Source: Fabrea salina
Taxonomy: Eukaryota; Ciliophora; Heterotrichea; Heterotrichida; Fabreidae
Reading direction: 5' to 3'
Length of the DNA stretch: 64,000 nucleotides
Assembly (NCBI GenBank): GCA_022984795.1
Contig: JALIHJ010000041.1
Location: 62,001 to 126,000 of the forward strand
The translations under genes were made by a program, and so were the position numbers. The notes below the pieces were generated by a model that ran no database searches, was not told where the DNA came from, and saw nothing but the letters and a program-made list of their open reading frames with translations. Positions 1 to 64,000 of this stretch are shown here, piece by piece. The stretch's first letter is position 1; each line of letters begins with the position of its first letter.

Positions 1-1944
1 CTACTCAAAGACTTTAGGAGAAGACTGGTTCACAGACTCGGAATCTAGCTTCTACTTCTCAATAGGGACCGAACACTCTTCTACTTTCAGCAACTTCTTC
101 ACTGGTTTCATCTGGGAAGTTAGAATCTACAACTCAGTCACCGACCTAGAAGATCTACTCCAAGACTCCAGCTGTGAAGGTTGCAACTTCTGCCCAGTAG
201 AAAACTCAAACAAGTGTCTATCTCTTTGCAGGATAGACCAGTTCTGGGATGGAGAGCAATGCATAGACTGCCTATCTGACTGTAAGTCCGGGTGTATCAA
301 CAACTCCACTTGCAGTTTGTGTGGAAACGACCTATGCCTAGAATGCACCTTTGAAGAGTGCACCGAGTATGTAGACAACGCATCAGTGGCCAACAGCACT
401 TGCGGGTGCGACCAAGGTTTCATTGAAGAGTACGGGTTCTGCAACAGAGGAACATTCTCTGCCAACCTCACCAGCAAAGACAACACTCTGACACTAGAAT
501 TCTCGGAGGACTTAGACCCTGAACTTAGCACTGAAGACTTTGAATTGACTTTGCAGAATGACACCATCAAGTTCGACTACAAACTAGAAACAACCACAAG
601 AACCCAATACAAGATCACCATGAACTTTAAGAACTACGTGCCTGACAAGGACCAGTGCTGCTCGAATTCAAAAAGGAGATAACTAGCCAAAACAACCACT
701 TACTAACAAACAAGACTCTGGAAGGAAAACTAGAGAAATACAAACCATCAATCTCAGTTATTGAAGAGTCGAGAAGCAGAACTCAAGAACCAGTAGGAAT
801 TACAGCGTTTATAGTGTGTGTCCTAGCATTGTTCAACTCCAACCCTTCAAACTTCTGGAGTCTCATGAACACTCTGGAGATCCTATCCTACATTCCATCA
901 ACTAACAACCAACTCACACCAACTCTTGTAGGATTCTTCGAAGGTTTGAACTTGCTGGATTCAATACCTGCTGGAATCAATGACTTAGTCAGGATAATCA
1001 CTGGAGAAGAGTCCAGTTTCCTGACTAAGTACCTGGCCAAAGACTCAAAACTGTTCCTGTTGAACGCTGGAGTGAGTATACTGATAATGGGTGTACTGCT
1101 ACTGCTATGGCCTATAGTCTGGGCAGTATCTAAGATCGTCTACTTCAAGAAACCACTTGGAAAACTTTTGGCAGAGTACAAGTTCAACGTATTCACTAGG
1201 TACTGGATCCAGTGCTACTTGGACTTGTCGATTGCAGGGTTCATCCAATTGGCTTCAGTACCCAACATACAAGTAGTAGGAGTCTTCAACTACACTTCTG
1301 CATGTTTGGTGATGGGACTCCTTGCAGCAACTCCAGGTGCTTTCTCTTGGTTCATGAAGGCCAAAAAGGAAGACATAGCTGCTGAAGAAGAAGGGTTCTA
1401 CCAGAAGTGGGGAGCACTGTTCCAAGAACTAAAGTGCGATGATAACCCACAAGCTGCCTTCTACTACTTCTTCACTCTGAAGAGGTTGGTGTTTGCAGCT
1501 AGTGTAGGAATACTAGGAAACCATCCCTACATTCAGGCAATTGTCAACTTAGCCTGCATAGTAGGGTTCCTAGTTGTTATTCTAAAAGTCAAACTCTACT
1601 TCAAGAAATCAACTCTAGTGATGCCAGCAGCAACAGAGATAGTGGTGAGTCTGGTGTTTCTATTGGTGATCTACTTTCTGCAGAGTGACTGGAGAGACCT
1701 GGACACCTACATAGAAGTATCAATCATATGCTTAGTGGCTGGAGTAAGTGGAGTCCAGTCACTGATACCTCTATTTGGGTTGATCACTAAGTGCTGTTGC
1801 AAAAGTCCCACTTCAGTAGCCAGAGTGATGTTCTTAGATGGAAACACTCGAGGAGAAATTAACCGAACAGAAGAGAACATTAATACTTTTGTGAGTACGA
1901 AGCAGAGGCCTAGACGGCTTACAACAATTCCAATAAATAAATAA
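1..1944 (+). CDS. Cys-rich, LamG-like multi-pass membrane protein (5'-truncated by window edge)
   Basis: The reading frame is open from the window edge, so the N-terminus is missing. The visible part has the end of a LamG/ConA-like module (ending FFTGFIWEVRIYN), furin-like Cys clusters, a beta-rich stretch, and about eight hydrophobic segments (roughly 780-1790). It is clearly paralogous to the large minus-strand gene at 3313-8850, including the segment before the first membrane span. Around 653-655 the frame changes by one base: alignment to the paralog needs one missing nucleotide between codons for DKD and VLLEF, and no GT...AG intron fits. This may be a real frameshift, a pseudogene lesion or an assembly error. 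A 15-nt intron-like stretch at 1891-1905 keeps the frame, so it cannot be decided. Likely a surface receptor or channel-like protein; function unknown. Confidence 0.75.
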
Positions 1945-1958
1945 ATAAATACTTTTGT
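1882..1958. repeat. 15-bp direct repeat flanking an AATA tract
   Basis: The 15-mer AATACTTTTGTGAGT occurs at 1882-1896 and again at 1944-1958, 62 bases apart, with an (AATA)n run directly before the second copy. The second copy is in another frame and follows the TAA stop of the gene. It looks like a local duplication at the 3' end of the coding region. Confidence 0.7.
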
Positions 1959-2218
1959 GAGTCCAGTGAATAAAGACCACTTGCCAATTGAAACAGAAAT
2001 GCCGAGAAAAGAATAATTTAATGATAACTCAAATAAAAATGACTTGGAACAAGAAACCAATATTACTCTACTTAATCAACATATAGCAGTTTAATAATGC
2101 CATCTTGACTTTAACAACCACTGAGCAGCAGAAGTCTTGATTCATTCCTAAACAATCAAAGGCTCTCCAGTCGAGACACGCAAGTCAAAATGCTATCCAG
2201 TAGATCCTTTCCCGAAGC

Positions 2219-3250
2219 CTAACATAAAAATAAATCAACTGCTAACACAGCACTAGTATGGCCTTTCAGCACTTGAGTTTGCTCACCTTTAGTAAGATCC
2301 CAAACTCTAAGTAGATGGTCTTCACCGCCACCTCCAGACACTAAGTACTTACTATCACTTGATAAGCTGAGTGAAAGTACGGGTCCGGTGTGTTCTTCCA
2401 ATATCTGAGTAGTTTCTTTGGAAGCGAGACTCCACACTCTGATGGTTTTGTCTCTGCTTCCTGAAACTACATACTGCTCTGAAATAGCAACTGAGTAGAC
2501 CCAGTCACTATGTCCTTGAAGCACTTTGACTAGATCTCCAGAAACAAGACTCCAAACTCTAACAGTGCAGTCATCACTTCCAGAAACTATGTCTAGGTCA
2601 TTTCTAGAAAGGGCTACTGACCAGATAACACCACTATGGCCTTTGAGGACTCTAATCACTTCTCCAGTACTTAGACTCCACACTCTGACCGTAGAGTCAT
2701 AACTGCCTGATACAATGTATTGGTCCCTTCTAGAAATAGCCACTGACATAACAGGTCTACTATGGCCTCTAAGCACTAGATCAGTTTGCCCAGAAACTAG
2801 ACTCCACACTCTAAGCGTTTTGTCTGAACTTGCTGAAACCACATACTCAGCCTTACTAGAAATCACTACAGAGCATACCCAACAACTATGGCCCTTGAGT
2901 ACATGAGTTAATTGCCTAGTAGCTAGACTCCAGACTCTAATGATAGAGTCAACGCTACCAGAGACCAACATCTCTTGAGATACAGCTACTGATTTGACTC
3001 CAGAAGTATGGCCCTCTAGAACCAGGGTTTGCCTGAAAGTAGGTTTGTAGATTTCATAATGAAAAGAGGCTTCATAGAACCGCTTGTTGACTCTTGAAAT
3101 TCCAATCACTTCCTCAGGACTTAGGAACTTAAACACCTCCAGAATAGGTCTTAAGTTACCTACATTTCCAAAAGAGTATAATTTTTTGGAGCTACTCCAA
3201 ACTCTCACAGTCTTGTCGGTACTCCCGCTCACTATTAAGCTAGGTTCCAT
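2219..3250 (-). CDS. F-box/WD40 repeat protein
   Basis: 343 aa, intronless. A WD-like strand set (LIVSGSTDKTVRVWS) opens the protein at residues ~5-19. An F-box-like helix region follows at ~32-66 (LRPILEVFKFLSPEEVIGISRVN). Six full WD40 repeats with GH...VRVWS signatures come next, and the last repeat is only half present (GHTSAVLAVDL). The N-terminal strands probably close the last blade, giving a seven-bladed propeller. F-box/WD40 proteins usually present phosphorylated targets to SCF ubiquitin ligases; that role is inferred here. The stop is TAG. Its 3' end faces the 3' end of the preceding plus-strand gene. Confidence 0.85.
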   Translation of the reverse strand: MEPSLIVSGSTDKTVRVWSSSKKLYSFGNVGNLRPILEVFKFLSPEEVIGISRVNKRFYEASFHYEIYKPTFRQTLVLEGHTSGVKSVAVSQEMLVSGSVDSIIRVWSLATRQLTHVLKGHSCWVCSVVISSKAEYVVSASSDKTLRVWSLVSGQTDLVLRGHSRPVMSVAISRRDQYIVSGSYDSTVRVWSLSTGEVIRVLKGHSGVIWSVALSRNDLDIVSGSDDCTVRVWSLVSGDLVKVLQGHSDWVYSVAISEQYVVSGSRDKTIRVWSLASKETTQILEEHTGPVLSLSLSSDSKYLVSGGGGEDHLLRVWDLTKGEQTQVLKGHTSAVLAVDLFLC

Positions 3251-3312
3251 TTACATTAAAGATGGTTGAATGCTCTAAGAAAAGGTTTAATAACTTTTAA
3301 TAAGTACTTTAG

Positions 3313-6300
3313 TTAATCTAGTACTATTGACTTACGTACTTTGGCTTGGTTATTGGGACGTGCATAGATAGGATATTCCGAACTCAAAATCCAACCAGGA
3401 CTATGAAAAATATCCTGCTGGTTGCTAGTTCCCATAGTTGTAACTTCTTGAGAGATCTGAGGAGTTGTGTCCTTTTTAAAAAAACGATCGTAGATTTTGA
3501 ATCCCAAGTCCAAAAGCATACTTAAAGCCCTTGAGCAAGTCACTGCAAATGCTGAGCAGATAATTATAGTTTGGACTGTTTCTTCGTGCTCTAAGTCACT
3601 ATCTAAAAAGTAAATAACCGCTGCGAATATAAGAAAAGTGCCTAATTCTACGAACATGGAAACAATCTGCGTAATCTTGTTTTTATAAGGTCTCACTATA
3701 ATAACGAAACCCCCAAACAAAAACATCAGTCCACAGTTGACATAAGCCTGAAAGTAAGGGTAACTTCCTAGGAGTGTTAAACTCGCTGCAAACAAAAGTC
3801 TTTGTAAGGTGAAAAATACGTAGATAAAGCAAGCCTTAAAGTCATGCTTGTAGTTTACCTCGTAAAATAGAGTTCCATATTTGTTGTAAGTTTCTGAGTG
3901 TTCAGATATGGACTTTAGTTGGTCTTTTTGATAGTAGAAGAAAAGAACTATAGCTACTGGAGTAGCCACAAGGAGACTAACAGCAATGACTGCAGCAATT
4001 GTACTGCTAATAACTACTGGCTCAGTATTAGAGAATGAGGACAACTGAATAAAGCAAACTATTGCTAAGTCCTGGTAACCCTGAACCCAAAATCTAATGA
4101 ACAGAGTGAACTTGTATTTTCTCAGTAAGAACTCGGATGCTTTGTTAACCCATGAAGCTTTGCACTTTGAGAGCAGCCAGATAAACGGCCAAGCCACTAA
4201 AAGGGAACAGAATATCGTGATAGTTAGCCCAGCGTTGATCAGGAAAAGTTCAGATTTAAACCCGTAGTCATTAGAGTACTTTTCAGTGTTAGGACTTTGG
4301 CTGCTTTCAATCACAAGATTGAATAAGCTTGGAATGCCAACTGTAAGATTAAGCCCTTTGAAGAAGCCTCTTAAGGTAGGAGTGAGCGGGTTTTTGGAGA
4401 TCGAAAGGTAACTGAGCAACTGCATAGTGTTCAGCATAATCCAAAGTCCTGAAGGGTTGGAAGTGATCAGCGAAACACTTACTCCGCCTAATAAAGACCC
4501 ACCTGCTACTTGTTGGCCTGAGCTTTCAGCTTCTTTGCTGTAGATAGGAGTTTCGTCAGTTGATTTGACTTTGTAAAGTTGAGTGCTAATTTCGTTCGTA
4601 ACTAAGGTGTGGTTCAAACTACTCAGAATATCAGCACTGAATACTATCTGAACTACCTCTCCTTCTTGGACATATGAGTCAAAGGCAATGTCTATCTTGT
4701 ACTCAGCGAGACTAGACTCTTCTAAGGTGTAGCTAGCAGGATTGTTTTTAAGTAACAACTGAAAATCTTGCTTTTTAAGTGATGTTTTTAAGTCCTCTGA
4801 GAAACTTAAGTTCAACAAGTTATCAACTTGAGTTGTTAAGTTAGCTTGGAAAGTTAGGTCTGGGTCCACACAACCTTTGTCATTTTCAGAGTTGCAATTT
4901 TCACAAATGTAACCGTTCCAAAAGTGTTCTGCTGTGCAGATAGATAAGCACTCGTTAGAGTTTTCAATGGGACAGTGGTCACAGGTTTTGCAGTTCGAAG
5001 ACTGCACTAGAGTGCTAGGGTCTTTTTGAGCATTGTAAAGTTTAAGATCCCATAAAAACCCAGAAAAGAATTCACCGAAAGTGTTAGCCCCGTCCAAGGC
5101 AGCTCCAATTACTAGGTGGTAGTCACTTTGGAAGTCTTCTAGCCAATATTCTCCTAAGCTGATCGAATCTGTGCAGGTGTTGTTTACCTGAATAGTAACT
5201 TTGGGTTCAGAACTTACACTTGCTGAAACGGCTAAAAAGTTCCAGTCTCTATTTACGGAGCACTTGCTTTGAGGAGCATCGTACCCTGGAATATCTAGGT
5301 AAACTTTGACGTAGTCTGAGTCAATTCCAACTGAAATAGACTTAGTGTAGGGAGGAGTGCTTTTTTGTTTCGAAAAAATAGTTCCAGAAGTAGACGTTGG
5401 TTTGAACCAACTAGTCAAGGTGAACTCAGGTGATACCAACATTTTAGAACTGCAGTCTTGTCCACATTCATAATGCATGTAAGAGTCGTCAGTGAACAGG
5501 TAGCCTCTCCCTTGGGTTGGATAAGGGTCTCCTTGGGAAGGTTGGGGATAGAAAGAATCGTCACTGCCACTTGAAAAAGGAATCGAAGATCCAGACTCTG
5601 TCACAGTGTCTTCTATAGAGTGGGGCTGAAAGTTTAGCAGAAGGTCGTTTGATAACTCACAGACCCCGTTGTCAAGTGAGTAACCAGAAGGGCAGAAAGG
5701 AAGACACACTTTGCTGACTAAGTAGTAGTTAGCTGAGCATTGAATGCAGTTGTTGAATGCTGAGCTAGTGCAGGAATCGCATTTATCAGTGCATAAGTCA
5801 CAGGCTTCAGCAGCAGAGTTCCAATAATGCTTAGAATCACACTCACAGTCAGGAGGACCAGAAGCATTTTGGATGCAAACATCACAAGTAGAAATATTCT
5901 CGCAGGTTTTGCACTTTTGTTCAGAGCAAAGGTTGCAGGAGGAGTCGTTTCTGACGCAGCCAGTGACTTGGCAGTTTTGGTGGCAGGTCCCACACGAGCT
6001 TTTTTCTTCATCCCAGTACTCGTTTATCTTGCAGATTGACAAACACTGGTCTAAGTTGCCGCTTGGACAGTGAGTGCAGCCTCCAAACCCTGAGCACCCA
6101 GAAGACTGTAGCAAGCTAGAAGGGTCATAGTTTGAGTTGTAGATTCTGAACTCATACAAAAACCCATGGAAGTAGGCACCTATAGAGCCAGCCGACACAT
6201 ACTCAGCTCCAATGATTGAGATGTAGTTGCTATTGAGGTCTTGGAAGATGTTTGTCCCAGAGTCATGGACTGTAGGTGATTCATTGTTCAGAGAGACAGA

Positions 6301-8850
6301 AATCTTGTTTGCAGAGGATTCTACATAGGATCTAAAGACTAAGAAGCTTCATTGGTCAGTAGGTGCTGAGCCGCTTCCAACTTCAGTGTTGCCTGATGAA
6401 TTTAACTCCACTGCTATTTTTGGACCGTCTGTTCCTAGGTAAACTTTGATGTATTTTTTAGTATGGTCTGTAGCATCCTCTTTGGAAAACAAGACTCCTG
6501 GTTTTGAGTTAGGCATCACCCAGAAGACCAAAGTGAATTCCGGTGAAATGATTAATCCCGTGTTAACACTCATGTAAGAAGATACCCCATTGAAGTAGTA
6601 TCCTCTTGCTCCTGCAGCTATTGGGTCGGTTGGGCCATAGTCAGGGTAGAACCTGCTGTCTTCACCTGTATTTATAGGGATCGAACTGGCTTGGTCTTCT
6701 GGAGTGTCAGAAATAATACTTCCTAAGTTTAAGTGGAACATCAATACGTCTCCAGGTGTGGGTGTGCATACTTCTGAGTTATCTGTGAAGCTAGTGGGGC
6801 AGAAATTAATACACATTCCCTGCACTAAGTAGTAACTTGAGGAACAAGCTTCGCAATCGTTCATGTTTCCACCAGTGCAGCTATCACAATTGGCAGAGGT
6901 GCAAGCAGAACATTCTTGGTTGCTATCTGCAAAGTACTCAGCTATGCATTCACACACACCGTCTACATCTGCAGCATTAGTCTTGCAGGCCGAACACCCT
7001 GGTCCAAAACTACTGCACTCTGCACAAAGTTGGTCATCGCATAGGTTGCAATTGCCTGTCCTCACACAGCCCCCAGAGCAAGAGGCATCGCAGTTCTGGC
7101 AGCTACTTCCATCCCAGTATTGGTCATAGTTGCAGTTCCATAAACAGCCTCCAACGTTGGAGTCAGTGCATATGTCGTCATCAGTGTATACAGCGGTATC
7201 GACCTCTCGGATGATTTTTATCTTGTAGACAAATCCAGAGGCTGAGGAACCTCCTAACTTAATCTTTCCTTGTGCTTGAGGTCTGAATATTCTATCAGCA
7301 TCAGAGTCAGTTTCTTCTCCAGATGGGTTATAAACGTACCTCTTCAGAGTGGTTCCAGAAGCACTTGAAAACCCACATGTAAACACAGAATAGTGCCATT
7401 CTTCAGTAGTAAAAGTAAAGCCTAGAGTCTTATCGGCTTCATACACATTGTGATCTTCCAGTTTAAGTTTCAGTCCTGTTCCAGTGTCCAGGGATAAGTA
7501 ACTCCCTCTTTCTAAAAGGATTCCGTTTGTTTCTACTCTAAACCAGAGACTGATCGTAAAGTCGTAGTGAAAGTCGAAGTTGTTTGATGACTCAAGGAAT
7601 CTGTTGGAGTCTAAGTACATCCCTCTTTCCTTCATTGGTAGTGGGTCGTCAGCATCTCCAGTATTGAAAGGGAAGTAGGTACCTGCATTAGCTCCTGTTT
7701 GGAATTCAGTTGGACTAAAGCTTGTAAAGGTTTCTTCTAAGATGGCTCCAGTTACAGAACCGCAGGACCCGAAACCAGTAGGACAGTAACGCATGCATAT
7801 ACTGTTTAAGCGAATTCCACTGTCACAGGATGCGTCGTCTTGGCATTCCCAAGGATCAGTTTGGCATGTAGTGCACAAGTAGTCACAAGTTCCACATCTT
7901 AAGCTGCAGTCTGGAGGGTTGTAGGTAGTAGAAATTTCCTGGTCGTCGTTTTTGAATACCATTCTGTATAAGAAACCTGTAAACCCATATCCTATCGTCC
8001 AGTCCCCAGATGATCCGTCCCTAGACCATCTATTAGTGAGATCTAATGAATCTTGTTCTGAATCGTCCTTATAAGCTTTGAGAATAACAATGTTGTACTC
8101 AGAGCAAGTGTTTGTAGTACAAGACATACCCTCACCACAAACGACTGTACAAGGATTGGAACCATCACAATTTGCTCTGCAAGTAAATTCACCAGCGCCA
8201 TTGCTGCAAGTTTCTTCGCAAGGATTGCCACTGCCGTCACGACCTCTTATTCTCGTCGTCTTAAAAGCAATCTTTTTCCAGGTATTTAGATCCTGAGTTA
8301 CTTCTACCAGGCCTTCTACAGTGGTCCCAGAACTCGTCGTCGAGTCAACAAGCTGTATATAGTAAACTAATTTCCCATCCGAAGTGCACGCTACCCCTAA
8401 CTGAGTTTCATGCTCCACTAAGCTAGTACCACTAGTGCACGACTCAAGCCTCACCCAAAAGACTAGAATATGACTTAAGCCGTATATGTAATTGCAGCCC
8501 ACACAATTGAGTTTGTCTGATCCATCAAAATAGTAACCTTTTTGTGAGTCATGCTCTAAAGAGCCAACCTCAGTAAAGCTTCCGATAGATAGCATATATA
8601 ATTCAAGATCAAACACGGTTGTACTCGAACTACAGTCACACCAAGCGTCCCCTGATCCGCCAGAGCAGTCAGAATTACGACATTGTTTTGTGCAATGACT
8701 TGGACACTTTTTAGCGCAAGTTTCATCGTATTGGGGATATGATGGACCACTACAGCGAGTACAATGCCCACCTTCGTTGTGCATACAGTTAGGCACACCC
8801 GTTGTCAATAAGGCCCTATAAGCCATAAGAATCACTAGGAGCATTTTCAT
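3313..8850 (-). CDS. Giant Cys-rich/LamG-like multi-pass membrane protein with one in-frame TGA
   Basis: About 1845 aa if the single in-frame TGA (6349-6351) is read through. The start at 8850 gives a signal peptide (MKMLLVILMAYRALLTTG); an upstream in-frame ATG at 8904 is possible. Four LamG/pentraxin-like modules alternate with furin-like Cys-rich clusters, then a beta-rich region and about eight membrane segments (roughly 3490-4470). The order matches the gene at the left window edge. The TGA falls where the sibling modules have Trp (DLNTW, TEEWH, RDWNF), and the frame stays open for another 1012 codons. So it is either a UGA-Trp/readthrough gene or carries a nonsense mutation. Probably a surface receptor or channel-like protein; I do not recognise a named orthologue. 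Confidence 0.8.
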
Positions 8851-9425
8851 TTTTATTACGTTACAACAGCAAAGAAAACAAATCCTTATTCCGTTTAAAT
8901 TCAACTAAGACTGCATAGTATAGTGCTCAAACTAACTCAAGGTTCTTTTGTTGATCATTATTTCAGTTAAAGAGTGAAAAATCTTCATTGCTTCATCTTC
9001 AACTAAACACCAGAATAAAAGTGGCACAATCTTGGAATTCAACTTAAAAAGCTTTTTAGGGGTGAAAGGCCAAATTTAATCAAAAAAACTTTTATTTCAT
9101 GTAAATTTGAATTATCTCTCCCAGGCAATTTAATTATGCAGAACCTATCAGAAATATGGCTAATTAATTAGGATGTTAGCTTCCTAGGTCTTTGAGCCTT
9201 AAACAGTAGATGCCATTAGCTGCTTAGGGTATTTTAAACGCATTGAACTCTCCAGTTTATTACTTAATTAGTATTCTAATTATTTTCTCACAAAATAACT
9301 TTTATTAAATAATCATCTCCCACAGAACACTGAGTAAAAGGCCCAAAAGAATCAGACACAAACTAATTCAACCAATAACCAACTGAACACAAAGCGCCCA
9401 ACAGGTACTTTAAAATTTGAATAAC
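8851..9425. other. 575-bp intergenic region, nothing recognised
   Basis: Divergent spacer between the giant membrane protein gene (minus) and the small destruction-box gene (plus). It is AT-rich with several TTTAATTA-like runs. I see no tRNA, no convincing ORF and no repeat. It is the longest gap in the window and presumably holds both promoters. Confidence 0.6.
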
Positions 9426-9737
9426 ATGGCCGAAGGAACTCCCTACACTCCAAGATCAGTTTTAGGAGACATATCAAACAGAAGGATTTTCACCAGTGCT
9501 TTCAAAACGCCCCAAGTGACTGAAGAAGTTGAAGAAGTCAAAGGCTGCACTCTAGACCAGGGACTCTTGGAAACTCAGGACTTGCTATTGTGTGTTGAGC
9601 TTCCGATGAACATAGACATTCCAGAAGAAGCCACAACTTACTTAGAAGAAGTTCCTTTTGAAGTCCCAGAAGAAACGTTCCAAGACCCCTACTTAGACTT
9701 ACTTGAAGCTGAGATAGAGTGCTACTTAGAGCTATGA
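9426..9737 (+). CDS. Small acidic protein with a destruction-box-like motif
   Basis: 103 aa from the ATG at 9426. The N-terminus has a TPRSVLGDISNRR segment, which matches the RxxLxxIxN destruction box of mitotic APC/C substrates such as cyclins and securins. The rest is strongly acidic (runs of Glu and Asp) with no globular domain visible. Size, D-box and acidic tail would suit a securin, but nothing else proves it. It is the only gene here that appears to end in TGA (9735-9737). If UGA were sense, the frame would continue to a TAG at 9837-9839 and overlap the 3' end of CCDC146 on the other strand. Confidence 0.6.
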   Translation: MAEGTPYTPRSVLGDISNRRIFTSAFKTPQVTEEVEEVKGCTLDQGLLETQDLLLCVELPMNIDIPEEATTYLEEVPFEVPEETFQDPYLDLLEAEIECYLEL

Positions 9738-9748
9738 ATTACTAAAGG

Positions 9749-12550
9749 TTATATTTCAATAGTTTTGGGCTGGGGTTTCTTGATGTGCCTCATAGTCGAG
9801 CCTAAAGGAGTAGGGTGGAAAGGAGCGTTAGCACCGTAGTACTTAGGCAGTCCCATTCCGTCGTCAGGAATATAACTGCTGATGCGGGGTTTAGCAGTTG
9901 ACTGGGTTCCTTCAATGAGAGCTCTTTCTTCTTCTTCTTGTTCAAGTCGGGTTTGTCTTTGCTCTTCTCGGATTCTTTGGTGAGCTTGCATTCTTTCAAG
10001 CTCGACTTCACAGGTTTCAGTGGGGGGTTTGCCAGACTCGACTCTTTCCTGGGCAGTTTCTACGGTTTCTTCAAGGTCTTCTTTTTCTTGTTGGAGTTTG
10101 CTAGCTGTGGCTTGGAACATTGAGAGTTCCGAGACAGTAGCCATCATTTTGCGAGTGAGGTTCTTGATTCTGGCTTGGAAGCTGTTGACTTTTTCGGCGA
10201 GTTCCAAAGTGCTTTGGCGTCCAGTTAAGGCTTCAGTTCGGAGTTTGTCAGCTAAGGCGGTGATTTCTTCGAGAACGAGTTCTTTTTCTAGGAGTTGTTC
10301 TTTTTTGTTGTTGAGTCTTTCTTCTAAGACTTGGATTTTGGCTTCGAGGGCTTCTTCATCAGGGTCTTCTCCAGGGAGTTCTCTGAAGCGTTTGGAGTTG
10401 GAGGGGTCTTCTAGTTCTGAAGCTAAAGCTTTTTCTTGTGCCTTCATGTTATTAAGTTCTTCCTTTAAAGAAGTCACTTGGGAGGCGTACTTGGGGACAT
10501 CGGGGATTTGTTTGCGAACTACTTCGATTTGGCGTGTGACTTCGGCAAGTTCGATGTTGAGCATTCTGATTTCGTCTTCTTTTTGGCGTATGTGGTTTTC
10601 GCCTTTGGACTGGATGGTTTCTTGGATGTTGGCTTTTTCGTAAAGAATGCAGAGTTCGTCGTTGCGGTCTATAAGTTGAATTCCAGTGTAGTTTCTGCTT
10701 TCACAGACTACTTCGTACTTCTGTTTGATTTCAATCATTTCTTTTTCGAGGGTGCTGATGATTACGTTGAGTTTGTTGATTTCGTTGACTTGTTGAGTCA
10801 CGTAGCTTTCTTTCTGCTTAACAGTGTAGTCGATTTTATTGATTTCTGAGCGGATATTGTCTCGTTTGTTAAGGTTGATTTGGGTTTTGTGTTTTTCTTC
10901 TTTGAGTTTTGAGTCTTTTTCTGAGCTTTCATTGCGGAGGATTTCTACTTCGTTTTGGAGGATTTTAATGCGTTCTTTGGTTTCAGCGAGTTCTTGTGAG
11001 CTGTTTTGTATGAGTTTGACATACTTGTTGCGGGCGTTTTTGACTTCGTCGTACATAGCAATGTAGCTTTTGAGTTTAAAGTCAGTTTCCTGTTTTTTCT
11101 TTTTGAGGTCAATTAGCATGAGTTCGTTTATTTTGAGTTCTTCTTCGGTTTCTTTGGCTTGAGTTATGTTTTGCGAAGCTTTGCGGGCCATGTACTCGCG
11201 TTTCAGACTGAGCCACTCCATTTCTTTGAGGAGTTTTCCTTCTTTGGTGCGTTTGTTCTGGGCTTTTTTTTCGGTTTTTTTGATTTCTTCAGCAGTGTCT
11301 CTGAGTATGCCTTCTTTTTCGTTTTCAAACTCAGTTTTGTCTTTTGAGGCTTTTTCCAGAATGTCTTTTTCTTCTTCGAGTTTTTCGATGATGTCTTTTT
11401 GGTGGTTTTGGTCGTGCAGTAAGCTTTCTCTTTTTTCTTCGGCTTCTTTTACTTGGCTTTCGATGTCTTTTAGTTGGTTGCTTATTTGGCGGGCATACTG
11501 GTCCATGTGCTTGTAGTCCTTTTTGAGTTCGTAGAGTACTTTAGTGAGTTCTTGTGAGTTGTCACTTTCTCTTTTCAAGGCTCTTTTTAGTTGTTCGGAC
11601 TCAGTGGCTAGCTCGTTGTTTTGGTCGCCTAGTTCTTTTTTGGAGTTCGAAACCATAAGTTTTTCTCGGTTGATTCGGTCTTTTTCGTTGGAGAGTTTTT
11701 CGTTTTCTGAGTTGCAGTTTTCAATTTCAGTCTGCAAGGATTGGAGTTCTTCTTCTAGTTTGGACCTTTCAGAACACATTTTGGAGATTTGCCCGTTTAC
11801 GCCTTCTAAGTCAGCTTGGACTCTGCCTAAGTCGCCCTCCATCCCTACTATAGCTTTGTCAAGTATGTCCGCGTTCTTGGCAAACCTAAGGGGTTCGCTT
11901 CGGGCTTTGTTGATTTCAAGGGTTTTGTCTTGTTGGTCTTGTTTGAGTTTTTCGATGTCTGAAGTGAGCTGTTCAATAGCGGTTTCTTGGTCTTCGGCGA
12001 TTTTTTCTTCTTTGAGGATTTTGTCTTCGCAGTCCTGGGTTTCTTTGTTGACTTCTTCGATGAACTGTGTCAAAGAGTTTATTTCAGGTATTAGTTTTGC
12101 GCGCTGTTCTTCTTCGCGTTGGTTTAAGAAATTAAGGGCTTCGTTTCGGTCTTGTTCCAACTGACTAGTTTCCCAGTCCAGCATTTGGACTCTTTGTTCA
12201 GCTTGGTCTAGGTCGTTTTGGGTCTACTTAAAACTTACGTCTTCTAGAGTCTTGTTGAGGCGCTCTAAAGAATGCGAAGTCTCGGTTTGTTGCTGAGTAA
12301 CTGTTTCTAGTTTGTGCTGTTGTTTAGTTAAGTCTTGGCGCAGGTCGCGTGCTTTGTTAAGTAGGATTTTTTCGTTTTCGAAAGACTGGACTACGATTTC
12401 ATGGAGCCGTTTGAATTTTTCTTTGTAGTCTTCAGCTCTGATTAGGAATTACTTATTGGGGTTGAGTTTGCCTTCTCTTTCAAGGTCTTCAAGGATGTTG
12501 AAAGCTACTGTGTTTTTGATGTCCTTAACTTCTTCGCTAACCTCTGACAT
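9749..12550 (-). CDS. CCDC146: CCDC146/MBO2 coiled-coil ciliary protein
   Basis: 923 aa in three exons, with 15-nt introns at 12438-12452 and 12224-12238 (GTAATTCCTAATCAG and GTAAGTTTTAAGTAG, transcript strand). Almost the whole protein is coiled coil. The C-terminus (ISSYIPDDGMGLPKYYGANAPF...MRHIKKPQPKTIEI) matches the conserved tail of human CCDC146, and internal blocks such as RNYTGIQLIDRNDELCILYEKANIQE also match. The length is close to the human 955 aa. CCDC146 and its Chlamydomonas counterpart MBO2 act at centrioles/basal bodies and axonemes. It starts 49 bases from the divergent cathepsin gene. Confidence 0.92.
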
Positions 12551-12599
12551 TAATAACTTTAGCTGAACCCATCTTGCCAAAACTGGTGAACAAATAAAA

Positions 12600-14348
12600 A
12601 TGAAAGGCTATTTCTTTGTTGGTCTTTTGCTTGTACTGGGTGTTTCCGCCAAGTGCCTCATCAAATCTAGCGGCCCAGTTAAGCAGTTCCCTGGCACAGA
12701 TAGGTTCAACAAACCTATTTCTTCATTGCCAGCTTCTTGGAACTGGGCAGATGTCAACGGAACTAACTACTTAACTATTCCTAGGAACCAGCACATTCCT
12801 GAGTACTGTGGTTCTTGCTGGGCTTTTGGTTCCACCTCAGCTTTATCTGACAGATTCAAGATCATGTTCGATGCTACCTGGCCTGATATCAACATTGCTC
12901 CTCAAGTTGCAGTCAGCTGCGTCAAAGATGGTTGCTTCGGTTGCAACGGAGGTGACGCTATCAAGGTTTACGAGTACATCCACAAGAACGGAATTACTGA
13001 TGAAACTTGCCAAATCTACCAAGCAAGAGGATGGACTAATGGTCTTGACTGTGGAAAACTGTCCATTTGCGAAACTTGCGACCCCAACGGAAACTGCTAT
13101 GTTCCTAAAGGGTATCATCTGTACAACGTCACTGAGTACGGAATAGTTAAAGGCGAGCAACAAATGATTAACGCACTCCAAGAAGGTCCTATTGCTTGTG
13201 ATATGGACGCCACTCCTGAGTTCGACCAATACAATGGAGGAATCTTTAACCAATCTTTGCCTGCTGGTTCAGAAACCAACCACGTCATTTCAATTGTTGG
13301 TTACGGCGAGCAAGACGGAGTTAAGTACTGGTACGGACGCAACTCCTGGGGCACTTACTGGGGAGAAAAAGGTGGCTTTTTCAAGATCGTTAGAGGAGAA
13401 AACACCAACCTTATTGAATCCCACTGCACCTGGGCCACTCCAGACCCACTCATTAAAAGAATTGACTCTTCAACTAGAACTCCTACTTTCAGAGCTCCTA
13501 AGCACAAGTCCTGCAGAACTGAAAAAGTAACTTTTGAAGGAGGTGAGCGTATCACTGGTCCTCGTTCTTGGGAACTTTTGGAAGGAGTCGAAATGCCTAA
13601 GTCTTGGGACTGGCGCAACATCAGTGGAGTCAACTACTTGTCTTGGAACAAGAACCAGCACATTCCTCACTACTGTGGATCATGCTGGGCCCAAGGAACT
13701 ACTTCTGCCTTTGCAGACCGCATTAAGATTTTGACCCAAAACAGATTCCCTACTTTAGGAATTGCTCCTCAAGTAGTAATTAACTGCAGAGCCGGAGGCA
13801 CTTGCGAAGGCGGCAACCCTGGTGGAGTCTGGCAGTTCGCCAACACTCACGGAATTCCTGACGAAACCTGCCAGCAGTACCTAGCCAAGGACCCTGAAAA
13901 CTTCGAGTGCAGCCCTATTCAGGTTTGTGAAAACTGCGTGCCTCCTCCAGCTCCTCCTAGTGGCCACAGCAACTGCAGTGCTGTTCAGCGCCCTCACCTT
14001 TACTATGTGGGAGACTACGGCTATGTTGCAGGCCCTGATCACATGAAGAAAGAAATCTACAAGCACGGACCTATTGGATGCGGAATGATGGTGACCAAAG
14101 AGTTCGAAGAGTACACTGGAGGAATTTACAGTCAGTTTACTCTTTTCCCTCAAATCAACCATGAGGTCTCAATAGTCGGATGGGGAGTTTCTGAAACTAA
14201 AGAAGAGTACTGGATCGTAAGGAACTCTTGGGGAACAGCTTGGGGTGAAGAAGGTTTCTTCAGAATCCGCATGTACCGCGACAACTTAGGCATCGAAACC
14301 GACTGCGACTATGGTATTCCAGACCTTGCTAGAAGCGGAATCGCATAA
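12600..14348 (+). CDS. Tandem cathepsin Z-type cysteine protease (two catalytic domains)
   Basis: 582 aa with an N-terminal signal peptide (MKGYFFVGLLLVLGVSA). It holds two complete papain-family (C1A) domains of the cathepsin Z/X kind, roughly residues 40-290 and 320-578. Each has the family's RNQHIP..CGSCW block. Catalytic Cys is near residues 73 and 362. His lies in TNHVISIVGYG and INHEVSIVGWG, and Asn in RNSWG in both. So both halves look active. Cathepsin Z is a lysosomal carboxypeptidase and its usual polypeptide has one such domain; the fusion is the unusual point. Intronless; role probably digestion in food vacuoles (inference). Confidence 0.93.
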   Translation: MKGYFFVGLLLVLGVSAKCLIKSSGPVKQFPGTDRFNKPISSLPASWNWADVNGTNYLTIPRNQHIPEYCGSCWAFGSTSALSDRFKIMFDATWPDINIAPQVAVSCVKDGCFGCNGGDAIKVYEYIHKNGITDETCQIYQARGWTNGLDCGKLSICETCDPNGNCYVPKGYHLYNVTEYGIVKGEQQMINALQEGPIACDMDATPEFDQYNGGIFNQSLPAGSETNHVISIVGYGEQDGVKYWYGRNSWGTYWGEKGGFFKIVRGENTNLIESHCTWATPDPLIKRIDSSTRTPTFRAPKHKSCRTEKVTFEGGERITGPRSWELLEGVEMPKSWDWRNISGVNYLSWNKNQHIPHYCGSCWAQGTTSAFADRIKILTQNRFPTLGIAPQVVINCRAGGTCEGGNPGGVWQFANTHGIPDETCQQYLAKDPENFECSPIQVCENCVPPPAPPSGHSNCSAVQRPHLYYVGDYGYVAGPDHMKKEIYKHGPIGCGMMVTKEFEEYTGGIYSQFTLFPQINHEVSIVGWGVSETKEEYWIVRNSWGTAWGEEGFFRIRMYRDNLGIETDCDYGIPDLARSGIA

Positions 14349-14384
14349 GTTTATCTTAATTACTTTATGGAATATGGCTTATAA

Positions 14385-15686
14385 ATGGAGCAAACTAAAA
14401 GCCAATCTTGGGTGTTTTTGGGTTTGGTCTGCTGCATCGGAACAATGAGTCAAGCCCAGAGGTTCTGTAAGGTTTATTCAGGCATAAGTTTTATAGTTTC
14501 AGGAAGCAGTATTTTGGATGACACCAACACCAGCAATGCAGAGTATGGGCTTTTGGTAGGACCAGCTTACCTCACTGTGTATGCAGTTGTAACTGTTTTT
14601 ATGGTAAGAGCAACTTAGGGTAGGATAGTTGATAAACTACCTAGAATCAAATGGTTCCTTTTTGTGAACGGAGTGTTGTTTTCAGTGTCTGCAGCTGGGA
14701 ACTACTTTGCTCACAGTTTTTTAGGACTATTGTGGCCTCGAGCTTTGCTGGCAGTTTTCACTAGTTCAATATCTCCACTGAGCATGAGAATGATTGCCTT
14801 GTATTTTGAACCCGAAGAAAGAGGCCTTCCTTACGGAATTTATCTAATCACTGTTTACGTAGGTTCTTCCTTGGCTTCACTTACACTGTTGCTAACTGAC
14901 GTGCTGAGTTGGAGAAGTTGCTTTTTAGTTATAGCTTTAGTAAGCACTGGGGTGTGTGTGCTAAGTGGAGCTTTTCTCAAAAATGCCAAAAACAAAAAGT
15001 CTGATGAAAAAACACTTAACTTCAAGGAAGACTTTAAAGAACTTTTTAAAAACAAAACTATTGTACTCACTATAGTAGCTACCTTTGCAAGGTATGCTTC
15101 TGGGTTCAGTCGGGGCTACTATGAAGCAATATACCTAACTGACCAGTTCCCTAACCACAAAAGTCTTTATTCAGTTTTAAACGCAGTGTCTATACTTTTG
15201 GCCCCAGTGAGTTTGGTACTTGCAGGAATCGTTTCTGACAAAAAAGAGTCCCAAGATAAACCCCACTGGAGACCACTTATCTGCAGCTTTACAAACTTAG
15301 TGTGCTTTCCATTGCTGATAGTAATGTACACTACAAGCTCCTTTCCTCTAGCAATGGGTCTGCTCTTCACAGTGTACTTGGTAGGCGAAACCTACATTTC
15401 AATATCACTAGCTATGATGATCAACGTAACTACTCCTAGAATTAGAGGCTTGCGTAATTACTAAACAGAAACTGGAGTGCTCTTAGCAGTGTCCTTCATT
15501 GGCGGGACAATAAGCACAACAGCTTTAGGAACCATTGAAGAAAACAAAGAAAGCTTGAGGTACGGGCTCATAAGCTTTGTAGCAGGAGGCTACTTAATAG
15601 CAGGGGTGCTATTTTACTTAACTTCTAAAAGCTACCCCAAAGACCTACAAGATGAAGCTCGCAAAAGTTTACTTGAGAAGAATTAG
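14385..15686 (+). CDS. Major facilitator superfamily transporter
   Basis: 423 aa in three exons: 14385-14603, 14619-15453 and 15469-15686, with 15-nt introns at 14604-14618 and 15454-15468. Splicing joins the frame exactly and restores a typical MFS motif A (GRIVDKLPRIKW) after the second or third membrane helix. A cytosolic loop rich in Lys and Asp separates the two halves, as in the family. About 12 hydrophobic segments are expected. The substrate cannot be told from the sequence. Its stop codon (TAG, 15684-15686) directly abuts the stop codon of the opposing uS5 gene with no base between. Confidence 0.85.
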
Positions 15687-16469
15687 TTAAGCTTCGATCT
15701 TTTCAGTTTCAGCTCTAAGGAAGTCTTGGTGTTCTTCAAAAGGAGTCTTCAAAGTAGACCCAGGTGCCCACAAGTCAGGGGTCAAGAAGTTGTATGTTTC
15801 AGCAAGGGCGTTGTAAGTAGCTCTCACAAAGTTAGGTGTGGTTTTAGTAGCTCCGCTGGTGCTGCTGTAGCAGTCATTGACTCCAGCAAGCTGAATAAGC
15901 TTCTTGGCAACAGGGGGAGCAACGATTCCAGTTCCTCTGGGAGCAGGCACAAGTCTCATTCTGACACTTCCGCACTTGCCTGTGACCTTCATTGCAACTG
16001 TGTGGGGGTTTCCGATCTTGTTGCCCCAGTAGCCTCTTCTCACAGGGATGAGGCTGAGCTTAGCTTTGGTGACAGCGCCACGGATAGCTCCAGCAGCTTC
16101 TTTGCCTACTTTGAGTCCGTAGCCCACGTGTCCGTTTCCGTCTCCCACAGCCACACAAGCCTGGAACCTGGACCTTTGGCCTGCCATAGTCATCTTTTGA
16201 ACAGGTTTGATTTTCATGAGTTCTTCCTTGATTTTGTCGCCTAAGAAGTAGTCTATGATTTCTGGCTCCTTAATGGGAAGGGAGTGCAGGTAAATTTCTT
16301 CTAATCTCTTGATTTTGCCAGCTTTGACAAGTCGGCCTAGCTTGGTGAGGGGGGTCCATTCTTTGTCTTTGGGTGCATCTCTCCTTGGGGGCCTCTTAGC
16401 TCCTCCAGTGCGTCCAAATCCGCGAGATCCAGCAGGTTGGTCACCCTTGTTTTCTTCCATGCTAGCCAT
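15687..16469 (-). CDS. RPS2: 40S ribosomal protein uS5 (RPS2)
   Basis: 260 aa, intronless. It has the Arg/Gly-rich N-terminus, the S5 double-stranded RNA-binding domain ([25 protein letters not shown], ~95-160) and the C-terminal S5 domain ([18 protein letters not shown]...[15 protein letters not shown]). These match cytosolic eukaryotic uS5. It sits in the small subunit near the mRNA entry site and helps decoding fidelity. The start at 16469 is followed by a second in-frame ATG three codons later; the context TATAAATTATG precedes the first. Confidence 0.97.
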
Positions 16470-16489
16470 AATTTATACCGCTAATTATG

Positions 16490-18448
16490 TTATTGTTTGT
16501 TTGAAGCCTCACGCTTTACCTTGTCAAGGTAACTTTGATTAGGAAGCGGAGGGTTAGTGGGGTTGCGTGGTGTGGAGCTGCTTGTGATGGGTGGAATGTT
16601 GTTGGGGTCGAAAGGTTGGTGTTTAATGAGTTGGTCTTTGGAGCGGGGACGTTTGGTTTCTTCTATGGGGTTTTTGCCTAGCTTGGGTTGGTGCTCTTCG
16701 TTGAAAGAGGAGCTTCTGGGTTTCCTTTGGTTCTTTTCGAAGTAAGAATGTCCAGACTTGTTTTTCCTTTTTTTGGACTTTTTGTTTTTGGGGTGGTCGA
16801 TTCTCGGCGAGCTAGGTCTGTCAGGTCCAGTGTAGCTGTGGGGTCTTTGGTAGCGAGGCCCAGTTATGTCAGGTTGGGGCATGGCTTGTGGCATAAGGGG
16901 CATACCCATAAAGGGGTTTTGGAAAGCCATGGGAGGCTGACTCATTTGGACAAGTCTTCCGTGAGCGAACCCTCGGAAAAAGTCATCGTTGAGTTCTTCG
17001 ATGGCAGGTTTGTAGCAAATAGACTCAGCTTTGGCAGAAAGGTCCTGGCTTCCTCGAATTCTTTCCAACAAGGAAGGACAAGAACCCCTCAGAGCTCCTG
17101 AGGGCACTGACTTGGTTTTGTGTTGCTCTGTTTAGAACTTACTGGGAGTAGGGTTGAAGGGCAAGTTGCCTCCTTGGACAAAAGGGTGCTGGATGGCTTG
17201 TTTGGCACTCCACCGCTTGTTAGGGTCTATTTGTAGGAGTCCTTTTAAGAAGTCTACGAAAATTGCTCTGTTTTCAGTGTCGAACTCTTCGTTGGGGACT
17301 CTCCGGTCTAAGTAAATTAGGTCTTCTAGACAGGTGAGGTTAGTGTAAGCGCGGTAGGGTTGTAGAGTAACTTTTTGGTCCCTTTCGTACTCTTCTCTGG
17401 TTTTCATTCGCCAGTTTGTGTCCTTGACAAAGAACTTGTCTCGGATTTTGCCTTGTTCAACCAGTGAGTCTGGAGGCTGTCCTAGGAGCTGCACTATTCT
17501 GTAGACCTGTTCGTACTCGTTAGCTCCGGGGAACAAAGGAATCCCTATGAAGAGTTCTGCGCAAATGCAACCCAAAGACCAAGAGTCTATTTCTTGCCCG
17601 TAGGGAAGTCCAATGAGTACCTCTGGAGACCTGTAGTACCGGGACTGGATGTAGGTGTAGATAGTGGCATTCTCAAAACAAGCCGAGCCAAAGTCGATTA
17701 CTTTGATTTGAGGAGAGTCACTGGCGAGCAGAACGTTTTCAGGCTTCATGTCGCAGTGGATGATGTTGCCTTCTTCAAGCACACAAAGCGCCTCTAAGAT
17801 TTGTTTTGTGAAAGACCTGATTAGAGGAATGCTGAACCCTTGCATTCCGTTTCTTTTAATCAGCTCGAAAATGTTGAGTGATAACAGCTCAAATATAATA
17901 ACTAAGTGGTTTCTGAACACAAAGTAGTCAATCATTCTCACAATGTGGAACTTGTCCTGAGGGTCCAGGGTAGAATTGAGTTTACTGAGGATCTTGACTT
18001 CAATTAGTCCCTGGATGAAATAGGCAGGTTTGTTCTTTATCACCTTTGCTGCACACAAGCTGCCGTCTTTTTTCCGGCACTTGACAACTTGTCCAAAAGT
18101 GCCTTCTCCGAGGGCGTCCATGATTGTGTACTCTTCATCGCCTGGGGACCTAAGTTTGTCATTCACGAATAAAATATAGTTGTAGTGCTCGTTATCAAAG
18201 CCTTCGTTGTAAACAGGCTCGGAAGGGTTGGTGAGGGGCCGTGTAGGGTTTTCTGAGGGGTCGTAAGCGTAATGAGGGTTGCATAACTTGTAGAAACTCA
18301 GCAGCCGGGATGTGACGACCTTCAAGAGGTAGGAAGATTCCTGAGGGGTTTTGACTACTGTTGGAGAGTCGGGGCGGTCTTCCCAGAGTTCTTCCCTTTG
18401 AGTTTTTTCCCAAACTTGGAAGTTTTTGGGGTTGCATATAGAGTTCAT
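16490..18448 (-). CDS. YAK1/DYRK-family protein kinase
   Basis: 647 aa in two exons with a 15-nt intron at 17128-17142. Without splicing, the kinase would end at a TAA and the last 638 bases would look like a separate gene. A DYRK-homology box (RPLTNPSEPVYNEGFDNEHYNYI) precedes the kinase domain: glycine loop LGEGTFGQVVKC, catalytic loop HCDMKPENV, DFGSACF, and activation loop YIQSRYYRSPEV, where the second Tyr is the autophosphorylated residue in this family. The C-terminal tail is Met/Pro-rich, then Lys/Arg/Ser-rich and likely disordered or nuclear-targeting. The start is the ATG at 18448, because upstream in-frame ATGs run into the next gene's 3' end. Confidence 0.9.
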
Positions 18449-18495
18449 TATTCCTTTTATTTTAGTATTTGTGTTAACTTTTGAATTAAAGCTTA

Positions 18496-18804
18496 TTAGA
18501 ATTCTTCGAAAAATATTTTGCACTTCACTCTGAAGTTGCTTTTGGTGTTGCGTATTGCTAGTTTTTTGAGTTTTAGGTTTTTTAGGGTCTTAGTGGTGAG
18601 TTTAGCAGTGAGTTGGTGTTTCCTGGATTTGCGTTTGTACTTAAGAAGGCATTTGTATAGGAACCGGCACATCTGGCTGAAGGCGTGCTCAATATCGTCA
18701 GTTGGGTTGTTCAACTTGGACACGCAGTTTTCGTCGAGTTCTTTGGAGTAGGGGTGATTTAGTTTTTCTTTGCTTTTGAGTTTAGAAGTGTACACTTCAG
18801 ACAT
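18496..18804 (-). CDS. Small basic protein, unknown
   Basis: 102 aa from the ATG at 18804, which follows a TATAT tract directly (TTATATATG); an earlier in-frame ATG at 18825 is less likely. The C-terminal half is very rich in Lys and Arg with a possible helix (HAFSQMCRFLYKCLLKYKRKSRKH). No known family recognised. It lies in line between the kinase and the CCCH gene on the same strand, with gaps of about 40 bases. Confidence 0.55.
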   Translation of the reverse strand: MSEVYTSKLKSKEKLNHPYSKELDENCVSKLNNPTDDIEHAFSQMCRFLYKCLLKYKRKSRKHQLTAKLTTKTLKNLKLKKLAIRNTKSNFRVKCKIFFEEF

Positions 18805-18844
18805 ATATAATGGAAGATACAGCATATCCCCTAAGATTAGTTAT

Positions 18845-19288
18845 TTACACTCGATTCCTAAACTCTAGTTCTTGGAAAATGGGGAGTCTCTGGGAGCCTT
18901 CAGACGAGGAAGGGCGGCTTGGTAACTTAGAGGTACTGGGAGTGCTGGTCTGTGTGTCTGCACCTGTGTGGCTGAACTGACACCTGTTTCCATACACACA
19001 GTAGCCGAACTCAAAGAAGTGCTTGCACTTTTTGGTTTTGTAATTAGAAGCTAAAAGGGTTTTGTTGCGCAGTTCGCGGGTTCCGTGGGCGAAGGCACAC
19101 TTGTCGCCGTACTCGCAGGAACCATTCTCCCAGTTTCGGCAGATTTCGGTCTTGAATTTCATTCTGAAGTCTACTTCGCGAGGAGTTCTTTTTTGGGAGT
19201 CTTTGAGTTTACTAGTTTCGGGTTTAGCTTCGTAGTGACTTTTTGAAGTACTTTTAGGGTTTCTATGAGAATGGTTAGGATTAGACAT
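18845..19288 (-). CDS. Tandem CCCH zinc-finger protein (TIS11/TTP type)
   Basis: 147 aa. Two CCCH fingers separated by a short linker, each introduced by a YKTEIC/YKTKKC-like lead-in: [19 protein letters not shown] and [20 protein letters not shown] (~residues 50-115). The lead-in and spacing are those of tristetraprolin/TIS11 proteins, which bind AU-rich elements and promote mRNA decay. The first finger has seven rather than eight residues between its first two Cys. Flanks are Ser/Thr-rich and disordered. It is divergent from the SMARCC-like gene, with 27 bases between starts. Confidence 0.88.
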
Positions 19289-19315
19289 TCTGTTATAAAT
19301 ATTATATGCATTTTT

Positions 19316-20518
19316 ATGGCAATTCTGATTCTTCCTAAAATTAACTCACCAGCTTGGGCTTTAATACAAATGTGGAGTCAGTCATTAAATCTTTACTTGT
19401 CGAAAACAGAAGATGGTTACAAAGTTGAGGAACCAGAAAAACTCATTCCTCGTCCTGAACTCGCAGTGCCTGAGTCAAAGCCTAACTTTCAAGTAGTTTT
19501 CTCAGAAAAAATCCCCTTACAAACAGCTCCTGCTTCTTTTAGAATTCCAGTTTGTTCAAAGTGGTTCCAAGTAGACTCTGTCCATCTGATTGAAAAACAG
19601 TCACTTCCAGAGTACTTCAGTGGAGAGTTTCCCAGTAAAACTCCTTGTACTTATATTTACCAAAGGAACTACATCGTTCACAAGTACCGCGAAAACCCCA
19701 AAAAGTACCTTTCAGCAACAACTTGCAGAAGAGAGCTTCCAGGAGACGCCTCAGGCATCCTTAAGATTCACTGCTTTTTAGAAAAGTGGGGACTCATTAA
19801 CTTCCAAGCCGAGCCTAGTTCAAGGCCAGTGCCTTACCATCAGTTAAGAGTGCCTCCAGCTGACTACATTGAAATTGAAGAAACTGAAGTTTTTTGTGGC
19901 TACTGCGGAAAGCCTTGTCCTGAACTCTGGTACTCTCACCACAAACTTGACTTGTGTGCAAAGTGCTTTGGCACAGGGAACTTCCCTATGCTGCTGTGTC
20001 CTGAAGACTTTAAAAAGCACTCTGCAGAAGTTAAAACTAGCTATATTCCTAACTTTGTCTCTGAAGAACTAGTGGCTGCTGTTCAGAAACATGGAAGCAA
20101 CTGGGAAAAGGTAGCTGAAGAACTGGGAAAACCCCTTTCAGAAGTTATATGGGAGTTTTTGAGGTTACCTGTTAACGAAGTAGGCGACATGAAACTTGGC
20201 CTGAACTCCAAACTAACCTACAAAAACTTTTGCACCTGGGAAAACCCAATGTTGGACCAACTAAAAAACACAGTGGAAGACTTAGAAGACTTAATGCCAG
20301 TTGAAGCTCCAGACACGCCTAAAGTAGACTTAGAAGAACTAAGCCTTAAAATCAACAACTACAAGCAAAAACTCAGCCAAATCAAACAAACTCAAGACTT
20401 ACTTGACCAAGAAGAGGCTAAGCTGCAAGAGTCCCAAGACGAGTTCTTGTTTTTGAGGATTCACAGGTCAGTTACTAAAGGTCTTTACTTGCCTAAAAAG
20501 TGTTTACTAATAAAATAA
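19316..20518 (+). CDS. SWI3/SMARCC-like chromatin-remodelling subunit (SWIRM-ZZ-SANT)
   Basis: 400 aa from the ATG at 19316; an upstream ATG at 19265 would overlap the opposing gene. Domain order: SWIRM (~residues 85-185; [25 protein letters not shown]), a small zinc-binding module (FCGYCGKPC...LDLCAKC, ~200-230), SANT/Myb ([20 protein letters not shown], ~255-300) and a C-terminal coiled coil. This is the Swi3/Rsc8/SMARCC architecture, the dimeric scaffold of SWI/SNF remodellers. It is shorter than animal homologues, close to a minimal Rsc8-like form. The next gene starts two bases after its stop. Confidence 0.9.
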
Positions 20519-20520
20519 CC

Positions 20521-21273
20521 ATGATGAAGAACCAAGAGTCCCAAGAACTAGACGTCAAAACAGAATTTATCTACCATCCAAACAAATTCAACAAGAAGTG
20601 TTCCAATAGAGTCCTGAAACCTAACTTGCGAAGTGGAGTGTCTCCAGACCTTCCTGATGAATTCAAACTTAGCCAAGTTCCCGTGCTCAACTCTCAAATC
20701 AGAGCCCAAGAGTTAGCCTGCACAGTTCCTAGCCGAAGCCCTTTGTTAACGCAAAACAAAAAAACCTTTGACTACCAAGACTACAACATTTCCAACAACG
20801 CCAATGCTTTTGACATCTCTTCTATGAAACCCAGTCACATAAACGACCTACTTAATGACAAAAGACCTGATGTCAGGATGAAGTCTCCTTTTTACTCCAA
20901 CTACCTCAAACACCTGGAAACAGGAGGCTTTGCTAGGACTAGGGGAATCTGCACTGTTTACGCTAACCAACCTTACACTATCAAAAGAACTGACCAACAA
21001 GTTGCTAAAGCACTTAAAATCACTCCTAAAACTAAACTAGTTCCTATCAAACTTAAACAACCTTCCCAACTCACCCTGTCTGCTTCTATTAAAGAATTCA
21101 AAAACAGTTTTGCGTTCAGCAAACAAAACATGAAACGCTTTTTGCAGAAACCTAGTCATAAAAGCCAACCCAAACTAAAAACCCAAACAGTTGAAAGTGG
21201 TTCTGAAGACATCCAGAAGTTCGAAAAGATGCTTGAAACCTCCAAAATAGCGAATTCACTACTGCAGTACTAA
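20521..21273 (+). CDS. Unknown Lys/Ser-rich protein
   Basis: 250 aa, starting two bases after the stop of the SMARCC-like gene. Rich in Lys, Ser, Asn and Pro with short hydrophobic islands, no membrane segment and no recognised domain; likely mostly disordered. A repeated KLKQPSQLTL/KPSHKSQPKLK flavour is visible in the C-terminal third. Its 3' end faces NTMT1 with five bases between. The frame is clean for 250 codons with neighbour-like codon use, so it is probably real. Confidence 0.7.
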   Translation: MMKNQESQELDVKTEFIYHPNKFNKKCSNRVLKPNLRSGVSPDLPDEFKLSQVPVLNSQIRAQELACTVPSRSPLLTQNKKTFDYQDYNISNNANAFDISSMKPSHINDLLNDKRPDVRMKSPFYSNYLKHLETGGFARTRGICTVYANQPYTIKRTDQQVAKALKITPKTKLVPIKLKQPSQLTLSASIKEFKNSFAFSKQNMKRFLQKPSHKSQPKLKTQTVESGSEDIQKFEKMLETSKIANSLLQY

Positions 21274-21278
21274 TTAAC

Positions 21279-22055
21279 TTAAGAAGGTACACACCCAAAC
21301 ATCTTGACTTTAAAAGTGTCTGAAGGAAAGTTAGTTTGGTAAGCTTCTTCAACTACTCGGAACCCTGACTCTTCAATAATCGACTTCAAGTAGTGTTCAG
21401 GCCTAGTAACACTCCAGTCTTCTCTGTGAAGCATGAAGCCACTTTTTTTAGTGTTTTCTTTTACAGCCAAGAGTCCTCCTTGCTTAAGCCCAACTTTGAT
21501 TCTCTCCAGAAAAGACTTAAGGTCTTTGTCAGTAAGGTGAGAAAGCACCCATTGCACCCAAATGCAGTCATACTTGCCTTCTTCTGGAGCAAAAGTCTGC
21601 AAACCTTCAGCGAAGCAGTTCTTGAGTTTGGGTGAGTCCACGTAAGAAGGTGCTGCGTCCATGTACTTAGCGCACTGATCGACTATGTCAATACTGCTGA
21701 ACTCAGGAACCAACAAGTACTTAGTTACTCGTCCAAAGCCAGCACCGCAGTCCAGCACTGTGTCTTTTTGTAAGTTGTGATCTCTCGCAAGTTTGTGTAG
21801 GAACTTGCGCGAGTCCGAAATATCAGGGATGTGGCACTCTGGAAGGTCGCCAAGAATTCCTGAAATGGTTAACTCGCGTTCAGCCCAGTACTGGTTGCCC
21901 ATGTTGTACCACCACTCTTCTCCTATGGACTCGCACTCGTTCTGCCACATCTCTTCAATGCTTTGGAAGACTTTTCCTGACCCGTCGTACCCAAAGACTT
22001 TCTTTTCCATCAATCTAAAATTACGCGCATATCTTTTTAATGCTTTTTGCATCAT
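21279..22055 (-). CDS. NTMT1: Alpha-N-terminal protein methyltransferase (NTMT1/METTL11A)
   Basis: 258 aa at most; the ATGs at 22055, 22052 and 22010 are all possible starts. SAM-binding motif I is LDCGAGFGRVTKYLL, followed by acidic motif II (IDIVDQ) and the family blocks DISDSRKFL, GLQTFAPE, YDCIWVQWVLSHLTD and VKENT. These match NTMT1 over its whole length. The enzyme methylates the alpha-amino group of proteins with an N-terminal X-Pro-Lys after Met removal, for example histone-related and mitotic proteins. Eight bases separate it from the PEX11 stop upstream. Confidence 0.92.
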   Translation of the reverse strand: MMQKALKRYARNFRLMEKKVFGYDGSGKVFQSIEEMWQNECESIGEEWWYNMGNQYWAERELTISGILGDLPECHIPDISDSRKFLHKLARDHNLQKDTVLDCGAGFGRVTKYLLVPEFSSIDIVDQCAKYMDAAPSYVDSPKLKNCFAEGLQTFAPEEGKYDCIWVQWVLSHLTDKDLKSFLERIKVGLKQGGLLAVKENTKKSGFMLHREDWSVTRPEHYLKSIIEESGFRVVEEAYQTNFPSDTFKVKMFGCVPS

Positions 22056-22062
22056 TTATGAA

Positions 22063-22734
22063 TTATTTAGGCCAGAGTTGGTAACAAGACACAGCGCCTG
22101 AAACAAGACCCCCAAGAGCAGGCCACTTGTCGTCCATTTGTTTGCCAAACGCCCACAAAAACAACCCAGAAGAATCCCCTGCAGGAAAGAAGTCGCCACA
22201 GCTTTTGACTATGTTGAGAATGATGGCTTTTCTTTCCTTCTTCAAAGCATTCATATCCTCTATGAAAGAATCAAATTTGTGGATCTTTAAACTTAGTTCT
22301 CGGCAGTAGTTTTTATACAAGCTGTACACAAACTCTGCCAAGCTCAGCAGTATAGTGAGCAGCCACAGCTGAGAAGAGTGCTTGGAAAGTTTCTTTTCAT
22401 CTGTTTTGAATATTTTCACTCCATTGAAAAACTGCAAGTTGTCGTAAATGAAATAAAAGAAAAAGGCTGTTCTAGTTGCTATTTTAAGTGACTTCTCAGG
22501 AACTTGCAGGGTTTTGCTTTTAAGAGCCACTGACACGTTTTCGAGTTCGTGGATTCCTCGGAACAACCGGAAAACTCTCCGCGCATTGCTGAGTGCTTTG
22601 GTCAAGTTAGCTGCTTTTTCTATGTTTTGTGGGTCAGCTAAGAAGCTTTTCAGAAGTCTAGAGCCGTACTGCAGGACCTTGAAAAACTTATCTCTGGGGT
22701 CGAGTTCTTTGCTGAGTTTAAGCACCTTACTCAT
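22063..22734 (-). CDS. PEX11: Peroxisomal membrane protein PEX11
   Basis: 223 aa from the ATG at 22734 (an earlier in-frame ATG at 22812 would overlap ALG5's end). Conserved features are the N-terminal amphipathic region (DPRDKFFKVLQYGSRLLKSFL), NARRVFRLFRGIHEL, the hydrophobic YFIYDNLQFF region and the C-terminal FFPAGDSSG...GLVSGAVSCYQLW segment. PEX11 shapes and divides peroxisomes. Intronless. Context offers nothing specific. Confidence 0.9.
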   Translation of the reverse strand: MSKVLKLSKELDPRDKFFKVLQYGSRLLKSFLADPQNIEKAANLTKALSNARRVFRLFRGIHELENVSVALKSKTLQVPEKSLKIATRTAFFFYFIYDNLQFFNGVKIFKTDEKKLSKHSSQLWLLTILLSLAEFVYSLYKNYCRELSLKIHKFDSFIEDMNALKKERKAIILNIVKSCGDFFPAGDSSGLFLWAFGKQMDDKWPALGGLVSGAVSCYQLWPK

Positions 22735-22778
22735 ATTTAGACTTATTGTTGGTATTATGGCGGACTTAATTATCAGAG

Positions 22779-23777
22779 TCACAAACAGTAAGGAGTGTCG
22801 TGGGGACTCCAAAGTTTAAGGGTGTAAAGCAGTCTAATCACTAGTATGTCTCTAGCTATTTTAAAAGAGTCAAGCAGCACGTTCACTTTGCTTCCTGGCA
22901 TTTCTTGCCAGTTAATTCCTACTTCCTTTACTGGGATGTTTAGTATCTTGGCTAAGTAAATTAACTCTACGTCAAAAGCCCACCTTTCTATGTGCTGGGC
23001 TACAAACAGTTTCCTCGCTGCTTCTCTTGTAAACAGTTTAAAGCCACACTGGGTGTCTTGGAGATCCGACCCACACATCAACTTCACAAAAAACCCAAAA
23101 CAGGCATTTAAAAAGTCCCTTAAAGGGTGGCGTTTTCTAGTGAGTTGACTGCTCACTTGGTTGCGTGACCCTACAACCATAGCTTTGTGGCTCTTCTGAA
23201 TCTTGCTGAGTTGGGACTCAAGAAGACCCAAACACATTATATCTGAGGCACCATCTGCGTCAGCAAAGAGAAGGTGCTTACCACGGGCTACGAGCATTCC
23301 CTAAGTAACCTTTACAAACCTCACAGCAGAGCCTTTGCCTTTATTTTCCTCACAAGCCAGGACTTTCAGTTCACAGTTTCTGAGTTCACCTACCTTCAAA
23401 GCTACCTTGGCCCTGCTTAGCAGTTACGTGTTGTCTTTGCTGCCGTCGTCAACAACAATGATTTCGTAGGTAAAGTTTGTGTTGAGTTTTTTCCTGTTCT
23501 CTAGAAACTCTATGTGGTCTTCTAGCATCTGGCCAATTCGAGTTTCTTCGTTGAAAGCTGGAACAACCAGAGAGAACTCCAAGGTGGGCTCTAGCATTAA
23601 GTTGAACTTGTCTCTGAGATCTAAGTACTTTTCAGGGCTGTAGTTAGAAAGCAGACTGAGTCTTGGAGGCGACGATAGGCTTTTCTTCCAAGCTTTGTAG
23701 GGTTGAGAAAGCAGCTTGTAAACAAAAAACTGAATTGGTATTACAGCTAGCAGTCCTATAAATAAGAAAAAGTACAT
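22779..23777 (-). CDS. ALG5: Dolichyl-phosphate beta-glucosyltransferase (ALG5)
   Basis: 322 aa in three exons, with 15-nt introns at 23413-23427 and 23301-23315. The start at 23777 gives an N-terminal membrane anchor (MYFFLFIGLLAVIPIQFFVYKLL). Then come a GT2 fold with SLVVPAFNEETRIGQML, VDDGSKDNT (completed by splicing), NKGKGSAVRFG and the metal-binding ADADGASD. The enzyme makes dolichyl-phosphate-glucose at the ER for N-glycan precursors. Only seven bases separate its ATG from the divergent ATG at 23785. Confidence 0.93.
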
Positions 23778-23784
23778 TTGTATT

Positions 23785-24123
23785 ATGGACAATTTTAATG
23801 AAAGACAAAAGCGCTTTTTCGAGTTAAGTGTTCGGCAAGACTTAGAGTTTGAAGACGGCAATGAGCTTTTAAAAGCCTCCAGAAAGGTTTTTTACGGAGC
23901 GATGGCAGCAGGACTGGGCACAGCAAGTTTGATTTTTTACCTGAAGCACAGAGGATTCTTCATGAGGTCTGGAAGCTACTCTGAAGTAAAGGTGCAGTTC
24001 ATGGTTATGTTTTTTAGCTTTGGGAACTCTATGCTAGCTGGTTACTTTTTGATGTCACAGTTCCACGACGTCTCTGACAAGCTTCACTTTAAGTACAAGT
24101 TAAAAGACCAAATTAACACTTAG
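23785..24123 (+). CDS. Small two-TM protein, unknown
   Basis: 112 aa with two hydrophobic segments (~residues 35-53, VFYGAMAAGLGTASLIFYL, and ~72-90, FMVMFFSFGNSMLAGYFLM) and charged ends. Could be a mitochondrial or ER membrane protein; no family recognised. It starts seven bases from divergent ALG5 and ends three bases before the convergent eRF3 stop. Confidence 0.7.
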   Translation: MDNFNERQKRFFELSVRQDLEFEDGNELLKASRKVFYGAMAAGLGTASLIFYLKHRGFFMRSGSYSEVKVQFMVMFFSFGNSMLAGYFLMSQFHDVSDKLHFKYKLKDQINT

Positions 24124-24126
24124 TTA

Positions 24127-25701
24127 CTATAAAGCTTTGATTACCTTCCCCAGAGCTATAGTGTAGTCTTCGTCTCTCAAAGTAAACCTACTTAAGGGGC
24201 CAAAGTTTTCAAAACACAAGTCAACTTGGGTTTGAATCCTCAGTTTAACCCGTGTGTTGGGTCTGGCAAAACTGGTTTTAAATTGCTTCTTAGTTTGTTG
24301 GTCAAACTTACTTAAGACTTCAACTACTGTGCACTCCTCTAAACTTGTGTGCAAGTGGAGGACACATGTGTACCCGGGTCCTACTATGGGCTTTTGAGGC
24401 GGCAAGTCTAAAAACAATACGTCTGCTAAGAACTGGTTGCTCTTTTCACAGAGGTTGTGAGTATCACAAATCACGTAACCTTTCTGTATTTCTATATCTT
24501 CTTGGGTTTTTAGCTTGATTTTAAGGTTCTCGCCAGCTTCTGCGTATACTAATTTAGTGTCTTCAGGTCCGCATATTTCTTGAATCGTAGCTTTAATGTT
24601 CACAGGCATTATTGTAACCCTAAGGTCCTTTACAAGCAGTCCTGATTCTACTTTGCCTAAGAAATACACTCCTTGGTCCTTGCCTTTGTCAATTATAGGT
24701 ACTCTTAAAGGGCCTTTTTCTCTTTGAACTTCAATTTTGTCCAAAACCTCCAAAAAAGACCCTTCTGAGTACCAACTGCACACTTGGGGTTCTGGCTCAC
24801 TTAAGTTCTGACCGCTCAAGCCACTCACAGGCACCCAGTAAATCTCAGACACTTTGCAGGTCTCTCTGAAAAAGGGTTCCAAAGAATTCTTAATGAAGCA
24901 AAACCTTTCGTAATTCCAGTTAACTGAAGGGTCGTCCATTTTAGTGAGCAGCACCACAAAACAAGTGATTCCTTTAGACCTAGCTAACAGCACATGTTCC
25001 CTGGTTTGCCCTCCTTTTTCGAAGCCAGCTTCAAACTCTCCTTGTCTTGAAGACACTACAACCACTCCTATGTCTGCTTGAGTTACTCCATGTATCATGT
25101 TGGGCACATATCTTTTGTGCCCAGGAGCATCCAATATCACAAACCTCTTACTAGGGGTTTCAAAATAAGCCTTGCCCACTTCAACTGTTTTGCCCTTTTC
25201 TCTTTCTTCGTCGTTGATGTCCATTATGTAAGCTAGCCACCAACTTCCACGCATGTTTTCTTCAGCCTCTGACTTGTACTGCTGCACTAGTCTTTCGTCT
25301 ATCTTGTGTTGCTGGAGAAGAAGGTGCCCACACAAGGTAGACTTACCTGCATCTACATGGCCAATGAAAACTAAGTTAACAACTTGTTTAGGGGAGGGTT
25401 CTTCCAAGTCTGGAAATTCTGACTTAACTTTGGAAATAAGGAAGGACTTGTCCACTGCTACTTCAGGCAGAGGCTTAGGTTTGGGGGCTTTGGGCAGTTT
25501 GGCCAACTTGGACTCTTCTGGTTTGAACTGTGAAAAATGCTGTGCTTTTAAAGAAGTGATGTCTTGGTGCTGTTCTTCTTGCGAGGTAGGAGCCTGGAAA
25601 TAAGCCTTGTTACTAAAGGTGTACTCGTGCTTTTGGGCTCCTTCCAGCACTGAGTCAGGAATTTCTTCGTCAAGTTGTTCCCAGTCTTCAATGTCTGACA
25701 T
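24127..25701 (-). CDS. GSPT1: Translation release factor eRF3 (GSPT1)
   Basis: 524 aa. After a short acidic, Pro/Lys-rich N-terminal region (~107 aa) come the GTPase motifs: GHVDAGKST (P-loop), EEREKGKTVEVG (switch I), DAPGHKRYVPNM (G3) and TKMD (G4). The eRF3-typical GEFEAGFEKGGQTREH follows, then two EF-Tu-like beta-barrels. eRF3 partners eRF1 in termination at stop codons. HBS1 is the main alternative, but the GEFE..FEKGGQ and DPSVNW blocks favour eRF3. The presence of an ordinary eRF3 is relevant to the window's unusual UGA use, though stop recognition is set mainly by eRF1. Confidence 0.92.
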   Translation of the reverse strand: MSDIEDWEQLDEEIPDSVLEGAQKHEYTFSNKAYFQAPTSQEEQHQDITSLKAQHFSQFKPEESKLAKLPKAPKPKPLPEVAVDKSFLISKVKSEFPDLEEPSPKQVVNLVFIGHVDAGKSTLCGHLLLQQHKIDERLVQQYKSEAEENMRGSWWLAYIMDINDEEREKGKTVEVGKAYFETPSKRFVILDAPGHKRYVPNMIHGVTQADIGVVVVSSRQGEFEAGFEKGGQTREHVLLARSKGITCFVVLLTKMDDPSVNWNYERFCFIKNSLEPFFRETCKVSEIYWVPVSGLSGQNLSEPEPQVCSWYSEGSFLEVLDKIEVQREKGPLRVPIIDKGKDQGVYFLGKVESGLLVKDLRVTIMPVNIKATIQEICGPEDTKLVYAEAGENLKIKLKTQEDIEIQKGYVICDTHNLCEKSNQFLADVLFLDLPPQKPIVGPGYTCVLHLHTSLEECTVVEVLSKFDQQTKKQFKTSFARPNTRVKLRIQTQVDLCFENFGPLSRFTLRDEDYTIALGKVIKAL

Positions 25702-25721
25702 TAATACCTTAATTAAATGAA

Positions 25722-27221
25722 TTACTCAACTGTTAATATGCTCATAACGTCAGCTTTATTCACAGCGTACTGGTTGTGCCCGTGCAAAGCCACAACTAAG
25801 TCGCCGGTTTGAGCAAGTCCTTTTTCTTTTAAGTCGTTGATTGCCTTCCTAACTAACGGTCTTGGCTGTGAATACTTCTCTACAAAGACTCCGAAACAGT
25901 TCCTTTCTAAACTTAGTTGCACGTAAGTCTTTTTGTTAGCAGTAATCACATAAATAGGAGCAGGAGGCATGTACTTCTCAACAAGTCTTGCAGTTCCGCC
26001 TCTTTCTGACACTACTAACAAAAAGGCTGCACTTCTTTCGCGTGCAGCAGTCGCAGCTGCTTCACAGGCGCCTTCTCGAGTTCCTGCAACGTACTCGCGG
26101 TCTTCTTGGAGTTCTTCACTTACTACAAACTCTTCAGCCTCAATGCAGATCTTGTTGAGGAACTGCACTGCTTTCACAGGGTGCTTGCCCATTGCTGTTT
26201 CTACTGAAAGCATTAGAGCGTCGCTGCCGTCTATAACGGCGTTGGCAGCGTCACTGGCTTCTGCACGAGTAGGACGCGGATTGACTACCATCGACTCCAA
26301 CATTTGAGTTGAAGTAATCACAGGCTTGGCGTAGTGGTTGGACACCTGAATTATGTACTTTTGAGCAAGGAACATTTTTTCGTTAGGAAGCACCATTCCT
26401 AAGTCGCCTCTTGCAACCATCACAGCGTCACTGTTGGGAACTATTTCGTGGAGGTTGTTTATTCCTTCTATGTCTTCAATTTTAGCAACCATCTTGATGT
26501 TGTAGCCTTTTCTGCCTAGAAGTCTTCTGACCTTTTCAATGTCGTCTGAAGACCTAGTGAAACTGACCCCAATGAAGTCTACGTCCATCGACACAGCTAA
26601 ACTTTTCAGCATAGAGACGTCTGTTTCAGTTAAAGTAGGCAACTCTAGCTTCACCCCTAACACAGCTAAGTTTCTGAGCTCACTCAATTCTCCAGCAACG
26701 TCCACTCTGCACACAAGTTCCCCTTCTAAAACTTCTTCCACCACACAAATAATGTTTCCATCAGCCATAAGCACCTTTGTGCCAGAGGGCACTTTGCTGA
26801 AGTCAGGAAAAGAACAAGAAATCTTGTCTTTGTTCCCAAGAAAAGAGTAGTCGTTTGTAATGCGGAGTGTCTGGCCTTTTTCAAGCTGCACAGGAGTGTG
26901 CCCTTCTAAGTACCCTGTGCGGACGTCAGGGCCTTCAGTGTCTAGCATGATTCCTACTTGTTTGTCTGCAGCTTCTGCTGAGCTGCGTATTTTTTGGATG
27001 GTCTCTCTGTGCCAGTCTTCGTTTCCGTGGGCTAGGTTGAGTCTTGCTACGTCCATTCCGCTTTCAATCATTTCTCGAAGGATTTCTGGGTCTTGGCACC
27101 CAGGTCCCATTGTGCAGACTATTTTTGTTCTGCGGATGGCTTGTCTTTCTTCTCTTAGGTCTTCCACAACAGTTTTTTGCTTTTCGAGGACAGGAAACTC
27201 GTTGTTGTCTTGGGTGTCCAT
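25722..27221 (-). CDS. PK: Pyruvate kinase
   Basis: 499 aa, full length for the family. Catalytic Lys region AKIEDIEGINNL, Mg-ligand region VARGDLGM, TSTQMLESM and NPRPTRAEASDAANAVIDGSDALMLS are clear, with the C-terminal regulatory domain present. Several normally conserved positions differ: NFSHG is NLAHG, DTKGPE is DTEGPD, GDLGVEIP is GDLGMVLP and MLSGETAKG is MLSVETAMG. These include residues that coordinate K+ in other pyruvate kinases, so cation dependence may be altered (inference). Divergent from the INTS8-like gene, 20 bases between starts. Confidence 0.95.
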   Translation of the reverse strand: MDTQDNNEFPVLEKQKTVVEDLREERQAIRRTKIVCTMGPGCQDPEILREMIESGMDVARLNLAHGNEDWHRETIQKIRSSAEAADKQVGIMLDTEGPDVRTGYLEGHTPVQLEKGQTLRITNDYSFLGNKDKISCSFPDFSKVPSGTKVLMADGNIICVVEEVLEGELVCRVDVAGELSELRNLAVLGVKLELPTLTETDVSMLKSLAVSMDVDFIGVSFTRSSDDIEKVRRLLGRKGYNIKMVAKIEDIEGINNLHEIVPNSDAVMVARGDLGMVLPNEKMFLAQKYIIQVSNHYAKPVITSTQMLESMVVNPRPTRAEASDAANAVIDGSDALMLSVETAMGKHPVKAVQFLNKICIEAEEFVVSEELQEDREYVAGTREGACEAAATAARERSAAFLLVVSERGGTARLVEKYMPPAPIYVITANKKTYVQLSLERNCFGVFVEKYSQPRPLVRKAINDLKEKGLAQTGDLVVALHGHNQYAVNKADVMSILTVE

Positions 27222-27241
27222 TTGATTAAATAACCCTATAA

Positions 27242-29299
27242 ATGGACTCTAGGTATGAACTTGCAGTCATACAGCCCCCCCAAACAGGTTACTACCTGTG
27301 GCTTAAGTTCTTGTCTAAAAGCTACAGACAAACTCACGTAACCACTAATTAGATCGATGACTGTCCAGCTGAGTTGCTAGAAAACGCTCTTTATCACACA
27401 CACCCCAAAGGAGTCCTTAACATGAACCAAAAAAAACTCCACAAACTGGAAGAAATCATCACAGACTTACTTGTGTTCAGTTCTCAAGAACTCTTAGAAA
27501 TCCTGGAAGACTATGAAATTCCTCTTGAGTACAAAATGAACCTTGCTAAAAAAGCCCGTGAAAAGGGAGGAGAGATCTTTTACTACCGGTTTGTACTGCG
27601 CACTTTAATCACAGATTACAAGTTCGCTAGGGAGATTCTTAACCTAGACAGAGACGAAGAACTAGAAGCTGTGCACCACTTAACTAAAGCTCGAACATCT
27701 TCACCCCAAATCTCCTTTGAACTGGGAGTTTGGAAAGCGCTTGAAGAGAACTACGCAGAGGCAGCCTACCACTTTTCTGAGCTTTACAAAAGTTTACCAC
27801 CAGACTTCACTCCTACTGGGAAGTCTGAAAAGATCTCTACTTTAACTATCCCAAAACTAAAGGGCTACTTAGGAATCTTTGAAGAAAGAATGGACTTAGA
27901 AAAGGACGAAAGTTACGCAAGGGAGTTATTCCACTTCAGCAAAGAACTCGACGGAAAACGCAGAATACACAGAGAACAAACTAATCCAGACATTGACATT
28001 GAACAACTCACACTCAACATTGACAGCATCAAAGCTAAAGCTGAGTCTAAAGACCCCAACGAAGAGTTCTCTAAAGCAAAGACTTATATGAAAGCAGCAG
28101 TGTTTCAAAACAGAGAGTATTCTGAGCTTGCTAGAAAACACTTTGAAGGAATATTGTCCTTTTTCACAGAAAGTCACTTGTGGATTGACTGTGTGTACGG
28201 GTGCACAGTAATCACTCCTTTGGAAGAAGCTGCTTCTGAAAATTACTTTGACACTATTCTTGAGTTGGTTTCTAAGTTTGGTGTTCCCAGAATTAAAGAC
28301 TGGATTTACATCTTAGCCATTAACATAAGTTCCCCTATGATGGGGACTTTCCTGGGAAAGGCCAAGCAGTTAGGACTAAGTGAAGACTACAAGTTTATGG
28401 TTAGTTTAGTAGAAACGATTATTTACTTGTCAGCTCAAACAGAACCTTTTTCAAGCGACTTTTTGAGTGACGTGTACTTGGAGTTTTTGGAACAACTAGA
28501 GTGTATAGAAGCTAAACCTTTGTTTAAGTTTGTGGAAGCAATTCAGGACAGCTACCTCATTAAAGACTTGGCTAGGTGGTTGTTTTCAGCCGTAAGGGTG
28601 CTTAAGTTCATACACAAAGAAAGACAAACTGAAGCCGACACTATTTACTCAGTAACTCCTAAACAGTACTTTGAGTTGATTAGTTTTGAAGAAGAGTTTA
28701 TGGTAGACATTCCTACAGACGTTGACTACAAAATGTAAACTCCACTTAGCAAAACAGGTTCCCACGACTTTTCCAAACTAGTGCGTCTCACCAAAACAGC
28801 AGTGGAAAGAAGCAGCAAACTCAATGCAGACGACTTCAACCAGTACTTCATGGGCAACATCTTTCTGCTCACGGAGAAGTTTCCAGAAGCAGTGCACTAC
28901 TACTTAAAAGCTGCAAGGTCTTTTGACTCAGCTAAGTTCTACAAACGACTGACTTACTCAGTTATGAAGTTAGGGGCTTTGTTTGAAGGAGTGTTGTTGT
29001 TCCAGCTTTCGGACTTTGACTACAGCTTAGACAAAGTAAAAGGCATTCTGCAAGGAATAGTGACTCCTAGCTTCTTGTACCCTTTTATTTTGGACGTGGA
29101 CATGATCGAGCACATGATGGAGACCCGCAGTTCCAAGGACCAAGACCTCAAAGAACTAGTGAGTTTTATTTAGTACACACTGATGGACTCTGCTGCGCGC
29201 CACCAAAGTGCAAACACCTTAAAAATCAAAAAACAAATCCTTGCACAGTTCCTGGACTTACTTCACTATGTGATGCAGAACCAAACTTGTAAGACATAA
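27242..29299 (+). CDS. INTS8: Integrator complex subunit 8-like protein
   Basis: 670 aa in four exons with 15-nt introns at 27338-27352, 28735-28749 and 29159-29173; all junctions keep the frame. The N-terminus (PPQTGYYLWLKFL) resembles the PPQTCWFEFL start of human INTS8. The C-terminal third aligns by eye with the human tail: NADDFNQYFMGNIFLLTEKFPEAVHYYLKA against NHSWLIIQADIYFATNQYSAALHYYLQA, and a matching DVDMIEHMME block. The rest is helical, TPR-like. INTS8 helps hold the phosphatase module of Integrator, which terminates Pol II transcripts. It is shorter than the human 995 aa. A generic TPR protein is the alternative. Confidence 0.75.
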
Positions 29300-29307
29300 T
29301 TAAGTTA

Positions 29308-29877
29308 CTAAGCTTTTTTAAACATTCCACTGAAGAACCCAGGTTTCTTGTCAGGTTTAGGCTGCATTCTTTCGTTCATTTCCTCAGGAGTGAAGTCGGG
29401 CAGACCTTTCATTTGCCTGTGCATTCTTTCTTCTTGAAGTTTACTGATTTCTTGCATCATAAGCATTTGTTGTCTAATCATCATATTTGTGTACCCCACA
29501 TTGACGCCCTCTATAATGGCCAAAATCACCCCGCCTGCTACAGCGTTTCGCCAGGCAATTTGGAACCCAGACCTAACAGCAAGAAGTCCCCCTGTGATAA
29601 ACCCTGACGCTACTGCGTTGACTGGAGAGTCCTCCTGACGGTACCAGAGTAAGAAGCAGTCGAAGGTAGAAAAAAGTCCTCCCCACATTGCAAAGCTGCC
29701 TCCCAGAATCGGAGCTCTAGTTTTGACGGCCATTGAGCCTCCTCGGAACCGTTCTCGTGAAGGAGCACTATAAAAACCTTTCAGGAAGTAGAATATTGCT
29801 CCACCTAAGGCCCCCATTGAAAAGGCCCCCCCGAGATCATCGAAGAATCTGTCTGGACAAGGTTCTCTTTGAGCCAT
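29308..29877 (-). CDS. TIM17: Mitochondrial inner membrane translocase TIM17
   Basis: 189 aa. Four hydrophobic segments in a Gly-rich Tim17/22/23 fold. The start CPDRFFDDLGGAFSMGALGGAIFYFLKGFY and the later GGSMAVKTRAPILGGSFAMWGGLFSTFDC are the Tim17 signature. The C-terminal tail is charged with Met/Gln repeats (MIRQQMLMMQEISKLQEER). It forms part of the TIM23 presequence translocase. Its 3' end lies eight bases from the convergent INTS8-like stop. Confidence 0.95.
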   Translation of the reverse strand: MAQREPCPDRFFDDLGGAFSMGALGGAIFYFLKGFYSAPSRERFRGGSMAVKTRAPILGGSFAMWGGLFSTFDCFLLWYRQEDSPVNAVASGFITGGLLAVRSGFQIAWRNAVAGGVILAIIEGVNVGYTNMMIRQQMLMMQEISKLQEERMHRQMKGLPDFTPEEMNERMQPKPDKKPGFFSGMFKKA

Positions 29878-29930
29878 CTTATTTTATAACTTTTCGAAAG
29901 AACACCTATCTGAATTATTGTTTAGTTAAG

Positions 29931-30812
29931 CTAAAGCATAAAAGGAAGATCGGAATTCTTGACTCCGTCACCTAAGTATAAACCTCCAAACCTGCTTGAA
30001 TCTGCTATATGGAAAGCAAAGTACCCAGGCCACAAAAGACTCCTTAAAGTTGCTAGGTTCCCTGAAGGCTCTACTTGCAGACTCCAACAGCCTTTAGGGG
30101 TGTCTTTTTCAAGGGGGTCCAAAAAGTCGTAAGTAAACAAAGCGTCGTCCCTGTCTAGTTGTTCGCGCTTTTCAGGAAGCTGCACATTCCTGAAGTGGAA
30201 GTAGTTGCTTAATTTGCCTAACTCTTCTCTTTTCAGTCCTTCAAAAGCTTTGTTGCGCACTAACTCGTGAGCAGGAGTGATCCGGAAAGCTCCTTTAGGT
30301 GCGGCTGAGCAGTCGTGGTCAATAGCTCTGACGACGTAAGCAAGTCTGTCGAGTTCAGTGAAGTCTTTAGGTGGGATTTTTTCTTCGACAGTTGAAGCAA
30401 GTGAGTCAGGCTCTTCAGGGTTCTCTTCTTGTTCTTGAGGTTCTTCTTCTTGAGGAGGGGCTTCTTTGAGCACCAAGTCGTGTTCTCCGCGGAAAGGCTC
30501 GTTGAAGAGTTCCACGAGTTCTCTGTCATTGGGCGAAATGGCGGGTAGTTCTGCGAAACTCCAGTTGGTTTCTGTGCACCAAAAGAACCTTTTGTGAGGG
30601 AATTCGTAGTGTCCTTTGTAGTTAAGGGTTTGGGCAATATAGTAGTCTCTCATAACTCCTCTGATTCGGCCCCAAAGCAAAACCTCTTCGAAGTCTTCGT
30701 TTTCGTGGAGTTTGAGTAAAGACAGTTCTAAGTTCATTTTTTCGTCTAGTGAAAGAGTGGCTCCTGTCGGCCAGAGCTGTCCTAAGTCTTCGTTCAGCTT
30801 TTGTGCTAGCAT
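29931..30812 (-). CDS. RSPH9: Radial spoke head protein 9 (RSPH9)
   Basis: 293 aa, usual length for RSPH9. Recognisable blocks: GATLSLDEKMNLELSL near the N-terminus, FEEVLLWGRIRGVMRDYYIAQTLNY, FPHKRFFWC, ELDRLAYVVRAIDHDC, and WSLQVEPSGNLATLRSLLWPGYFAFH at the C-terminus. An acidic insert (~residues 115-145) is species-specific. RSPH9 is part of the head of axonemal radial spokes, so this is a motile-cilium gene. Divergent from ACTR8 with 46 bases between starts. Confidence 0.95.
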   Translation of the reverse strand: MLAQKLNEDLGQLWPTGATLSLDEKMNLELSLLKLHENEDFEEVLLWGRIRGVMRDYYIAQTLNYKGHYEFPHKRFFWCTETNWSFAELPAISPNDRELVELFNEPFRGEHDLVLKEAPPQEEEPQEQEENPEEPDSLASTVEEKIPPKDFTELDRLAYVVRAIDHDCSAAPKGAFRITPAHELVRNKAFEGLKREELGKLSNYFHFRNVQLPEKREQLDRDDALFTYDFLDPLEKDTPKGCWSLQVEPSGNLATLRSLLWPGYFAFHIADSSRFGGLYLGDGVKNSDLPFML

Positions 30813-30858
30813 AACGCTCGAATATAAATGCCGGAATTCTAACTATTTAATTAAGTAT

Positions 30859-32481
30859 ATGGAAAGCAAAGGAAGTGAGTGCATTGTAATCCACCTAGGC
30901 TCCCAGAACCTAAGAATAGGCTTTGCCCACCAGATGGCTCCTTACACAGTCCCCAACGTAATAGCTTACCGTCAGGAGGCTGCTAAACCCTCCCTGCCCA
31001 TTCCTAAGTGTGGCGCTGGACCTGAAAACTTGTTCAAAGCTTACTCAATAGTTCAGAACTACTTACAAAACACAGGCTTCCTCAAAGACCAAGTTCCCAA
31101 AATAGTTCTTCCTACCAAACGCACTTCTAAACAAGAAGACACTGAGTCTCAAGTAGAAATTGACTGTGTGCCCCAGCCCCCCGACACTTCCCAGAACCCC
31201 CCCTTTTTAGTGGGCGAAGAAGCCTATAACTTAAGTCCAGACCAGCCCTACGAAAAGCACTTCCCTATTTTAAGGGGCCACTTCAATGTTAACAAAACTC
31301 AAAGCTGGTGGACTGTTGTGAACGACTTAGAAAGGATTCTGGAGTACTCTGCCACAAGGATCTTAAGGATCCCTAGAGACATGTTTTCTCAGTTTTCAGT
31401 CGTGCTGCTCGTTCCTGATGCTTTCTTCAAAGAACAAGTTAAAACCACCATTAACATCCTGCTTAAGTTTTTGGGCTTCAGAAGTATCTTTTTAATCCAA
31501 GAAAGCATTTCTGCTATCTTCGGAGCCGGAGTTCCTTCTGCTTGTGTTGTGGACATCGGAGCTGCGCACATGAACGTTGTTTGTGTAGAAGAAGGAATCA
31601 TTCTGCCCAAAACCCACGTAAGACAGCTTTACGCTGGTTCAGACATTGACTTGTTGTTGCTGAGAGTGATTGAAAAACTAAACACTGAAGAAAAAAACCA
31701 GCTAAGAGTTGTAGAAGCTATTAAAAAGAACGCTTGTAGGTTTGTTCAGGAAGAAAACGCAGTAACTTATAACTGCAAGCATTCAGAGGGGTCTTTTAAA
31801 CTTAGTTCAAGTAACCCTGCTTTGGTGATTTCTTGCCACTCTCTTTTCCACGCTTCTCTTTTGGAGATTTCTAGCGGGGCACCTGAAGTCCCTTTAACTC
31901 TGCACCCAGCTTTTGCCTACGACACAGACGACTACTTAGAAGATCTTATTGAAACCAAAGTAGAGTCAGTGCCCCACCCCACTATTGAAAAAACTTTAAG
32001 CTTAGACCAAATGATCATAAGGTCCATAACCCTAATTGAGCAGCCTGAAACTCGAAAGAAAATGGCTAACTGCATACTGCTAACTGGAGGCGGAGGAAAG
32101 TTCCCTGACTTGCTTGACATTCTTGAAGACAGACTCATCAACAGGTTTCCCGAAGACACTAATATCGAACGCGTAGAGGTTAAGAGCAGCGTGACTCACT
32201 CTGACTCCGAAGGCAACAAAGAAACCATACCTGCAGACCATGTCAAGTGGGTAGGCGGAACAGTGCTGCCCTTTTTAGAGTCAGCAAAAGAACTCTGGAT
32301 CAGTCGAAGCAGGTGGGTAGGGGAGTGGCACCCAGCTGAAGCCAAAGAAGAACTTATGGCGAACTTCGTGAGTTTTGAGAACCCTTACCAGCTAGCAGAG
32401 CGCTGTCGGAAGTGGCGGAGAGACAGACCTTTAGAAGGAGGAGTTAGGCACATAAAAGAAAAGTCTATTTTCACTTGGTAA
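30859..32481 (+). CDS. ACTR8: Actin-related protein 8 (INO80 complex)
   Basis: 540 aa starting at the ATG in GTATATGG at 30859; an upstream ATG would reach into the divergent RSPH9 gene. Matches ARP8 along its length: IHLGSQNLRIGFA (actin phosphate loop), FLVGEEAYNL, FPILRGHFNV, VVLLVPDAFFKEQVKTTINILL, a FRSIFLIQESISAIFGAG block, ACVVDIGAAHMNVVCVEEG, YAGSDIDLLLLRVI, ILLTGGGGKFPDLLDILEDRL and the aromatic C-terminus IFTW. ARP8 is a nuclear subunit of the INO80 remodeller and helps nucleosome binding. Confidence 0.93.
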   Translation: MESKGSECIVIHLGSQNLRIGFAHQMAPYTVPNVIAYRQEAAKPSLPIPKCGAGPENLFKAYSIVQNYLQNTGFLKDQVPKIVLPTKRTSKQEDTESQVEIDCVPQPPDTSQNPPFLVGEEAYNLSPDQPYEKHFPILRGHFNVNKTQSWWTVVNDLERILEYSATRILRIPRDMFSQFSVVLLVPDAFFKEQVKTTINILLKFLGFRSIFLIQESISAIFGAGVPSACVVDIGAAHMNVVCVEEGIILPKTHVRQLYAGSDIDLLLLRVIEKLNTEEKNQLRVVEAIKKNACRFVQEENAVTYNCKHSEGSFKLSSSNPALVISCHSLFHASLLEISSGAPEVPLTLHPAFAYDTDDYLEDLIETKVESVPHPTIEKTLSLDQMIIRSITLIEQPETRKKMANCILLTGGGGKFPDLLDILEDRLINRFPEDTNIERVEVKSSVTHSDSEGNKETIPADHVKWVGGTVLPFLESAKELWISRSRWVGEWHPAEAKEELMANFVSFENPYQLAERCRKWRRDRPLEGGVRHIKEKSIFTW

Positions 32482-32487
32482 CCTTAA

Positions 32488-33834
32488 TTAGGGGAGTTTT
32501 GTTCTTTTGTTGGTTTCTTTAAATATTTTAAATGCACGCAAAAAGCAGTCAAGTGTTTGGCTCTTAGCGTGCTTTAAAACGTACTTGTTAAGAGAGTTAA
32601 GGTCTTTTTTAGGACTACTGCAGTACTGAGTGAACCAAAACAACAAAACTCCTGAAAAAAAGATTCCTAAAGTTTCAAGCACAGACTCTGTGTAGTTAAT
32701 AGCAGAGTCTAGTTGTCTTTTTCTAAAAAGCTCAAAAGTGAGGTTGCTGAATAAACACCCTACTTCTGCTAGTGAGTACTGGTCTTGGTTTGTTAAGTAG
32801 TGTTCTCTAACTCTTTTGAAGTGTTCGGGGAAGTTCCAACCTAAGTAAAACATTAAATACAAAAACACAGAGCCTTTTGATGTCAAACCTGTGACGAACT
32901 TAGACTCAAAGTTGAATTCTTGGTTAAAAGTTAAAAGTTCGTGGACAGACTTTAACATAAAAACGTCTAAAGAGCGCTGTTGGCTAAAACTTGACAGACT
33001 CACTAACTTACTTGCAGCTTCTTTTTGGGAGTTAGTTAGGTTGAACTGGGACTTGAAGCAACAAAACAACTTTTTGAAGACTGAAGGTTTATAGTATATT
33101 TGGACTTGGTGTTCCTTTAGCTCATTAAAGCAACTCATGAAATTTTGAAAGGTTTCTTGGGAACTTAGGGTTTGCTTGGAGCTGTTTTTGGAACTATACA
33201 GGATTTCAGGAACTTCTTGGTCAGAGGAGTTGTCTTTAATTACTACGGAGTCTTCTGGAGTGTCATAACCAGGCAGGATTCCAGGAGGTTCTTCTATTAC
33301 CACTGAGTCTCCTGAACTCTGCACGTTTTCATTTGGCAACTCCCTACAAGAGTTGAAGTTTTTAAGGGCTTCGTTTAAGTCCATGTAAGAAAGCTTAACG
33401 TGGTTGACCCTTTCTGAGTTGGGTTCAAAGGGTTTCATAGGCTCAATGAGATCCTGGATAGTTTCTTGGTAGCGGCGAGAGTGCTCTGTTGTCTGCTTAA
33501 GACTGAAAATAGGCAGTTTGAGTTTCATGCATAACTCAGTGTGGCTTTTCAAATGTTCTTTACACAAGTAAATCGCTGGAAACTTGCAAGTGCACTTGTA
33601 ATGAGCTTTAATTTCACAGTAAGAGCAATTGAAGGTTCTCTCTGAAGGGTCTTCTTCAGAGTCTAGGAGTTTGTTTCCTGCCAACTCAGCAAGCATAGTT
33701 GACCTGTGGTTTTTGATGGTACTATTCTTAAGAGTTTCGGAAAAGTCTATTGAACTGGTATGGGAAAAGTCACTTGAGTCGAGTCTTTGTTTTACTTCAG
33801 TTTTATAACGAGTTACTGCGTTCTCATTGTACAT
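32488..33834 (-). CDS. Unknown protein with a B-box-like zinc-binding segment
   Basis: 448 aa. Residues ~68-102 hold a Cys/His cluster (CSYCEIKAHYKCTCKF...LCKEHLKSHTELC) resembling a B-box-type zinc finger. The middle is acidic and Ser-rich, likely disordered. The C-terminal ~180 residues are helical with a hydrophobic stretch (ESVLETLGIFFSGVLLFWFTQY). No named family recognised. Its ATG (33832-33834) comes one base after the stop of the upstream RNF113 gene, and it ends six bases from ACTR8. Confidence 0.75.
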   Translation of the reverse strand: MYNENAVTRYKTEVKQRLDSSDFSHTSSIDFSETLKNSTIKNHRSTMLAELAGNKLLDSEEDPSERTFNCSYCEIKAHYKCTCKFPAIYLCKEHLKSHTELCMKLKLPIFSLKQTTEHSRRYQETIQDLIEPMKPFEPNSERVNHVKLSYMDLNEALKNFNSCRELPNENVQSSGDSVVIEEPPGILPGYDTPEDSVVIKDNSSDQEVPEILYSSKNSSKQTLSSQETFQNFMSCFNELKEHQVQIYYKPSVFKKLFCCFKSQFNLTNSQKEAASKLVSLSSFSQQRSLDVFMLKSVHELLTFNQEFNFESKFVTGLTSKGSVFLYLMFYLGWNFPEHFKRVREHYLTNQDQYSLAEVGCLFSNLTFELFRKRQLDSAINYTESVLETLGIFFSGVLLFWFTQYCSSPKKDLNSLNKYVLKHAKSQTLDCFLRAFKIFKETNKRTKLP

Positions 33835-33835
33835 C

Positions 33836-34585
33836 TTAGTTAATTAATGAACTTGTCCTTTTGGAAGTTTTAATTTCATTGAAGATTCCACAGGTGTCTT
33901 TGCTGCATGTGTAACACTTGTTGGACTTGGAGTAGTTATTTAGTGCACAGTGGTAACAAAACAAGTGGTGACAGCGAGTAAGCACTGGACTACTAGGTTC
34001 TTTTTGGCATATTCCACAAACACTGGTAGACTTAGGTTGGGGTTGGGGAGTGTTTTTTTGCTTCATTTGTTCTTCCCATTCTTTTTCAAGTTGTTTGCTA
34101 GTTTTGAACTCAGATCTGTCGTGCACAAAGATGCAGTTGTCTCCGTAGCCACAATAACCAGCTTCCCGCCAGTCTTTGCAGAGTCCGTAGGCGTAGTCAA
34201 ACCTGCAGCTAGACTTGATGTCCTCTGAAGCCTTTACTTGTCCTAAAGACCCTGTGATTTTATAGGCATTTATGTCTGAGTCGGTCTTTTCTGCGTAGAC
34301 CGGATAAGAGTTAAGTCCTCTGTATATGCCTTCTGGAATTGACCCTTTTTGTATCTTTCTGCTTATTTGCAGTCTTTGGACCATGCGGGTTTTGCCGTCT
34401 AAGTTAGGGTTGTCGATGTTTCTGTCTTTAGAAAGGTTTCTGTTAGGGTTGATTTCCTGAGTGTCTTCAGGCTCTTTTGTTTCTTGGGTGACTTTGCGTT
34501 TTTTAGAAGGTCTGAAGTAGGTGTCTGGCGAGTCAGGTGCTTTAGGTATATCAGCTTTGGTTTTCTTGGACCTTTTAGCAAACAT
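33836..34585 (-). CDS. RNF113: RNF113/CWC24 splicing-associated CCCH-RING protein
   Basis: 249 aa from the ATG at 34585 (an earlier in-frame one at 34600 lies inside the divergent gene). A basic N-terminus is followed by YKITGSLGQVKASEDIKSSCRFDYAYGLCKDWREAGYCGYGDNCIFVHDRSEFK (family lead-in plus CCCH finger, ~125-160). A C3HC4 RING follows: CGICQKEPSSPVLTRCHHLFCYHCALN...CYTCSK (~190-230), then GIFNEIK. This is the RNF113A/Cwc24 order. It acts in the spliceosome around first-step activation. That is notable in a genome whose introns are 15 nt. Its start codon is two bases from that of the divergent gene. Confidence 0.93.
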   Translation of the reverse strand: MFAKRSKKTKADIPKAPDSPDTYFRPSKKRKVTQETKEPEDTQEINPNRNLSKDRNIDNPNLDGKTRMVQRLQISRKIQKGSIPEGIYRGLNSYPVYAEKTDSDINAYKITGSLGQVKASEDIKSSCRFDYAYGLCKDWREAGYCGYGDNCIFVHDRSEFKTSKQLEKEWEEQMKQKNTPQPQPKSTSVCGICQKEPSSPVLTRCHHLFCYHCALNNYSKSNKCYTCSKDTCGIFNEIKTSKRTSSLIN

Positions 34586-34587
34586 AT

Positions 34588-36534
34588 ATGGAACCCTCAA
34601 AAGCTTCTAAAAGGAACTACCTGAAGCCAGAACTGCTTTATTCTCTTAACTCAGACTACAAAGAACTCATACTAAGTTCATCGGAACTCTGCAAAGTTTG
34701 GAAAGCCTTAAACAACATCAACTCATGCACTGAGAAAATATCTCACTACTTAGAGTGCTACAAACCTGAACTAGGAAGTGCTCTTGATAAGATCAAAACT
34801 TCTTACAACCAACTGATAGAAAAAGTACTTAAAGAAACTCTTAAAATCCAAAAACAACACGAAAAAGTAGAAATTGAGCCCCAAGAAGACCCTAGACAAG
34901 CTGAGTGGGACCAACTCAGCCAAGAACTCAAACAAAAACAACTAACTATCAAAGCCCTCAAAAAGCAAATTGAAATATCCAAGAAGTCCGAAGAAGAACT
35001 CCAAAGGGAAGTTTTAACCCTTAGCCAAATAGTAGAATTTGACGAAAAGAACCAAGAAGAAGAACAACTTCAAGAAAACACAGGAAAAGTCCACAGGTTC
35101 GGACCTAAAAACCTAGAAGAAGTGAAAAAGATTGCAGAGAATGTTTCCTTGGACACCCAACTTAAGTCTTTTGAAGACACCCTGAACAAGGTAGAATCAG
35201 AACACTTTAGCAAGTCACAAGTAATCAAAAACCTAAACGGAGTGATCAAGAGCATGGCCAGCCAAGACAACAAAAAATGCAAAAGCACCCAAGTAGGCGA
35301 GGGTGAGCTGTACTGGAATGTTTCTTCAGTAACTTTGCAAGAAGTGCCCCTTGAAAGTAAGTCTTGTTTGGTGGTTGTAAATCAAGTAGAGGACCTTTCA
35401 AAAATAACTATTCCTCAGTCTTCCGACCCTACTAACTGGTCACTTACTCCTAAGATTCTAAGGTTCCTGGCCAACACTCCTTCAAGGCTTGCACTCGTCT
35501 ACCCTTTTAAGTACTTCAAAAGTCTTTTACTGGAGGTTTGCTCTAGGATTCTGAGCTATCAAACTCCACAGCTGTGCTTGGACGAGTTCTTGTGTGTTTA
35601 TTTTTTGGAAAAGTTCGGACTTAGAAGACTTGCAGAGATAAAACTTAAAGAATTCTTGGCTTCTTTGAAGTTTTACACTGAAAAGAGTTTGCTAGCTAAG
35701 TTGTTTGCAAACATTTCTGGGATTACAGGTGACTTGCAAAATGACTCGGACTACTTAATGGCAGACTATAATACCCAAGTGTACTTTTTGTACTGTTTAA
35801 AGTTCATGAGACAAGACAACTCTGCTTTGTGGGAGTCCAGTGAAGGAGTAACTTGGATAAGAGCTGAAAAAGAGCAAGTGTTTACTAGTAAGTTAGTTCC
35901 TTGGCTGTCTGTTATCAGCAAAAAAACTCGTTCTGAAATCTCAGGAACTATCAAAACCTTAAAAGACTTTGAAGGACAGAGTGGGAAGTTTATAGATTTA
36001 GAACAACTTTTAGGAGTGTACCTGAAAGAGTACATAGCAGCACGCAAAAACGTGCAAAAACAGATTTGCAAAAAGCTAAGTGACTCTGACAAAGTGCACG
36101 AAGGACTATACTCGTTTGAAGAGTTTAAGTCTTTAATTCCGAAAACAGTTACTGAAAGTAAAATCCCAAGAGCTTTTTACTATGCTCTCACAGGACATCA
36201 AAATAACTTCCAAGTTTCCCAAAGCTCTGTTTTAGGGGCTTGTGTGCGTTTGGGGCTTGACTTGCCTCGGATGGAGTTTGAAAAAGTTAAACCCCATACT
36301 TGCCTTACTGAGTCTAAAAGTTACTCTGAAACTAAAACTCCTTCTCTAGACAAGGTTTCAGCTTTACTAGCTCAGCACTTTTCAATCATTAGAGAACTTA
36401 AGAAGAACGTTGAGCACTTTAATGAACTAGTAAGTGGAGCTTCGGACTTCAGGTACTGCTCAAAAGCCTTACAGAACATTGCTGGAATTCTTAGTAACTC
36501 AGTAGAGTTCTTTGTGTTCCCTGTTACTTTTTAA
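34588..36534 (+). CDS. Unknown coiled-coil protein
   Basis: 648 aa, intronless. Residues ~60-230 are Glu/Lys/Gln-rich and predicted coiled coil (SQELKQKQLTIKALKKQIEISKK). The remaining ~400 residues look like a helical globular region with many Leu/Phe/Lys, ending FFVFPVTF. No domain recognised. The ATG at 34588 is separated by two bases from the divergent RNF113 ATG, so the promoters of both genes must lie within coding sequence. It ends four bases from the convergent IQ-protein stop. Confidence 0.75.
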   Translation: MEPSKASKRNYLKPELLYSLNSDYKELILSSSELCKVWKALNNINSCTEKISHYLECYKPELGSALDKIKTSYNQLIEKVLKETLKIQKQHEKVEIEPQEDPRQAEWDQLSQELKQKQLTIKALKKQIEISKKSEEELQREVLTLSQIVEFDEKNQEEEQLQENTGKVHRFGPKNLEEVKKIAENVSLDTQLKSFEDTLNKVESEHFSKSQVIKNLNGVIKSMASQDNKKCKSTQVGEGELYWNVSSVTLQEVPLESKSCLVVVNQVEDLSKITIPQSSDPTNWSLTPKILRFLANTPSRLALVYPFKYFKSLLLEVCSRILSYQTPQLCLDEFLCVYFLEKFGLRRLAEIKLKEFLASLKFYTEKSLLAKLFANISGITGDLQNDSDYLMADYNTQVYFLYCLKFMRQDNSALWESSEGVTWIRAEKEQVFTSKLVPWLSVISKKTRSEISGTIKTLKDFEGQSGKFIDLEQLLGVYLKEYIAARKNVQKQICKKLSDSDKVHEGLYSFEEFKSLIPKTVTESKIPRAFYYALTGHQNNFQVSQSSVLGACVRLGLDLPRMEFEKVKPHTCLTESKSYSETKTPSLDKVSALLAQHFSIIRELKKNVEHFNELVSGASDFRYCSKALQNIAGILSNSVEFFVFPVTF

Positions 36535-36538
36535 CAAT

Positions 36539-39500
36539 TTAAAGTTTAAGAACTATCTTGTTTCTTTCTTGGTTTAAGCTTATAATGTCACAAACTTCAG
36601 AGGGGTCCCTTAAAACAGACTTTTCTACTTGCGCTGTTAAAGGTTCTGCTTGGAAGTTAGTTAGCACTTCAATGAAGTAGCTAGGGCTGTGGTCGTATAC
36701 ACTTACAAGAACTTCTTCTTCAGAAACATAACAAGTAGCTCTCCAAACTAGTTTGGTTGCTTGTGGCTTGGTTTGAGGAGGTTTGTGCACTAGTGAAGTT
36801 AGGTTTGTTGGAGAGTAAAGTTTTAGTTTCTGGGACATGCGTGACATACTTGAAGAAGCCGAGTTAGTGCAAGAACCACCAAGTGTAGGTTTTTTAACAA
36901 GCCTTTTTTGGGAGTCTTCTTCAATAACCTGGAGGTTAGGAACTACTGACTTTTTGATGTACTTAGCTTTTTTAGGCTGGGCTTCAATAGCTTTAAGGGT
37001 GTTTGGTCCAAGTTTTAGTTCCAGGACTTGAATGCCTTTTATAGCTTTGATCAAAACTGAGTCATTAGTCCTGTAAGCAACTACAGTGTACTTTTTGCCA
37101 CTAATGGTAGACTCAAACTTACAAAGTCTCTTGTTGGTGCTTTTCTCAGACAAGTGCTTGCGAGTTATGAATCCTCTGTAAACAGCTTGGATCTTAATAA
37201 TCTTATCCAATGGGTCCAAAGACTGCACACCCAGCTTAAAAGAATTCCCTTCTTCAGTGATGCGCAATGCGTGTTTCACAAAGTAGTTAGCCATAGGGTA
37301 GGTAGACTTATAATCAAACCCAGTAAGTTCGCAAACTTCTTTAAGAGGGATTGTAAGTGTCTTGGCACTTGAAGAGTCTTGCTTTACCTTAACTACTAAT
37401 GAGTCGTTTGGGGAAACTGAGTTGCCAGACTTGTTCAGAGACACAGACACTAGATAAAGAGTATCCTTTACTGTTTTACTTGTAGTGAATATTTTGGAGC
37501 TGGATTTTTTCTTGGGAGTTTCTGAGCTCAGCACTAAAGTGTTGGACTGGATGCTTAGTTTGCTGAGCAGTTTTTCACAGGAAAGTGTTCCTACTTGTTT
37601 TAAAACTTCTTTTTCAGAAAACACCCTTATATAGTGTTCAGATCCTTCACTAAGTGAGAAAAGTATAACTTTTATGCTTTTGTCAGGCAAGATTTCAGCT
37701 TCTGCGTCATAAGTAGTGCCTGACAAGCAAAGAGTTTTGCTAGTTAAGTTTGTTTCATGAGTTTTAGTAGTTTCTGAGTTACTGGCTGGAAGTTTTTGGT
37801 TGGAAGCACTTGCTTTTTGAAGCATGGTTTCAAGTTCTTGAAGGCTAGAAACAAGGCTGGTGCTGGTAGCTTTGGTGTTTAAGGAAACAAACTCAACTAA
37901 AACTCCTTGAGGAGTGCTGAAGGCTGAAACAATATAGGGTTCCTGGTTAATAATGTTTCCTTTTCTAGAAATTAAAGTTTTGGACTTTCTGAACTTGAGC
38001 GAATACAGTTTGAGCGCTTGTGACTTTTTAAAGTTCCTAAAAGCTTTTTGTATTTTGAGCACCGAAGACCTGACTAGGTTGTTTTGGTGCTTCTCTAAAA
38101 CAATGATGAGCTGTGAGTTAGCTACTTTTACTGAGTCCAGAGTTGCAAAAGCACTTGAAGAGTTAGTTTTAGGAATAGCTAGGGGCAAAACTCTAACTCC
38201 TTGTTCTGAAACTCCAGTTACTAAAAAGTTGGTTTCCATCTCGTAAAGCTTCAGGTTAAAGGTAACTTGGTTATCTTTTTGAGTGCTTTCAGCAAGCAGT
38301 GTTACTGGTGTTGCTTTTAGTTTGATAGAAGCTTTATCAAAGCTCAAGCACAAAAAAACTAACTCAGGTTGGTTCAGGTAGTCTGTAAGGTTCATGTTAA
38401 GCTTGTTCAAAACCTCAGACAAGTAAAACTCAGTTTTATAGTTAAGCTGGGCTTCTAAACAAGTAGCTTCTACTTGGACTTTTGGAGGTTCACCTGAAAA
38501 CACACAAGTAGTTTCGTACAACTGAGACCCAACATAATAAGACAGACTTGTGGTGAAACTTGAAGGGTCGCTTAACTTAAGAGTGTTGTTTTGGAAAACT
38601 AAGTAAGAGTGCAGGTGGGCAAATATGTACTGGTTGATAGCAGTTTTGGAGCAGCTTCCTTTGTAGTTAACAGATAATGACAACGTTTGGCTCTCTAAGT
38701 ACTTGTAAGCTTTGACAAGAATGTTTTGGTAGTTGCGCAAACCATAGTAAGAAACTAGGCACTTTTTGCCTGAAATAACAGACTCCAAACAATTAATAAA
38801 GCCTGGGTGACTTTGAGTTTCTTCTCCAGTGTAAAACAAAAAGCTTTTGTGTATCTGCAGGGAGTTTATTATAAGTTGGGGGTTTAAGCCAGCAGGAACA
38901 AAACAGGTAAGTTCCTGAGCATTACTTTTAGCTGTGACTTTGTAGTACTGATCACTCCAAGTAGCCACTAGTATAAAGAACCTTTGAGTGCCTAGTTTCC
39001 TTCCTCCAGAAGCTAAGATTTTGTTTTTGGAGCTTTTTAGAGCTTTATAGTTCCTTCTAGCCAAGAAGCCTTTTATAAGTGCTTGGATTTTAGTTACTTT
39101 TACTTGAAACTCAGTTTTTTTCTTAGGCAGAGGAGGTTTCTCAACTGAAATCTGGACTTGGGACTTAGTTTGTGCAGGCTTAAAACTAAAGGTTTCGATT
39201 TCAGGAGTGCTTTTGCTAGGAGTGCAGTTTATGAAGTGTCTAACAGGAGTGTTAACATTCTCCTTAGCAGGGCTTTTAGGAGCTTTAGGAGGAGGTGAGT
39301 GAGTAGGCTTGACAAAGGAATAACGCGAAATGTTAGACAGTGAAGAGCTGTTTATTTTTTCTTTCGAAATGTCTAAAAACCCCATTTCGTCCAGTTCTTT
39401 GATGTCTTCTTGTGTGTCGTCTTGGCAAACTATGTTGGCTATTTTGCTTTTGTTGAGGAATTCTTGTTTAAGGTAGTTTCTTCTGATGTCTTCGAAGGTA

Positions 39501-40429
39501 CTAGGCTTGCTTTCTAAGGGGTAACGAGTGTCGAAGTTGGGCAGCTTGGGTTTAGGCTTGCTTTGTTTGGGCTTGCTACTTGTTGGTCTCAGGTTGCGTG
39601 AAGAAACTGCTTTGAGGCTTTTAGTTGTACTTTTTGATGGAAGTTTTTTAGGTGAGGAGGCTGAAAAGGGCCTTTGGGGTCTAGAAGTTTCTTTCAGGAG
39701 CTTTTGGTAGGAAGTTTCAAAGTCTTTGAGAAGTTGGGACTGTTCTTCTGTGGCGTGTTTGTTCATGAACTTGTAAGCTTTGGAGTGCCACAGGAGGGCT
39801 TCGGACTTTTTGTTGAGGAACTCGACTTCAATGGCTAAGTTGTGGTAAGCTATGCCCAGAACTGCTACTTTTTGGGAGGTTTCTTGTGAGTTTTCTAGTT
39901 TGGCTTCAAGCAAGTCTTCTTGGGCAGCTTGAACAGCCTTTTTGGCGAACTCTTGTGCTTCTTTGTGCTTTTTGAGGCTAGACAGCACAGCACACATGTT
40001 TAAGTAAGTAGAAGCTAGTTTAAGTTTCCCCTGGTTGTCTTGTTTGGCCAGTTCCAAAGCTCTAGCAATACTTTTTTTAGCACTGTGGATTTTGCCCACT
40101 TTGCGGTAAGCACAAGCTATGTTGTTAAGGACTTCTATGCGTTGTTGCAGAATCTCAGTAGTTTTGAACTTAGCTGAAAGTTTAAGTAACTCTTTGAAGA
40201 TTGCAATCGAAGAAGCTGTTTCGTCTGCTTGGGTGAGGTTGTTGGCCTCTTCACTGAGCTTTTTAAAAACTGTACTGATGAACTCTAAGAAAGCACCAGA
40301 AGGAAAAGAGCTTTTGGACTTTTCGTTAGACACTGCTTTCCGAGTTAAGTTTAAGGCTTGCTTGGTTTCTTTTTTATCAATCAAAGAGAAAACTTCTTGC
40401 TGCGTGAACTTATGCTGGTTAGAGTCCAT
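36539..40429 (-). CDS. Large TPR/IQ-motif protein with repeated beta-rich modules
   Basis: 1296 aa in one exon. The N-terminal ~230 residues are helical TPR-like repeats (LNNIACAYRKVGKIHSAKKS, LASTYLNMCAVLSSLKKHKEAQEFAKKA). A Ser/Pro/Lys-rich linker follows. Three IQ motifs lie near residues 445, 790 and 1078 (IQALIKGFLARRNY, IQKAFRNFKKSQAL, IQAVYRGFITRKHL), predicted to bind calmodulin or EF-hand light chains. Several similar beta-rich units (for example FFILVATWSDQYYKV and YTVVAYRTNDSVLIKA) are dispersed among the IQs, suggesting an internally duplicated module. Perhaps cytoskeletal or ciliary; no orthologue named. Confidence 0.8.
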   Translation of the reverse strand: MDSNQHKFTQQEVFSLIDKKETKQALNLTRKAVSNEKSKSSFPSGAFLEFISTVFKKLSEEANNLTQADETASSIAIFKELLKLSAKFKTTEILQQRIEVLNNIACAYRKVGKIHSAKKSIARALELAKQDNQGKLKLASTYLNMCAVLSSLKKHKEAQEFAKKAVQAAQEDLLEAKLENSQETSQKVAVLGIAYHNLAIEVEFLNKKSEALLWHSKAYKFMNKHATEEQSQLLKDFETSYQKLLKETSRPQRPFSASSPKKLPSKSTTKSLKAVSSRNLRPTSSKPKQSKPKPKLPNFDTRYPLESKPSTFEDIRRNYLKQEFLNKSKIANIVCQDDTQEDIKELDEMGFLDISKEKINSSSLSNISRYSFVKPTHSPPPKAPKSPAKENVNTPVRHFINCTPSKSTPEIETFSFKPAQTKSQVQISVEKPPLPKKKTEFQVKVTKIQALIKGFLARRNYKALKSSKNKILASGGRKLGTQRFFILVATWSDQYYKVTAKSNAQELTCFVPAGLNPQLIINSLQIHKSFLFYTGEETQSHPGFINCLESVISGKKCLVSYYGLRNYQNILVKAYKYLESQTLSLSVNYKGSCSKTAINQYIFAHLHSYLVFQNNTLKLSDPSSFTTSLSYYVGSQLYETTCVFSGEPPKVQVEATCLEAQLNYKTEFYLSEVLNKLNMNLTDYLNQPELVFLCLSFDKASIKLKATPVTLLAESTQKDNQVTFNLKLYEMETNFLVTGVSEQGVRVLPLAIPKTNSSSAFATLDSVKVANSQLIIVLEKHQNNLVRSSVLKIQKAFRNFKKSQALKLYSLKFRKSKTLISRKGNIINQEPYIVSAFSTPQGVLVEFVSLNTKATSTSLVSSLQELETMLQKASASNQKLPASNSETTKTHETNLTSKTLCLSGTTYDAEAEILPDKSIKVILFSLSEGSEHYIRVFSEKEVLKQVGTLSCEKLLSKLSIQSNTLVLSSETPKKKSSSKIFTTSKTVKDTLYLVSVSLNKSGNSVSPNDSLVVKVKQDSSSAKTLTIPLKEVCELTGFDYKSTYPMANYFVKHALRITEEGNSFKLGVQSLDPLDKIIKIQAVYRGFITRKHLSEKSTNKRLCKFESTISGKKYTVVAYRTNDSVLIKAIKGIQVLELKLGPNTLKAIEAQPKKAKYIKKSVVPNLQVIEEDSQKRLVKKPTLGGSCTNSASSSMSRMSQKLKLYSPTNLTSLVHKPPQTKPQATKLVWRATCYVSEEEVLVSVYDHSPSYFIEVLTNFQAEPLTAQVEKSVLRDPSEVCDIISLNQERNKIVLKL

Positions 40430-40493
40430 TTATGCTAAAGCAGTTTCTAAACCCGCAAAAACTAATTTACTAAACTAAGTATGAAAATAATAA

Positions 40494-40919
40494 ATGCTAC
40501 AGGGACAACCTATCTCTTCACTTCCGCTGCAGATAATGATATACTTCGACACTTTGTACAGTTGGGTTTACCTAGTTCTTTCTTTAGGACTCTTTTTTTA
40601 CAAAGGCTACACACTGACTTACCCGCCAAATGCACTCGGACCTGAAGTAGTGGGGCTTATTTTCTTCATTATTTTGCAGTTGTTTAGGCTGTTCATTGGC
40701 TCAGTTGGCAACAGAACAGAAACTGCAGCTTCTACACTGTGGTTTTTGTTACTGACTCTGCCTTCTATTTTTGCGTCTGTGTTTTTCATCAGACTGCAGA
40801 CCTACGTGTTGGTGGCAGATGTGATCATTAACATCATTCTGCTGTTCTTTATGGGGTTGGAGTTCATATTGTCTATCATTACTTTCCTAAAATTCAAGTC
40901 TGCTGAAAAGACAAGGTAA
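40494..40919 (+). CDS. TMEM216: TMEM216 ciliary transition-zone protein
   Basis: 141 aa with four membrane segments of the Tmemb_17/TMEM216 family. It matches human TMEM216 by eye: SLPLQIMIYFDTLYSWVYLVLSLGLFFYKG, the YP dipeptide after helix 1, LQLFRLFIGSVGNRTE (human IEVIRLFFGTKGN), TLPSIFASVFFIRLQTYVLVADVIINIILLFFMGLEFIL. The length is that of the family. TMEM216 is part of the MKS/tectonic complex at the transition zone, which gates entry to cilia. The paralogue TMEM17 is the alternative. Confidence 0.88.
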   Translation: MLQGQPISSLPLQIMIYFDTLYSWVYLVLSLGLFFYKGYTLTYPPNALGPEVVGLIFFIILQLFRLFIGSVGNRTETAASTLWFLLLTLPSIFASVFFIRLQTYVLVADVIINIILLFFMGLEFILSIITFLKFKSAEKTR

Positions 40920-40931
40920 ATTTAAGTTTAA

Positions 40932-43766
40932 TTAAGCCAAACTTTCAAAGTTAGTTTTAGTCACAGGACAAGTGTTGGAGGCTCCCATGCATGAGTGGTG
41001 GACTACTTTGCCATTGGGGTACACTACGAATGGCCTGTTGCCTATTTTGTTCCGGCATACGTCGCAGCGCCGTTCGTTGGTGATTTTGACTGAAGCGTTT
41101 CTTTTAGCAGTCCACTCGCACTCAGTTTGTATAAGGTTCATTTCGGAGAGTTGGTTGAGGATGCCGACGTCGTGGCCTCTGTGCAGAGTGTGAGAAAGTG
41201 CTACGTAGAGGTAAGTGTGGAGGGCTGAGGAGCTGAGTTCCCAGTGTTCAGGAATGATGTCGAGAACTAGCAAGGGGTCCATTTCTTCGTGGGTGGCGTA
41301 CTTTTGGAGAAGGTTTTCCGCACAGTTTTGGAACTTCTTCATGTTCTTTTTGGCTTCTTCTTGGAGACTAGGTTCTGAGATTTCGTTAGTTTGTTGTTCG
41401 TAGTTTAGGGCTTTTTCAATATAGATCTTGAGGAGCTTAGTTAGGAGTTGTTCGCTTTGAGAAAGACAGTACTTCTCAGCCCTATCAAAGTCGTTTTTTC
41501 TAATAGCATGGGAAACTAAAATGTGAAGGGCCTCCATATACTTTTTTTCCCTTGAAAGCAGAAGCACCTCAGCGTCGAGCAACCAACTGTCTTTAAGTTC
41601 TTCTAGCAAAGTAGAGGGTCTGTAGTTTTTGCTGGTTTCTAAGAAAAGCATAAGTTCTTTTTTGTACTTCATAAAAGTGCTTGTATTCTGAGGAGGGATC
41701 TCGTCGTCAGAGTCCCTAGGTTTCATTTGGAACAGTTTTTGAACGTAGCACAGAGCCAGACGGGTGTGGAAGCGTTCAGCGTCTACTTCTTTTTCTTCAA
41801 CTAGGTACTTAAGGTACCTTTCTGAAAGAGGAGGTTCGATTTTGTCAAACCTTTCTAGGTGCTGAAGAACTAAGTCAGGTGGAATTCTGTGTTGTTCTTC
41901 AGAAGAAGTAAATACTTCAAGGCCTATGTCCGGGAACAAACTCAACACCCAAGTAGAGTACTCAAAAACTGTTTGTTTGTCGTTCACTTGCAAAAGGATC
42001 TTTACTGTTTGGCGTGCAGCTTGTTCTTTGAGTCCAGCTTCTTTGGTGCCTCCTAATTCTTTCCATATTCGCAAAGCGTCTACTTTCCTGTTGTAGGCTT
42101 CATAAAGCATTGCCAAGGCGTTTTGGGCTCCTTTTCCGTTGCTTTTCAAAAAGGCTTCGCAGTCAGGAAAGTTGAGTTTGGGTTGGTTTGCAGAGTCAAA
42201 TAAGTCTTCAAGCAGTCTTAAGTGGTCTTTGCCAAATTTTTCTTGGAGTTTCTTTTGGGAGTTGCGGTCAAGTCCAATATCAATGTAAAGTTTCAGCAAA
42301 AAGGTGTCGATTAACTCCAAACACTCGTCTCTCTTTAAAGTTTGTGGACTAATTTTGTTAACTGAAAACTTAGAAACTAAAAAGTTGTGCTGTCCAGAAA
42401 CCCTTCCAGCTTTGGGAGGTTTGAAAACAGTTTCTCTTTTTTGTTGTAATAAAGAAATCACGTAAAGTTTAACTCTGATGGTTTTTTCTTCAATCATTTT
42501 ATTGAACTCAGTGTTGTCAGGCGAAGCACCTCTTTCTATGCAAGTAGAGTATACCAGAGTAGCTACTGTTTCTTTGCGAGTGCTTTCTTGTGAGTAAATG
42601 CTTCTGTTGCAGTAGTCTGGAAATAAACTCATCACATCCCTTGGGTCAAAGTTAGTCAGTAAAAAGTGCTCAACACTAAGCTCGAGTTTCAGGTTTCTAA
42701 ACAAACACCAAGCTGCGTCTAAGTTGAACTGCTCAAAAGCCAAGTCAGAGTCTTCAGCTGTGGGGTCAATGTGCTTTTCAAGAAGGATCCTGGCTTCTTT
42801 GATTTTGCACTGCAGCAACAGTTTAGTTATTTGGCTGTCTATAGGAATAGGCTTCAGAGACATCACTGAGCTGGTAGTTACGTAGGTAATTGGCATGTCA
42901 GTGTCCGACATAGCTACAGCTCCACTTCCTGAAGGCAGTGATTCTTGCTGCACACAGTGGGAGTCTTCTAAAGTAAAAACTTCCAAACTGCGCTCTGTAA
43001 GAATCACTACGTAGGGTTCTTGGTACCCAACACTGATGATGTGGCGTGACTCTTCAAAAGATATTGTAGACCGAGCTGAAGGTTCGCCTGTTGAAGAGTA
43101 AAAGGAGATTAGTAAGTTAGTTCCCCATAAACAAAAGAACTCGTCTTTGATAACTTTTACGTAGGGTTGGAAGTTAATGGGACCTGGAGGCAAGTCTATT
43201 TCTTTAGTGCTTCCGTTTTCTGAGTTAATGATGATGTAGGGCTTTTTGGTGAAGCCCACACATATAGAATGCCGACACCAAGCCATAGTTGAAGGAACAT
43301 CTGGCACCATAAAGTTGTCTTTGTCTACTATAAAGCCTCCCAGCAGTCCTTTGCTGTTCTTGAGTGACTGTCCCCACCTGAAAGTGGTAAGTCGTCTTTT
43401 CTGGGCTACACAAACTCTTCCAGAGAAGTCTCTGTGCTCGTTTATAGCAAAAATGTTGAAGTTCTTGCCGAAATTCTGCAGGTCTTCAAGGGTTTCGAGG
43501 TGGAACACAGAAAAGTTCCCTTCAGCAAAGGCGTAAAGCACACCAATGGTGGTATCAGCTTTGAGCTTTTCAACTCTGGCACGCCAAGGCTTGATTGAGT
43601 TCAGGTAAGGAACTAGTGTTTCGTCAGGCATGCCTTTCCTTGCAAGAGTGTAGCTGTGGATGTGGCCTTTGGACTCTCCTATGAAGACTTTGTCTTTGAT
43701 GAACTCTATTGAAGTGGCTCTGAAGTCCACATCTAAAAGGGGCACTACTTGATATACTTGGGCCAT
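40932..43766 (-). CDS. VPS39/TGFBRAP1-family vacuolar tethering protein
   Basis: 944 aa. The N-terminal ~280 residues form a CNH-type beta-propeller (VFIGESKGHIHSYTL, LYAFAEGNFSVFHLETLE). The long middle is clathrin-heavy-chain-like helical repeats. The C-terminus has the family's LVLDIIPEHWELSSSALHTYLYVALSH block and a treble-clef zinc motif (CDVCRNKIG...FVVYPNGKVVHHSC). This is the Vps39 (HOPS) / Vps3-TGFBRAP1 (CORVET) architecture; I cannot tell which one. It tethers endosomes or vacuoles before fusion via Rab5/Rab7. Divergent from the Myb gene. Confidence 0.88.
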   Translation of the reverse strand: MAQVYQVVPLLDVDFRATSIEFIKDKVFIGESKGHIHSYTLARKGMPDETLVPYLNSIKPWRARVEKLKADTTIGVLYAFAEGNFSVFHLETLEDLQNFGKNFNIFAINEHRDFSGRVCVAQKRRLTTFRWGQSLKNSKGLLGGFIVDKDNFMVPDVPSTMAWCRHSICVGFTKKPYIIINSENGSTKEIDLPPGPINFQPYVKVIKDEFFCLWGTNLLISFYSSTGEPSARSTISFEESRHIISVGYQEPYVVILTERSLEVFTLEDSHCVQQESLPSGSGAVAMSDTDMPITYVTTSSVMSLKPIPIDSQITKLLLQCKIKEARILLEKHIDPTAEDSDLAFEQFNLDAAWCLFRNLKLELSVEHFLLTNFDPRDVMSLFPDYCNRSIYSQESTRKETVATLVYSTCIERGASPDNTEFNKMIEEKTIRVKLYVISLLQQKRETVFKPPKAGRVSGQHNFLVSKFSVNKISPQTLKRDECLELIDTFLLKLYIDIGLDRNSQKKLQEKFGKDHLRLLEDLFDSANQPKLNFPDCEAFLKSNGKGAQNALAMLYEAYNRKVDALRIWKELGGTKEAGLKEQAARQTVKILLQVNDKQTVFEYSTWVLSLFPDIGLEVFTSSEEQHRIPPDLVLQHLERFDKIEPPLSERYLKYLVEEKEVDAERFHTRLALCYVQKLFQMKPRDSDDEIPPQNTSTFMKYKKELMLFLETSKNYRPSTLLEELKDSWLLDAEVLLLSREKKYMEALHILVSHAIRKNDFDRAEKYCLSQSEQLLTKLLKIYIEKALNYEQQTNEISEPSLQEEAKKNMKKFQNCAENLLQKYATHEEMDPLLVLDIIPEHWELSSSALHTYLYVALSHTLHRGHDVGILNQLSEMNLIQTECEWTAKRNASVKITNERRCDVCRNKIGNRPFVVYPNGKVVHHSCMGASNTCPVTKTNFESLA

Positions 43767-43808
43767 TTACTAATTCTTTTAAATTAAGTAGGGGGATATA
43801 TAAATATT

Positions 43809-44522
43809 ATGCAGACCCCAAAAGAAGCTACCCACAACTCTCAAGAAACTGACTCTGGCTATACTTCAGTTGTGTTCATTCCTACTTTGTATAACCACAA
43901 GACCAACCAGTTTTCTCCTTTCCCCAGTGTGCAAGACATCAACAGTCCTTTGTCACAACTGCCTAATTCTTACTTGGGCAACCCTCTTTTCGGAGTGAAC
44001 TCTCCTCAAGATACTCCTGTATCCGAGTTCAATATGGAAGACACCCCCACTCCTAGTTTCCCGAAGAAAAAGAAGTCTCACAACGCCTACCTTCCCCAAG
44101 AAGATGCTGTCATCGCGAAGTGGGCTAAAAGGTTCAAGAGCTCAAAGGGGTGGTTTTCTGAAGCCGCCAGAGAAATCAACCAAACTTTTTATGAAGGAAG
44201 ACCTATCAGGAACCCAAATGGCGTCAGAGCTAGGTGGATGTGGTACATTGACCCAGTAATGGAAGGTAAGCTTTATGTAGAAACCTCTTGGACTGGAGAA
44301 GATGACTCAAAACTGCTTAAGTTATACTTTACATATGGAAATAACTGGGAAAAGATTTCTAGAGAACTGCCTGGCAGAGACCCAAGAGCCATTAGGACAA
44401 GGTGGAAAACTCTTTCAAAAACTAGCGAAACAACTAGAGAACCACCTCAAGGACAACTAGACATCACCAACTTTTTGAACATGCAGACTCAGCTAAGCCA
44501 AGACCCAACTAATAAGTTGTAA
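43809..44522 (+). CDS. Myb/SANT-domain DNA-binding protein
   Basis: 237 aa. A disordered Pro/Ser/Thr-rich N-terminal half precedes two Myb-like helix bundles: a degenerate first one (LPQEDAVIAKWAKRFKSSKGWFSEAAREI, ~97-125) and a canonical second one (SWTGEDDSKLLKLYFTYGNNWEKISRELPGRDPRAIRTRWKTL, ~160-203) with regularly spaced Trp. R2R3-like transcription factor; target unknown. The start follows TATATAAATATT directly. The VAP gene begins two bases after its stop. Confidence 0.88.
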   Translation: MQTPKEATHNSQETDSGYTSVVFIPTLYNHKTNQFSPFPSVQDINSPLSQLPNSYLGNPLFGVNSPQDTPVSEFNMEDTPTPSFPKKKKSHNAYLPQEDAVIAKWAKRFKSSKGWFSEAAREINQTFYEGRPIRNPNGVRARWMWYIDPVMEGKLYVETSWTGEDDSKLLKLYFTYGNNWEKISRELPGRDPRAIRTRWKTLSKTSETTREPPQGQLDITNFLNMQTQLSQDPTNKL

Positions 44523-44524
44523 AG

Positions 44525-45136
44525 ATGGAAAATAATTATCTCAAACTAAACCCAAACGAAGACATACTGTTCAACCCTTCCCTAAAGGACTCTAGTGAAC
44601 TCTTAGTAACTAACCAAACCAACAACTCACTTGCTTACAAAGTAAGAACAAACTCACCTAAAGTCTTCACAGTGTCCCCTTCAAGCGGAAACCTCTATCC
44701 GCACGAGCAAGCTAAGGTCACTATAAGGATCAACTCAGCTCCAGAGCTAAACTCCAAGCTACACAAGTTCCAAGTCCTAGTAGTTCCTTCTTCTGAAAAG
44801 GTCAAAAACTCCATCGACTGGAACAGTCCAAACGTTCAACAATACAAATTAAGTGCTACAGTTGAAGGCACTAACAGGGACTCTTTGCACTCAGACCCTA
44901 GTTACTCTTTCAGCGAAGCCAGTCCAGGAGAAGACTACAAAAAACCCAAACAACTCGAGCAAGAAATAAAAACCCTCAAGCAAGAAATCGACCAAATTCA
45001 AAGAAAACTCCAGTTTGCCCAGGAATTCGAAAAGTATGGCGCAGGTCAGAAAGGAGGAATCTCAAGCTTGTACTTAGCCTTGGCGTTTGTTCTAGGATTC
45101 TTTATGTCAAGCGGCATGTTTTCTGGAAGTAATTAA
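44525..45136 (+). CDS. VAP-type MSP-domain ER membrane protein
   Basis: 203 aa. Residues ~1-120 are a major-sperm-protein domain (LKLNPNEDILFNPSLKDSS..LLVTNQTNNSLAYKVRTNSPKVFTVSPSSGNLYPHEQAKVTI), then a coiled coil (~145-172) and a C-terminal membrane anchor (LYLALAFVLGFFMSSGMF). This is the VAP-A/B/Scs2 architecture: ER-anchored receptors for FFAT-motif proteins at membrane contact sites. Two-base gap from the preceding gene. Confidence 0.92.
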   Translation: MENNYLKLNPNEDILFNPSLKDSSELLVTNQTNNSLAYKVRTNSPKVFTVSPSSGNLYPHEQAKVTIRINSAPELNSKLHKFQVLVVPSSEKVKNSIDWNSPNVQQYKLSATVEGTNRDSLHSDPSYSFSEASPGEDYKKPKQLEQEIKTLKQEIDQIQRKLQFAQEFEKYGAGQKGGISSLYLALAFVLGFFMSSGMFSGSN

Positions 45137-45154
45137 AATTCTAAAATTGCCTAA

Positions 45155-46171
45155 ATGGGAAATTGCAGTGGAATTCTATCTTATTGTGATTCAAAAGGAG
45201 ATATTGAAAAAGTTCCAAACACTAAAAGACAAGCAAACGAACCAGAAAACACAGAAATCAAGTTCTTGATAGAAAACTACCACAGTGAAACAAAGCACGA
45301 AGAACCCCTAAAAAGCTTGCCACTGACTTCGGCTTTAAGGGGATACACTGCAAGGAGACTTCTTAATGGGCTATTTAAAATCAAGCAATACCCTGGAAAG
45401 TCCTTAGTTTGGGTAAACAACACTCCTATATTTCCTGTAGAAGACGGGGAACATAGATGGGTGGAGTCTTTAGAAGTCTCTGCCGATATTCAGTACACGG
45501 GGCAAGTCAAAAACAACTTAAGAGACGGACTAGGATTCCAAACTTGGAACGATGGAAACAGGTATGAAGGAGAGTGGCTTGAAGGAAGAGCTACTGGCAG
45601 GGGAAAACTTACTTTTAACGGGAACCTTGTGTACGAAGGTGATTGGGAAGACGACCTAATGCACGGGTTTGGCAAGTACGTTCATGTTAACGGAGCTGTT
45701 TACATTGGAGAGTTTAAATATGACAAACACCACGGGAAAGGCATTGAGATCTGGCCTAACAACACTCGTTACGAAGGGTTTTTTCTAGACAACAAAAAAA
45801 ACGGAAAAGGAGTTTTGTACTTCGGAAACGGATCAGAGTATAAAGGGAGTTTCAAAGAAAATGAAATCTCAGGGTTTGGAGTTTATAAGTGGCCAGACGG
45901 AAGAGTGTATGTTGGGGAGTGGGAACAAAACAAAATGCACGGCAAAGGCAAGTTGACTTGGCCTGATGGACGCTACTACGAAGGGCAGTACTGCATGGAC
46001 AAAAAGCACGGAGAAGGCGAGTTTGGGTGGCCTGATGGAAGAAGATATAGCGGCACTTGGAAGAACGGCAAGCAGCATGGCAGGGGCTACTACACCTTGC
46101 CTGACGGTCAGATTAGATACGGTGAGTGGTTTGAAGGAAAGCGCGTGAGGTGGATTGAAGTCAGTCAATAG
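45155..46171 (+). CDS. MORN-repeat protein with N-myristoylation-type start
   Basis: 338 aa. It starts MGNCSG, a good N-myristoylation site with a neighbouring Cys for palmitoylation, so membrane attachment is likely. Residues ~112-330 hold about eight to nine MORN repeats (RYEGEWLEGRATGRGKL, VYIGEFKYDKHHGKGI, YEGQYCMDKKHGEGEF). MORN proteins bind membranes and organise cortical or ciliary structures in protists and lie in phosphatidylinositol kinases; here no other domain is present. Sixteen bases before the DHHC gene. Confidence 0.92.
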   Translation: MGNCSGILSYCDSKGDIEKVPNTKRQANEPENTEIKFLIENYHSETKHEEPLKSLPLTSALRGYTARRLLNGLFKIKQYPGKSLVWVNNTPIFPVEDGEHRWVESLEVSADIQYTGQVKNNLRDGLGFQTWNDGNRYEGEWLEGRATGRGKLTFNGNLVYEGDWEDDLMHGFGKYVHVNGAVYIGEFKYDKHHGKGIEIWPNNTRYEGFFLDNKKNGKGVLYFGNGSEYKGSFKENEISGFGVYKWPDGRVYVGEWEQNKMHGKGKLTWPDGRYYEGQYCMDKKHGEGEFGWPDGRRYSGTWKNGKQHGRGYYTLPDGQIRYGEWFEGKRVRWIEVSQ

Positions 46172-46187
46172 TTATGGAACTATAAAT

Positions 46188-47030
46188 ATGTTTTTTGCAA
46201 AAAGCAAGTTGCAAAGGGTGTCTTACTGTTTGCCTATACTCATAATCATTGGAATATGGGCTTTCCAAGCTTACTGCTTCCATGTGGGTTTTATGCAACA
46301 AACAATACTTACCCCTGCGAACATGTTGTTCCAGGTCATTCCTTACCACATATTGCTGGTGTTGTTTATGTGGAGTCACTTGCTTGCAGTAGTTACTGAC
46401 CCTGGAACCATTCCAAGTTACTTTGACTACATTTCGGAAGAAAACAAACTCAGTTTACCTGAAGACTTGCTTGAAAAAGAAGCTGCAGTTGCTAAAATGT
46501 CTTTTTGCAGCAAATGCCAGCGTTACAGGCCTGCACGCACACACCACTGTTCAATGTGTGGAAGGTGTGTTCAGCGTATGGACCACCACTGTCCTTGGGT
46601 GGCTAACTGTGTAGGTTTCAGAAACCACAAGTACTTTCTTCAGTGTTTGTTTTACTGTTCTGTAGGAAGTTGGATCTCAGGGTTGAGCTGTGGAAACTTA
46701 GTTCTGGAGTCCAAAGGTGACTGTGAGTTTGTGACCTTTTTAGGAATGGGAAGTGCTTTGGGAATAGCAGTAGTTATAGGAGGTTTAGGAATATTTCACC
46801 TTTGGCTGTTGATGAACAACTTAACAACTATTGAAATGAGGACGTCCTCTATCTTTAACGTTTTTGACTTAGGAGCAGAAAAGAACCTTAAGCAAATATT
46901 TGGAAGTAGCTGGCTGAGTTACTTACTTCCTATTCCATGCAAGCCTGAAGGAGACGGAATGAGGTTCCCTGTGTTTATTAGGAATGACAAAGGAGAAGCT
47001 AGTTACTTTGAAGAACATATACTGGTTTAA
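46188..47030 (+). CDS. DHHC palmitoyltransferase
   Basis: 280 aa from the ATG at 46188, placed directly after TATAAAT. Four membrane segments with the zinc-binding DHHC cysteine-rich domain between the second and third: CSKCQRYRPARTHHCSMCGRCVQRMDHHCPWVANCVGFRNHKYF (~107-150). All Cys and His of the domain and the catalytic DHHC Cys are present. S-palmitoylates proteins at Golgi, ER or plasma membrane. The neighbouring MORN protein has an N-terminal Gly/Cys of the kind such enzymes modify, but adjacency alone proves nothing. Confidence 0.95.
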   Translation: MFFAKSKLQRVSYCLPILIIIGIWAFQAYCFHVGFMQQTILTPANMLFQVIPYHILLVLFMWSHLLAVVTDPGTIPSYFDYISEENKLSLPEDLLEKEAAVAKMSFCSKCQRYRPARTHHCSMCGRCVQRMDHHCPWVANCVGFRNHKYFLQCLFYCSVGSWISGLSCGNLVLESKGDCEFVTFLGMGSALGIAVVIGGLGIFHLWLLMNNLTTIEMRTSSIFNVFDLGAEKNLKQIFGSSWLSYLLPIPCKPEGDGMRFPVFIRNDKGEASYFEEHILV

Positions 47031-47038
47031 TAAGTTAA

Positions 47039-47236
47039 ATGTTTGAGGGTCAGGTGAACATCGAGACATCTGACATCCGCTTTAATCCTCTTTTGGTTTT
47101 CCAGAGAGTTTTAAGTTTAGTTCAAAAGAGAAAAACCGGGTACTCTGAATTCACCATTTTGGAGTGGCTTCTGCGCTTTTATGGTAGATTAGAGAGTTAT
47201 GATTTAAGGGACTTTGAGTCTTCTGAAGAACAGTAA
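47039..47236 (+). CDS. Small protein, unknown
   Basis: 65 aa, starting eight bases after the DHHC stop. Acidic at the C-terminus, with an amphipathic middle (LLVFQRVLSLVQKRKTGYSEFTILEWLLRFYG). No family recognised. Its last 40 bases overlap, tail to tail, the coding end of the enolase-like gene. AT-rich start context as in its neighbours supports it, but it is short. Confidence 0.5.
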   Translation: MFEGQVNIETSDIRFNPLLVFQRVLSLVQKRKTGYSEFTILEWLLRFYGRLESYDLRDFESSEEQ

Positions 47237-47994
47237 CTACTCTGAGTCAAATCTTCCAAAGGTTCCTTCCACAAGTCTCCAGTGGGAATTACACACATTT
47301 CCTTTGAGCCAATGCAGTGGTGCAGAACAATGCACCACCCTGGCTCAGTTAACTCTCCAATACTTACTAAAGACTCAGTGAAACTTGCTCTGAGGAACGA
47401 GCTGTTGCTTTGGAACTCAGTAGTTCCAGTGAGCAGTTCTAGAGTTTGACCAAAGTGTGGTGTTTTTTCTTTGAGCTTCTTGTAAAAACAACTTGCTTTT
47501 TCAAAAACTGAGTTCAAAGGAGTTCCTCCTGAAGGCAACAACATAAATTCTTGGTTTCCAAAGGTACTTTTGACTCCGCTGTTGATAACAATGGCACTTG
47601 GGATTTTGTTTCTAAGTTTGTCAATTAAGTTTCCAATATAGCTAAAAACAGGCACTTTCAAACAAGCAGCAGAGAGACCCAAAACCGCTGTTGACACTGT
47701 TAAAAGTAAGCTTTGCAAAAGTTGAGTTTGAAAAGGTTTGAACAAGCTAAGGTTCAACAAGTTAGAAATGCTTTGGTCTACTTGGTTTTGCTTAGTGCAG
47801 TTTGCACCTACGAGTACTTGCTGAGTTAAGCTTTCTACATTCTTAATGAATCCAAAAAAGCTAGTTCCTTGAAAACCCTTAACTAAGCTACTAGGTATAA
47901 AAGTAGAAGCTGAAAACTGCTTTTCAAAAGTGCTTACAGTAACAACTACTTTGGAGTTCCCAAAGCACTTAAGGGTTAGTTTTGCTATTTCCAT
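47197..47994 (-). CDS. Short enolase-like protein (ENO4-like pseudoenzyme)
   Basis: 265 aa, against about 430 for true enolase. The N-terminal capping domain is recognisable (LGLSAACLKVPVFSYIGNLI against enolase's LGVSLAVCRAG...LYKYIADL), then QEFMLLPSGGTPLNSVFEKASCFYKKLKEK matches the QEFMILP...ANFREAMRIGAEVYHNLK block. A C-terminal fragment (EPGWCIVLHHCIGSKE) matches the GWGVMVSHRSGETE region. The catalytic barrel between them is essentially missing, so phosphopyruvate hydratase activity is not expected. Animal ENO4, a sperm-flagellum enolase relative, is the nearest comparison. The start is taken at 47994 (the first of two adjacent ATGs begins at 47997). Confidence 0.7.
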   Translation of the reverse strand: MEIAKLTLKCFGNSKVVVTVSTFEKQFSASTFIPSSLVKGFQGTSFFGFIKNVESLTQQVLVGANCTKQNQVDQSISNLLNLSLFKPFQTQLLQSLLLTVSTAVLGLSAACLKVPVFSYIGNLIDKLRNKIPSAIVINSGVKSTFGNQEFMLLPSGGTPLNSVFEKASCFYKKLKEKTPHFGQTLELLTGTTEFQSNSSFLRASFTESLVSIGELTEPGWCIVLHHCIGSKEMCVIPTGDLWKEPLEDLTQSSYCSSEDSKSLKS

Positions 47995-48007
47995 CAATCC
48001 TTATAAT

Positions 48008-48439
48008 ATGGAAGGACAGGAAGAAGAAATCAAAGACGTGTTCAATGTACTTGACAAAGAAAAAACAGGAGGCCTCGACGCTAAAGAAGTAGGCAGGGGA
48101 CTTAGGGCTCTTGGCCTCAATCCTACTGACGAAGAACTCCAAAAGTTCCTTCGGGAATCAGTTTTCAACACTCAAGACAAAATGGAGTTCCAAGAGTTCT
48201 TCAGAGTGGTTCAGCGCTGTAAGGCCGAAAGCATAACTAACAAAGAAGACGTTAGGAAGTTTTTCAAGAACTTTGACACTTCCAGCCAAGGAAAGGTAGA
48301 CTTGAAAGAACTCAGAAACGCTATGTGCTCAGGAGACGGACTGACCACAGAGGAGTTTGACGCAGTAGCTAAAGACTTCGACAAAGAAAGCTCTGGAAAA
48401 GTAGACATTGAGCAGTTCCTGGAAGGGTTGTTCAAGTAA
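48008..48439 (+). CDS. Calmodulin/centrin-like EF-hand protein
   Basis: 143 aa with four EF-hand helix-loop-helix units. Loop 1 (DKEKTGGLDAKE) and loop 3 (DTSSQGKVDLKE) look able to bind calcium. Loop 2 is degenerate. Loop 4 (DKESSGKVDIEQ) ends in Gln rather than Glu. Size fits calmodulin or centrin, but the sequence is divergent from both. Heterotrichs use centrin-like proteins in contractile myonemes; that role is only a possibility. The start follows TTATAAT directly; 13 bases separate it from the divergent enolase-like ATG. Confidence 0.85.
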   Translation: MEGQEEEIKDVFNVLDKEKTGGLDAKEVGRGLRALGLNPTDEELQKFLRESVFNTQDKMEFQEFFRVVQRCKAESITNKEDVRKFFKNFDTSSQGKVDLKELRNAMCSGDGLTTEEFDAVAKDFDKESSGKVDIEQFLEGLFK

Positions 48440-48494
48440 TGTGTTAGTTACTCTAGTTATTAAGCATCATTTATGTTTAGGTGTTTGTAGTGGC

Positions 48495-49013
48495 TTAGTC
48501 AGCAAAGTCCTCTTTGTCACACCCAGGTTCCTGTAGCTCATTAACTTTTCCAACTCCAAAATTGGTTATTAAAGTTTTGTAGTACTTTTCGTATTCTTCA
48601 GCTGAAACGAAGAGCTTAAAATCAAGATAGATTAAAAAACTCATTTCGAGCATGTTAAACTCTTTGTTCGAAATACCGCCTACTTTGGCGTAGTAAGAGT
48701 TTTTGAAATACCTGTCCTCTGAAAACTTAGCTGCCACGGCGACTCCCGTCAGCACCAGTCTATGTATACACAAGGAGTTGATCTTAAAATCCAATATCCT
48801 AGACGTGATCCTGTCGATGTAGATCAGCGCTAGGACATAGCACTCCTCAGAACACTTCATATAGCTTTCTAAGCGCTTGAAGTACTTGCTTATCGAAATC
48901 GCAGGGGGCCTGGACCCGTGAAAAGAAGTCCTTATTTCGTTAACTTCTTCCTCGCTGTCTGCGAGTAACAGATAAGTTTCCAACATATAAGTTACTGCCT
49001 CTATCGTCGACAT
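48495..49013 (-). CDS. PHO80/U-type cyclin
   Basis: 172 aa, a single cyclin box: ISISKYFKRLESYMKCSEECYVLALIYIDRI, then INSLCIHRLVLTGVAVAAKFSEDRYFKNSYYAKVGGISNKEFNMLEMSFLIYLDFKLFV. This is the P/U-type (PHO80-like) cyclin signature, which partners small CDKs such as Pho85/CDK families. Short flanks only. Divergent from OXA1 with 22 bases between starts. Confidence 0.9.
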   Translation of the reverse strand: MSTIEAVTYMLETYLLLADSEEEVNEIRTSFHGSRPPAISISKYFKRLESYMKCSEECYVLALIYIDRITSRILDFKINSLCIHRLVLTGVAVAAKFSEDRYFKNSYYAKVGGISNKEFNMLEMSFLIYLDFKLFVSAEEYEKYYKTLITNFGVGKVNELQEPGCDKEDFAD

Positions 49014-49035
49014 TTATCAATCACAGATTTAATAA

Positions 49036-50001
49036 ATGTTTAGGGCCCGAGCTCTCAGAAGTTTTTCTTTTTCTCACTTGGATAAATCTGCATTTACTGA
49101 GTCTTTCATGCACGACTTGCCAGCACTAGGAATCACTCCACCACCTGAGTACGCAGACCTTCCTAAGGTTGGTTTTTTCAGGTCTATGTACGAGTGTTTC
49201 CATGACTACTCAATCGTATGCGCTATTTAGGACTTTATTTCTTCTGCAGGCGAAATGGGCTACGGCCTAGGGGCAGGAATAGTTGCCTTTTCTCTAATCA
49301 TGCGTGCTATCTACACGCCCTTTACCATTTACTCGCAGATCTGCGCGCTCAAAACGCAAATGCTGCAACCCGAAATGAATGCCCACAGACAAACCATCAT
49401 GAAGATCTACAAAACAGGAAACAAACTCCACTTAGCCCAGGCCAACGAAGAGTTCCACAAACTCAAACGCAAGTATGGAATAAGGAGTGGATTCCAGGCA
49501 GTTCCCTTAACCCAACTCCCATTTATTGTGTTTTTCTTCTGGACGATCCAAGACATGGTTTACACGGCAGAACTTTTCCCAGGCATGGAAACTGACGGGT
49601 TCCTGTGGTTTAAAGACCTTACTGAGCCAGACCCTTACTTCCTGCTGCCTCTTGGGCTTGCCTTCAGTTCTTTCGTTTCAATCCACAAAAGTCCAATGAC
49701 TTCCCAGATCACAGGTCCACTTGCTAAGTACGGGAAGTACATGAAGTTCTTGCCTTTCTTAGCAATTCCAGTCAGTTCAACTTTTCCTTCAGCAATTGTG
49801 CTGAATTGGTTCATGATGAGTTCTTTCCAAGTATTCTGCAATTCTTTTGTTTACACCCAAGCTGGAAGGAAGCTCTTAAACATCCCTGAGTACTTGCCTG
49901 GAAGCATGATGGAGAAACTCCACTCCAAGCAAACCGTAGAAGTCCAAAAACCCAAAGTTTACACCCATAAAGTTCCCAAGCAATCCAAAAATAACACTTA
50001 A
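49036..50001 (+). CDS. OXA1: OXA1/YidC mitochondrial membrane insertase
   Basis: 316 aa in two exons with a 15-nt intron at 49216-49230 (GTATGCGCTATTTAG, the only one with GTAT). The N-terminus resembles a mitochondrial presequence (MFRARALRSFSFSH). Five hydrophobic segments with the YidC pattern: GYGLGAGIVAFSLIMRAIYTPFTIYSQ, LKRKYGIRSGFQAVPLTQLPFIVFFFWTI, LGLAFSSFVSIH, FLPFLAIPVSSTFPSAIVLNWFMMSSFQV. Inserts mitochondrially encoded proteins into the inner membrane. COX18 is a possible alternative. Confidence 0.9.
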
Positions 50002-50025
50002 CTAAAATGTCATGTAAGACTTATA

Positions 50026-50517
50026 ATGAATTGCAACCTTTCTTACCTAATATGTTGTTTGAAGCCCCAGGCAAGTGCCCAGTTCCAGCACACCACTATA
50101 GAATTCAGTGATGACAAAGCTTATATGGATGTTTTTGTCTCTGTAGACGGAACTGTTATTAGGGAGTCAGATTTCCTTTACGTTTCTGAAAAAGGATTAA
50201 ACGAAGTGCTTGAAGAAAGAAAGTAACTGCTAACTAGGTTTATGATTATGAAAGAACCAGGAAACATTTCAGGTGTAGCTAGAGTTTCTTTCCCCAAATC
50301 CCAAACGCAGTGCAAGCTTTACTACATCCGGGAAGAAGAAGGCAACTACTCCCAAATAGGGAGTATACCTATCAGCGTACCAGTAGAAACCTACGACACA
50401 CTTAAGCACAGAATCCAACTCTCAGACACCAACTTACTTTTCACGGTAGTTGAGGCCTCTACTCCAGGAAGGGAGTACGGGAGTGCTAACATAACTGAGG
50501 ACAACACTCGGTTCTAA
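50026..50517 (+). CDS. Unknown small protein, spliced
   Basis: 158 aa in two exons with a 15-nt intron at 50223-50237 (GTAACTGCTAACTAG). Without it there would be two short ORFs. Beta-rich, with alternating charged and hydrophobic residues (ISGVARVSFPKSQTQCKLYYIREEE, YSQIGSIPISVPVETY). No family recognised. The first residues include a Cys-rich short hydrophobic piece (MNCNLSYLICCLKP). It ends four bases from the convergent gene. Confidence 0.7.
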
Positions 50518-50521
50518 CATA

Positions 50522-51151
50522 TTAATTAAAGAAAGACTTAGTAGTGGTGAGCAAACTGTAAGTCGTAAGTGCCAAGTGCATTACACACAGAACTATCGCC
50601 ATGATCAGTCCTCCCTTCATTTCAAAGTCCTTAACGTCGTCTTTTCCTTTGTCAGTTGTTTCCAAGTTAGCAAAGTCCCCTACAATGCAGTAAAGCACTA
50701 ACCCTATTATGTAAAAAGCACTTGGAAAGCACACAAACACCCATATTCCTTTCATGTGGAAACTAGGCTTGTCCTTCTTCCAGTAGTGAAAAAAGACACT
50801 AAACAGCAAAAAAATAAGCGAAGCTATTCCACAGAACAGCATGATTCCACCTGCACTCATGAAGTAGTTTATGTAGTCGCAGAACCTAGGACACTCCCGC
50901 TGAATGTCGTCTCTGATTGACCCACAGGCATTTGACTTTATGTCAGCTAAGGAATTTTCGTCACTAAAATGATTAGAATAGTCGTGGTGGGAGGATCCGT
51001 ACACTAGTCCGTAGTTCCAAAGACAGTAACTGAACCAAGTGTGGAGTGAAAGATTAACTATAACTGCTGCAAACAGCACAAGTCCAGCTATGATATAAAT
51101 AAGGTAGTGACGACTAGTAACTATTTTCCTCTCTACTATTTTGTGGAACAT
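50522..51151 (-). CDS. Four-TM membrane protein, unknown
   Basis: 209 aa. Four hydrophobic segments: YLIYIIAGLVLFAAVIVNLSL, MLFCGIASLIFLLFSVFF, WVFVCFPSAFYIIGLVLYCIV and LIMAIVLCVMHLALTTYSLL. A Cys- and His-containing loop lies between the first two, giving a tetraspan or claudin-like topology without diagnostic motifs. Nine bases from the next upstream gene. Confidence 0.75.
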   Translation of the reverse strand: MFHKIVERKIVTSRHYLIYIIAGLVLFAAVIVNLSLHTWFSYCLWNYGLVYGSSHHDYSNHFSDENSLADIKSNACGSIRDDIQRECPRFCDYINYFMSAGGIMLFCGIASLIFLLFSVFFHYWKKDKPSFHMKGIWVFVCFPSAFYIIGLVLYCIVGDFANLETTDKGKDDVKDFEMKGGLIMAIVLCVMHLALTTYSLLTTTKSFFN

Positions 51152-51160
51152 TTTTATTAT

Positions 51161-51385
51161 TTACCATACTTCGTTATATTTCACAAAACAATACAAACCC
51201 AGTCCAGTCACTGCTGCTCCTAAACAGCCCAAACACACCAACTTAAAAAGCAAACTTTTAGGCTTAGGTCTAAGAGCGTGCCTCAAAGCCAGCCTAGTAA
51301 AAGTCAAAGCCACAGCAAGTCTCACGTTAGCCTTGGAAAGCCGGATAATTCTTTTTCTTTTGTCTTCAAGTTCTGAATTTTTCAT
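51161..51385 (-). CDS. Small single-TM protein, unknown
   Basis: 74 aa from the ATG at 51385; longer in-frame starts upstream would run through the tRNA gene. Basic N-terminal half (KRKRIIRLSKANVRLAVALTFTRLALRHALRPKPKSLL) and one membrane segment (LVCLGCLGAAVTGLGLYCFV). It looks like a mitochondrial or tail-region membrane protein. No family recognised. Confidence 0.6.
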   Translation of the reverse strand: MKNSELEDKRKRIIRLSKANVRLAVALTFTRLALRHALRPKPKSLLFKLVCLGCLGAAVTGLGLYCFVKYNEVW

Positions 51386-51408
51386 TTGAATATCTGAGTA
51401 AACTCTAA

Positions 51409-51481
51409 GCGGGCATGGTCTAGCGCCTAGGATCGGCTGCTTCACACGCAGCAGGTGTAGGTTCGAACCCCACTGCCCGTG
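51409..51481 (+). tRNA. tRNA-Val (anticodon CAC)
   Basis: Folds as a cloverleaf. The acceptor stem GCGGGCA/TGCCCGT pairs with one G-T end. The D arm GGTCTAGCGCCTAGGAT is close to the classic eukaryotic form. The anticodon stem GCTGC/GCAGC is perfect with loop TTCACAC, giving CAC (Val, codon GUG). The T arm has loop TTCGAAC with one A-C mismatch. No intron. A TTTTT Pol III terminator follows at 51482. The gene is squeezed between two protein genes, 23 and 13 bases away. Confidence 0.88.
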
Positions 51482-51486
51482 TTTTT
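51482..51486 (+). terminator. Pol III terminator of tRNA-Val
   Basis: A run of five T directly after the discriminator base of the tRNA. It lies nine bases upstream of the bL19 start codon, so it is part of that gene's 5' region too. Confidence 0.75.
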
Positions 51487-51494
51487 GGTAATAA

Positions 51495-52127
51495 ATGCTT
51501 TCATTCATTTCCAGAAGAGGAATAGTGAACCGGTACATTCCGCGTCGTTCGCCTTTTGACAAAACTAACTACATCGAGAACTACATCCCTCCAAGGTTCA
51601 CTCGCAAGCCAAGGCAGGAGAAGTGGGACGACCCTTCTTACAACTGGCCTCCGAAGATGCCAGCCCCGACCCAGCTTAGAGGAAGGGCTCTTGTTGAAGA
51701 GGTAGAAAAAGAATACTTGAACTCAGTCAAAAACGAAATTGAGGACATAAGGACAGGAGACCTGGTTGAAGTCTCTAACTACTACTCACTTTCTAACAAG
51801 CAGTTCAGCACATTTAAAGGGGTAGTCATTGCTCGCAGAAAAAGAAACACAATCAACAGCAGCATCAACGTAATCGGCACTGTGGAAGGTGTGCAGGTTG
51901 AAATGCACATAAAAGTGCACTCGCCTTTAGTAAAAGAAATCAAAATACTTGAACACGGCAACGGAAAGCAACGAGCAAGGCTAAACTACTTCAGAGACTT
52001 AACTCTGACTAAGTACAAAGCTTTGAAGAAAACAGCTAAAAGGAAGTTCAGGCCCACTTTAGAAGCCAAAGAAGAAGAAAAAAGACTCAGATACTTACTT
52101 CTCACTCAAGAAGAACAAGAAGAATAA
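51495..52127 (+). CDS. MRPL19: Mitochondrial ribosomal protein bL19m (MRPL19)
   Basis: 210 aa. A ~85-residue N-terminal extension rich in Arg/Pro (presequence-like) precedes the bL19 core: IRTGDLVEVSNYYSLSNKQFSTFKGVVIARRKRNTINSSINV, HSPLVKEIKILEHGNGKQRARLNYFRDL. These match bacterial L19 (FEGVVIARR, LHSPRIEKIEV, KLYYLRDL). It sits in the large mitoribosomal subunit at the intersubunit interface. A charged C-terminal tail (KEEEKRLRYLLLTQEEQEE) is added. Confidence 0.9.
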   Translation: MLSFISRRGIVNRYIPRRSPFDKTNYIENYIPPRFTRKPRQEKWDDPSYNWPPKMPAPTQLRGRALVEEVEKEYLNSVKNEIEDIRTGDLVEVSNYYSLSNKQFSTFKGVVIARRKRNTINSSINVIGTVEGVQVEMHIKVHSPLVKEIKILEHGNGKQRARLNYFRDLTLTKYKALKKTAKRKFRPTLEAKEEEKRLRYLLLTQEEQEE

Positions 52128-52160
52128 GCTTAACTCTAGATTTCAGTAGCTCTAATAAAG

Positions 52161-52517
52161 ATGGCTCACTTGTACGAAAGAGTAGGAAAAAAAGAAGGAA
52201 TTAAGTCAATGATCAGTGACTTCTTTAAAAAGGTAGAAAACGAAGAGAAGCTGCAGAGGTACTACAGAGGACACCAAATGGAGTGGATCACCCACAAGTA
52301 CATGGAGTACTTCTGCCACTTGATGGAAGGCCCTGTTGAGTATACCGGCCAGGATCTTGACCAAACACACCACCGCTACAATATTACTCATGAAGATTTT
52401 GAGTTGTTCCGAAATTTGCTTGAGCAAACTATGAAAGAACATTCCTGGGACCAGGAAGCTTGTGATCACGTTATTCAGCACATTGACTCTCAAAAAACCA
52501 ACATTTTGCGCGAGTAA
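52161..52517 (+). CDS. Truncated hemoglobin (group I)
   Basis: 118 aa, the usual length of ciliate-type trHbN. It starts LYERVGKKEGIKSMISDFFKKV (A/B helices), then HKYMEYFCHLMEGPVEYTGQDLDQTHHRYNITHEDFELF with the His of the F-helix heme ligand in THHRYNIT, and LLEQTMKEH at the end. Such globins bind O2 or NO. Intronless; ends 22 bases before the convergent carbonic anhydrase stop. Confidence 0.92.
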   Translation: MAHLYERVGKKEGIKSMISDFFKKVENEEKLQRYYRGHQMEWITHKYMEYFCHLMEGPVEYTGQDLDQTHHRYNITHEDFELFRNLLEQTMKEHSWDQEACDHVIQHIDSQKTNILRE

Positions 52518-52539
52518 TGTAAATAACTATTAGTTATTA

Positions 52540-53322
52540 TTAAACTAAAAGCCAGAACAATCCAACAAGTAGGAGTCCGGCAGCAGATCCTTCGTCACTA
52601 GAATCATAGTAAGTAAGGGTTCTGGAGTTAAGAGGCTGTACAAGCCTGTTGTTTCCATTTCCTGCCCCAAAGGTGTTGTCTCCAGCCCAAACGTCAGTAA
52701 AGAACTTAAGCTGCTCGGAGCTAAGTTCTTGAACATCTGCCCAGACATGCCAATTCAGACCTTCGTCACAGGTTGGTGTAGTTAAAGAGCCTTTGTAATA
52801 CCAGAAGTTCTTCATTGCAGTAATGCCGTTAAAAGCCTCAGGGTAATCAATACTGCTAGTAGTTCCATTGCCATCAATAACGTCTTGAATGAAGTCGTTG
52901 GAGCTTCCTGTTTTAAACAAGATTCCAATTACTCCATAAAGTTGGCCATTAGAGTCAGTGAGTATAGAGTGCATCTCCAAGTCATGGTTGCTGCCATCAA
53001 TAGTATGCTCTGATGGTGCATGGAAATGGAAGCTACCTATTGTGAGAGTGGCTTCAGTGGAATTGCTTTTTGCCACTACGCTTCCGAAAGCTCCATTCAC
53101 GTTGTAATTATGGTCAGTGAAAGCTCCAGTACCATCGGCTTTTTCGACGTTCAGTTCAATGTACAGTGATTCATCTGAGTCTACTGTCGAGGAGGACTGC
53201 ACAAGGTTAATGGGGGACTGCTCTACACCAGAGGAACAGGTTCCAGTCCAGTCTGAACCCTGACTGTTGTAGTTGTAAGTTGCTGCGATGCAAGCGAATG
53301 GCAACAAAAGGAAATGAAACAT
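52540..53322 (-). CDS. Alpha-carbonic anhydrase, secreted or GPI-anchored
   Basis: 260 aa with a signal peptide (MFHFLLLPFACIAA). The alpha-CA fold is clear: EQSPINL, the zinc ligands in SFHFHAPSEH (two His) and LEMHSI (third His), and the substrate-pocket SLTTPTCDEGLNWHVW. All catalytic residues are present, so it should hydrate CO2 outside the cell or in a vesicle. The C-terminus is a short hydrophobic tail (AAGLLLVGLFWLLV) after a Ser/Asp/Gly-rich stretch, which suits a GPI anchor. Confidence 0.94.
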   Translation of the reverse strand: MFHFLLLPFACIAATYNYNSQGSDWTGTCSSGVEQSPINLVQSSSTVDSDESLYIELNVEKADGTGAFTDHNYNVNGAFGSVVAKSNSTEATLTIGSFHFHAPSEHTIDGSNHDLEMHSILTDSNGQLYGVIGILFKTGSSNDFIQDVIDGNGTTSSIDYPEAFNGITAMKNFWYYKGSLTTPTCDEGLNWHVWADVQELSSEQLKFFTDVWAGDNTFGAGNGNNRLVQPLNSRTLTYYDSSDEGSAAGLLLVGLFWLLV

Positions 53323-53853
53323 TATAAAGCCATTAAATCAAAGGATAGAAATAACTGATAATATGGTAAATTTTCCAGGTTTTATTTAAGCCCTTTTAAA
53401 TAATAAAAAGTTTCATAGCTCCATAGGTTGTCAGGCGGGGTCCCTGGTCTTCAGTTTAATAAACCTACCAACATTAATTTTCTGTTACCAAGTTGCATCT
53501 TTAAAATCAGGCGAAATTCGAATGTCGTTAGTCTGGCCGCGCTTTTTTCCATACCTCACACATAAAGCGTTACCTAATACGGCACAGACAGAAAATTCCT
53601 TCTAGAGACTTTGACCTGGACGTCATATCATACAGAATACAGAAAAACTACGAAAACTAGGTGAATAAATGCAGAGAAACTAAAAATCTCACAGACTGAA
53701 TTTATAAAAACACAAGCTAAAAACCTCTCTTGTAAAAGGCACCCTACCGGGCTAAGTAATAAAAAGGAAAACCACTGTATTAATAGCTTTAGAACCTACC
53801 ATCGTTAATCATGATAGCAGTCTTGGATGCTCAAATGAATGGGTTAAGTATAA
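53323..53853. other. 531-bp intergenic region, nothing recognised
   Basis: Divergent spacer between the alpha-carbonic anhydrase gene and the YbjN-like gene. It has no convincing ORF. A T6 run follows GGCCGCGC near 53540, and a TTCGAA element lies ~25 bases earlier, loosely like a Pol III B box, but I cannot fold a known RNA from it. It may hold promoters or an unrecognised small RNA. Confidence 0.5.
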
Positions 53854-54312
53854 ATGGAAATCCCAATACTAGACCAAGTGAAAGAAGTCCTAGGAGACAT
53901 GCATTACCAACAAACCAGCAAACAAAACTCAGAAGAAATAACTTACCAAGTCCCTGAATTCGAAGATGCAAAAAGGGTCCTTATAGTGGAGCACCAAAGA
54001 AACTTAGTTGTAATATACTCCTGGAACACGCAGTTCAGAGTGGAAGATGCCAAGAAAAATGACTTCTTAATATTTATTGCTAAAGCTAACGAAGTACTTA
54101 GTTTTGGCAACATCGAAATGAACATAGACACAGGAGTGATTCGGTATAAAACCAGTCAAGCCTTTCCTAAGTTCACAAATGCCAGACAAGTAATTCAGTA
54201 CATGAAGGAACTCCACGAAAAAACCTTCCCCAAAATAAACGAAGCTGCTGTTCGGCTTAACGCAGAAGACACAGACCCTCGGGAAATGGCAAGCATCTTA
54301 AGAGCAATTTAA
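53854..54312 (+). CDS. YbjN-like/type III chaperone-fold protein (tentative)
   Basis: 152 aa. An alternating beta pattern (LVVIYSWNTQFRVEDAKKNDFLIFIAKANEVLSFGNIEMNIDTGVIRYKTSQAF) followed by a helical C-terminus resembles YbjN/type III secretion chaperone folds. This is a pattern-level call, not a firm family match. The start follows AAGTATAA directly; the gene ends one base before the convergent gamma-CA stop. Confidence 0.55.
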   Translation: MEIPILDQVKEVLGDMHYQQTSKQNSEEITYQVPEFEDAKRVLIVEHQRNLVVIYSWNTQFRVEDAKKNDFLIFIAKANEVLSFGNIEMNIDTGVIRYKTSQAFPKFTNARQVIQYMKELHEKTFPKINEAAVRLNAEDTDPREMASILRAI

Positions 54313-54313
54313 C

Positions 54314-55352
54314 TTAGTACCTTCTGGTCCAAGGAGTAGAGTCGGTAGGAATGTTACTAGGACGGTATTCTTCTCTGCGTTCATTGGGCTGTTCAAACAT
54401 TCTTTTGGCCCGTTCGTAGCGCTCAGTGTCTTCTCCGTAGATTTTCCAGCTCTCAGGGAACACTGCTCCATCTTCTTTAAAGGGACGCCAGGACTCGCTT
54501 CTGTAAGTCTCAGTAATTTCCCTTTCGTTCATAGAGTAGTACTCAGTTCCACGCGCAAACTCCACTTCGTAGTGATCGATTGGGTGGTCCATGTAGCCTA
54601 GTTTTTCAAACTTTTCCCAGAAAGACTCTGACCAGTTCATGTAGAAGCGCCTTTCTCGAGCAGCGTCGTCCCTAAATACCTCTTCAAAGTCTTTTTCAGC
54701 TTCTTCTGAGTGTATTTTGGCAAGGTTGCGCATTTCGTTGATGTGCTCGTGCACAGACTCCCTTTCCTCAGAAGTGACCTCTCGTAAGTAAGCAGCTGGG
54801 TTCCCTGCAAAGATCTGCCCTGAAGGCACAGTAGTTCCTTTGGGCACGTAAGCCCCTGCTGCTACCATTCCGTAACTCTCTATCACACAACCTTCTTCAA
54901 CAGTGGCACCCATGCCTACAAAAGAGTAGTCCTGCAAAGTACAAGCCCCCAACTTGCAGTTAGGCCCTACGAACACACTGCGTCCTATTTTAGCAGCTCC
55001 TTTGATAGTAACTAAGTCTTGGATGACTGAATCTTCTCCTATTTCAATTTTAGCGATGTCGCCCCTCAGCACAGACCCGTACCACACAGAAGAGTTTTTG
55101 CCCAAACTGACTTCACCTACAATAGAAGCGTTGGGGGCCACGAAGTTGCCTTTTCCTAGGTCTGGAATGCTTGTTTCTGTTGGAATACACCTTGTAGACT
55201 TAACAACTGCATAGTTACTTACACTTCTCTACATAGTCCACTTTTGAAAACTCAGCACCTGTCTTGTCCATCAAGCGCGCCAAGCGACGCAAAGAAGGCC
55301 CTACTTTGTGCTTTAGTACGAAGTCCTGTAGGGTTATTGCAAGCTGTCTCAT
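54314..55352 (-). CDS. Gamma-carbonic anhydrase-like protein (mitochondrial complex I type)
   Basis: 340 aa in two exons with a 16-nt intron at 55207-55222 (GTAAGTAACTATGCAG), the only one not 15 nt long. The N-terminal exon matches plant gamma-CA starts (LQDFVLKHKVGPSLRRLARLMDKTGAE). A left-handed beta-helix follows (ASIVGEVSLGKNSSVWYGSVLRGDIAKIEIGEDSVIQDL). The three zinc His of active gamma-CAs are not visible: the expected positions read GRSVFVGP and LGACTL. So it is the gamma-CA-like class that forms the matrix arm feature of complex I in plants and ciliates. A ~120-aa charged C-terminal extension is added. Confidence 0.88.
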
Positions 55353-55373
55353 ATTTATTCTGAATCATTAAGC

Positions 55374-56018
55374 TTAATCAGCCCTTAAAGGAACTGTATG
55401 ACTTTGCACACCGCTGCGTGCGATTTCATAAACCATAACGCTGTCGCCAGTGTAAATGTCTCTTTCAGCAGCAGAATTGAACACTTCTTTCAGCAACTCA
55501 ACAGGGTTGCCTGTGAACTGGTACTCATCAGTCCGGTTGGCTCCTTTGTACTGGTTGTCTAGGACTGGCATGAGGAGTTGCTGTCCTGTTCCTTGCACTG
55601 CGTACTTGAGTTCGTCAAAACTGCCTATTGCGTCGTAGCCAAAGCAAATTCCACTTCCGTCTTCATCAATTCCAGCCAACAAGTTGAAGGTGTAGAACGG
55701 GAAGAACCTCTTCGAGTAAAGGGTCACTGAAAGCATTTTGGCCAGTGCCCGCACAGAGGGCTCGCAGTGGTGGTGGTGTTTGTAAAGAGTGACTCGGGCC
55801 AGCAAAAGCTTGTGGAGGTTTTGGGCGTCAGTCACCATGCCTGCGGTGGCTATCACTGCAGTGGAGGTGAGTTGGGTGACTTTGCAGTAGTTCCTACTCA
55901 AGATGTTGAATCCCTGGGAAATCCGAGAGTCACAGGCCACTACGACTTTATCGGGAGTGGCTACTGCTGCTACGGTTCCTCCGTTGTTGGTGTAGGGGTT
56001 GAACTGGGACTTAGACAT
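55374..56018 (-). CDS. PSMB1: 20S proteasome subunit beta6 (PSMB1)
   Basis: 214 aa. It matches PSMB1: FNPYTNNGGTVAAVA, DSRISQGFNILSRN, LLLARVTLYKHHHH, MLSVTLYSKRFFPFYTFNLLAGIDEDGSG, and AAERDIYTGDSVMVYEI. The N-terminus lacks the catalytic Thr-Thr start of active beta subunits, as expected for beta6. The ATG (56016-56018) lies within the last codons of the upstream SET gene on the same strand; no later ATG would keep the conserved N-terminal part. Confidence 0.95.
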   Translation of the reverse strand: MSKSQFNPYTNNGGTVAAVATPDKVVVACDSRISQGFNILSRNYCKVTQLTSTAVIATAGMVTDAQNLHKLLLARVTLYKHHHHCEPSVRALAKMLSVTLYSKRFFPFYTFNLLAGIDEDGSGICFGYDAIGSFDELKYAVQGTGQQLLMPVLDNQYKGANRTDEYQFTGNPVELLKEVFNSAAERDIYTGDSVMVYEIARSGVQSHTVPLRAD

Positions 56019-57099
56019 TTATAAGGGACTTTACTACTTTTAAGACTTGTTTGTCAAGGAGCCGCAGGTGCCAGTGTAGGCTTTGCAGCTCGGATACTAA
56101 GTAAGAATTAACCAAAGACTCTTCTGAGCGCTTTAGAATTCTTAGTGAGTTTTTGTGGAAAAGCAGTTTAAGGCTGGAGCGGTAACTCAGCAAGGCTTTT
56201 AAAGGGGAGTTTGTTTCTAAGAGTGAAGAGATCAGGGGTAAACTAAGCTCTGAAGACTTAAGAGTGTACTTGCACTTAGAAAAAGGTAAGAGTTTGCCTT
56301 TGCAAGAGTTTTTACTTTCAACAACTAAAGGAAAAGAATCGTCTGGGTTTTTTTCTAAAACTAATCCTTTAAAAGCAAGGGATTCTATGTTTGTTAAAGG
56401 CTTGAAAGAGCACACAAACTTTTCTCCGGGGGTAAAGTTCCTGCCAGCTTGGAGAGTTACTTTGTTTGGCTCTACAGTAACTGGACAGTGGATGTGGCTA
56501 GGTGCGTGACTTACTAAGTCTACCAAAGCTACTACAGCAAGTCCAGATTCGTTTGTTATTTGTGAAGAGTTTAAGTTATTGAACTCCTTCCATGCTTGTT
56601 TAGAGAAGTCAATGCTTTTGCTGTTCATTGCACAGTAACTCCACTTCCAGTTTTCGTATGTTTTCATTTCTTCAGGCATGCTTAAGTTTTGAGTTACTTG
56701 CAAAAAGTACTCAAAAGTTGTTTCTAGCTCTACTACTTCTTTGGGCTGTGTTTTAAAGATTCTGTTTTTTCCAAGTTGGCTTTTAAGGTGTCTCGGCCAG
56801 GCTTGCAAGCACGTGGTGTTGGGTGAGTGCTTTAAGTATTCACCAAAAGAGTTGTTCCCTGCAAACCTTTCATAAAGCAAGTTAGCCATTAGCAAAACTT
56901 CGGGAGGAGCTAGTTCCAAATAAGGCGATAAGTAAAAACGATCGAAAGAACTTATGAGCAAGTTGCTTTGCAGTACAGACTCGCCCTTTGCAATAGGGGC
57001 CTTAACAACTAAAGAGTTTTCTGTGTACGAAAGTTTAGAGCCTAGGTTACTTATAAAGTTCCTAGCTACAACCACTTTTAAGACAAGAAAGCACCACAT
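56011..57099 (-). CDS. SET-domain protein of the SETD3/RLSMT type, divergent
   Basis: 362 aa. The pattern of the Rubisco-LSMT/SETD3/SETD6 family is visible: an N-terminal KAPIAKGESVLQSN strand set, a helical insert, VALVDLVSHAP in place of the canonical DMxNH, and GEKFVCSFKPLTNIESLAFKGLVLEKNPDD (family: GEEVFISYG...GFVxExNPxD). The Asn-His pair that helps hold SAM is replaced, so activity is uncertain. The C-terminus is helical as in the substrate-binding domain. Its last eight bases overlap the start of PSMB1. Confidence 0.72.
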   Translation of the reverse strand: MWCFLVLKVVVARNFISNLGSKLSYTENSLVVKAPIAKGESVLQSNLLISSFDRFYLSPYLELAPPEVLLMANLLYERFAGNNSFGEYLKHSPNTTCLQAWPRHLKSQLGKNRIFKTQPKEVVELETTFEYFLQVTQNLSMPEEMKTYENWKWSYCAMNSKSIDFSKQAWKEFNNLNSSQITNESGLAVVALVDLVSHAPSHIHCPVTVEPNKVTLQAGRNFTPGEKFVCSFKPLTNIESLAFKGLVLEKNPDDSFPLVVESKNSCKGKLLPFSKCKYTLKSSELSLPLISSLLETNSPLKALLSYRSSLKLLFHKNSLRILKRSEESLVNSYLVSELQSLHWHLRLLDKQVLKVVKSLINV

Positions 57100-57167
57100 T
57101 TAGTTAATATAAGAGGTAATACTTGACATCGATACTCAACATCAGCTTTTTTCCTCTGTTAATATTC

Positions 57168-57206
57168 CAGAGTATTTTTTCCATTATATGGAATAGGGGT
57201 ACTCTG
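57168..57206. other. Hairpin-forming inverted repeat
   Basis: CAGAGTA (57168-57174) pairs with TACTCTG (57200-57206). Inside, TTCCAT (57079+100 to 57184) pairs with ATGGAA (57188-57193) across a three-base loop. It lies in the 192-base gap downstream of the small gene at 57292-57600 and upstream of the SET gene, on the minus strand. It could be a 3'-end structure, a small RNA or a protein-binding palindrome. Confidence 0.55.
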
Positions 57207-57291
57207 AGCTAGTTTTTAGACCTTGGTTCCTTTTTAACTAAGAAAATGCACTTTCAATTTAAGGGTTAGTGTCTAAGGAAGTAAGCTTAGG

Positions 57292-57600
57292 TTAAGGAAG
57301 AGTGGGTTTACCTGGCGAGGTAGGGCTGAAGCCTTTAACTCCTCCTTCGTCCATGAGTTGATAAACAGGGTGTTTGGGAAGTGCGTTAAGACCCTTGCGC
57401 ATTGGTACGTAGAGTGCTTTGTGGGAAGGATCCTTTCTCCTCCACTTAACTACTACAAACGTAGTGCACAGTCCGAAACCTAAAGCTAGTCGTTTGCCTG
57501 CTGACTGAACTTTGGTGTTTTCTATTCTTTGGTGTCTCATAGTGCTGATTTGCAGGTACTTCTGCTCATTGAACTTGAGCTTTGTAGCTCGCTTAAACAT
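57292..57600 (-). CDS. Small protein with one possible TM segment, unknown
   Basis: 102 aa, very basic N-terminus (MFKRATKLKFNEQKYLQISTMRHQR), one moderately hydrophobic stretch (RLALGFGLCTTFVVVKW) and a Pro/Gly-rich tail. The character suits a mitochondrial inner-membrane subunit. No family recognised. Nine bases follow the LRR gene stop. Confidence 0.6.
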   Translation of the reverse strand: MFKRATKLKFNEQKYLQISTMRHQRIENTKVQSAGKRLALGFGLCTTFVVVKWRRKDPSHKALYVPMRKGLNALPKHPVYQLMDEGGVKGFSPTSPGKPTLP

Positions 57601-57609
57601 TTTTATTAG

Positions 57610-59106
57610 TTAGTTGAAAAACTCAAAGTCTGGAGTGAACTGTTCTCTTAAATTGCATTCTTGGAAAGTTGAAATGAACTCTTCTAGTTTGGATTTAGTT
57701 TGCTTTATTTGGGCTTTAGTGCCTTTTTTAGGTTTTATGCGGAAGTAAACTCCGTGGAAAGGCTTTTCGAACAGGTAAAAACCTAGAAGGTTCAGAATAG
57801 AAGTAGAACCTACATAGTTGCCTATTCTTCCGATGAAGTAAGTAGAGGTAGCTGGTATTTCCATGGGTTGGAAAGAGTCAGAGTAGTTTTCAAGGAACTG
57901 GTCAGTTAGTGCAACGATGCTTTGCAGAGAAAGCACTATTTTGGAAGGGTTGTTTTCTTCAGAGACAAGTTTAAGGATGTGGCTTGTTAAAGGGGAGGTA
58001 AAATCAAGTAGTTGCTTTGCTGGTTGGTAGTTGGTTCTTTCTAGAATAGGTTTGGATTTTTGATCAAGGAAGTTTTTTGCTTCTATGTTGAAACTTTGGG
58101 TGGCTTTTTGTTCGGGTTCTTCTGGGGTAGTGGTTTCTGAGTTTTCTATTATTATTTCTTTTTCAGTAACTGGAGAGTCTTCACTAGTTTCGTTTTCTAC
58201 TATGTAGTTTAGAACTTCTTGAGTCCCCTTAACCACTACATCCATAGGAGGGAAAGTAAAGTTGTTGTTGCTCAAGGATAAGCTTTCTAGTTGAGTTATT
58301 TGTGCAAGGCTTTTAGGAAGTTGAGTAAGTTTGGTGCTTCTGAGGTCTAGAGTTCTTAAGTTGGTTAGTAAGCTTATTTCTGAGTTTAGAGAAACAAGAG
58401 GGTTGTTGTTGAGTCTTAAGGAGTACAAACTAGACTCTTCGCAAAAGAAACTCGGAAGGAGTTTTTGGATTTTGTTGAAGTTAAGTATTAGGATCTCTAG
58501 TTTAGGTAACTTTTCTAAGGAAACAAGGAGTTCCTTGAGTTCATTAGAAGATAAGTTTAAGATTTCTAGTGAAGGCAGTTCTAAGTCTGGGCTTATAAAG
58601 TTAATTTGGTTTCTGCTTAAGTTGAGTTCTTTAAGTTGGGATTGTATAAGGTGGACACTAGTAATCTTGTTGTGTGACAAGTCCAAAACTTCAAGGCAAG
58701 TTAGTTGGTCAATTGCTTCTATTGTTTGTATCTGGTTGTTAGACAAGTCAATTTCTACAAGATTGGGAGTTAAACTTGGCATCTTTTTAAGCATGCATTG
58801 CTTCAGGGTGAGTTTTTTAAGGTTCTTTGTTTGGTCCGTAATGTAATTTAGTCTGTCAAACACTGTAAGTTTGTCCAAAGGAGTGTTTACTAACTCAAGA
58901 GTTTCTTGTTTAGCTGAGATACTGTTCATCAGTTCCCAAGGGTCTTTTTTCTGGCCTAGTTCTTGTTTAACTTTTTCAGAAACTACTTTATCTAACTTAG
59001 CCTCGATTATTTGTTTTTTGTCGGTGTTGTTAAGGGCCCTTTGGTTCTTGTTTTTAGGAGCCTTTTCTGTGCGTTGCTCTGTTTTCTTGCTTGAGAAGCA
59101 CCCCAT
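57610..59106 (-). CDS. Leucine-rich repeat protein with acylated N-terminus
   Basis: 498 aa. It starts MGCFSSKK, a typical myristoylation plus palmitoylation signal. After a charged linker, about nine LRRs run from ~residue 90 to 290 (LVEIDLSNNQIQTIEAIDQL, LEVLDLSHNKITSVHL, LRTLDLRSTKLTQLP). A Glu/Thr-rich spacer follows. The C-terminal domain (~345-498) is helical with a conserved-looking STYFIGRIGNYVGSTSILNLLGFYLFEKPFHGVYFRIKPKKG segment that I do not recognise. Probably a membrane-associated scaffold. Confidence 0.85.
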   Translation of the reverse strand: MGCFSSKKTEQRTEKAPKNKNQRALNNTDKKQIIEAKLDKVVSEKVKQELGQKKDPWELMNSISAKQETLELVNTPLDKLTVFDRLNYITDQTKNLKKLTLKQCMLKKMPSLTPNLVEIDLSNNQIQTIEAIDQLTCLEVLDLSHNKITSVHLIQSQLKELNLSRNQINFISPDLELPSLEILNLSSNELKELLVSLEKLPKLEILILNFNKIQKLLPSFFCEESSLYSLRLNNNPLVSLNSEISLLTNLRTLDLRSTKLTQLPKSLAQITQLESLSLSNNNFTFPPMDVVVKGTQEVLNYIVENETSEDSPVTEKEIIIENSETTTPEEPEQKATQSFNIEAKNFLDQKSKPILERTNYQPAKQLLDFTSPLTSHILKLVSEENNPSKIVLSLQSIVALTDQFLENYSDSFQPMEIPATSTYFIGRIGNYVGSTSILNLLGFYLFEKPFHGVYFRIKPKKGTKAQIKQTKSKLEEFISTFQECNLREQFTPDFEFFN

Positions 59107-59118
59107 TGTTATGAAATA

Positions 59119-60609
59119 TTACCCTAACTTATTAATTTCAACTTCGTCTTCAGCCCAAAGCTTGTCCCAAACACTTTTTTCGAGGGGTGCTTTTTCTTCT
59201 CCTCCAAATCTGGGTTTTAGGTACTTTTCGTCGAACTTCTGCCACTTCATGTGGAACCAAGACAGACCTATTTCTTCTAGTTGTTGCGAGTATATTGAGT
59301 CGTCAGTGTTGGCTGTTTGAGACATCAGTTCGAAGTAGATTTCTTGGGATGGCTTTGCTTCTAAACCTACGAACCTGGTATAAGGACCCATTAAGTTACT
59401 CAACCCTACGGTTGTGACAATAGCTATTCCTAGAGTAGTGGATATCAGCACATTTTGGTGTTCAGACTCAACTTGAAGCACCAAGGCAAAGGCTATAGCT
59501 CCTCTTATAAGTCCACTGAACCAAGCTACACATATGTTTTTGGTGTCTAGTCCAAAGTGTCCGCACTGAATCAAGTACACTAACGCTGAGGATATAAGGA
59601 TTGAAGCTGCCCTTCCTAGAGCCATAGCAACAAACATACACACCAACAAAAGAATATTCCAGTCTTCCCAGTCTATAGTTGTAATGGTCATTCCTAAGTA
59701 AGTAAAAGTAAAAGCCTCTGCACCCTGTGAAAGCACTGTAAAGACCAAAGAAGTTCCCTGCTGTGACTCCTTTGACAAAGTAAACCAAGCGTAGTGCGAC
59801 AAAGCTATTCCGCAGCAAAAAATAGTCATAATTCCTGAAAGACCCAAAAGTTCGGAAACTATGTAACTCACATAGCCTCCTAGTATGATGAGTGTTGTTT
59901 CTCTTTCAGGGTGCTCTTTGAGTTCTTTTGTGTTTTTAATGATCCAGGCTGTGGCAAGTCCAGACCCAAACCCAATGAAGATACTCAAGCAAGTTGTGTA
60001 AACGAAACTTATAACCAGCATAACTCCTTCCCACAACCCGAACTCGTCACCCATACCTTCTACAGTGCGGTAAAGCACTATACTTACAGCGTCGTTAATG
60101 ACTCCTTCGCCAAACAAAATAGAGTTCAGTCTGGGGTACTTGGTTTCCTTTACTACACTAATGGCAGCAACAGTGTCCGTTGCAGAAAGCACACAGGACA
60201 ACAACAGTATTTCTTTAGTTGACAAAGAGTCTGTTTCCGAGAGAGCACCATTAGCGTTGAAGAAAACCCCCAAAGCACCTATAGTCACAAAGGACAAAAA
60301 GGTCCCTAAAAAACCGTAAAGACTTATGAAGCCCAAGTTGACGAAAAACAACCTAGACTTAAGGTTGTAGCCAGCTGCAAATATGATCGGAGGCAGTACG
60401 AAGTAAAAGAAAATTCCTGTTGAAAAAACTACTTTTTCTCCGCCTGTGAACATATAAACGCCTACTCCGCAAAGCGCACCAAGTCCGATAGCAATGTTAG
60501 TTTCGTGGAAGTACTCACAAGCTTTGTTTTCCAGCCACTGAGCACTAAGCATATACAAAATCAGTATCAGAACTGCTAAAAGCACCTCTAGTCCAAACAA
60601 ACTTTCCAT
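59119..60609 (-). CDS. Na+/H+ exchanger (CPA1/SLC9 family)
   Basis: 496 aa with about 12 membrane segments. Family motifs: FFYFVLPPIIFAAGYNL (drug-binding helix region of NHEs), LSATDTVAAISV, FGEGVINDAVSIVLYR (the ND pair of electroneutral exchangers), LSGIMTIFCCGIALSHYAW and WFSGLIRGAIAFALVL. The short cytoplasmic tail resembles endosomal/NHE6-9 or NHE8 types rather than the long-tailed plasma-membrane ones. Exchanges Na+ or K+ for H+. Confidence 0.94.
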   Translation of the reverse strand: MESLFGLEVLLAVLILILYMLSAQWLENKACEYFHETNIAIGLGALCGVGVYMFTGGEKVVFSTGIFFYFVLPPIIFAAGYNLKSRLFFVNLGFISLYGFLGTFLSFVTIGALGVFFNANGALSETDSLSTKEILLLSCVLSATDTVAAISVVKETKYPRLNSILFGEGVINDAVSIVLYRTVEGMGDEFGLWEGVMLVISFVYTTCLSIFIGFGSGLATAWIIKNTKELKEHPERETTLIILGGYVSYIVSELLGLSGIMTIFCCGIALSHYAWFTLSKESQQGTSLVFTVLSQGAEAFTFTYLGMTITTIDWEDWNILLLVCMFVAMALGRAASILISSALVYLIQCGHFGLDTKNICVAWFSGLIRGAIAFALVLQVESEHQNVLISTTLGIAIVTTVGLSNLMGPYTRFVGLEAKPSQEIYFELMSQTANTDDSIYSQQLEEIGLSWFHMKWQKFDEKYLKPRFGGEEKAPLEKSVWDKLWAEDEVEINKLG

Positions 60610-60746
60610 TTTAAATTTATTCTGCTAGGAACTAAGCAAGCCCTTGCTGGGCCCCAAAAAACCTACCAGTCCTGGCTAATAGAAATTTCTGGAAACTAAC
60701 AATTAGCCAATACTTAAAAGCTTAAGCCATTTTTCTAATAATTTAA

Positions 60747-62456
<1,710 letters not shown>

Positions 62457-62493
62457 GCACCTAACTAACTCACATTTATAATTAGGCTTTAAA

Positions 62494-63156
62494 ATGAATA
62501 CCGGCCAAAGTGTGGATTCTAAGGAAGAAAGGTTCAAAGGTAAGAATTATTCAGTGATAGTCATAGGACCTCCTCACGTTGGAAAATCTTCAGTGATTCA
62601 GAAGTACGTTTATCACTCATTGCCTAGAAGAAAATTCCCTACTCAAGGAGTAGAACTGTACCCTAAACTCGACTACCACGAACCTACAAACACCAACGTA
62701 AAGCTTTACATCTGGGACATTTCAGGCCACGACAAGTACAAAGAAATCGTTGTTCCCCATTTCAGAAAAAGCCACGCGTGTATGCTGGTTTGCAACATTG
62801 ATGTTCCTAATTGCATGGAAGCAATGGAGCCTTGGCTAGAAAAAGTCAAGAAGTACTGCGGACCCAGGTGCGTGTGTGCTTTGGTGGGGTACAGCAAAGG
62901 CGACCGCCAAGTAGAGCAGACTGAAGCCATCAACTGGGCTATTGACAGAGGGTTTCTGTACTTCGAAACCAACGCTGAGTGGGACAGCTACTTAAAAAGA
63001 GGCTGTGAAGTAGGTGTAAATATTCTTTTTCTGAAGCTCGTGGACGAAGTTATGCAGAAACACGGAAAGTCCAAGTTGAAAAGACAGAACTCAATCTCTT
63101 TGCGGGGAGGTATCCCAGCAACTAGTTCTAGAATAGGTAAGTGCTACTTTTGTTAA
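62494..63156 (+). CDS. Divergent Rab-like small GTPase
   Basis: 220 aa. The P-loop GPPHVGKSS is intact. Switch II reads WDISGHDKYK instead of WDTAGQE, so the catalytic Gln is His. The G4 NKxD motif appears as YSKGD, and G5 as ETNAE. It ends CYFC, consistent with prenylation. The fold and C-terminal Cys pair place it among Rabs, but base specificity and GTP hydrolysis are doubtful. Intronless; 12 bases to the convergent gene. Confidence 0.85.
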   Translation: MNTGQSVDSKEERFKGKNYSVIVIGPPHVGKSSVIQKYVYHSLPRRKFPTQGVELYPKLDYHEPTNTNVKLYIWDISGHDKYKEIVVPHFRKSHACMLVCNIDVPNCMEAMEPWLEKVKKYCGPRCVCALVGYSKGDRQVEQTEAINWAIDRGFLYFETNAEWDSYLKRGCEVGVNILFLKLVDEVMQKHGKSKLKRQNSISLRGGIPATSSRIGKCYFC

Positions 63157-63168
63157 TAAGAGGTTAAC

Positions 63169-63648
63169 TTATTCTACCTCAGGCTCTGGAACATAAACTC
63201 CTTTTCTACTCATCTGGGCTTTGATGTCTTCCCAAAGTTCTGGGGTGTATTCTTTAGTAAGAGCCCTCAAGTCGTCTCCATTGGGTGACTGCTGGGTGAA
63301 AAGTTCGTCCATGTACCGACAAGGAACCTTGCGTTTGTCAACCCAGTGGTGCATTATCACGTAAATCATAGTTCCAAACATAAACATTTCTCTAAAGCCT
63401 CCGTCTAGTCTTCTAATAGGGGGCCCTACTAAGAGATGTGCTAGTCCGTAGCTAATGCCAATCATAGGGAGTTGCAGGAGTGTCCTTCCAAAGAAGTACT
63501 TTTCGTGCATCATTTTCATTCTGAGCATTTCCCACCTTGTGAGGTGGTTGGAGTCTATTGTTTGGAACCACACTTGGTAGTCGTAATACGATACCCTCAC
63601 ATGCGGTTTTGCAGAAAAAGGAGCCTTGGCAAGTGGGTGTTCGTCCAT
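63169..63648 (-). CDS. Unknown, probably membrane-associated protein
   Basis: 159 aa from the ATG at 63648, which is preceded by ATAAT. Central hydrophobic pieces (LLQLPMIGISYGLAHLLVG and EMFMFGTMIYVIMHHWV) are flanked by charged, aromatic-rich ends. The character resembles a lineage-specific mitochondrial membrane subunit, but no family is recognised. Only 28 bases separate its start from the divergent ankyrin gene. Confidence 0.7.
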   Translation of the reverse strand: MDEHPLAKAPFSAKPHVRVSYYDYQVWFQTIDSNHLTRWEMLRMKMMHEKYFFGRTLLQLPMIGISYGLAHLLVGPPIRRLDGGFREMFMFGTMIYVIMHHWVDKRKVPCRYMDELFTQQSPNGDDLRALTKEYTPELWEDIKAQMSRKGVYVPEPEVE

Positions 63649-63676
63649 ATTATTATGGCCAGAGTTTAAATTTATA

Positions 63677-64000
63677 ATGGACGAGGAGATCACAGACCGA
63701 ATGCACGCTGAAAGAATTCTCAAGAAAAACGGAGTTGAAGTCACAGCTAAGCCTCCTGGAGAACTTTTAATGCAAGCTGCAAGACTAGCTAAACTCAATA
63801 TTGTAAAGTTCTTCACAGAAACAGTTCCCCCAAGCTACAAAAACAAGTTTGAAGACACGCCTTTGCACTACGCAGCAATGGGAGGAGACTCTGAAACCAT
63901 CAGACACTTGTTGAACTGGGGAAGCGACCCCTTAGCAGTTAACTTGTACGGAGAAACTGCTTTATTCTATGCAGCTGAAGAAGGCCACACTCAAGCTTTA
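63677..64000 (+). CDS. Ankyrin-repeat protein (3' end outside the window)
   Basis: 108 codons are visible from the ATG at 63677, directly after TTTATA, open to the window edge. Two ankyrin repeats are clear: FEDTPLHYAAMGGDSETIRHLLNWGSDPLAVN and YGETALFYAAEEGHTQAL. The N-terminal ~45 residues are helical. The length and any other domain cannot be seen. Confidence 0.85.
   Translation, partial: MDEEITDRMHAERILKKNGVEVTAKPPGELLMQAARLAKLNIVKFFTETVPPSYKNKFEDTPLHYAAMGGDSETIRHLLNWGSDPLAVNLYGETALFYAAEEGHTQAL

Follow-up and report, generated by a model that had tools for sequence, protein, structure and literature searches.

An in-frame TGA at an invariant tryptophan codon in a LamG-module gene family of the heterotrich ciliate Fabrea salina, and its recurrence in a paralogue

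Results

The gene and its surroundings

The window analysed here is a stretch of 64,000 nucleotides (positions 62001-126000 of contig C39, which has 240,000 bases) from the Fabrea salina genome, comprising 18.33 Mb in 103 contigs. Its minus strand carries a long gene belonging to a family characterized by LamG modules, Cys-rich stretches and a hydrophobic C-terminal part, the last two recognized by eye. The features of the gene are listed in Table 1. The frame was found to be open from an ATG at 8850 to a TAA at 3313 but for one TGA, as the initial annotation had it, and the codons at Trp places comprise 24 TGG and this single TGA. Neither a second stop nor a frame shift was found in the 1011 codons past the TGA, and the reading frame is the same on either side of 6349-6351, in agreement with the original description of a module which continues unshifted across the codon. 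When the protein was read through as Trp, its best stretch in the Pfam profile Laminin_G_3 (PF13385) was residues 755-906, and when the two halves of the gene were scored apart, other and weaker LamG stretches came out as the best. The TGA thus sits inside a domain. The Trp described at the matching place of the other modules is indeed encoded by TGG, at residues 191, 485 and 1203. Of the four LamG-like modules originally proposed, three gave Laminin_G_3 matches, while the first, with Trp191, was recognized by eye and had no Pfam match of its own.

Table 1. Features of the LamG-module gene, in window coordinates.
Feature	Position	Strand	Remarks
Whole frame, ATG to TAA	3313..8850	-	1845 codons plus TAA, one TGA; surface-protein-like family
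In-frame TGA, codon 834	6349..6351	-	Invariant LamG Trp; context CAA-TGA-AGC
Part upstream of TGA, 833 codons	6352..8850	-	Product if UGA stops translation
Part downstream of TGA, 1011 codons, stop-free	3316..6348	-	
LamG_3 domain cut by TGA, residues 755-906	6133..6588	-	68.6 bits for the protein, best stretch 755-906
Upstream LamG_3 match, residues 423-506	7333..7584	-	Trp485 is TGG at the matching place (TEEW)
Trp191, TGG (DLNTW)	8278..8280	-	First LamG-like module, by eye, without Pfam match of its own
Downstream LamG_3 match, residues 1140-1274	5029..5433	-	Trp1203 is TGG at the matching place (RDWNF)
C-terminal hydrophobic, probably multi-pass membrane region, residues ~1440-1845	3316..4533	-	By eye; lost if UGA terminates

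Two side observations concern the surroundings of the gene. A frame on the plus strand, at window positions 646-1944, encodes a protein (NPSNFWSLMNTLEILSYIP...) which by eye is similar to the hydrophobic C-terminal part of the gene, and a LamG module match lies directly before the window, at C39:60635-61315; together they look like a neighbouring family member. In addition, the WD40 matches at the ends of the contig are mirrored, the two coordinates of a pair adding up to 239,810 in six instances, with equal scores in five of these (e.g., 3624 with 236186 and 3750 with 236060), as if C39 carried inverted terminal repeats of several kb.

It is highly improbable that the TGA is not a codon at all, but is spliced out, bypassed by a frameshift or read as selenocysteine. 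Introns of 15-16 nt are common in the genome, which would favour splicing, yet no GT..AG span of that length was found near the TGA. Six in-frame GT..AG spans of 60-108 nt do cover it, but each would delete at least 20 domain residues, and an intron was rejected on these grounds; the equality of the frame on both sides argues against a bypass. Selenocysteine was rejected as well, since Rfam gave only sub-threshold matches at the site and no SECIS among them, and the aligned residue is an invariant Trp, not Cys.

The tryptophan codon in paralogues and homologues

The codon at the site was TGG in 20 of the 21 other modules examined, and the remaining one, on contig C12, has a TGA. All 17 fetched paralogue loci (L027-L043) carry TGG at the site, and the C12 locus (L026) carries it in three of its four modules, with the TGA in the fourth. 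Trp was also found in all four public homologues that were aligned, out of ten proteins found. These proteins came from searches with the two gene halves, giving 3 and 7 matches with the best-scoring ones 64% and 60% identical, respectively; candidates of 0.55-1.75 times the query length were admitted, a range in which an uninterrupted allele of ~1845 residues would not fall. The family is large, as a module search of the genome returned 152 matches (150 of the 241 candidates scored). A TGA was present in one of 136 matches to the LamG_3 profile, the window's own, and the C12 module with the TGA was absent from these 136.

Recurrence of the TGA and frame shifts in the family

The genome search with the read-through protein gave 83 matches (25 of 312 candidates scored), of which two were TGA-bearing, the window gene and the C12 locus. 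The C12 TGA, at C12:38156-38158, occupies the same codon, reading NSNQ-TGA-NFLVFKSY compared to TDQ-TGA-SFLVFRSY in the window. A tree built from 23 modules placed the C12 module with the TGG-bearing modules of C29 and C43 (support 99/99), apart from the window module, which forms a long branch without firm place. The TGA label required two changes on this tree, and a single change sufficed in none of 200 bootstrap trees. In the 100 nt following the codon, C12 shares 97% identity with C29 and 59% with the window. Since the sister module on C29 has TGG, the tree and the local DNA identity indicate that the TGA arose twice, separately in the window and in C12. A single ancestral TGA common to both was ruled out by the tree and the DNA comparison, and gene conversion between the two was rejected by eye, as they have a short context alone in common and no conversion tract.

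A third TGA at the same codon was found among the listed matches of the module search, at C71:72526-72951. This copy has at least two frame shifts, one of them shortly before the TGA, and lies ~4 kb from the contig end. It is a possible third case of doubtful sequence, to which we give little weight.

A selected, programmed readthrough, yielding a short, secreted product and a long one anchored in the membrane, would fit with the recurrence at one codon and with the position of the stop, which divides the LamG modules from the hydrophobic C-terminal region. We consider it very unlikely: the stop halves a LamG domain and is absent from 20 of the 21 modules, the RNA after and around the TGA folds no better than shuffled sequences (z 0.23, -0.60, -0.31), and the Rfam matches are below threshold.

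The C12 locus was selected on the basis of its TGA and is not to enter rates. It carries two frame shifts, at 38.6 kb and 34.6 kb. The first of them lies at a T4, compared to T5 in the sister module of C12 itself, and may be a consensus error. On the other hand, C12 and C71 may be dead genes, given their frame shifts, and those of C12 are the strongest single point against a reading of the UGA as Trp.

Frame shifts were also noticed elsewhere in the family. In members otherwise intact they occur, besides the two of C12, at C16:176946 and perhaps at C70:96.1 kb, and consensus errors, pseudogenes or real ribosomal shifts are candidates for their explanation. Family fragments near contig ends have them at C52:181.1 kb, C35:5.4 kb, C71:72-76 kb and C45:209.4 kb. 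When the C52 fragment was compared to C68, gaps and mismatches were clustered between long perfect runs, a pattern that looks like unpolished long-read consensus. Several further stop flags in the family were dismissed by eye: the one on C46 is a 15-nt intron, that at C71:75950 adjoins a repeat, the C57 flag is at the gene end, and those on C45, C52, C35 and at C71:71773 are downstream of frame shifts. The C70 flag has no 15-16-nt intron and is probably due to a frame shift.

Constraint and in-frame stops

Constraint is alike on either side of the C12 TGA: for C12 compared to C29, dN/dS was 0.28 in the part of the module upstream of the TGA, and three downstream stretches gave 0.25, 0.20, and 0.21. 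A cruder alignment over the whole length, in which the extra C12 module is misaligned, gave 0.29 before and 0.38 after the TGA. For part of the C-terminal region of the window gene compared to C29 dN/dS was ~0.10 with synonymous sites saturated. The relatives compared with the window gene are distant (dS 1.4-2.4, synonymous sites likewise saturated), and therefore its lesion-free 1011 codons are the sole evidence of constraint; a young mutation in this gene would look equally lesion-free. Conservation of coding sequence beyond the stop, a feature of readthrough sites, is present in the LamG_3 match, the C12/C29 dN/dS and the homologue alignment.

In-frame stops were counted in a sample of 270 kb with 66,155 codons of long frames. 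The only TGAs which interrupt a frame coding on both sides were those of the window and C12; both stand at the conserved Trp, and TGAs in such frames off conserved Trp, which the initial annotation took as evidence against its reading, were not found in the sample. TAA or TAG was present 28 times inside coding frames, of which 18 were flagged as 15-16-nt introns, 9 were followed within nine codons by an ATG, as expected at the start of a next gene, and one, C17:199987, was left unexplained. The two TGAs carry neither flag, both flags being simple rules applied without cDNA. A stricter first pass had recorded one TGA (C12), 11 TAA and 6 TAG, and missed the TGA of the window.

The probability that a random one-step nonsense change in the window gene is TGG to TGA was 0.028-0.080, and that it strikes this named codon 0.001-0.003 (transition/transversion weights 1-4 in both cases). 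However, the window case was picked as a TGA at Trp, so that C12 alone, and weakly C71, are fresh evidence. The modules contain 2-7 Trp each, and the coincidence of the column is therefore modest once a TGA at Trp is granted as tolerated.

Sequence context of the TGA codons

All three TGAs, in the window, C12, and C71, stand in the context AA-TGA-A. The shared context was recognized only in retrospect; of 816 sampled TGG codons, 6 are preceded by AA and followed by A. Five TGG modules (L026_2771, L027, L029, L030, and L031) have the same context, which consequently does not force the change. Neither a mutational hotspot nor a base-call error from AATGGA to AATGAA received support, as neither hexamer count in the sample deviated from expectation (AATGGA 161 seen and 173 expected, AATGAA 220 seen and 226 expected). 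In the 270-kb sample we also observed a strong avoidance of A-ending codons ahead of codons with T as the first base (7.6-10.5% in the sets examined, the 7.6% being for TGG and ~8-11% for the other T codons examined, compared to 28.9% overall), and the rarity of AA-TGG-A is due to this general avoidance, not to a depletion of AATGGA.

The hexamer counts bear on an assembly or sequencing error as well, by which a TGG would be given as TGA. The assembly seems to carry indel errors, chiefly near contig ends, but the window gene is interior and without a frame shift over 5.5 kb, and C12 would need the identical error, while the sample is neither short of AATGGA nor enriched in AATGAA. For the window gene we regard such an error as unlikely.

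According to a citation in a passage of PMC8087045, Tork et al. (2004) reported that readthrough in yeast is promoted by adenines at positions -1 and -2, although the transcriptome-wide yeast study of PMC8087045 itself saw no such effect. UGA readthrough in yeast inserts mostly Trp, according to a passage in PMC4967479.

UGA use across the genome

No TGA was found in 134 kinase matches (134 of 483 candidates scored), seven of which contained TAA or TAG, and no stop of any kind in 150 WD40 matches (150 of 2118 candidates scored). The kinase motif DxWSxG with TGA gave no match genome-wide; its TGG version is present once in 264 kb, so ~70 sites stand behind this zero. The WD40 motif with TGA matched at four places, and ~200 matches with TGG are expected genome-wide, scaled from 3 in 264 kb. 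The four were dismissed as sense UGA, for a different frame is the open one at each of them. Among the unrelated genes examined, i.e., outside the LamG family, none had an in-frame UGA at a conserved Trp. UGA is not a regular Trp codon in the F. salina genome.

As a terminator TGA was found at 3 of 97 coding-like ends, with the window and C12 cases removed. The many TGA-terminated genes which, according to the initial annotation, would speak against UGA as Trp were thus not encountered, but UGA is not entirely without terminal use either, as it would be in a code of the Blepharisma type. All three frames (C29:58555, C39:147655, and C39:5382) have GT next and an in-frame TAA 1-6 codons on. A passage in PMC4967479 states that 1% of poly(A)-ended transcripts of F. 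salina end in UGA. In this genome UGA hardly serves as a stop and is almost without a job.

Fabrea is described as using UGA only as stop in a passage of PMC13092985, and as having the canonical code in one of PMC10553269. The titles and abstract openings surveyed in the literature on the genome and code of Fabrea contain no report of an in-frame UGA.

tRNA-Trp and eRF1

Two identical tRNA-Trp(CCA) genes were found in tandem on C1, with an anticodon stem, TCTGA/TCAGA, of five pairs as counted by eye; the only other match to them was a tRNA-Arg. A tRNA-Trp(UCA), proposed as a check in the initial annotation, was searched for with a pattern that gave 63 matches compared to 70 in the control, and none of the 7 UCA-type matches tested was a tRNA, the pattern covering tRNAs of standard spacing without introns. 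Neither a 4-bp-stem nor a UCA tRNA-Trp, as expected for a general reading of UGA as Trp, was found in the genome search. A passage of PMC13092985 ties UGA reading to a 4-bp stem, which Fabrea and Stentor are said to lack while using UGA only to stop, and the 5-bp stem found here agrees with the tRNA part of this statement.

The eRF1 gene is situated at C29:24527-25735 (L002). The protein reads EYGKAANIKSRVVRNAV, with KAANIKS in place of TASNIKS, the motif YICDNKF, and Ala at human position 70 (yeast 67). Its nearest named proteins, among the best 120 of 7772, were those of Blepharisma stoltei (73%) and Stentor coeruleus (71%); a public sample (P0012) contains an eRF1 that is 99% identical to it. 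Ala at human position 70 was shared by 19 of 121 aligned eRF1s, Stentor coeruleus and Blepharisma among them, and Ile at human position 126 by 5 of the 121, including both Blepharisma stoltei proteins. In the eRF1 inspected here both residues are as in Blepharisma stoltei, but Ala70 is also that of Stentor, for which the standard code is stated. A passage in a preprint (PMC12440015) reports S67A in various ciliates with UGA as sense codon, and single eRF1 changes do not track codes according to a passage in PMC4967479. Since Ala70 is present in 19 of the 121 eRF1s including Stentor, it may be a predisposition at most.

Discussion

The reading which we favour, tentatively and with a little less than even confidence, is that the UGA at the window site is read as Trp, perhaps with partial efficiency. 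It is suggested by an in-frame TGA at an invariant Trp of a gene otherwise intact, a separate recurrence in the nearly intact paralogue C12, the context AA-TGA-A, and the rarity of terminal TGA, together with the sequences of the tRNA and eRF1. We infer that ribosomes would pass the codon and insert Trp, presumably because the near-cognate tRNA-Trp(CCA) outcompetes a release factor that seldom acts on UGA. With UGA nearly abandoned as a terminator, termination at this codon would probably be weak, and the two adenines before it may weaken termination further. Under such circumstances a change from TGG to TGA at this place would cost little, and could have survived in at least two paralogues. 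Compared with the original proposal that UGA is Trp, at least sometimes, the case has gained the recurrence in C12, the like constraint on both sides, the AA-TGA-A context and the lack of clear in-frame TAA or TAG nonsense; a general use of UGA as Trp in the manner of Blepharisma was not seen in the genome, nor were the tRNAs expected for it found.

The alternative that has to be taken most seriously is plain loss, in which nonsense mutations hit a large, redundant and fast-duplicating family and UGA stops translation. The window gene would then be a young pseudogene or the source of a truncated secreted product, with C12 and C71 as older pseudogenes. We judge this nearly as likely, and Trp reading by the ordinary tRNA-Trp only somewhat more likely. 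The size of the family, with its 152 module matches, the frame shifts which C12 and C71 also carry, likewise C16, C45 and perhaps C70, and the fact that one G-to-A transition suffices are all in accordance with plain loss. The same is true for the canonical tRNA-Trp and for the kinase, WD40, and DxWSxG results, which give no sign of a global UGA recoding. However, the same codon would have been struck twice separately, with no clear TAA or TAG of like kind in the sample and no relaxation past the C12 TGA, and the frame shifts partly resemble consensus errors (T4 versus T5 in C12; C52 versus C68).

If UGA is indeed read as Trp at these sites, F. salina might be at the earliest stage of a UGA reassignment. 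UGA would be ambiguous, its reading as Trp being confined to the context of weakest termination (AA-UGA-A) and, so far, to members of a single dispensable family of surface proteins, while the 5-bp tRNA-Trp is unaltered and eRF1 resembles that of Blepharisma. We put this forward as a possibility, rather doubtful at present and clearly less probable than the Trp reading itself. Should it be true, the tRNA change follows the first sense UGAs and does not precede them. The route by which stop codons turn into sense codons has long been a question, and most of what is known of the proposed ambiguous stage comes from species in which it has spread already. A heterotrich with a canonical tRNA-Trp, a near-vacated UGA and a few UGAs at Trp sites would make the order of changes in release factor, codon depletion and tRNA testable, and in the window and C12 copies the positions at which reads, footprints, peptides and reporters would be informative are precisely defined.

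Among known systems Blepharisma, a heterotrich relative, is the most similar, in that UGA is aligned to conserved Trp, termination is dominated by UAA, and eRF1 has Ala70 and Ile126. UGA is used at 0.059% in B. japonicum (a passage in PMC4967479), and Blepharisma has a tRNA-Trp with a 4-bp stem (a passage in PMC13092985), whereas in F. salina we found one case per ~66,000 sampled codons besides C12, and a stem of 5 bp. Condylostoma magnum and Parduczia share with the present case that UGA may be sense and stop according to place. Within the genes of these ciliates each of the three stop codons is by default read as sense, as stated in a passage of PMC4967479, while in F. salina TAA and TAG are not sense and TGA almost never is. 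The resemblance to known readthrough consists of a canonical tRNA, Trp as the usual insert, and an AA before the stop, reported as a promoting context. Known readthrough mostly yields short extensions at low level (a passage in PMC4967479); here, in contrast, more than half of the gene is downstream of the UGA, and the site formerly encoded Trp and did not terminate a gene.
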